Positions 1-25,096 of a DNA stretch of 25,096 nucleotides are shown here, piece by piece (the first letter of the stretch is position 1; each line of letters opens with the position of its first letter). The DNA comes from a virus. The notes under the pieces were generated by a model. It was not told the DNA's origin. It saw only the letters and a list, made by a program, of their open reading frames with translations, and did not search any database. Made by a program: the position numbers and the translations under genes. Where the stretch lies: positions 1 through 25,096 of IMG/VR virus record IMGVR_UViG_3300042691_024397; one strand, written 5' to 3'.

Positions 1-179
1 CCCGCCGGCTCGTTGCCCCAGGCGTAGGCTTCGCGTCGATCCACGATATCGCCCCAGCCCTCCATGAGAGACGTTCCCGTGGATTGGGTGAGAGCACGAA
101 GCTCCTCTTGAGCCTTATGCAGCTCGATCTGCTGCCGGGTCTCTTTGAGCTTGGCGGCTGCGGTGGGTTTCCTAGGCAT
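1..179 (-). CDS. Probable portal protein, N-terminal fragment (cut by window edge)
   Basis: This frame starts at the ATG at 179 and stays open to the left edge, giving about 59 residues (MPRKPTAAAKLKETRQQ...). The ATG overlaps the stop of the large terminase gene by 8 bases, so the two are translationally coupled. The visible part is a charged, Gln/Glu-rich helical N-terminus followed by a Trp-Gly-containing stretch; no diagnostic motif is reached. In most tailed phages the gene just downstream of the large terminase encodes the portal, the dodecameric ring through which DNA is packaged. The portal assignment therefore rests on position, not on recognised sequence. A head-completion or small accessory protein is the alternative. 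Confidence 0.45.
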   Translation of the reverse strand, partial: MPRKPTAAAKLKETRQQIELHKAQEELRALTQSTGTSLMEGWGDIVDRREAYAWGNEPA

Positions 180-1614
180 AGACTCGCTCCTCGTTCATAG
201 TTCCGTATGCAATTTCGCCCCGCATCAATTGCCCGATCAATCGCACCGCCATCTCTAGGGCATCCGGCCCGTCATCGTGCTTATGAGCGGGGAAGCCCAT
301 AAGCTGCTCAATCATCAACGAGTTGCCAGGACTCCCTCGCTTGAATCGGATCGCACCCGTGGCCAGCAATGGAGCCAAGCTGCGAATGCGGACGGACTTG
401 TCTATTGATTGGTTCATCTCTTGGACCCACGTATTCGCCGCCCTCCCCATCCGCTGCGCTTCGCCTCTCATCTGCTCGCATAGGAGTTGCTGAAACGCCA
501 CGGCTTCTACCCCCAGCATCCTTGCTTCAAACTGCCAGCACGCTCTAAGCGAATCGGCCACAATCTGAGTCGATGGCCGACGCTGCAAATCGGCATCGAC
601 CCAATACCGCCCCAGCCCATCCAATCCCACGCTCACGATTGCCGAGTAGTCGCTTTTGTTCGTCTTACCCAATGACGGATCGACACAAACGACCTTGCAA
701 ACGAACGATGTAGGGTCGGGCCATGCGTCAAACCAAATCCGCTCTCCAAACCACTCACGGGGAAATTCGCTATTGAGGTTGCCCGGCGGATCCTGCTGAT
801 ACAACGCACCCCACATCCACGGGTAGCCGCTGGTGTCAAACCCCTTCTCAATCGACCGCAATGCCTGTATGGGAAACCATTCCGGCCACAATGCTTCTCC
901 TGGCTTGCGCCCCAGCGTGTCCGCCTCTTCCGCGATGGCGGGGAAGCGAATCCTCGTCCACTTGTCGTCCCCCATCTCCGCTTGATCTAGGAGGCTTCCG
1001 ATCAAGTCCTTGGGGTGCCAGCGAGTAGCGACGATCACTACCGCCCCATTGGGAGCCAAGCGTGTTTTCGCCGTGCTCATGTACCACTGGTGAACCGCTC
1101 GGCGGGTCATCTCAGACAACGCCTCCTCTACGTTCTTGAAGTAGTCATCGATGATGAGGAGATTGGCCCCTCGTCCCATAATGCCACCACCAACACCAGC
1201 CGCCCGCAATCCGCCTCCCGCCGTCGTTTTCCATCGGTGGGCCGCTGTCGCATCCGATGCCAACCCTTGCCCGAATAGCCCGCCGTGTTCCCTGAATACA
1301 TCTCTCGCCGCCGCTCCGAATTCCTTGGCAAGCTCGTCGGTTGCCGAAGTGAGGATTACATTCCGCTGCGGGAATCGACCCAAATACCATGCCGGGAAAT
1401 ACTTGCTTACCAGTTCTGATTTGCCATGCCGTGGCGGCATCTCGACTATCAGCCGAGTCAACTTCCCGCGTGCGATGTCAGTTAGCGCTCGGCTCAATGC
1501 CCGATGATGCCGACCCATTTGCCATTGCCCGCCGCTCGCCGTCATGGCAAATAGCGCCGGCGTTCTTACTCCGCTGAATGGCTCGCAGTTCTTCAAGCTC
1601 GATTCGTTCGTCAT
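172..1614 (-). CDS. terL: Terminase large subunit (packaging ATPase and nuclease)
   Basis: This 480-residue protein has the full architecture of a phage large terminase, which drives DNA into the prohead and cuts concatemers. The Walker A-type motif PPRHGKSE lies at about residues 60-67, the Walker B stretch LLIIDD at 152-157, and the coupling motif ATRWH at 196-200. The nuclease domain starts at CVDPSLG (Asp312), and a late acidic cluster, HDDGPDALE, lies near 446-454. The length is normal for the family. The ATG at 1614 overlaps the small-terminase gene by 137 bases; later ATGs at 1545 and 1518 would shorten the overlap but have no better ribosome-binding site. I keep 1614 because the extra residues read as plausible terminase N-terminus. 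Confidence 0.95.
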   Translation of the reverse strand: MTNESSLKNCEPFSGVRTPALFAMTASGGQWQMGRHHRALSRALTDIARGKLTRLIVEMPPRHGKSELVSKYFPAWYLGRFPQRNVILTSATDELAKEFGAAARDVFREHGGLFGQGLASDATAAHRWKTTAGGGLRAAGVGGGIMGRGANLLIIDDYFKNVEEALSEMTRRAVHQWYMSTAKTRLAPNGAVVIVATRWHPKDLIGSLLDQAEMGDDKWTRIRFPAIAEEADTLGRKPGEALWPEWFPIQALRSIEKGFDTSGYPWMWGALYQQDPPGNLNSEFPREWFGERIWFDAWPDPTSFVCKVVCVDPSLGKTNKSDYSAIVSVGLDGLGRYWVDADLQRRPSTQIVADSLRACWQFEARMLGVEAVAFQQLLCEQMRGEAQRMGRAANTWVQEMNQSIDKSVRIRSLAPLLATGAIRFKRGSPGNSLMIEQLMGFPAHKHDDGPDALEMAVRLIGQLMRGEIAYGTMNEERVYA

Positions 1615-2053
1615 CGTCTAGTCCAGCATCGCCAAGTGCGGCAAGTGGAATCGCCCCACCCCCAGGCCCACTATGTTCCATTCGCTCTCGGTACTTCTCG
1701 GGAAGCGCCCCCTTCATTAGGAAGATCAAGAGCGTGTCGGAATACTCTTGGACCGTTCCGCAAATCACCCCCTTATGAAAGACAGGCTTCTCGACTCCCT
1801 CTACTGCGCGTCGCCTCGCTTCGCTTTCCAAATGGTCGCACGCTTCGGCATGTGCCTGCTTGAATCTCTCGGGATAATCCGGGTCGTCTTTCATCCATTC
1901 GTAGTGGCGTTGCCTATGAACGTCCGAAGCCTTTGCCGCCGCCGTCAGATTTCCAAGCTGCGAATATGCCGCGAGGAACGCCGCTTTTTTAGCGTGTCCG
2001 ATTTCGTCCGGCTCGTCATCGTCTGGCAGTTCTTTATCTCCTTTCGCAATCAC
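1478..2053 (-). CDS. terS: Terminase small subunit
   Basis: This 191-residue protein lies directly upstream of the large terminase. An N-terminal helix-turn-helix-like segment (KAAFLAAYSQLGNLTAAAK, then a YEWMKDDPDYPERF block) is typical of homeodomain-like phage small terminases, which recognise the packaging site. A central helical part carries the family-typical LMKGALPEKYRERM segment, followed by a Gly/Pro-rich linker. The last 45 or so residues overlap the large-subunit gene and look less constrained. The ATG at 2053 is preceded by a good GGAGGG ribosome-binding site, which fixes the start. Together with the large subunit it would form the packaging motor, with DNA recognition here and ATPase and cleavage in the partner. 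Confidence 0.88.
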   Translation of the reverse strand: MIAKGDKELPDDDEPDEIGHAKKAAFLAAYSQLGNLTAAAKASDVHRQRHYEWMKDDPDYPERFKQAHAEACDHLESEARRRAVEGVEKPVFHKGVICGTVQEYSDTLLIFLMKGALPEKYRERMEHSGPGGGAIPLAALGDAGLDDDERIELEELRAIQRSKNAGAICHDGERRAMANGSASSGIEPSAN

Positions 2054-2295
2054 AACTTAACCCTCCAGTTACTTACCTTCCCCCTTCACCTAATCCGCCT
2101 TTGGGTTTTCCTTCGCCGCGCACTGGCGGCTGATCTAGGACGGCCAAAAGAACCCTCCCACAATCAGCGAATGGCGACACGCCGAATGTGGTGGTAACGG
2201 ATTCCCCTGTTTCGTGTCGGTCTACTTGCGACCCCTCAAGGTCTTCGGGGCCGACTGGTCTCCCCGTCTTTGCCAATCGGGGGCTGCTTGGCTGA
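2054..2295. other. Intergenic stretch between structural block and terminase
   Basis: About 240 bases contain no convincing gene. The minus strand has no ATG here. The only long frame (2073-2327, GTG start) has no ribosome-binding site, overlaps the upstream gene and gives low-complexity, Gly/Pro/Arg-rich text. Short CCCC/GGGG inverted repeats at 2232-2250 and 2262-2282 are too weak to call. It could hold a promoter or the packaging site for the terminase genes, but I see no specific signal. Confidence 0.4.
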
Positions 2296-3048
2296 CTACC
2301 GGAAGTAATGAATGTCCGCCTCCGCACTCGCTTCTGTCTCGATCATCTGCAACGAGCCTAGTGCGTTGCCGTACTCTATGTAGCTCCCTGCCGCGATCAC
2401 TTCCCCTACGCTGGCAGTGGGGGCTGTCCCATCCAATCGCACGCGAATTGATTTCGTCCCGGCGTAGATTCTCACGGCGCGAGCGAGTGCTGCGTTCGCG
2501 GCATTCAGCCCTACCGCACTCGATAGGTCGGTGATCTGCTCGAAGGCGAACGGCTGCAAGGTCAGGTGTGCCATGATGCCGATCCGGTTGCCCGCACTGA
2601 ATAACGAGTAGCCCGCGTTGGCGATCTCGCTTGCGGCGTCCGATGCGAGCGCCGCTGCCGTTACCGTATCGGTTGCCATCGTTTGCACGTTCGCCGTAAC
2701 AGGCGTAAGGTTGGCTCGAATATGGGCCGTCTTGGCCGTGGCGCATTTCACCGAGAGGATTACCTCCCGCACGCCGGCGGCGAAAGCAGCGTCGGGCCAA
2801 TCGACGCGGTAGATGCCAGGCTGATCCGTCGCGTCGATCTCGATTGCGTAGTTATCGGTATGCGCCGTGTTGGTGGCGGCTAAAGCGGTAGCGTCTGCTT
2901 TGGCCGCCGGGGTCGCTCCTGATCGGCAATACTGCAAGTCGATATCAGTGATCGTCAATCCGGTGGCGGCAGCATCATCGGCAGCCAATCGCAGATCGAC
3001 GTAAGTCGTTACATCAGTCGATCCGGCCACTACATTCATTTCTTCCAT
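2296..3048 (-). CDS. Putative virion or tail-associated protein, beta-rich
   Basis: This 250-residue protein has no catalytic motif. The N-terminal half has an immunoglobulin-like pattern (a DLRLA..D...GLTITDIDLQY segment, then PGIYRVDWPDAAFA) that recalls N-terminal domains of phage tail-fibre and baseplate-attached proteins. An Ala-rich helical linker follows (residues about 115-150). The C-terminal part (KSIRVRLDGTAPTASVGEVI...) resembles small beta-sandwich virion proteins. The ATG at 3048 has GAGGTG five bases upstream. It is the last gene of a run of beta-rich genes running 5889 to 2296, upstream of the terminases, so a structural role is inferred from context and composition. Confidence that it is a gene is high; its role is moderate. 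Confidence 0.75.
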   Translation of the reverse strand: MEEMNVVAGSTDVTTYVDLRLAADDAAATGLTITDIDLQYCRSGATPAAKADATALAATNTAHTDNYAIEIDATDQPGIYRVDWPDAAFAAGVREVILSVKCATAKTAHIRANLTPVTANVQTMATDTVTAAALASDAASEIANAGYSLFSAGNRIGIMAHLTLQPFAFEQITDLSSAVGLNAANAALARAVRIYAGTKSIRVRLDGTAPTASVGEVIAAGSYIEYGNALGSLQMIETEASAEADIHYFR

Positions 3049-3065
3049 TTCAGCACCTCAAGGGT

Positions 3066-3485
3066 TTAGGTTAAGCCTGTCTCGCCGCCGAGTGTTTCGT
3101 AAACGATCACGCGGCCCCGCTCGATCAGCTTCCAGCGGTCGCTATCGTTGTGATCGGCGTATCCCAAAATCGCGTAGTATTGGATTTCTGGTGTGGTGGC
3201 TGGGATATTCGCCATGTCCGCCAACGTAATCAACATCGAGCCTGTAGCTGGGGCCGAGTTGCTGGATACCGTGAGGATCGAGCCGTTTGCCGATGCTCCT
3301 GCCGAGTCGATATCGAGCGTCGGTGTCGCCGTCGTAAGCCATTCCGTGTACAGCTTGAATCGAATCACGCTCCCCGATGGCAAGGCTGCCGATGTCCTCT
3401 GGTCGTCTTCGTACAGCGTCCAAGTCAATCGATTATTGACGCCGCGATAGAGCGCTAGATTCGTATTGCGGAACGATGCGGTCAT
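3066..3485 (-). CDS. Putative tail/baseplate protein with Ig-like (BppU-like) domain
   Basis: This protein of about 139 residues starts at the ATG at 3485, which forms an ATGA overlap with the stop of the upstream gene; an earlier in-frame ATG at 3497 has a poorer ribosome-binding context. The sequence (YRGVNNRLTWTLYEDD, SGSVIRFKLYTEW, TLDIDSAG, GSMLITLADM, then an alternating aromatic strand near the end) has the strand-turn pattern of the immunoglobulin-like domain at the N-terminus of baseplate upper proteins. The resemblance is by pattern only. It is coupled to the repeat protein upstream and the 250-residue protein downstream, suggesting that the three are made together as parts of one virion substructure. 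Confidence 0.75.
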   Translation of the reverse strand: MTASFRNTNLALYRGVNNRLTWTLYEDDQRTSAALPSGSVIRFKLYTEWLTTATPTLDIDSAGASANGSILTVSSNSAPATGSMLITLADMANIPATTPEIQYYAILGYADHNDSDRWKLIERGRVIVYETLGGETGLT

Positions 3486-4258
3486 ATCACACCCCATGCC
3501 ACGCTTGCCGGGCCAGCGATTTCAAACACCACCGAACGGGCAACCGGAACGGTCCACACCACCGACGCACAGCCGGCAATCGCCCACTGAACCGCCGCCG
3601 CACTCGGCACGGTCCACATCACGCATTGCGCCCCGTCAAACTCCCACACCACCGAACGGCAACGCGCCGTGAAGATCGTCGTCCCATCGCTGGAAATCGC
3701 CGCTTCGCAGCTCGCCGTCCAAGTCGCGGAATCCGCGAACCAACCTTGCGTCACGAACGCGGCAATTGCGGTCCCGCCCCACTCCGCGAACGTCGCCGCT
3801 ACTCCCGTATCGGCGAGGCTCGCATCAGCCGTCAACGATTGGCTGCCGTAAGTGGTCGATGCCCCACCCTGCGATTGGCTGACATCGACTGTCGCCGCCA
3901 AGTCTCCGTAGCTCGCCGCCGCTCCCGCTTGCGATTGACTCCCATCGACCGCGAAGGAATGCGCCCCGTATCCGCCAGCTAATCCCACGAGGCTCGCACT
4001 CGCATCCATCCCGAACGATTGAGCCGCATAGGTGACGGACAATCCCACCGGAGACACCGAAGCATCTGCCGTCAAGTCTTGCGACCCGTAGCCCACCGCC
4101 AATCCCGATTGAGTAACCGACGCATCGGCCGTCAATTCCAAATCGACGGGCCAATTCGTCGCCGCGTGCTTCGTGAAGACCGGATGCGCAAACGACGGCA
4201 GCACTCGGCGAAAGTACGCCGGCCGTCGTTGGATCTTCGGTCTGACGAATAGCGCCAT
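3482..4258 (-). CDS. Repeat protein with strict 20-residue period, probable virion surface protein
   Basis: This 258-residue protein has two blocks sharing one register. After a basic, aromatic N-terminus (1-40), residues 41-160 are six tandem 20-residue units with a consensus like LTADASxSxxGLAxxYGSQ. Residues 161-200 are intermediate. Residues 201-258 are nearly three further 20-residue units of a different type, built on SVVWEFDG and WTVP strands. Such short beta-rich repeats are typical of elongated or solenoid-like fibres, so a fibre, adhesin or capsid-decorating role is inferred. I do not recognise the family. Its start directly abuts the TAA of the upstream gene, and its end overlaps the next gene by ATGA. 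I see no signal peptide or membrane helix. Confidence 0.78.
   Translation of the reverse strand: MALFVRPKIQRRPAYFRRVLPSFAHPVFTKHAATNWPVDLELTADASVTQSGLAVGYGSQDLTADASVSPVGLSVTYAAQSFGMDASASLVGLAGGYGAHSFAVDGSQSQAGAAASYGDLAATVDVSQSQGGASTTYGSQSLTADASLADTGVAATFAEWGGTAIAAFVTQGWFADSATWTASCEAAISSDGTTIFTARCRSVVWEFDGAQCVMWTVPSAAAVQWAIAGCASVVWTVPVARSVVFEIAGPASVAWGVI
3779..4138 (-). repeat. Six tandem 60-bp coding repeats
   Basis: These 360 bases encode residues 41-160 of the repeat protein as exactly six 20-codon units with no insertion or deletion between them. Units 1, 2 and 6 keep the TADAS core best; units 3-5 have diverged (MDASA, VDGSQ, VDVSQ). The Tyr-Gly near each unit end is kept in five of six units, with a variant in one of those. 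The nucleotide sequence is diverged enough that recent slippage is unlikely. Confidence 0.85.
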
Positions 4259-4822
4259 TTAGCTCGCCGTAATCGAAAGGGTGGCCGTAACGGTCAACGT
4301 GTCGTTATCACTCAGAGTTTTATTCCCGCCGGTGAACGCGCCGGCTCCGTAAAGCGTGCCCGTCGTGCCCCCCTTCGTGCTCACCGTCGTGATGAACAGC
4401 CCGCCCACCGCCGTCCCATCGGATGAGATGGTGAATACCATCGGGCTGCCGCTGTTATTCGCCGAGCCGCTGGCAACGGTTCCCAGCGTCAATGTCTGCC
4501 GCACCGCTTCATCGTAAGCAGTCACTTCCGTCCATCCGGCATGACTCGACATCGTGTCGCCGGCGGCTACGGTCGGGGTGGCAGACACTAGCCCGCCATA
4601 CCATGCCGCCGTATAGCCTGATCCCTTGAACGTCTTATCGATCAGCTCGTTGCGCCCGGCGGTCACAACGAGGTTATGGAAATCTTCCGTCCATTTCACG
4701 TTGCCGCGCTTGTCTCGGCAGACGACATGGAAGTGAGTCCCCACCGCAAGATTGAAGGGGATACCACCACCAGCAGCGGCTGCGCCATTCGATCCGAGTC
4801 CCGCGATTCCTTGGATATTCAT
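4259..4822 (-). CDS. Phage structural protein, tail-fibre/head-decoration type
   Basis: This 187-residue protein is Gly/Ser/Thr-rich. It follows a layout I recognise from many phage virion proteins of unassigned function: an N-terminal segment that mentions the cargo sequence (FNLAVGTHFHVVCRDKRG), a central GRNELIDKTFKG..YTAAWYGGL stretch, GWTEVTAYDEAVRQTLTLG, and a C-terminal part ending in GGNKTLSDNDTLTVTATLS. The last two segments are highly typical of this family. The strands and lack of charge in the C-terminal half suggest a beta-sandwich. The TAA abuts the ATG of the downstream repeat protein, and the start overlaps the upstream stop by one base. The protein is probably part of the mature particle; whether head or tail cannot be told. 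Confidence 0.82.
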   Translation of the reverse strand: MNIQGIAGLGSNGAAAAGGGIPFNLAVGTHFHVVCRDKRGNVKWTEDFHNLVVTAGRNELIDKTFKGSGYTAAWYGGLVSATPTVAAGDTMSSHAGWTEVTAYDEAVRQTLTLGTVASGSANNSGSPMVFTISSDGTAVGGLFITTVSTKGGTTGTLYGAGAFTGGNKTLSDNDTLTVTATLSITAS

Positions 4823-5301
4823 TAGCCGCCGATCTCCTCAAAAATGCAGGTACCGTGGAATGTCACTGAATCAGCCGGATTGTTTTCCAGGCCAATCACG
4901 CAATAGGTCGAAGGGGCAAACTCGATCCGCTCGTCTTCCACCGGCAGATAACGCCAACCATCTCCGAGCACATTCGCGCATTCGTCGATGATCTTCACCG
5001 CCGTCCCGCCGCTGATGCGCGTCGTATTATTGATCTCCACCGTGCCGCCGAATGCCGCATCTCCCGGTGAGAGGGGGCGAGGGGTCGCCGTCGATCCGCC
5101 GCTTCCGCTGGTCGGACTGCCCGTCACCCGCTGCACCGTGAAATTCAATTGCTCGGATTCGGCGTCTCCCGCTTCCGTCTTCTGGCTGATGTGGCAGGAA
5201 ATCAATCGCAGCGCCGAATCGGCGGGCACGACGATCTCGAATAAATCTTGAGCCACCGTCACGGCGACGGCGGAAAAACTGGCTGCGTATCTTCGTCCCA
5301 T
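4822..5301 (-). CDS. Conserved phage structural protein
   Basis: This 159-residue protein starts at the ATG at 5301, with AGGA in the spacer and the upstream TAG overlapping the ribosome-binding site. The text (RYAASFSAVAVTVAQDLFEI, LRLISCHISQKTEAGDAE, TPRPLSPGDAAFGGTVEINN, then FAPSTYCVIGLENNP and a final FHGTCIFEEIGG) is typical of a family of small phage proteins that accompany the GWTEVTAYDEA-type protein. The domain reads as a beta-sandwich. No enzyme motif is visible. It overlaps the next gene by one base (TAATG), so the two are probably made in fixed ratio and may form a complex. Confidence 0.8.
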   Translation of the reverse strand: MGRRYAASFSAVAVTVAQDLFEIVVPADSALRLISCHISQKTEAGDAESEQLNFTVQRVTGSPTSGSGGSTATPRPLSPGDAAFGGTVEINNTTRISGGTAVKIIDECANVLGDGWRYLPVEDERIEFAPSTYCVIGLENNPADSVTFHGTCIFEEIGG

Positions 5302-5310
5302 GCTCGATTC

Positions 5311-5889
5311 CTAGTAATTAGCCCGGTGATGATCCCAGCGTGTTCCGTATGGCTGCGATCTAGGCGGCGTGTAAGTGACATCAAACGTGTTAAGGTTCGT
5401 GCCGTTCCAGGCATCAACAATTCGGCGGTCGCTACTGCTGGCCTCGTCGATTAAAATCTGGACGGCGTTGCCTGATGCGAAGCCAGCCCGATTCACTACG
5501 GCTTGCATACCAGTCGTAAAATCAGCCGATGTATAATCATTGCCGCTAGTCATCGACGGGACCGTCCAGCTTGCCGCCGTTGCTCTCGATCTTCCTCTCC
5601 CATCTGAATCGCTACTTACCGCCGCTGGATTGTCAGCAGCCTCTGGTCCAATCGTGACACTGCATGCCACGGAAATCGTCGATTTGGCCCGCAACGTCAT
5701 TGACGCGGCGGAAATGACCGACGTTCGCGGTATGGTCACGCTCGGTATTCGGAAGAATCCAGATCGCGGTGTTGCACCGTTTAGGCCGAAAATGGTTGTG
5801 GTGGCATTGTTTTGGTAACCACTCCCGCTTACTGTGTTAAAATAGCCATCGTCGGCACTCACCCCTGGTTTACTGCTGAAAGTTGCCAT
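5311..5889 (-). CDS. Beta-sandwich virion protein, DNRLRE/carbohydrate-binding-like
   Basis: This 192-residue protein begins SSKPGVSADDGYFN and has the order of strands seen in DNRLRE-like and carbohydrate-binding-like jelly rolls: a GFFRIPSVTIPRTSVISAASMTL block, TISVACSVTIGPE, TAASWTVPSM, and a late TGMQAVVNRAGFASGNAVQILI. In phages such domains usually sit in appendages that touch the host surface, so receptor or glycan contact is a reasonable but unproven inference. A perfect AGGAGG lies ten bases before the ATG at 5889, which also overlaps the upstream stop by one base. The C-terminus ends in a basic, aromatic tail (GTRWDHHRANY). Confidence 0.75.
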   Translation of the reverse strand: MATFSSKPGVSADDGYFNTVSGSGYQNNATTTIFGLNGATPRSGFFRIPSVTIPRTSVISAASMTLRAKSTISVACSVTIGPEAADNPAAVSSDSDGRGRSRATAASWTVPSMTSGNDYTSADFTTGMQAVVNRAGFASGNAVQILIDEASSSDRRIVDAWNGTNLNTFDVTYTPPRSQPYGTRWDHHRANY

Positions 5890-6278
5890 CAGGCTTCAAC
5901 CTCCTCTCCCACGAGCGCCAACACAGCCGGATCGCTGGAAATGCCGAGTGGATCGTTATCCACTTCCCAATCCGCCATGGCATGATGCCGATTGTCTCGG
6001 AGAATCGTTGCCCTCTTCTCGGGAGCCCAGCTTTTCCATTGATCAATCCACCATGCGATTAGCCGAAGCAGGCGATCCTTGATCGCAAGCGACCTCGCCA
6101 CGCCGGCCAAACTCGCGTCAATATCAAATGTGAAGCATTCCCATACGCGATGTATACCGCCAGTAATTGCCTGCGCCTTGGCAATCCAGAGTCTCGCCTC
6201 CGCGCGAAGGAAAACCGAATCGGCCGATTGGTTCGGCAAGATGATTAGCTTCGGGCGTCGTGTCACCTTCGCGAACAT
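5889..6278 (-). CDS. Hypothetical phage protein, 129 aa
   Basis: I do not recognise this protein. It has a mixed N-terminal strand region (RRPKLIILPNQS), then a long helical, Trp-rich part (RSLAIKDRLLRLIAWWIDQWKSW) and an acidic C-terminus. No membrane segment is convincing, because the Trp-rich helix is amphipathic. It lies between the Asp/Trp-rich 147-residue protein and the jelly-roll protein and shares one-base stop/start contacts with both, so it is probably expressed with the virion block. Confidence 0.65.
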   Translation of the reverse strand: MFAKVTRRPKLIILPNQSADSVFLRAEARLWIAKAQAITGGIHRVWECFTFDIDASLAGVARSLAIKDRLLRLIAWWIDQWKSWAPEKRATILRDNRHHAMADWEVDNDPLGISSDPAVLALVGEEVEA

Positions 6279-6722
6279 TTATTGCTTCGCCCTCATCTGT
6301 TTCCAACTTCGATACGTCACTTCGCCCGGTTGGCCACCGAGCCCTCTGCGGAAATCCTTCGTTCTCAATTCCCGGTTTTCACATTCAGGATCGAACGTCG
6401 TCCAGGTCTCGATAAAGAACCTCGACCGAACTCGCCGTAATATGTCGCCATCGTGGAGTGTCATATCGGTCGGCTTCCCTCGCCAATCGCCGCGCTCTAA
6501 TCTCCAGGCGATGACAATCGGGATTCCCTTTTCGTGATCCCACCAGATCCACTGATCGAAAACGTGCTTGCCGTCGTCGGTGAAAAAATGATTGAGTTCG
6601 ACGAAATCCGCTCTCGCCTCGCACACCAGCGGCTCACCACCACTCCCCAGAATCGCGAGGATGAGGAGCAGGTCGGTCACGTCCCAACTCCCAGGGCTCG
6701 TGTCTGGAGTTCCACCCGCCAC
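6279..6722 (-). CDS. Hypothetical phage protein, 147 aa, GTG start
   Basis: This is an unrecognised protein with a short hydrophobic N-terminal stretch (VTDLLLILAILG) and then a Trp/Asp-rich globular body (DDGKHVFDQWIWWDHEKGIP, IVIAWRLERGDW). The GTG at 6722 has GAGGTG eight bases upstream and overlaps the previous gene by 46 bases. A second in-frame GTG at 6680 would form a GTGA overlap with the upstream stop at 6677 and has GGGAG upstream, so a 133-residue product is equally possible. The hydrophobic stretch is short for a membrane anchor but could act as one. Confidence 0.62.
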   Translation of the reverse strand: MAGGTPDTSPGSWDVTDLLLILAILGSGGEPLVCEARADFVELNHFFTDDGKHVFDQWIWWDHEKGIPIVIAWRLERGDWRGKPTDMTLHDGDILRRVRSRFFIETWTTFDPECENRELRTKDFRRGLGGQPGEVTYRSWKQMRAKQ

Positions 6723-6895
6723 TCTTCAGCCACCTCGTTTAGCTCATTGCACTTCGCATCCGCCGCCAGCACATCCGTCAAGTTCCGCACCACCTCAAGT
6801 TTCTGCCGCCCCATCACGATCGACGATATGCCGTTGCCCGATGTGCGGACGTAAAACAATCGTGGTTGCTCTTGCGGTTGCGGTTGCGGCTTCAT
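6677..6895 (-). CDS. Small hypothetical protein, 72 aa
   Basis: This small gene begins with a Pro/Gln repeat (MKPQPQPQEQPRLFYVRTSG) and has a predicted alpha/beta body with a helix (LTDVLAADAKCNELNEVAEEW). The pattern of a strand, 'GQKLEVVRNL' turn and helix resembles small phage proteins that carry residues for host-factor binding, but no family is recognised. The ATG at 6895 follows the previous stop by three bases, with GAGG overlapping that stop. Confidence 0.55.
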   Translation of the reverse strand: MKPQPQPQEQPRLFYVRTSGNGISSIVMGRQKLEVVRNLTDVLAADAKCNELNEVAEEWRVELQTRALGVGT

Positions 6896-6898
6896 GCC

Positions 6899-7087
6899 TC
6901 ACTCCCCGATATTGTCCAGCGGTCCCCTCGGCAGCACATTCGGAAACTTCAACGCGATTTTCCGATGCTCGATGAACCGCTTCGCCGCCTCCAATGTTTC
7001 AAAGTTACCAATATCCGTCCGCTCGATAACGTGATACCGCTGGGTGTCATCATTCATTTCGATATCGTGGGCGTCGTCGTCGAACAT
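6899..7087 (-). CDS. Small hypothetical protein, 62 aa
   Basis: This acidic small protein (MFDDDAHDIEMNDDTQRYHVIERTD...) has a helix around ETLEAAKRFIEHRK. The strand plus 'T.EAA..F' helix arrangement is common in small phage proteins of unknown role. It starts three bases after the stop of the membrane protein upstream, with GGGAAG as a possible ribosome-binding site. Confidence 0.55.
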   Translation of the reverse strand: MFDDDAHDIEMNDDTQRYHVIERTDIGNFETLEAAKRFIEHRKIALKFPNVLPRGPLDNIGE

Positions 7088-7090
7088 GGG

Positions 7091-7450
7091 TCATTTCTTC
7101 CCGTGGATTCCACTGTTGCCCGCGTTATTGTCGCCTGACATCGGTGAGTAGTTCCTGCACGCCTTGCCATCCAGCACCGCGTCGATCTTCTTTTCCACTC
7201 GCACCACGGAATCGGAAATCGCTTTGTTCGCTTCGGTGTTGGCGTCGATTCCTTCGATGGCCTTCGCGAAGAACCGCGTCACATAACCGCCGTGGTCTAG
7301 GTTGCCATGCTCGTCCCGGCCCGGCGAGCGAAACAAGGCTTGCCACATCGCGAACCATGCCTCCCGCACTCCCCAAATCACAAACAGCGCGAACAAGCCC
7401 AGCGGGCCGTAGATCATCGCCTTGTCGATCCAACTGGCGTCGATGGGCAT
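7091..7450 (-). CDS. Small membrane protein, holin-like candidate
   Basis: The gene encodes 119 residues from the ATG at 7450, which has AAGGA ten bases upstream; an upstream TTG at 7459 is too close to that site. One clear membrane helix lies at about residues 12-28 (IYGPLGLFALFVIWGV), followed by an amphipathic Trp-rich stretch and a long soluble C-terminal part with helical heptads (IEGIDANTEANKAISDSVVRVEKKIDAVL). Single-helix proteins with a soluble coiled tail are common among holins, antiholins and spanin-like proteins. Its place just below the membrane and peptidase block supports a lysis-related role, but there is no diagnostic motif. The gene follows the strong hairpin at 7480-7522, so its expression may depend on read-through or a separate promoter. 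Confidence 0.65.
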   Translation of the reverse strand: MPIDASWIDKAMIYGPLGLFALFVIWGVREAWFAMWQALFRSPGRDEHGNLDHGGYVTRFFAKAIEGIDANTEANKAISDSVVRVEKKIDAVLDGKACRNYSPMSGDNNAGNSGIHGKK

Positions 7451-7479
7451 CGCTGGCAATCCTTTGTCAGTGTTTCAAA

Positions 7480-7522
7480 AGCCTTGGGAGTGGCGGGTAG
7501 GGGTGAGCCTACTCCCAAGGCT
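7480..7522 (-). terminator. Hairpin, probable rho-independent terminator
   Basis: AGCCTTGGGAGT at 7480-7491 is perfectly complementary to ACTCCCAAGGCT at 7511-7522, giving a 12-bp stem with a 19-base loop that can fold a further 5-bp inner stem (GTAGG/CCTAC). On the minus strand the stem is followed by TTT after GGCT, a short U tract. It lies 20 bases after the stop of the Pro-rich membrane protein. The short U tract makes efficient termination uncertain; an RNA-processing or attenuating hairpin is the alternative. Confidence 0.6.
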
Positions 7523-7542
7523 CCGACGTGCATCGGCTCGGG

Positions 7543-7833
7543 TTATCTCCGAAACAGCCGGGGGAACAATCGCCGTCTCGGCTGGGGTGCGTAATACTGC
7601 TGCGGCTCGGCTTGCTTCACTTCGGGCTCGACCGGCGGCATCGGGTCTGGCTCGGGAATCACTTCAATCGGGGCAACCGGGGGCTCGGGCTTCGGCTCCG
7701 GCTTCACTTCCACGATCTCGGGCTCCTCCTCAATCACTTCTGGAGCAACCGGCCTGGCGAGCATGGCCGCGATCGACGAACCGATCACGACTACTGCCAC
7801 GCAAATCGCGAATACCGTGAGGGCGTTTTTCAT
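7543..7833 (-). CDS. Membrane-anchored Pro/Glu-rich protein, spanin- or TonB-like layout
   Basis: The gene encodes 96 residues from the ATG at 7833, which forms an ATGA overlap with the stop of the 45-residue gene upstream. A membrane helix (about residues 5-26: LTVFAICVAVVVIGSSIAAML) is followed by a Pro/Glu/Val-rich stretch (EVKPEPKPEPPVAPIEV and similar) and a basic C-terminus ending RRRLFPRLFRR. The Pro/Glu-rich part would be extended, spanning distance between membranes or through the cell wall. That layout fits inner-membrane spanins and TonB-like linkers, but no specific family can be assigned. A longer frame starting at 7917 exists but the added part is the shadow of the upstream gene. 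Confidence 0.65.
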   Translation of the reverse strand: MKNALTVFAICVAVVVIGSSIAAMLARPVAPEVIEEEPEIVEVKPEPKPEPPVAPIEVIPEPDPMPPVEPEVKQAEPQQYYAPQPRRRLFPRLFRR

Positions 7834-7967
7834 AGTCCAATGAGGAATCCAATCGCGGTCCCGATGGCGAAAACGATGGCGATGAAGCAACCAAGGAAAA
7901 ATCCAGCCGCCTTCCAATGGCGGTTGCCGTCGTTTACGTCGGGGAACGGATTGAGGGGGTCAAACAT
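7830..7967 (-). CDS. 45-residue membrane protein, probable holin or antiholin
   Basis: This gene is short and easily missed. Its ATG at 7967 overlaps the stop of the cysteine-peptidase gene by one base (TAATG), and its TGA overlaps the next ATG by four bases (ATGA). The protein starts MFDPLNPFPDVNDGNR, then has one strong membrane helix (about residues 21-45: GFFLGCFIAIVFAIGTAIGF) ending right at the C-terminus. Coupling on both sides is strong evidence that it is translated. Size, single helix and position next to a peptidase gene fit a holin or antiholin; a small accessory membrane peptide is the alternative. Confidence 0.72.
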   Translation of the reverse strand: MFDPLNPFPDVNDGNRHWKAAGFFLGCFIAIVFAIGTAIGFLIGL

Positions 7968-8860
7968 TACGCGCCTCCCGGCTTCATCCAATCATCGGGA
8001 ACGGTCATAGACGCGATCGCGAACGCGCCACCCCAGGCACTCTTGATCGTGCGGAGCGAGTCGTACCGCGTCACGTCATACGAATCGGGGTAAGCCGCCG
8101 ACGACAGGTTGTCGCCCTCGAAGATCAATTGCGCCCACGGGATGGCATGGCCGTTGCGACCGACGCTCACGAGGTAGCCGTGCAGCACGAGGCAAACCGC
8201 CTCTTCCCACGAACCAGGGAAGATCACTTCCAGCGGCTTGAACCATTTCGCGGTCTCTTCCCAGCCTTCGGGGAAGCGAGAGACGGCAACCCAAGGCCCG
8301 CTCGATTGATTCTGGTTGCCTTGGCCGGTCGTTCCTTGTAGGGCGTGCTTGAGTCCGTATTCGTGCGGCTGAATCTTTTCGGGGAGCATTCCCCGCCGGC
8401 AAGCGATCTCCATGACCTGCCGCACATTCGCCCCGCCCCATTGCCGGGGATTGGCTTCGGCGTAGACGGACAGAGGAGAAAGCCAGACCGAGCCCTTATT
8501 GGACTCCTCGTAACGCCGACCCTTCACTGGCCCATCGGCGAAGATGATCCCCCGCTGGCGATTGCGGCAGGCTTCCGCGTTCGACCGCAGGGAGTGACAA
8601 GTACACTCGTGGGTCGGCGACTGGTTGGTATACCGATCGACGTAGTTAATGCCCCAGGTATGGTACTTGTCATTGTCACGCGCCCGATCGGCCCAGTCCT
8701 TCGGCTCGATCCATAGGCCACGCGGGAAGTCTCTCGATGCCGCACCGCAGGCATCCTTCAGGTTGTCTTGCGTGTCTTCGGCCGCCAAGTCATCCGGGTA
8801 TCCGCTCGGCGGCAGGATGACATCGACCAGGGCGGGATCGACGGGTAGGAAGCTATTCAT
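7967..8860 (-). CDS. Papain-like (C1-type) cysteine peptidase domain protein
   Basis: This 297-residue protein shows an order of residues like a papain-fold peptidase. A candidate oxyanion Gln80 in TNQSPTHECTCHS is followed by Cys86 and Cys88, of which one may be the nucleophile. A Gly-His pair (GRNGHAIPW, His238) fits the catalytic histidine. The usual Asn-Ser-Trp is not obvious; YPDSYD or SAWGG near 257-277 may replace it. The N-terminal 45 residues look like a short propeptide-like extension, with no signal peptide. Lying among membrane genes, it may be a lysis enzyme, a virion-processing protease or a factor that attacks host proteins. The fold is inferred from motifs only. Its start overlaps the upstream stop as ATGA. 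Confidence 0.7.
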   Translation of the reverse strand: MNSFLPVDPALVDVILPPSGYPDDLAAEDTQDNLKDACGAASRDFPRGLWIEPKDWADRARDNDKYHTWGINYVDRYTNQSPTHECTCHSLRSNAEACRNRQRGIIFADGPVKGRRYEESNKGSVWLSPLSVYAEANPRQWGGANVRQVMEIACRRGMLPEKIQPHEYGLKHALQGTTGQGNQNQSSGPWVAVSRFPEGWEETAKWFKPLEVIFPGSWEEAVCLVLHGYLVSVGRNGHAIPWAQLIFEGDNLSSAAYPDSYDVTRYDSLRTIKSAWGGAFAIASMTVPDDWMKPGGA

Positions 8861-9255
8861 TTCACGGCCCCCTCGACATCGGCTTCGGTCTCAGGAGCCT
8901 TGATGATCTTCGTCACCTTGTCGCCGGCTAAGACCACAAGTGCTGGCAGTCCGGCCTCTTGCGCGGCCTTGAGCGAGACTTTGTATTGCTCGGGAGTTTC
9001 GCCCGTCCCGTCCACTGTGTCTTCCTCAAAGGTGGTGGCGACGATGCCGGCGCGATTGAGCTTGTCGAGAGCGGCGAGAACGGGAGGAGGAACCGAGCCC
9101 GAATCCTTTTCGTAGATGTAGGTCGCAGCCGTGACCTTGGCGGGAGCGGGCGTCACCCAGGGCAGTGTCGGCAGTTCGAGCTTGCCCGATTGCCAGACCA
9201 GAGCACCGGCCAGCAACGCGAAGATCACCAACAGCGATAGCGTGTCGCGCTTCAC
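8857..9255 (-). CDS. Membrane-anchored thioredoxin-like protein
   Basis: Translation should start at the GTG at 9255, which overlaps the stop of the upstream gene by one base (TAGTG), giving 132 residues. An N-terminal helix (about 4-22: DTLSLLVIFALLAGALVW) acts as an anchor or signal. The soluble part has a thioredoxin-like alpha/beta pattern ending in AQEAGLPALVVLAGDKVTKI, a Gly-cis-Pro-like turn typical of that fold, but no CxxC pair, so redox chemistry is unlikely. A longer frame to 9498 adds only Arg/Ala-rich shadow text. It is coupled to the cysteine peptidase by an ATGA overlap, and the pair may work together at the envelope. Confidence 0.7.
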   Translation of the reverse strand: MKRDTLSLLVIFALLAGALVWQSGKLELPTLPWVTPAPAKVTAATYIYEKDSGSVPPPVLAALDKLNRAGIVATTFEEDTVDGTGETPEQYKVSLKAAQEAGLPALVVLAGDKVTKIIKAPETEADVEGAVK

Positions 9256-9554
9256 TATTTCGGCCCCTCGTCCTTCATGGCTTGCTTGATGGCCGGGACG
9301 AGCAGCGGAATCAGCAGCGGCAAAATCTGCTTGACGATATCGAGCACCGGCGTCGGAGAAGGCGAGGGCGTCACAGGGACGGGGGAGGGCGGCGGCGTTT
9401 CCACCGGCGCGGGAGTGATCGGCTCGACCAGATTGAACTTCCGCTTGAGAATGTCCCAGACCGCGACAAGCAAGGCGGCAACGAGGGGCACCCACCACTC
9501 GGTCGGAGTCGTAGGCACGGGGGGAGTCTGTGCGAGAAGAGTTGCGAAGTCCAT
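9255..9554 (-). CDS. Small membrane protein with Pro-rich linker, holin-like candidate
   Basis: The gene encodes 99 residues from the ATG at 9554. A membrane helix lies at about residues 20-37 (WWVPLVAALLVAVWDIL), followed by a basic turn (KRKF), a Pro/Thr/Ser-rich linker, and a second hydrophobic stretch near the C-terminus (VLDIVKQILPLLIPLLVPAI) with a lysine-rich end. Two hydrophobic segments around a flexible linker fit a membrane-active protein. No clear ribosome-binding site precedes the ATG; the alternative upstream TTG at 9644 is no better and adds shadow-like text. Confidence 0.62.
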   Translation of the reverse strand: MDFATLLAQTPPVPTTPTEWWVPLVAALLVAVWDILKRKFNLVEPITPAPVETPPPSPVPVTPSPSPTPVLDIVKQILPLLIPLLVPAIKQAMKDEGPK

Positions 9555-9666
9555 AGACGACGGCCCGGCAAAGATCAACGCTCGACCCACGTTGGGGAGC
9601 GACCGCCGTAGATCGGCAGGACCGGGTGGTCTGCTCGGCTGCAAGGGGCAGCCCAGTTAAGACGAA

Positions 9667-9879
9667 TTATTGCCTTGGTTTGCGCGGATTGCAACGTCGT
9701 TTTCGTGCTCGGCGGCTGCAATCTGGGGCAGGCTTGGGGCGTTTATCCAGGGGCGAATGCTCCCTTAGTTCGGGATTCGCCCCTGAAACTACGCTGATAT
9801 CGACCCCGTGAACGTCCCGCACAATGAGGAGTTCCAAGCCTGGCCACTTCCAGTTGTGCTTGCCGCGTTTGATACGCAT
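9667..9879 (-). CDS. Small basic hypothetical protein, 70 aa
   Basis: The frame starts at the ATG at 9879, chosen because AAAGGA lies six bases upstream; an ATG at 9885 is directly against that site. The protein has an alternating strand segment (WPGLELLIVRDVHGVDISVV) and a strongly basic, Cys-containing C-terminus (CSRRARKRRCNPRKPRQ). The basic tail suggests nucleic-acid contact but this is a guess. No family is recognised. Confidence 0.45.
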   Translation of the reverse strand: MRIKRGKHNWKWPGLELLIVRDVHGVDISVVSGANPELREHSPLDKRPKPAPDCSRRARKRRCNPRKPRQ

Positions 9880-9948
9880 GTGCATTCCTTTGCCGCTGGT
9901 TTCCTGAAACTCCCGCCCCAAGTTCCGCCCTTGCGATGGCGGCTACAC

Positions 9949-10875
9949 CTACGATCCTTTTTTCATCTTCATAGTTCGGACGGCGCGGAGGGCGGCAATT
10001 CGACCGCGAAGACCTTCATCGATTTGGCACGACTTAGACATTCCCTCAGAAACCCAACGCTGCCATTTAGGCAATTGCTCCTTTGGGATCTCGGCGATCC
10101 TTTCTGCGCCCCACCTATGCACCACCGAATCAAACCACTGACCGCTAGTTTTGCTGCGGTAAGAATTTGGCTGCGCTTGCCACATCTGAAAGCAATCCCT
10201 AGCGAATTCTGGGTAGATTGCTATTTGAATTCTATTGGCTCCGCCGTTCTCTTCCCTGCTTTGATAAGCACGCGGGCCTTCCAGGTCGGCAAAATGCAGT
10301 AGCAATGTCGATAGCCAATTAGCGCCTCGGTGCTTCACAACGTCGAATTGCGGGAGATTGTTTTGCCACATTTCCCGATTGAGTTCCATCGACTTTCGGA
10401 GAAGGTTTGTATGTGCATCGCGTCCGCGAAGCAGATTGAGGGAGATTATCGTTCCCGCATGCGGCGCATTGCTCATTATCAAGCACTTAGGCAATTCCGA
10501 CACCTCGTAAACCATGCCCTGACACAGATCAGCATCGACAACATCGATCGGCCAATCCGATGGCCAGTTCATCAGCACTTGCTGAAGCGAGCCGCGTATA
10601 GCTAAACCGCCTTCATCTCTCACGGCGTCAACGCGATCTTGAACGATATCGACCGCGATAAGATTGTGATTTGCGAATCCTTTGGCGAGTGCTTTCTGTC
10701 GGTCGTGATCTTCCGGGCCGACGAGATAGAGAACGGTTTTCTCGCTTAGCCGTCGTGCCTTCTCCGCTGGCGTGATGCGGTCATTGAAGTTGACGCAACC
10801 CCTCGCAATCGCGTTCCACTTCCAGCCGCGCCAAGTGTCCTTGCTCGCATCGACGTATGCTTCTGCGCCTTTCAT
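9949..10875 (-). CDS. Rossmann-like phage protein of unknown function (methyltransferase-like N-half)
   Basis: This 308-residue protein opens with a helical segment (KGAEAYVDASKDTWRGWKW), then has a Rossmann-like stretch: VLYLVGPEDHDRQKALAKGF, HNLIAVDIVQDRVDAVRDEGG, a long helix, and PIDVVDADLCQGM. The glycine-poor first loop and IAVD strand resemble a nucleotide- or SAM-binding half, but I see neither a DPPY/SPPY nor a PCQ active site, so it is not a standard DNA methyltransferase. The C-terminal half is Trp- and Arg-rich (NREMWQNNLPQFDVVKHRGANW, PEFARDCFQMWQ). It could bind nucleic acid or act as a nucleotidyl- or methyl-transfer enzyme of an unknown type. The ATG at 10875 has a GAGGGGGGA ribosome-binding site. 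Confidence 0.7.
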   Translation of the reverse strand: MKGAEAYVDASKDTWRGWKWNAIARGCVNFNDRITPAEKARRLSEKTVLYLVGPEDHDRQKALAKGFANHNLIAVDIVQDRVDAVRDEGGLAIRGSLQQVLMNWPSDWPIDVVDADLCQGMVYEVSELPKCLIMSNAPHAGTIISLNLLRGRDAHTNLLRKSMELNREMWQNNLPQFDVVKHRGANWLSTLLLHFADLEGPRAYQSREENGGANRIQIAIYPEFARDCFQMWQAQPNSYRSKTSGQWFDSVVHRWGAERIAEIPKEQLPKWQRWVSEGMSKSCQIDEGLRGRIAALRAVRTMKMKKGS

Positions 10876-10894
10876 TCCCCCCTCGCTTTCTGGT

Positions 10895-11368
10895 TTACTG
10901 ACTCACCGCTTTGACGAAACGCACAAACTCCGTCGCCACCGGGCAACTCTGCATCTTCGATAGCTTCTCTCCGAGTGTGGCAACCGCTCGCGGGATAATT
11001 CCCGTCGCGCCGGTGAAATCAGAGGCGTCGCCGGGATGGTGAAGCTGCTCACCCCTCCCTAGTCGTTCCCGAAGCACTTGCACCTTCTCGGGGGAACCGG
11101 GAAGATGCTTCGTCGGTTCGCATGGCTTCTCGATTGCCGGGCCGACCTGGACATAATCGTGGCACTTGCGACATAACTCTTGCGTGCTGCACGCCGCGCC
11201 GCATTGCCGACATTGATTGTCAGTCGGCTTCGGATCGCGGACTATGTTGCGGCAGATCATCCGCACGGTATTAGGACTGATGTGGAGCTTGACCGCGATC
11301 TCGACATAGCCCTCGCCCTTCTGGTACATCCGCCGGGCTGCCTCGTTTCTCTCGTTGATGGATTGCAT
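10895..11368 (-). CDS. HTH protein with zinc-ribbon, putative DNA-binding
   Basis: The gene encodes 157 residues from the ATG at 11368, with AGGAG upstream. Residues about 4-43 form a helix-turn-helix of the sigma-region-4/LuxR-like type (ARRMYQKGEGYVEIAVKLHI then SPNTVRMICRNIV). A compact C4 zinc-binding knuckle follows (CRQCGAACSTQELCRKC; Cys53, Cys56, Cys66, Cys69). The C-terminal half is unassigned (SPEKVQVLRERLGRGEQLHHPGD is its most structured part). The order HTH plus zinc fits a phage transcription regulator, sigma-like or late-gene activator. Its place at the boundary between the replication block and the membrane block supports control of late genes, as inference only. Confidence 0.7.
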   Translation of the reverse strand: MQSINERNEAARRMYQKGEGYVEIAVKLHISPNTVRMICRNIVRDPKPTDNQCRQCGAACSTQELCRKCHDYVQVGPAIEKPCEPTKHLPGSPEKVQVLRERLGRGEQLHHPGDASDFTGATGIIPRAVATLGEKLSKMQSCPVATEFVRFVKAVSQ

Positions 11369-11381
11369 TCCCTTGCGTCTC

Positions 11382-11600
11382 CTAGGACTGTCCAATCCCC
11401 GCTGTCAAAACGAAATCTTGCCACTCGCCAACGTCGATGAACGGCAGCCGATCGAATTTCTTGCGCTCGCAGAGATAGAGCAATTCATTTCGCTCCCCTT
11501 CCAGCGCTTGGATGATCGCTCGCATTCTGCCGTTCTCTCTCGCCAGTTCTTCATAGCGGTGCCTCCAAGTCAGTTCGTCGCTCGTCGTGAGTTCAATCAT
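11382..11600 (-). CDS. Small coiled-coil hypothetical protein, 72 aa
   Basis: The start is the ATG at 11600, chosen for GGGAG eight bases upstream; the longer frame to 11726 adds the shadow of the previous gene. The centre is a long helix with heptad character (RYEELARENGRMRAIIQALEGERNELLYL). It overlaps the upstream gene by eight bases. Function is unknown. Confidence 0.6.
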   Translation of the reverse strand: MIELTTSDELTWRHRYEELARENGRMRAIIQALEGERNELLYLCERKKFDRLPFIDVGEWQDFVLTAGIGQS

Positions 11601-11790
11601 TGGCTTGCTCCCTGTCGAGAATCGAGATGTAGTAATCGGCCACGTTCTCCTGATCGACCTGTAATTGCGACTTCGCGTACTCGAATCGCGAGAAATTCGT
11701 GGGTAGATCGCTCGGGTAAACAGCATCGAGTAACTCGCCCGCGTTCACTCTCCGTAACCGATCAATCGCCTCTCGAATGGAATCGTTCAT
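11593..11790 (-). CDS. Small hypothetical protein, 65 aa
   Basis: This is a helical small protein (DSIREAIDRLRRVNAGELLD, then FEYAKSQLQVDQENVADYY). A strong GGAGGAAAGGA lies before the ATG at 11790, which forms an ATGA overlap with the stop of the 56-residue gene. No family is recognised. Confidence 0.65.
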   Translation of the reverse strand: MNDSIREAIDRLRRVNAGELLDAVYPSDLPTNFSRFEYAKSQLQVDQENVADYYISILDREQAND

Positions 11791-11957
11791 TGCCAGTCCT
11801 TTCCTCCGAGTTCTTCTCTCAGCTCTCGGTTGTCCTTTTTCAGTGCGGCGATCTTGCCGAGTTCCGCGTCCAGAATCTTTTGCACCACTTCAATCGCCAA
11901 CGTCCAACTGCCGCCATTCGCGGCGAGGGCTCGGGTTAGCTCTTGTTCGAGGTCCAT
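11787..11957 (-). CDS. Small coiled-coil hypothetical protein, 56 aa
   Basis: This gene is too short for common cut-offs. It starts at the ATG at 11957 behind a strong GGGAGAGGGAGC and ends in a TGA that overlaps the next ATG by four bases. The protein (MDLEQELTRALAANGG..., then QKILDAELGKIAALKK and DNRELREELGG) is a helical hairpin with a coiled-coil half. Ribosome-binding site, coupling and composition together support translation. Function is unknown. Confidence 0.65.
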   Translation of the reverse strand: MDLEQELTRALAANGGSWTLAIEVVQKILDAELGKIAALKKDNRELREELGGKDWQ

Positions 11958-11984
11958 GCTCCCTCTCCCTTCCGCCCCTGGGGG

Positions 11985-12344
11985 CTACTCAACGATGTCC
12001 AGATAGATTTCCAACGCGCCATCCTTCCGAACCGCTCCCCGCATGATTCGTATCTCATCGAGCTGCGAGTCATCGAGCCAAACGCCCGCATGAGTCATCG
12101 CATCGAGCGGCGCTTTCAGGTAGTTATCCAAGTCCCTTCGCTTCCGATCTGGCGGGCAAGCGAGGATCGTCACCTTCAATCGGCCCTCGAATCTTCGCGC
12201 CACGCCAGCACATAGCACCGCCGCGATCACGTCGTCTCGGTACTGCCGCCCTTTAGCGCTAAGCAGTGTCTTGTGACCGACATGCCGCCAATAAGTATTC
12301 ATTGACGGCGGGAACGGGAGTTCAAACGCAAGGCTTCCTGCCAT
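11985..12344 (-). CDS. rusA: RusA-like Holliday-junction resolvase
   Basis: The gene encodes 119 residues from the ATG at 12344, matching the usual RusA length of about 120; the longer frame to 12422 adds only non-homologous text, and GGAG lies ten bases before 12344. The family signature is present in order: FELPFPPSMNTYWR at 7-20, then RRDLDNYLKAPLDAM with acidic residues Asp71 and Asp73, then GVWLDDSQL with Asp91/Asp92. RusA dimers cut four-way junctions in branched DNA, which frees concatemers before packaging. It fits the ERF annealing protein and endonuclease VII-like nuclease also present in the window. Confidence 0.95.
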   Translation of the reverse strand: MAGSLAFELPFPPSMNTYWRHVGHKTLLSAKGRQYRDDVIAAVLCAGVARRFEGRLKVTILACPPDRKRRDLDNYLKAPLDAMTHAGVWLDDSQLDEIRIMRGAVRKDGALEIYLDIVE

Positions 12345-12355
12345 TCTCTCGTCTC

Positions 12356-12553
12356 CTACTTTGCTTCCTCGATAACGAGAATCTTCACCACTTGATAACC
12401 TTCTTTTCGCAGCTCGCTCCACGGCCTCTCCAGTTGAGCCGTCAACTCGGCAACGGCGTCAGCGCGATAGAAGCTAACTGTCGATAGCAACGGACCTCCT
12501 GTCGGTCGCTTCGCCATCCACCACGTCGCGCTATTTGCTTTCCAGCTTGCCAT
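12356..12553 (-). CDS. Small hypothetical protein, 65 aa
   Basis: The ATG at 12553 has AAGGA eight bases upstream. The sequence has a strand (LLSTVSFYRAD), a helix (AVAELTAQLERPWSELRKEG) and a final strand (YQVVKILVIEE), a ferredoxin-like beta-alpha-beta arrangement. No catalytic residue is apparent. Function is unknown. Confidence 0.6.
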   Translation of the reverse strand: MASWKANSATWWMAKRPTGGPLLSTVSFYRADAVAELTAQLERPWSELRKEGYQVVKILVIEEAK

Positions 12554-12564
12554 CGGCTCGGTCC

Positions 12565-12780
12565 TTACTTGGGGAGTTCCAAAATCGTCTTCGCTCGCTC
12601 CGCAATTGCGTCTAAGTCCTCGGTCGATTTGTTCGCTCGCCAGTCGATCCAGGAACGTAGGACGGATCGAAGCTCTTGATACTCCACGCTCCGCGCTGCA
12701 GCGGATTCGGCCATCGAGTGGATCGAGGCTTTCAGGCGAATGATCTCCGCATCCCGCTCTGCGAGTTCGTTTTGGGTCAT
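12565..12780 (-). CDS. Small coiled-coil hypothetical protein, 71 aa
   Basis: The start is the ATG at 12780, which overlaps the stop of the upstream gene as ATGA; a longer frame to 12819 is only shadow. The protein is a helix with heptads (ELAERDAEIIRLKASIHSM) and a second helical part (YQELRSVLRSWIDWRANKS). Function is unknown. Confidence 0.62.
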   Translation of the reverse strand: MTQNELAERDAEIIRLKASIHSMAESAAARSVEYQELRSVLRSWIDWRANKSTEDLDAIAERAKTILELPK

Positions 12781-13268
12781 TTCAAAAGCTCCCTGAGTTT
12801 GGCTTCGGCTTCCGGCCAATCATCGGCAAGGTATTCTCGCGCCGCTGCCTTGATCGCCGCCAACTCGGCTTCTAGCTCGGAGCATTCCGCGTCTCTCGCC
12901 GCAAGCCGCGTGCGAAGCCCTTCAGCCTGATATGCCGCGCCGTTGGCGAGTCCCGTCAGCCGCTCGATCTCACCCAGCAACGAGGGCAGGGCGTTCGCGG
13001 CGGCGACGATAAATTCCATGTCCGCTTGTGCCTGGAATTGTTCGTCCGATCCCTTCTCAACGGTTCTGCCAGCGATATCAAAGCAAGGAAACCCAAAGAC
13101 TAATCCATCCACGCCAACATCCGGCCTTGAAGAGTCGTGGACCACGACTTTCTCAATGGCGCATTCTCGGAAAGCCCCCTTGGCGTCGTCCCATCCGTGC
13201 CACCACTGGCCCGGCGTCACCTTCGCCAGCTTCGCCTTCAAATCAGCAATCGTTTCGTCGATGCTCAT
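12777..13268 (-). CDS. Ea22-like phage accessory protein
   Basis: The gene encodes 163 residues from the ATG at 13268, an ATGA overlap with the upstream stop. The layout resembles the ead/Ea22-like accessory family: an N-terminal helix, a TPGQWWHGWDD segment, a beta-rich centre (FRECAIEKVVVHDSS, GLVFGFPCFD), then the typical ADMEFIVAAANALPSLLGEIERL followed by a long coiled coil and a helical C-terminus. The family is common in temperate phage early regions; its function is not established. Assignment is by pattern, moderate. Confidence 0.65.
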   Translation of the reverse strand: MSIDETIADLKAKLAKVTPGQWWHGWDDAKGAFRECAIEKVVVHDSSRPDVGVDGLVFGFPCFDIAGRTVEKGSDEQFQAQADMEFIVAAANALPSLLGEIERLTGLANGAAYQAEGLRTRLAARDAECSELEAELAAIKAAAREYLADDWPEAEAKLRELLK

Positions 13269-13435
13269 TCGTCCCCTCCTAGCCCGCAGGCTTCGTAAAG
13301 TTTCTCCATGATCTTCCCGCGATCGCAAATCGCTTGCGGGATTTCCGGCTCGGGGCAATTCAGCACGATCATGTCGGCTTCGTACAGTTCGGCAACCAAC
13401 TGCCGAAGCTCGAATAGCGCTTGTGCGTCACTCAT
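13265..13435 (-). CDS. Small hypothetical protein, 56 aa
   Basis: The start is the ATG at 13435, with GGAGG six bases upstream; the frame upstream of it is Arg-rich shadow. The protein is helical (QALFELRQLVAELYEAD) with a Pro-rich loop (PEPEIPQAICDRG) and a second helix. It couples to the Ea22-like gene by ATGA. Function is unknown. Confidence 0.6.
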   Translation of the reverse strand: MSDAQALFELRQLVAELYEADMIVLNCPEPEIPQAICDRGKIMEKLYEACGLGGDE

Positions 13436-13457
13436 TTTCTGCCTCCATCGCGATCTC

Positions 13458-13748
13458 CTAGGTAAACATCTGCTTTTGAATCGGAATCGGCGGAATCTCT
13501 TCCGGCTCCCTGCCGTCGTACTCATCAAGAGCCCGCAGTAAGATTTCTAAATACCTCTTCTCGGCTTCTGCCTTGGCTTCCTCTATCGTCTTGAATCCCT
13601 GACCCGTTGGCCCACCATCGACTTCGCACCACCACTTCTCCGGCCCGCCGAAAACTTCCAGGTCGCCGATGATGGACTGAGCGATAAGCATTCCTTCGGC
13701 AAGCTCGGACTCTTCCCAGACGAGCGGCTTGGGAACGTAGGATGTCAT
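13458..13748 (-). CDS. Small hypothetical protein, 96 aa
   Basis: The start is the ATG at 13748, preceded by GGGGGACTACC. The protein contains a helix (SELAEGMLIAQSIIG), a compact WWCEVDGGP...GFKTIEEAKAEAEKRY motif of the 'strand-turn-T.eeAk..a' type found in small phage proteins, and a Pro-rich tail (EEIPPIPIQK). Function is unknown. Confidence 0.6.
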   Translation of the reverse strand: MTSYVPKPLVWEESELAEGMLIAQSIIGDLEVFGGPEKWWCEVDGGPTGQGFKTIEEAKAEAEKRYLEILLRALDEYDGREPEEIPPIPIQKQMFT

Positions 13749-13761
13749 TGGTAGTCCCCCG

Positions 13762-14655
13762 TCATGCCGTTGCCTTATCAAATAATTCGTATTGCCTCGT
13801 CGCCTCCAAACAAGCCCGCTCACAATTCGCTTCAGCCGCTCGGTGATACTCCTGCTTCAATTCGCAGCCGTAAGCCCGCCGCCCTTGCTTCAACGCTTCG
13901 TATAGTTCACTGCCGATTCCAGCGAAGGGCGAGAACACAATCTCATTCGGTTGGCTGTAGAGCTTCACCAGCCGCCGAATCACGCCAAGCTGCAAAGGGC
14001 AGATGTGCTTCGTGTCGTCCTCGCCGCGGCCCTCCTTGACGTTCAGCGTGTCGGTTTCTCTGATGTCGTTCCAAGCCGACTCAGCCCAATCAATCCAGCG
14101 ATTACGCCAAGTGGTTTCGCTCTCCCCTTCGGCGTCATTGATCGGCACTTCGTTCTCGCCTGGGGCGCGAAACTTCAAGAGATAATCCGGCAGCGTCCCG
14201 CGACTTCGCGCCCTGTCGCTTTCCAATCCGCTGAATTGCAACTCTCGGCTTTTCGTGCGGATCGCTTGCGACTGAGGATTCTTCCGAATCAGCCAGTCGT
14301 ACTCAAACACCAGCCCGGCACGTTCACCGAGCCGAACATTCAGCCCGCGAAAATCAAACAAGCCGACTTCGCCCGTTCGCTTCATGCGGGGGATCTGCGC
14401 AACGTGAACCATGACCACTCGCCCCGGTTTCAGGATGCGGGCGAACTGGCGATAGAAAAACGAGAGATGAACCTTCGCCTCTCCCTTCAAATTCTCGCTA
14501 TTGCCGATGTCGGCAGGCGAGGATGAATAGGCGTAAAGGCTGGGAAATGGAGGACTAAACACCGACATATCAACGCACGCATCCGGCAGCGTTGCCATGT
14601 GCTCGATGGAGTCCCCGTGGTGAACATGCCACCGCCTGCCGTTAAGAATGTCCAT
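13762..14655 (-). CDS. DNA methyltransferase, SPPF class (N4-cytosine or N6-adenine)
   Basis: This 297-residue protein has the beta-class amino-methyltransferase order. The catalytic motif IV SPPF lies at residues 34-37, close to the N-terminus, and the SAM-binding motif I FSPFAGIGSE at 241-250 is near the C-terminus. In between is a target-recognition part (KSRELQFSGLESDR, RGTLPDYLLKFRAPG). The segment LYAYSSSPADIGN after motif IV is typical of phage-encoded modification enzymes. It transfers a methyl group from SAM to a DNA base; SPPF/SPPY is usual for N4-cytosine enzymes, but some N6-adenine enzymes look alike. It lies three bases below an endonuclease VII-like gene. No cognate restriction enzyme is adjacent, so self-protection of phage DNA is the likeliest role. 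Confidence 0.9.
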   Translation of the reverse strand: MDILNGRRWHVHHGDSIEHMATLPDACVDMSVFSPPFPSLYAYSSSPADIGNSENLKGEAKVHLSFFYRQFARILKPGRVVMVHVAQIPRMKRTGEVGLFDFRGLNVRLGERAGLVFEYDWLIRKNPQSQAIRTKSRELQFSGLESDRARSRGTLPDYLLKFRAPGENEVPINDAEGESETTWRNRWIDWAESAWNDIRETDTLNVKEGRGEDDTKHICPLQLGVIRRLVKLYSQPNEIVFSPFAGIGSELYEALKQGRRAYGCELKQEYHRAAEANCERACLEATRQYELFDKATA

Positions 14656-14657
14656 TT

Positions 14658-15122
14658 CTATTCATTATCTCCTTCTAGGTATTCCGCCGCCCGTCGCAAT
14701 TGCTCTGGGTCGTCTTTGAATTTTCCGATGCCGTGATTGCAGTTAGAACACAATAGCCCGCGAATCTCACCCGTCTTATGGTCGTGATCGACATGGAGTG
14801 ATTTGTGTTTGTCTCCCTCGACATGCTTAGTCTCGCAAATTGCACATCCACCGTGCTGCATCTCTAGTAATCGGTGGAATAGTTCAAGCGTTATTCCGTA
14901 AGCATTTCTCAGGTCGCAATCACGCTTCCAGCCAGGATGCTTCTCCCGCCACTCTTTCGTCTGTGCAATAATCTTTTGCCTAAGCAATGGATCGGATGCA
15001 TACTGCGCCCTGCGCCTTTCGTTGTATGCGTCTCGCTGCTTCCTGCTTGGCTTTTTCGCCCGATGCTTATTAGCTTGATAGTAGAGTCGGTTATATGCCC
15101 GCTTTGCTTCCGATATCGCCAT
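14658..15122 (-). CDS. Endonuclease VII-like HNH nuclease
   Basis: This 154-residue protein has a long basic helical N-terminus (KRAYNRLYYQANKHRAKKPS) and a C-terminal recombination-endonuclease-VII domain. The zinc ligands are Cys93/Cys96 and Cys125/Cys128, and the active-site stretch VDHDHKTGEIRGLLC (about 111-125) is characteristic, followed by NHGIGKFKDDPEQL. Endonuclease VII-like enzymes cleave branched and mismatched DNA. In a genome that also has RusA it may be redundant or act as a homing or debranching nuclease. Its ATG at 15122 lies inside the end of the helicase gene (32-base overlap), and GGGGGACTAC immediately precedes it. Confidence 0.92.
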   Translation of the reverse strand: MAISEAKRAYNRLYYQANKHRAKKPSRKQRDAYNERRRAQYASDPLLRQKIIAQTKEWREKHPGWKRDCDLRNAYGITLELFHRLLEMQHGGCAICETKHVEGDKHKSLHVDHDHKTGEIRGLLCSNCNHGIGKFKDDPEQLRRAAEYLEGDNE

Positions 15123-16608
15123 GTAGTCCCCCAGTCAGCGTGCTAAACAATTCTTCCTGCGCTTCGGTGTCCGCCTGAACACGGGCCGCCTTTCTCAAAA
15201 CATTATCGATCATTGGCCGCTCGATATCCGACACAGGAATATGGACATTAAGAGGTCGCGTTGATCCATACCTATTGGATCGCTTGACGCATTGATAAAA
15301 CTCCTCATAGCTGTCTTGGAGTCCCGAGAAAACCTGCCTGGTTGCAATCTGTAAATTAAGACCAAATCCGAGTATGCGTCCTTTGGAAATCAAAACCTTT
15401 CGCCGTCCGGCTTTGAAGTCTGCGATCAATTCCATTCGTTTCGCGTGCGGCGTGCTGCCGTCGATGTTCGCAGCGTCGGGAAATTGTGCGGCGCACGATT
15501 CCTGCTCGTCGTTGTAGTGACACCAGATGATGGTTGACTCATCCGGCCACTGGTCGACCATCGCCTTGATCGCGGTGTATTTGTTCGTAGGAATCGACTC
15601 GCCTTTGTGGCTCCCTTTGGCAAGCTGCCCCATAGTGGCCCGCGAAGTAATCCCGCCGAGTTCCGTCACCACCAGCTTGCCGGTCAACTTCCGCAACAGT
15701 GCATCTTGTTCCGGCGTGAGGTCAACGTGCTCGATATGCGTATGAATCGGCGGGATGGATTCGCAGTTATCTTTCCAGCCGTATGTCGCTGGATTCGTGA
15801 GGAAGATGCACCAATGCGAGAGACTTCGATAAAACGGTTTCAATGCGTGCGGCTTCAACTCCCACCGCTCTTGCGTCTGCCCGCGATTCACGAAGTACCG
15901 AGCGAGGAAGCTATTGATTGTGGGGAAGTGATCGAGGAATACGGCATGATTCGCGTACTCGATCCGATCATTGGGCGCGGGCGTCCCTGTTGCACACAGC
16001 TTCCATTCCAGCCCGCGCCCAAGCTCCAAGCACTTCTGGCCCCACTTCCCGTAGTGGCTCTTGAGCATCGACGATTCATCCAAGATCAATGCTCCTAGAT
16101 TGCCCTGGGTGATCTCATCCGTTAGGGCGTCATAGTTGGTGATTCCAATTCCGCCTTGCCCTCGCATCCACTCGCCGAGCTTCGCCGCTTTGACTTGCTC
16201 GATTTCCATCCCTGGATAGAACCGTTCGGCTTCGCCCATCGTCTGCGCGACCACCATCAGCGGAGACACGATCAACACTCGCTTGCTGCCATGAAGCGAC
16301 CGCCGGGCATGGCGGGCAAACTCAAGCAGCATCAAAGTCTTGCCGAGTCCGCAGTCGGCGAAGATCGCAAACTTCCCCTTCTCAATCGCCAGCTTGGAAA
16401 TGTCCCGCTGGTAATCGAATAGGCCGGGATGCAAGTCAACCGCGACTTTCATGCGGCGCGACTTCTCCCCGGTCAATGCGCCGGCATATTCAGCCGGCAC
16501 GATGATTCTCCGTCCTTCGACTCGATACGCGGGCAGTTGCTTCGCGGCGAGAAATTGCCGGTAGCTTTCCAACGAGTTCAAGTCGAGTTCAATTGTTAGT
16601 TCGTTCAT
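15091..16608 (-). CDS. SNF2-like DEAD-box helicase
   Basis: This 505-residue protein is a superfamily-2 helicase or translocase. Walker A is FADCGLGKT (about 83-91), motif Ia follows as VLIVSPLMVV (111-120), motif II is LDESS (176-180) and motif III is TGTPAPND (207-214). Motif IV/V-like STIIWCHYNDE and SKGRILGFGLNLQIA and the motif VI-like QCVKRSNRYGS appear in the second half. The N-terminal 60 residues form a small extra domain before the DYQRDI Q-motif-like helix. DESS rather than DEAH and the SNF2-like arrangement are common in phage replication or recombination helicases, possibly aiding fork remodelling. The ATG at 16608 has a GGAGAAGAAAG site and overlaps the upstream gene by 20 bases. 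Confidence 0.93.
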   Translation of the reverse strand: MNELTIELDLNSLESYRQFLAAKQLPAYRVEGRRIIVPAEYAGALTGEKSRRMKVAVDLHPGLFDYQRDISKLAIEKGKFAIFADCGLGKTLMLLEFARHARRSLHGSKRVLIVSPLMVVAQTMGEAERFYPGMEIEQVKAAKLGEWMRGQGGIGITNYDALTDEITQGNLGALILDESSMLKSHYGKWGQKCLELGRGLEWKLCATGTPAPNDRIEYANHAVFLDHFPTINSFLARYFVNRGQTQERWELKPHALKPFYRSLSHWCIFLTNPATYGWKDNCESIPPIHTHIEHVDLTPEQDALLRKLTGKLVVTELGGITSRATMGQLAKGSHKGESIPTNKYTAIKAMVDQWPDESTIIWCHYNDEQESCAAQFPDAANIDGSTPHAKRMELIADFKAGRRKVLISKGRILGFGLNLQIATRQVFSGLQDSYEEFYQCVKRSNRYGSTRPLNVHIPVSDIERPMIDNVLRKAARVQADTEAQEELFSTLTGGLHGDIGSKAGI

Positions 16609-16795
16609 CTTTCTTCTCCGGTCGTTCGCCAGCCATTTCTAGAATCTTGTTTGCCAAACCGTGCGCCCCGCTGTTGCATCCGCCGTGGGCGTGCAATCGA
16701 GCCAAGGCGAGGATGCGCTCGAGTAGCTCGTCCCCCGTCATCACCTCGCTTGCCACGGTCACTCTCCTGATTCGCCGGGCAATCGCCGCCTCCAT
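16589..16795 (-). CDS. Small helical hypothetical protein, 68 aa
   Basis: I do not recognise this protein. The N-terminal helix and a RILALARLHAHGG segment are followed by SGAHGLANKILEMAGERPEKK. The ATG at 16795 gives the full frame; a second ATG at 16741 is equally possible. It overlaps the helicase gene by 20 bases. An out-of-frame alternative (16605-16817) has poorer composition and is treated as a shadow. Confidence 0.5.
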   Translation of the reverse strand: MEAAIARRIRRVTVASEVMTGDELLERILALARLHAHGGCNSGAHGLANKILEMAGERPEKKDERTNN

Positions 16796-16829
16796 CCCAG
16801 CCGGCGGCTTCGCCCAAGATCCATTCGGA

Positions 16830-16844
16830 AGAGCACCGTGCTCT
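16830..16844. promoter_or_regulatory. 15-base near-perfect palindrome, candidate operator
   Basis: AGAGCAC and GTGCTCT form 7-base inverted arms around one C. It lies in the 85-base gap between the small gene (16795) and the C5 methyltransferase end, a plausible protein-binding site. There is no other evidence for a regulator. Confidence 0.35.
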
Positions 16845-16860
16845 ATCCTCGCTCCCTGCT

Positions 16861-16877
16861 CCCGTCTTCGTGACGGG
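16861..16877 (-). terminator. Hairpin just after the C5 methyltransferase stop
   Basis: CCCGTC (16861-16866) and GACGGG (16872-16877) form a 6-bp GC-rich stem with a 5-base loop, starting three bases after the methyltransferase stop on the minus strand. There is no U tract, so it would be a weak terminator or an RNA-stability hairpin. Confidence 0.35.
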
Positions 16878-16880
16878 ACA

Positions 16881-17606
16881 CTACGAACATGCTTCTACGA
16901 TTCGCCGGCCGATCCATTCGGCGACTTGCGGCACGACGGCATTTCCAAATCCTCTAAGTCGGTCCACCACGCCGGGAATCCCATAAACCACGCTGCATGG
17001 TTCGGGTTGAGTTGCCCACCACGACGCCACTTGTCGCGCTCGGCGAGTTCGGCGCTTAGGCACGACTGCTGATGCGACTTGATCCTCTGGCGGCCTGGAT
17101 GCTCGCAACTGACTACTGTTAGGGTAGAAAATGTAAAACATGCGTTCTCGTGAGTGTGGGGCACCGAAGGCACACGCCGGTAGCACTTCCCATTCGCCAT
17201 CAAACCCGCTCGCGGCCATGCTTCCGAGAATTTCCCCATGCCCTCGATCCAACACCGCTGCGACGTTCTCCACGACTGCGAATCGCGGTTGTAGCTCGCA
17301 AATGATTCGGTGCATTTCCCGCCAAAGACCTGACCGATCGCCGGCCAATCCGACTTTCGTTCCAGCGGCAGAAATGTCCTGGCATGGGAATCCCCCGCAG
17401 ATGACATCAACGCGCCATTCGTCGGCATCGCCGGGCTGGAAGGTTCGGACATCATCGTGTCGTCGGACATTAGGCCAATGCTTCGCAAGCACCCTCTGAC
17501 AGTACGGATCGATTTCAACTTGCCACTTGCACACCATTCCCGCCCGCTCAAAGCCGAGATCGAAGCCGCCAATGCCGGCGAAAAGCGATCCAAAAGTCAG
17601 CCCCAT
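16881..17606 (-). CDS. Cytosine-C5 DNA methyltransferase
   Basis: The gene encodes 241 residues from the ATG at 17606, which has GGAGGGGAT just upstream; a longer frame to 17633 lacks this. All core motifs are visible: motif I FAGIGGFDLGFE (9-20), motif II with EIDPYCQ (31-37), motif IV GGFPCQDIS (71-79) with catalytic Cys75, motif VI VVENVA (111-116), motif VIII HSRERMFYI (151-159), and motifs IX-X DRLRGFGNAVVPQVAEWIG. The target-recognition domain between VIII and IX is very short, so the enzyme is compact, as in many phage orphans. It methylates C5 of cytosine, probably to escape host restriction. A second open frame covers most of this gene. Palindromes or hairpins flank it on both sides. 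Confidence 0.96.
   Translation of the reverse strand: MGLTFGSLFAGIGGFDLGFERAGMVCKWQVEIDPYCQRVLAKHWPNVRRHDDVRTFQPGDADEWRVDVICGGFPCQDISAAGTKVGLAGDRSGLWREMHRIICELQPRFAVVENVAAVLDRGHGEILGSMAASGFDGEWEVLPACAFGAPHSRERMFYIFYPNSSQLRASRPPEDQVASAVVPKRRTRRARQVASWWATQPEPCSVVYGIPGVVDRLRGFGNAVVPQVAEWIGRRIVEACS
16895..17593 (-). other. Alternative reading frame overlapping the C5 methyltransferase
   Basis: A second minus-strand frame stays open for 232 codons inside the methyltransferase gene, from a TTG at 17593 (an internal ATG at 17470 gives 191 residues). It contains FASYNRDSQSWRTSQRCW, then KFSEAWPRAGLMANGKCYRR, and ends LNPNHAAWFMGFPAWWTDLE. These segments resemble blocks I recall from proteins annotated independently in phage genomes (SWRTSQ, WPRSGMM, LNPxWVEWLMGFPxGWTDLE). 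Here each is the +1 frame of a conserved methyltransferase motif; for example SWRTSQRC covers VVENVAAV. There is no ribosome-binding site evidence for a separate start. It may be an artefact of the conserved DNA or a real overlapping gene. Confidence 0.3.
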
Positions 17607-17807
17607 ATCCCCTCCCCCCTGTCCCGCCGACACGAATCACGCTGAATTGAAGTGCCGTGGATTACCCGCCACGGCGTCGGGGTTCGTCGGCTGAATCAGT
17701 TCTCCCTGGTGCCTGAGTCAGCGGGCGGTGAATCTCTCGCGGTTAACCAGCCGCGCCAGGGCACCCCTTTTCGACGATCGCTTCCTATTTCGTCTCTCCC
17801 GCGCGGG
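17607..17807. other. Intergenic stretch upstream of the C5 methyltransferase, with hairpin
   Basis: No ATG-started frame exists here on the minus strand. GCCGTGG (17654-17660) and CCACGGC (17669-17675) form a perfect 7-bp inverted repeat with an 8-base loop. It could be a weak terminator for the upstream genes or an RNA leader structure for the methyltransferase. No U tract follows. Together with the inverted repeats downstream it sets the methyltransferase apart as a separate cassette. Confidence 0.35.
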
Positions 17808-18146
17808 CTACGCTGGCCACTGCTCAAGCCGCTCGGAAATCTTCGGCGTCTCACGTTCACCAAGGATCGTCTCAACGCAAATCACATCGCCAGTCGTGAG
17901 CGCCTGCCAGTTGCCCGCGATGTATTCGTGGGCGACTCGCATCGTTCTGGTGCCCGCTGGCCAGTCGTAAAAGTCGTAGTGGGCAGGTCCGCCATCGAGC
18001 CGAGTAAACAGCACGAGGCCCGTTCCAATGCCATAGCCGGCCCGCCGAAGCAGGTAGCCGTCTCGCTCGTCCTCAGGCTCCATAAGGGTCGCAATCGCCG
18101 GAATGAACGTGCCGATGTCGCGAATCTCGAATAGCTTCGTTTGCAT
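17808..18146 (-). CDS. Conserved phage hypothetical protein, 112 aa
   Basis: The ATG at 18146 has AGGAGGAGAG upstream, a strong site. The sequence (MQTKLFEIRDIGTFIPAIAT, then YLLRRAGYGIG, HYDFYDWPAGTRTMRVAHEY and GDVICVETILGERETPK) is a pattern I recognise from phage early regions, where it is annotated as of unknown function. The opening MQTKLFEIRD.xTFIPA and final VILGE..PK are its hallmarks. It is probably a small alpha/beta protein. No active site is proposed. Confidence 0.78.
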   Translation of the reverse strand: MQTKLFEIRDIGTFIPAIATLMEPEDERDGYLLRRAGYGIGTGLVLFTRLDGGPAHYDFYDWPAGTRTMRVAHEYIAGNWQALTTGDVICVETILGERETPKISERLEQWPA

Positions 18147-18186
18147 CTCTCCTCCTTGCGGCTAGCCGCTGGTTACTTGGATTCAA

Positions 18187-18600
18187 CTACCTAAACAGTT
18201 CCGCCAGCCGGCACGCGGCCAGCTCGATATCAAACTCATCCACCACTTCGCCTCCCCCCTTCGCCGCACGAAAGACGGTCATTGAAAACCAATCGGGGTC
18301 TCGCTCCGCTTTGATTGCCAACTCGGTCGCATGTTTCACGCTCTGAGGTAGACCTTGGAGGACCGCATGGCAGGGACGGCAGCAGGCAATCCAAAGCTCC
18401 CGCTGCGCCATCGTTCGTTGCCTCATGCCAGCACCGACAATTTCGTGGCAATCCGTTGTCGCTCGCTTCCGGCACGCCATACACACTGGGAATTCAAACT
18501 TAAACGCCTGCCTCACGCTCTCGGCTACGATCCGAGCGGCTCGGCGCTTCTTGCTCTCCGGCTTCAATCGCCGGCCACGTTTGAGGGGAGTGCGCTTCAT
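18187..18600 (-). CDS. HNH-like zinc-binding phage protein
   Basis: This 137-residue protein starts MKRTPLKRGRRLKPESKKRR, a basic N-terminus typical of small phage HNH or recombination-enhancement proteins. Cys40/Cys43, a DCHEI element (His52-Glu53) and a Cys73-Cys74...Cys77-His78 cluster (WIACCRPCHAV) fit an HNH/zinc fold. The canonical third histidine or asparagine is not clear, so cleavage is uncertain. The C-terminal part (PDWFSMTVFRAAKGGG) is unassigned. It is coupled to the next HNH gene upstream by an ATGA overlap. Confidence 0.7.
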   Translation of the reverse strand: MKRTPLKRGRRLKPESKKRRAARIVAESVRQAFKFEFPVCMACRKRATTDCHEIVGAGMRQRTMAQRELWIACCRPCHAVLQGLPQSVKHATELAIKAERDPDWFSMTVFRAAKGGGEVVDEFDIELAACRLAELFR

Positions 18601-18857
18601 TTCTTCTTCCGATACAGTTCTGCCGCTCGTTTCGTTTCCTCTGGAGTCGGCAATCGGTTTCCCTTCTCCTCATTGCACCGCCTGCACGACATCACCACGT
18701 TCTTTCGCAATCCCTTCTCGTGACTCTTAGGAATCAGGTGGTCCTTCGTGGCAAACTTGAATTGCAAAGTCGCTTGGCAATAAAAGCACCGGCCGCTCTG
18801 CCTGAGAAGCAGCCGCAACCGAAGTCTTCGATCGCTCTTGCGACCCTTTGCACTCAT
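18597..18857 (-). CDS. HNH endonuclease
   Basis: The gene encodes 86 residues from the ATG at 18857 (GGGGGAC precedes it); the frame to 18929 adds only shadow. The compact HNH domain is complete: Cys24/Cys27, the DHL element (Asp39-His40), Asn53, and Cys58/Cys61 followed by Asn62 and Lys65 (SCRRCNEEKG). A basic N-terminal helix (KSDRRLRLRLLLRQ) may contact DNA. Small HNH enzymes in phages act in packaging, homing or restriction; with the terminase far away at the other end, the role here is open. Confidence 0.85.
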   Translation of the reverse strand: MSAKGRKSDRRLRLRLLLRQSGRCFYCQATLQFKFATKDHLIPKSHEKGLRKNVVMSCRRCNEEKGNRLPTPEETKRAAELYRKKK

Positions 18858-18871
18858 GTCCCCCCGTCCCC

Positions 18872-19390
18872 CTACTGAAGTTTCAACGCCACGCCTAACG
18901 CTACGGACGCTCTCTCTGCTGCCTCCCAAGCATCGACCGTCTTTCGCGTCAAGGCTATCTCCAGGCTGCTCAAGGATCGTCCGGTCCTCTTCTGACTAGC
19001 CCCTCTGGTTAGATCGAGCCAACCAATCCCCACATCCTTTTCGGTCAAGTCCTTCAAGCAAGGCTGGCCCGGCACGTTCACTAGACTGATCCTCGCGTTC
19101 CCTTCCGCGTACACCTCGACTTCGCGTTCTCCGTAAAGCACCACCAGCACTCGCGGCCGATCCGTCGTTTCCTTCGCCGCTTCCGCAACCAGTCGCTTGC
19201 CTTCCTCGCTCGTCCTTAACCACTCTTCCGCATTCCTCACTCGCTCCACAAAGGCTCGTCCCTCATCCGTCTCTAACCACTTCTCGTTCGCCGCCGCCAG
19301 TACGCTCCTCCCATCGGCCGAACCGACCAGCCACTTCGCAAGGTGAGTCGCACCTAAAAACTTCGGCAGTCCGTTTCCTGTGGTCGCCAC
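18872..19390 (-). CDS. Hypothetical phage protein, 172 aa
   Basis: The start is the GTG at 19390, because AAAGGA lies six bases upstream; the in-frame TTG at 19408 has no such site. The protein has a helical N-terminal half (KWLETDEGRAFVERVRNAEEWLRTSEEGKRLVAE), then two strands (RVLVVLYGEREVEVYAEGNARISLV) and a final part with helices (EIALTRKTVDAWEAAERASV). The strand pair resembles text I have seen in phage-associated proteins of unknown function. No motif is diagnostic. Confidence 0.6.
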   Translation of the reverse strand: MATTGNGLPKFLGATHLAKWLVGSADGRSVLAAANEKWLETDEGRAFVERVRNAEEWLRTSEEGKRLVAEAAKETTDRPRVLVVLYGEREVEVYAEGNARISLVNVPGQPCLKDLTEKDVGIGWLDLTRGASQKRTGRSLSSLEIALTRKTVDAWEAAERASVALGVALKLQ

Positions 19391-19704
19391 GCCGAGTCCT
19401 TTCGCCAAAGCTGCCGTACGCGCGCACCACCCCGAGCCCTACCCCGCCAATTAAGGGAACTCCACTCGGAGCCGGGGCCACTCGCCTGATCGAACAGGCC
19501 ACACCTTCGTCTCGACGCTGCCGTGGGAGAGCGGCATGTTTCCGCCCGTCCGGTCCCCTTTGGCTTTCGCTACTCGCTTCCCGGTCCCTGTGTCGGACTT
19601 TCCTCATCGCCCTTGTCCCCCGGAAGGTCGTAGGTGGCGAATCCAAACCTCCTGTTCGTCGCTTAGCGTTCACTCCCCCGAACAAGGCTTGGGGAGGACG
19701 CGGG
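19391..19704. other. Gap of about 310 bases without a convincing gene
   Basis: The one long minus-strand frame here (19263-19913) is Arg-rich and overlaps two better genes. A 28-residue ATG frame at 19534 has a poor ribosome-binding site. I see no tRNA, terminator or strong repeat. It may hold a promoter for the genes to its left. Confidence 0.35.
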
Positions 19705-20244
19705 TTATCTTCTTCTCGCCTTTCTGATCCGGCCCTGTCGTCCGGCCTGAAATGTTCGGCAAACTTTGCATACCCCAGACTTATCCTTCTTGAACAACGT
19801 GCCGCCGCACTTAATGCACAATCTCTTTTGGATGACCCAAGCGCCAACCTTTTGCGTTTCCGGCTCGCTGCGTTTTTGCGGCTTCTGTTTCTTTTTATCC
19901 CTCGGCTTCTCAAGCAACTTCACCAGTTCCAAGTTCGCCTGCTCCATCGTTCGCTTCCAATCGCCGTGGAATTCGATCTTGTGGTGACAGCGAGCGCACA
20001 GGCTCAGCATGTGATCCAGGTTTGCGCCAGTGAGCGTGTCTTCGAGGTAGTCGGTATGGTGAACTTCTTTCGCTAGGAACTTGCACACGCGGCACAACTG
20101 TCCGTCCCGCTCGATGACACGCTTCCGAATCCCGGCCCAGAGTTCGGATTCCAAATACAACTGGTAAGACGGATAGCCGAGAGCCAGAAGGGTCTTGCCC
20201 CGCTGCCCGTAGGTCGATCCGAGTCTGATTACCAGCGTCGTCAT
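19705..20244 (-). CDS. HNH endonuclease with C-terminal zinc ribbon
   Basis: The gene encodes 179 residues from the ATG at 20244; the frame to 20301 adds shadow text. A McrA-like HNH domain is at 30-93: CRVC (Cys51/Cys54), VHHTDY (His62-His63), then LSLCARCHHKIEFH (Cys83, Cys86, His87, His88, His93). A Lys-rich linker follows (PRDKKKQKPQKRS), and a second zinc ribbon CIKCGG...CKVC (Cys143/Cys146, Cys159/Cys162) ends in a basic tail. It probably nicks or cuts DNA, with the ribbon guiding it. It may be a homing-type nuclease or take part in recombination. Confidence 0.87.
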   Translation of the reverse strand: MTTLVIRLGSTYGQRGKTLLALGYPSYQLYLESELWAGIRKRVIERDGQLCRVCKFLAKEVHHTDYLEDTLTGANLDHMLSLCARCHHKIEFHGDWKRTMEQANLELVKLLEKPRDKKKQKPQKRSEPETQKVGAWVIQKRLCIKCGGTLFKKDKSGVCKVCRTFQAGRQGRIRKARRR

Positions 20245-20301
20245 GTTCTCACTCGCATCCTGGCGTCTATGCCCCCTGGGGAAGGCTTGGGGCCGATCCA
20301 C

Positions 20302-20511
20302 TCAGTACGGTGCTTTCTCTGTCGTCACCGGGCCGTGATCCATCGCCTCGATAAAATCTTCCAAGCCCGCTCGCGCCACATCGGCCGGTGCGGAGAGGTC
20401 AATCGGCATCTCGGAAATCGTCTTGAGGATCGCCAAGGCATTCGCCAGCGCCCGCTTCTCCGCTGCTAGGAATGTGACCTTGGGATGCTTGCCGTGGGTG
20501 GTGATGTTCAT
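20302..20511 (-). CDS. Small hypothetical protein, 69 aa
   Basis: AAGGAG lies five bases before the ATG at 20511, giving a firm start. The protein is mostly helical (FLAAEKRALANALAILKTISEM, then VARAGLEDFIEAMD), with no recognised family. It starts nine bases after the upstream stop. Confidence 0.62.
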   Translation of the reverse strand: MNITTHGKHPKVTFLAAEKRALANALAILKTISEMPIDLSAPADVARAGLEDFIEAMDHGPVTTEKAPY

Positions 20512-20520
20512 GCTTGCTCC

Positions 20521-20772
20521 TTAGCGATAAGTGCCACATTGTTTTCCATCGACAACTTGGATTTCCGCACGCACATCAACCTCGACAACGAAAAACATCA
20601 TGCCGCCATAAATGCGCGCCTGGTTTTCCGCTCTCTCGGTTGCCTGTTCGAGAGTCCGGTGAACTGACCGAACGCCGCCATCGCTATCCGTCACGAGATA
20701 CGTCCTCTCCTTGGAGGCAATGACGTTTTCAAGCCACTCGGGGATCGCCGGGTATTTCTGGATGTTGTCCAA
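20521..20772 (-). CDS. Small hypothetical protein, 83 aa, TTG start
   Basis: The likely start is the TTG at 20772, since AGGAG lies six bases upstream and no in-frame ATG follows until residue 58. The protein reads as a small alpha/beta fold (RTYLVTDSDGGVRSVHRTLEQATERAENQARI, GGMMFFVVEVDV). The strand then 'T.eqA...A' helix is common in small phage proteins. Function is unknown. Confidence 0.6.
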   Translation of the reverse strand: MDNIQKYPAIPEWLENVIASKERTYLVTDSDGGVRSVHRTLEQATERAENQARIYGGMMFFVVEVDVRAEIQVVDGKQCGTYR

Positions 20773-20781
20773 CGAATGCTC

Positions 20782-21216
20782 CTAGTAAATGAACCACTTG
20801 AAATCGAAATAGTCGGACTGACTGTCGGAGCGGTCGTCGTGCTGGGGAAATGCTCTCGCCAAAATCTCATCCAACTTGTCGCGGGCGTAGCGATCAAATT
20901 TGCACGCCTGGCAGTTGCCAGTGTCTCGCCAATTGGTTTTGTGCTCCTCTGGCGAGTGTTGCAGGCGGGGTACTTTGATATGGACCGTCGAGCAATTGAA
21001 GCCGCGTGTCACTCGCGCCCCCAGCCCCTTCAGGCCGAGCCTCTTGAATAACTCCCTCGCCAGCCTTGCTTGCTCTTTTCGCGGAATGTATCGGTCTCTC
21101 GCCATGACCGGGATTCGCAACTCGTTGACTTCCTTTAGCAACTCCCACAGCTTCAGGGCTTGTGCATGGGATTTCTCTCTCGCCGCGATTTCGGCGGGCG
21201 TCGGTTCATAGGTCAT
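20782..21216 (-). CDS. LPD29-like phage protein
   Basis: The gene encodes 144 residues from the ATG at 21216, an ATGA overlap with the helicase stop; the longer frame to 21282 is shadow. The central part (RDRYIPRKEQARLARELFKRLGLKGLGARVTRGF, then STVHIKVPRL) resembles the LPD29 domain (large polyvalent protein-associated domain), which recurs in phage and plasmid accessory proteins. The C-terminus (ARAFPQHDDRSDSQSDYFDF) also matches the kind of tail seen with that domain. No enzymatic residue is known. Coupling to the helicase suggests joint use in replication. Confidence 0.6.
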   Translation of the reverse strand: MTYEPTPAEIAAREKSHAQALKLWELLKEVNELRIPVMARDRYIPRKEQARLARELFKRLGLKGLGARVTRGFNCSTVHIKVPRLQHSPEEHKTNWRDTGNCQACKFDRYARDKLDEILARAFPQHDDRSDSQSDYFDFKWFIY

Positions 21217-22793
21217 TTCAGCGGCATCCTTTGCTGATGAGGCTGGTTCGGGTCTCGGGCCTGTCGTGTCAGTTGATCCCACGAGACTTGCGATACTCTC
21301 CGCTGCCAGTCCCCTTCATTGATCGGCATCAGCGGTAAGTCTCTAGGGGGCCAGTAGCCGTGCTTGTGTTTGAAATAGCCGTAGGCTTGATCGAAGGTCT
21401 TGCCGCTGTTCTTGCACTGGAAGTAAATCGCCTTCCAATACTTCTCATCCTGGGGCGTCTCTTTCACGACGCGCGGCTTGTAAATGTCGCCGTACTGTTT
21501 CTTGAGAGTGCCATCTTTCTGCACCACCATGCGAACGTGCTTCTGCATTTTGAATCCGCAGTTCTTGCACTCGATTCCACCCTCCCGGACCTTATTGCAC
21601 TTCGGGCAAACGCACGGCTTGTCTTCCGGCTTCTTCGCTTCCATCGCCGCCTTGCGCTTCTTCGCTTCCCCTACTGCCGTCGCGCCAATCTCCCACTGTC
21701 GATCCGCATTCAGAGATCCGTGCCGATGCCAGTTCCCGCCGTGATCTTGCAGGATGACGTGATCCAGGCTCGGGTGACTCCTCAAGAGCCGCCCGCCGCT
21801 TTGCAGGAATGATTGAAGCGAACCGAACGACGTTGCCATGATGCAGTGATAAAGCCAGGGGAGGTCGATTCCTTCTCGTAGGACGAACCGATTGCAGATG
21901 ATGGGAAACTCTCCGCTCTCGCTCCCTGCCCGTATCTGGTCCTTCATTTCGTCCGTCGCCGGGTGAAGGACTTCGTTGCCGGCGGAATCATGCTCGCCGA
22001 AATAAACATGCTCCCCGTCGATATGAACTGCGTTGACACCAATCTTCTGAAACTCATCGACGAAGAACATTGATCCTGCCACCGAGGGTCCGAACAAAAT
22101 CGCCGGCCTCGCATCAGGGTTGTAGAGCTTCCAGTTGTCCCGAACCCTCCCGAAGATCGTCGGCGTCATAATCGCCTTGGTGACGCTTCCCTCGGTGTAC
22201 TCCCCCGTCTTGGTGTTAGCCTTCAACTCTCGCGCGTCCGGTTCATCCGGGGCGTAGGTGTAGCAGAGGACATGAGCGCCGCACTTTTGCAGTTCCCGAT
22301 TCACTCCCGCCACGATCAGCGTGTCGTAACCCATATCCCAGATATCGAGTGGCGTAGCCGTGACACCCAAAACGATTTCATGCCGCGACATAATCTCTTT
22401 GACTTGATCCCCAGTATTCGCGTGACATTCGTCGATGATGGCAATCGGCGCGTCGTGTACTTGCCAGTTGGGGATGTTCTTCATGCGCATCGACTCGGTT
22501 TGAATCATCGCGATCTGGCAGCCGTGGTGTCCACCTTCCCAGTTACTTGCGGCGCGCATGCCGTGCTCGATTCCCGCCGCCGTCAAGTCTCCCGATAGTT
22601 GCTTGGCGAGCATCTTGCGATGGGTGTAAAGGACCGTGTTCCAATTCCGCTCCGCTGCCTTCTGAATCACTTCGCCGATCATTCGCGACTTCCCACCACC
22701 CGTAGGCGAGGTCAAGACGATCCTCTTCTTGCCGGCGTCAATCGCTTGCCAGAGTTCGGATAGTCCGCGTTCTTGGTGGGGCCACAGGTTCAC
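21213..22793 (-). CDS. DEAH-family (type I/III-like) helicase with zinc ribbon
   Basis: The gene encodes 526 residues. I choose the GTG at 22793, which forms a GTGA overlap with the ParB-like stop and has AAGGGG upstream; a GTG at 22814 would add seven residues. Motif I is SPTGGGKSRM (29-38), motif II DECH (121-124), motif III TATP (145-148), and a late QSGGRLLR motif VI sits in the second RecA-like domain. A C4 zinc ribbon follows (CPKCNKVREGGIECKNCGF), then a basic C-terminal part with HKHGYWPP. The type is close to HsdR/SSL2-like phage helicases that open DNA at origins or replication forks. No nuclease motif is seen. Confidence 0.93.
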   Translation of the reverse strand: MNLWPHQERGLSELWQAIDAGKKRIVLTSPTGGGKSRMIGEVIQKAAERNWNTVLYTHRKMLAKQLSGDLTAAGIEHGMRAASNWEGGHHGCQIAMIQTESMRMKNIPNWQVHDAPIAIIDECHANTGDQVKEIMSRHEIVLGVTATPLDIWDMGYDTLIVAGVNRELQKCGAHVLCYTYAPDEPDARELKANTKTGEYTEGSVTKAIMTPTIFGRVRDNWKLYNPDARPAILFGPSVAGSMFFVDEFQKIGVNAVHIDGEHVYFGEHDSAGNEVLHPATDEMKDQIRAGSESGEFPIICNRFVLREGIDLPWLYHCIMATSFGSLQSFLQSGGRLLRSHPSLDHVILQDHGGNWHRHGSLNADRQWEIGATAVGEAKKRKAAMEAKKPEDKPCVCPKCNKVREGGIECKNCGFKMQKHVRMVVQKDGTLKKQYGDIYKPRVVKETPQDEKYWKAIYFQCKNSGKTFDQAYGYFKHKHGYWPPRDLPLMPINEGDWQRRVSQVSWDQLTRQARDPNQPHQQRMPLK

Positions 22794-23659
22794 AGCGTGA
22801 TCCCCTTCTGCCACTTAGTCAGGATGTTCTTCACTTCATTCAAGAGCGCCACGACTCGGCGGTGATGCGGTCCCTTCTCGGATGCGTCGGCCCGGTCGTC
22901 TACCGCTCGAATGAGCTTCCCAAAGAGGTCGTCTAGCTTGCCGTCGATGGAGATAACGTCCGGCTTGGCTGCGCCGTTCTTGGGGGCTGGTGCCGCTTTT
23001 GGCGTCGTCTCTTTCTTCGCTGCCTTGATTCCCATTGCCACGTCCAAGGAGGGTGCCTGCCCGGTACGAACGGCGCGGGCGGCTTCCTGCTGCTTCGATT
23101 CGTCGGCAGCGACGAACGCCTTCACCGCTTTATCCGTCGCCTTAACCTTGCCGTCTAAGATGGATTCTTTCAGTGCCTTCGGCATCGAATCGAGGGCGTC
23201 GGCTTTCTTTGCGGCCCGCTCGACCGTGCGAGAAGAAACCCCGGTTTCCTTTGCGATTTTCTCAGAAGCGGATTGCCTGTCCGACATTTTGTCGGTTTGA
23301 TTTTCCGACTTCTTATCTCCCCCCTTGGCTCCCTTTTCGAGGTTGTAAAGTCGCCCGACGTTGTAGGCGAATTTCTCGGCGGTGAGATTCCTGCGCCCGA
23401 TCTGATTACGAATGATCCAGGCTTGGACTTCCTCCGCTTCGCCGAACCGCTCGGTTAGATCGACGGTCGCATACGGGAGATTGTGTTTGGTGCAAATGGC
23501 GTAGCGGTTGTGACCGTCCGCTATAAATCCGCGCCATATCGAGATGGGGTCGCGTGCGCCGCCGTGGGCCACAATCTCTTCTTCCAGCACGCGCCGCTCA
23601 TCGGCAGAGAGCGGGTCATGGTAGTCCTGAAACGCCGCCTTGATCTTCAATGCGATCAT
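22790..23659 (-). CDS. ParB-like domain protein, possible replication or partition factor
   Basis: The gene encodes 289 residues from the ATG at 23659, with AGGGA eight bases upstream. The N-terminal ParB/sulfiredoxin-like domain has the box FIADGHNRYAI (45-55) that replaces DGHRR, followed by ATVDLTERFGEAEEVQAWI. A helix-turn-helix region lies around SEKIAKETGVSSRTVERAAKKAD. The rest is Ala/Lys-rich, with a helical C-terminus (DDLFGKLIRAVDDRAD). In phages such proteins act as replication or transcription factors or as nucleases; plasmid partition is also possible. It is the first gene after the control region and is coupled to the helicase. Confidence 0.87.
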   Translation of the reverse strand: MIALKIKAAFQDYHDPLSADERRVLEEEIVAHGGARDPISIWRGFIADGHNRYAICTKHNLPYATVDLTERFGEAEEVQAWIIRNQIGRRNLTAEKFAYNVGRLYNLEKGAKGGDKKSENQTDKMSDRQSASEKIAKETGVSSRTVERAAKKADALDSMPKALKESILDGKVKATDKAVKAFVAADESKQQEAARAVRTGQAPSLDVAMGIKAAKKETTPKAAPAPKNGAAKPDVISIDGKLDDLFGKLIRAVDDRADASEKGPHHRRVVALLNEVKNILTKWQKGITL

Positions 23660-23731
23660 CGAGAAGTCCCTTGTTACCACCGTCCTAGGTGCCGATCCTT
23701 CGCGAGCAACTGCCCGCTTCCAACTTCAAAT

Positions 23732-23759
23732 AGTCTATCAATCCGAAACTATCTGGCAA
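23732..23759 (-). promoter_or_regulatory. Candidate promoter for the early operon
   Basis: On the minus strand TTGCCA (23759-23754) could serve as -35 and TAGACT (23737-23732) as -10, with a 16-base spacer. Both are imperfect sigma70 matches. The position, about 70 bases upstream of the ParB-like ATG and next to a perfect inverted repeat, supports it. No consensus for the host is known. Confidence 0.3.
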
Positions 23760-23766
23760 GTACATT

Positions 23767-23785
23767 AGTTCCGAAATGCGGAACT
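23767..23785. promoter_or_regulatory. Perfect inverted repeat, candidate repressor operator
   Basis: AGTTCCG (23767-23773) and CGGAACT (23779-23785) are perfect 7-base arms around a 5-base centre (AAATG). It lies just after the stop of the XRE gene and eight bases upstream of the candidate -35, a typical place for autoregulation by an XRE protein. It lacks a U tract, so an operator is more likely than a terminator. A related half-site, CCGAAACT, occurs at 23743-23750. Confidence 0.5.
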
Positions 23786-23790
23786 TTCTT

Positions 23791-24075
23791 TTAGGGCATC
23801 AAGTCGGCCACGGTTGTCCGCAGCACGCGAGCGATAACGGGGAGAAGATCGAGGGGGATGTCGATGCGTCCCGCCTCATAGGAGTAGTAGGTGCTGGAAG
23901 GGACTTTGATCTTCTTCGCGAATTCCTTGCCGGTCATTCCGGCCGCTTCGCGCAAGTCGCCAACCCGCGCAGCAATCTTGCTGGCGTATCGGCTCATGTC
24001 GTCCGGCTCCGCACGCTTCCGTCCCACGCGATTCCCCTTGAGAGAACCGCCTAGTTTCCTTGCCACCGCTACCAT
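23791..24075 (-). CDS. XRE-family HTH transcriptional regulator
   Basis: The gene encodes 94 residues from the ATG at 24075, which has AGGAGG about nine bases upstream; a TTG at 24081 is too close to that site. A basic N-terminal arm (GGSLKGNRVGRKRAEPDD) is followed by a cro/cI-type helix-turn-helix: ARVGDLREAAGMTGKEFAKK, then VPSSTYYSYEAGRIDIPLDL and VIARVLRTTVADLM. The recognition helix follows SSTYYSYEAG. It lacks the C-terminal cleavage domain of large cI repressors, so it is a small Cro- or immunity-like regulator. It likely binds the inverted repeat just downstream and controls the ParB-helicase operon. Transcription in the same direction as that operon is unlike the divergent lambda arrangement. 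Confidence 0.9.
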   Translation of the reverse strand: MVAVARKLGGSLKGNRVGRKRAEPDDMSRYASKIAARVGDLREAAGMTGKEFAKKIKVPSSTYYSYEAGRIDIPLDLLPVIARVLRTTVADLMP

Positions 24076-24260
24076 TGTCAAATCCCTCCTGAATGAATGC
24101 GGCGCGAAGCCGTTCGCGGGTTGTTGGCGGCGCGTCGAATGGACTGGCCCCCGCTACTAGTTCTTCCGCCGCAAATTCCTAGTGGGACATTGCAGCCCCA
24201 GGGTGAGCCAATGAGAGTCACACCCCGCACTCGCCTAGGAAACCGCCACCGGCCACCGCT

Positions 24261-25096
24261 TTACGCTGCCGCTCCCGCCAATTGCTCCACCTTCGCCGCA
24301 ATCAACGCTTCCACATCATCGAAGCACTTGGCGTCTTCGGTACTCATCCCGACTCGGGTGTCTGCTATCCACTTGCCCAACCAGTTCAATCCCTTGTCGG
24401 TCTGGATGTTCGCCACGGTCGATCCGGTGAGAGTCGCGAATTGTGCCGCCGTGATTTGCTTTTCGTGGAAAGCCTTCATGGCCTTAGTGAGGAAGATTCC
24501 CAGTGCCTTGCCGTCCTTCACCGCTCGGGCTTGATCGTGGAGCGAATCGAAAAGCGAGCCTTCGGAGGAAGTGAATGGTCCGTCGTCAGCAGGCGGCGAC
24601 TCGGCCTTCTTCGCCTTGCCGTTCCCCTTGTGGTTTTCATTGAAGGGATACTCGGGCGTTTCCCACTTGTGCTTGCAGCCGTCCTTGTAGCAAACCAGCC
24701 CGCCGCCGTACTCGGCTTTTCCGATGATCGTAGTGCCTGGCTTATGGCACTCGGGGCAGATCGGCAATTGCTTACGCGGGGCCGTGGTGGCTTGGTTGCC
24801 GTTCGCTGAATTGGCATCATCATCCGCTTCCGAAGCCATCCCCAGTGCGGCCGAAAGCGAATACCGGCGAGCGTAAGTTATGGCGCTGCCGATTGTCTGA
24901 GGTCGCGGATCGGCGGCATGGAGCGTGAGGGGCGGAAACTCAATCCACTGGCCGGACGAATGGAGAAGCATGGTTGCGACCGACACCTGCCCTTGATCGC
25001 AAGCCGTCGATTGCACGAAAGACAACCCGCACTTCGCCAGCGGATCGCGGCACACATCGAGATATGCGGCGAGGTCCGCGTAGTTGTACGAATAGC
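24261..25096 (-). CDS. erf: ERF-like single-strand annealing protein, N-terminus beyond window
   Basis: The frame is open to the right edge, giving 278 residues from YSYNYADLAAYLDVCRDPLA; the internal GTG at 25055 is not the start. This opening and ITYARRYSLSAALGMASEADDDAN are hallmarks of the ERF family, which anneals complementary DNA strands during phage recombination. After the ERF domain lies an unusual C4-type zinc-binding insert (CPECHKPGTTIIGK...CYKDGCKH). A Lys/Pro linker and a helical C-terminal domain follow (ARAVKDGKALGIFLTKAMKAFHEK). The upstream part of the gene is missing from the window. It probably works with RusA and the helicases. Confidence 0.92.
   Translation of the reverse strand, partial: YSYNYADLAAYLDVCRDPLAKCGLSFVQSTACDQGQVSVATMLLHSSGQWIEFPPLTLHAADPRPQTIGSAITYARRYSLSAALGMASEADDDANSANGNQATTAPRKQLPICPECHKPGTTIIGKAEYGGGLVCYKDGCKHKWETPEYPFNENHKGNGKAKKAESPPADDGPFTSSEGSLFDSLHDQARAVKDGKALGIFLTKAMKAFHEKQITAAQFATLTGSTVANIQTDKGLNWLGKWIADTRVGMSTEDAKCFDDVEALIAAKVEQLAGAAA

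Follow-up and report, generated by a model that had tools for sequence, protein, structure and literature searches.

We found that the C5-cytosine methyltransferase gene in a 25,096-nt stretch of viral DNA (IMG/VR record IMGVR_UViG_3300042691_024397, positions 1 to 25,096; this whole stretch is called the window below) overlaps a long second frame on the same strand, and that dual coding of the locus is strongly supported. The locus very probably specifies a two-polypeptide C5 methyltransferase of the M.EcoHK31I type, in which a predicted small polypeptide (beta) is nested in the gene of the large one (alpha). The hidden protein is most likely the missing half of the same enzyme, with motif IX and the DNA-recognition part. 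In the arrangement that we propose, frame 0 would give alpha, with the AdoMet-binding and catalytic motifs I-VIII and a C-terminal motif X but no motif IX, and the +1 frame would give beta, with an N-terminal block (SWRTSQ...WPRxGxMxNG), a variable recognition region and motif IX. Beta would be translated from an internal start within alpha codons ~45-100 and would bind alpha as its small, DNA-recognition domain; the alpha-beta complex may then methylate the phage DNA, probably against host restriction.

The minus strand of the window also codes for helicases, an N6/N4 methyltransferase, a large terminase subunit, an ERF recombinase and an HNH protein. The C5 methyltransferase is closely followed downstream by two minus-strand genes (13762-14655 and 15091-16608), for an N6/N4-type methyltransferase and an SNF2-like helicase. 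Alpha matched PF00145 with E=1.8e-46, its residues 4-176 covering only positions 2-176 of the 324 in the model, and phrog_363 matched it across the full length. Together with the C-terminal GNAVVPQ, this gives motifs I-VIII and X without IX, which is not the canonical monomeric C5 layout with all motifs including IX in one frame. An in-frame GTG at 17633 is an alternative to the ATG at 17606 as the alpha start. The features of the locus are listed in Table 1.

Table 1. Coordinates of the alpha and beta features in the window.
Feature	Positions	Strand	Basis or remark
Alpha ORF, C5 methyltransferase large polypeptide, frame 0	16881..17606	-	241 aa; ATG 17606, stop ends 16881
Shine-Dalgarno-like GGAGGG upstream of alpha ATG 17606	17610..17615	-	read from sequence
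Alpha motif X, GNAVVPQ	16926..16946	-	frame 0 translation
Predicted beta ORF, +1 frame inside alpha	16895..17593	-	232 codons counted from first TTG (17593)
Beta block SWRTSQ, over alpha motif VI (VVENVA)	17258..17275	-	translation and relatives' consensus
Beta block WPRAGLMANG	17189..17218	-	translation and relatives' consensus
Variable (target recognition) region, alpha codons 161-198	17013..17126	-	beta conserved, alpha drifting
Beta motif IX, LNPNHAAWFMGFPAWWT	16961..17011	-	L209 homology to M.HhaI; synonymous constraint about 2.6-3.0
Beta frame under purifying selection, alpha codons 101-220	16947..17306	-	same-codon ratio, dSN/dSS, scarce +1 stops in relatives

An earlier note on this DNA had reported a 232-codon frame in the +1 register of the methyltransferase gene. 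The frame is indeed present, on the minus strand, and includes the named blocks SWRTSQ, WPRAGLM and LNPNHAAWFMGFPAWWTDLE; the limits given for it (16895-17606) had combined two frames, 17606 being the start of alpha and 16895 the stop of beta. Also borne out was the remark there that such blocks occur in proteins annotated as separate phage genes, as the product falls in phrog_1008 (E=2.3e-14), phrog_31772 and phrog_26627; it has no Pfam match. The phrog_1008 and phrog_31772 clusters, both named 'DNA methyltransferase', are of the same family as the beta product, but carry a whole-enzyme name with no statement of an overlapping subunit. The longest +1 run in the window was 233 codons against a mean of 145 in synonymous-codon shuffles (p=0.05), and the length of the +2 frame was unremarkable. 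With +1 length at p=0.05 only, the window by itself proves little, and it is the relatives that decide.

We therefore turned to relatives fetched with patterns from the methyltransferase frame only, which leaves the sample without bias towards the hidden frame. Nearly all of the 80 relatives kept a +1 frame of 150-330 codons and had a broken +2 frame. Among the 71 distinct genes tested, the +1 frame was longer than in synonymous shuffles in 62 (mean 225 codons versus 115 expected), and by the same test the +2 frame was significantly long in only five; in a larger set, 165 of 198 related genes had a +1 frame beyond the shuffles. The overlap called unusually long in the earlier note is borderline in the window alone; across the relatives it goes far beyond chance. 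Free breakage of the frame by stops in relatives, named there as a sign against a real gene, was not seen: over codons ~82-215 in about 70 genes we counted three isolated +1 stops, all within the variable region. The beta consensus from about 70 relatives reads SFAxYDPxSxxWRTSQxCLLGGWxEFSGTWPRSGxMRNGIAYRLPPLVPRTxxTxSSxWPTPxA...GGQLNPTWVEWLMGFPxGWTDLExSET. A second type of beta N-terminus, with MTVTSG...GSLVRMLL...CYLTWK...RLLFRLxPSxPRT in place of SWRTSQ, was observed in L045, L060, L033 and L242 (985-1689).

As controls we used 30 canonical C5 methyltransferases from a 299-genome sample and from the genomes of earlier loci. A long +1 frame occurred in one of the 30, and the mean length was 71 observed versus 70 expected. 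All four genes lacking motif IX that the control search turned up showed a long +1 frame. Single-chain enzymes of actinophages gave no significant +1 length (0 of 20). Despite having motif IX in frame 0 they retain an SWRTSQ-like beta N-terminal block in the +1 frame, so that they are not a clean control and the canonical enzymes were used instead. In these actinophage genes (L248-L250, L254-L286) the +1 block AQWNPxRQLWETDQxDLLSGHSEPYSETLPTSGMTRSG...LLPTP ends before motif IX. Further scans for control enzymes returned too few loci for use.

Selection on the two frames was estimated in several ways. The same-codon ratio, in which codon sharing at positions with a shared amino acid is compared with the prediction from codon usage, was calculated for 19 genes less than 55% identical. 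It was ~1.0 over alpha codons 1-100 and 1.2-1.9 over codons 101-195, rose to about 2.6 over codons 196-216, where it peaked at 3.0, and returned to ~1.0 at codons 221-240; the beta frame is unconstrained from about alpha codon 225 onward. Third positions of alpha were more conserved than first positions over codons 196-210 (0.71 versus 0.58), as coding in the +1 frame predicts. The dSN/dSS ratio, from isolated differences counted over 60 independent pairs, was 3.2 (codons 1-60), 3.0 (61-100), 0.40 (101-160), 0.35 (161-200) and 0.26 (196-220), and 0.35 over codons 101-220 together. Over codons 161-200 the methyltransferase frame was nearly relaxed (dNN/dSN 0.62) and the hidden frame was held; between the window and its relative L055 the identity in this region was 33% for alpha and 59% for beta, with base identities of 0.44/0.69/0.72 at alpha codon positions 1/2/3. 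The constraint was alike in genes above 62% GC and below 52% GC. The dNN/dNS ratio was also low in the actinophage single-chain enzymes and is not specific on its own in codons 101-160, so we relied on synonymous constraint, dSN/dSS and the shuffles. We concluded that selection acts on both frames, and that selection on the beta frame starts only at about alpha codons 60-100. Of the two alternatives raised in the earlier note, this favors real dual coding in these phages, with translation of beta predicted; that the hidden protein is probably the missing motif-IX part of the same enzyme was not foreseen there.

A search with the hidden-frame alignment returned at least 574 viral loci and 228 GTDB genome loci, whereas a single-protein hidden-frame pattern search of IMG/VR had yielded nothing. 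We fetched the best 80 of each. The methyltransferase frame was present in all 160 loci and stop-free in 157. Standalone beta homologues, which we had first expected, were not found among these 160 loci; beta always sits within, or runs on from, an alpha gene. The absence of homologues outside intact methyltransferase genes, listed in the earlier note as a further sign against a real gene, is therefore largely true, but a subunit encoded inside the gene of its partner would be expected to show it as well.

Motif IX was in frame 0 in two of 198 nested genes and in all 30 canonical enzymes. Both profiles occurred in one ORF at four loci (L106, L173, L192 and L209). Only L209, from an alphaproteobacterial MAG, has LNPDWVEWLMGFPIGWTE in frame with the catalytic part and motif X, and its PF00145 coverage extends up to position 319 of 324, versus 176 in the window. 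In L209, LNPDWVEWLMGFPIGW aligns with motif IX of M.HhaI (LHPRECARVMGYPDSY), which in M.HhaI is followed by FGNSVV of motif X; this motif IX match is a short one, scoring 2.9 bits as a separate domain, and depends on the pattern and the position before motif X. Through this natural fusion the beta segment LNPxWVEWLMGFPxGW corresponds to motif IX of M.HhaI. Motif IX was assigned to beta via this in-frame homologue, and the copy in the window has diverged (LNPNHAAWFMGFPAWW). The other three loci were considered as true fusions and rejected, as each fits a single frame-shifting indel. In these three the N-terminal part of alpha passes into the beta frame; they may be pseudogenes, sequencing errors or natural hybrids.

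Three layouts of this gene were found in nature. The nested layout is seen in the window, L251, L253 and Paenibacillus phage Arcticfreeze. In Arcticfreeze both gp56 and gp57, the latter inside it in the +1 frame, were annotated by the depositors; GGGAGG lies upstream of the gp57 ATG, and the full-length nested beta matched phrog_1008, the beta family, with E=6e-72. In the split layout the two genes overlap partially (Mycobacterium phage Firecracker gp6/gp5 and Streptomyces phage Euratis gp33/gp34): alpha ends after motif VIII, and the +1-frame beta holds the variable region and motifs IX and X. The hidden frame here continues on its own past a naturally truncated alpha, which bears on the earlier question of whether it occurs where the methyltransferase frame is broken. 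In the single-chain layout (Mycobacterium phage Tweety gp72, prophiT46-2 gp23 and Gordonia phage Lton gp60), LLPTPxASD...EWMMGWPxGWVT...GNGVVPQ or close variants of it stand in one frame. The cluster phrog_116 is of this single-chain kind; alpha matches its positions 205-374 and the split betas its positions 412-495. With motif IX in beta and not in alpha, and with nested, overlapping and single-chain versions in related phages, the window most likely encodes a two-polypeptide enzyme.

Some other annotations in this group were observed. Mycobacterium phage Melvin (L295; gp81/gp80) and many similar mycobacteriophages have two adjacent, slightly overlapping 'DNA methylase' genes, and these pairs are probably the split layout. 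In Mycobacterium phage Llama (L245; gp74/gp75) and the relatives of Spikelee gp77, alpha is broken into two parts, annotated as two methylases; compared with near-identical phages in which it is intact, the frame has changed. In Microcystis phage Mwe-JY08 (L252) only the end of the beta frame was annotated, as a hypothetical protein, and alpha was missed, the mirror image of the usual error.

The hidden frame might instead be translated as an independent accessory protein, e.g. a regulator or an anti-restriction factor, and not as a second subunit. No counterpart of the SWRTSQ/WPRSG block is recognised among M.HhaI-type enzymes, and the retention of this block in the +1 frame of enzymes with motif IX in frame 0 indicates a role outside the motif-IX explanation. 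On the other hand, motif IX lies on beta exactly when alpha is without it, and the split phage pairs carry both IX and X on beta; we consider an accessory protein improbable.

No start codon of beta was found to be conserved across the relatives. Candidates in the window are ATG 17470, ATG 17407 and TTG 17488, with no good ribosome-binding site at the two ATGs; TTG 17593 is an unlikely start because selection begins only at alpha codons ~60-100. Across the genes, an ATG or GTG in the +1 frame of codons 30-100 with a strong ribosome-binding site was present in 65%, versus 36% in synonymous shuffles; starts of this kind in the +2 frame were not in excess (27% versus 37%). Independent internal initiation of the putative beta is the simplest reading of these figures. 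The variable start and the onset of selection inside alpha would also suit programmed ribosomal frameshifting, by which the N-terminal half of alpha would be joined to the beta frame in a longer hybrid with no separate beta. We regard this as very unlikely: no shifty site was recognised and there was no sharp peak of constraint near codons 60-100, +1 internal starts with ribosome-binding sites were enriched, beta of the split phages has its own annotated start, and a hybrid would not unite motifs VI-VIII with motif IX. Least credible of all, with hardly any chance of being right, is that the hidden frame is a shadow of the conserved methyltransferase protein and GC-rich codon usage made into a family by gene callers, which would agree with the borderline length in the window and with homologues being almost confined to intact methyltransferase genes, but not with the failure of shuffles that preserve the methyltransferase protein and codon usage to reproduce the long frame, its rarity in canonical enzymes, the scarcity of +1 stops, the third-position constraint on alpha where the hidden frame is conserved, or the equal constraint in genes below 52% GC.

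Structure prediction was less informative. AlphaFold modelled the window beta alone with pLDDT 62 and pTM 0.26, and a fold search of this model against the PDB gave no match. The beta profile had no significant hit among PDB sequences, and the Firecracker beta was likewise without a PDB match. A lone subunit dependent on its partner would be expected to model poorly, yet this lends no positive support. In the model of the L209 fusion the catalytic domain is HhaI-like, with 2z6q as its best PDB match (E=7.5e-15), and the recognition region is poorly modelled.

The nested two-polypeptide kind of C5 methyltransferase is already known from M.EcoHK31I. Lee, Kam and Shaw reportedly described in 1995 that the coding sequence of its beta lies inside alpha in a different frame and that methylation requires both polypeptides. 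M.EaeI is an isoschizomer of M.EcoHK31I, with the target YGGCCR. The larger subunit of M.EcoHK31I carries motifs I-VIII and X, with IX on the smaller one only, whereas in M.AquI both IX and X are on beta (PMC3404938). Compared by motif layout, the window resembles M.EcoHK31I in having I-VIII and X on the large subunit and IX on a predicted small subunit which, as reportedly in M.EcoHK31I, is nested. The two differ in that the M.EcoHK31I literature assigns the predicted recognition domain to alpha, whereas the variable region of the window is conserved in beta and drifting in alpha. M.AquI also consists of two complementing polypeptides. Its layout, with IX and X on the small subunit, is matched by Firecracker gp6/gp5 and Euratis gp33/gp34 but not by the window, in which alpha holds X and the whole of beta is nested. 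Our literature search for such an overlap in phages returned only mentions of M.EcoHK31I and the unrelated ShiLan element, an out-of-frame HNH element in phage methylases that is a mobile insertion encoding a homing nuclease (PMC11855218). The ShiLan element and the present locus are alike in that a phage methylase gene hides a second protein in a different frame; unlike ShiLan, the locus has no insertion, its hidden frame lies over the catalytic motifs, and the hidden product has no Pfam match, to HNH or otherwise.

Three things look new against the literature searched: how widespread the arrangement is, the evidence for selection, and the indication that the recognition region is part of beta. 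We put forward the last point tentatively and with rather less than even confidence: the DNA-recognition region may belong to beta, with the alpha reading a near-neutral filler, so that specificity would reside in an overlapping frame and would have moved between frames across lineages (nested, split and single-chain), and the SWRTSQ/WPRSG domain may have a function of its own.

Phages and bacteria with this arrangement number in the hundreds, and mis-annotation is the usual case. Since as a rule a single frame is annotated and its partner dropped, many phage methyltransferases entered as 'complete' probably represent one half of the enzyme, and some 'hypothetical proteins' probably represent the other. 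Where such genes are expressed without beta, in methylome work or as tools, failure would be expected. To our knowledge, long same-strand overlapping genes have rarely been demonstrated in bacteria and phages. Here the overlap would have a clear molecular reason, each frame encoding part of one enzyme, and there are hundreds of natural replicates and three interconvertible gene layouts. Questions on overlapping genes, and on how split enzymes originate, become directly testable in this system.
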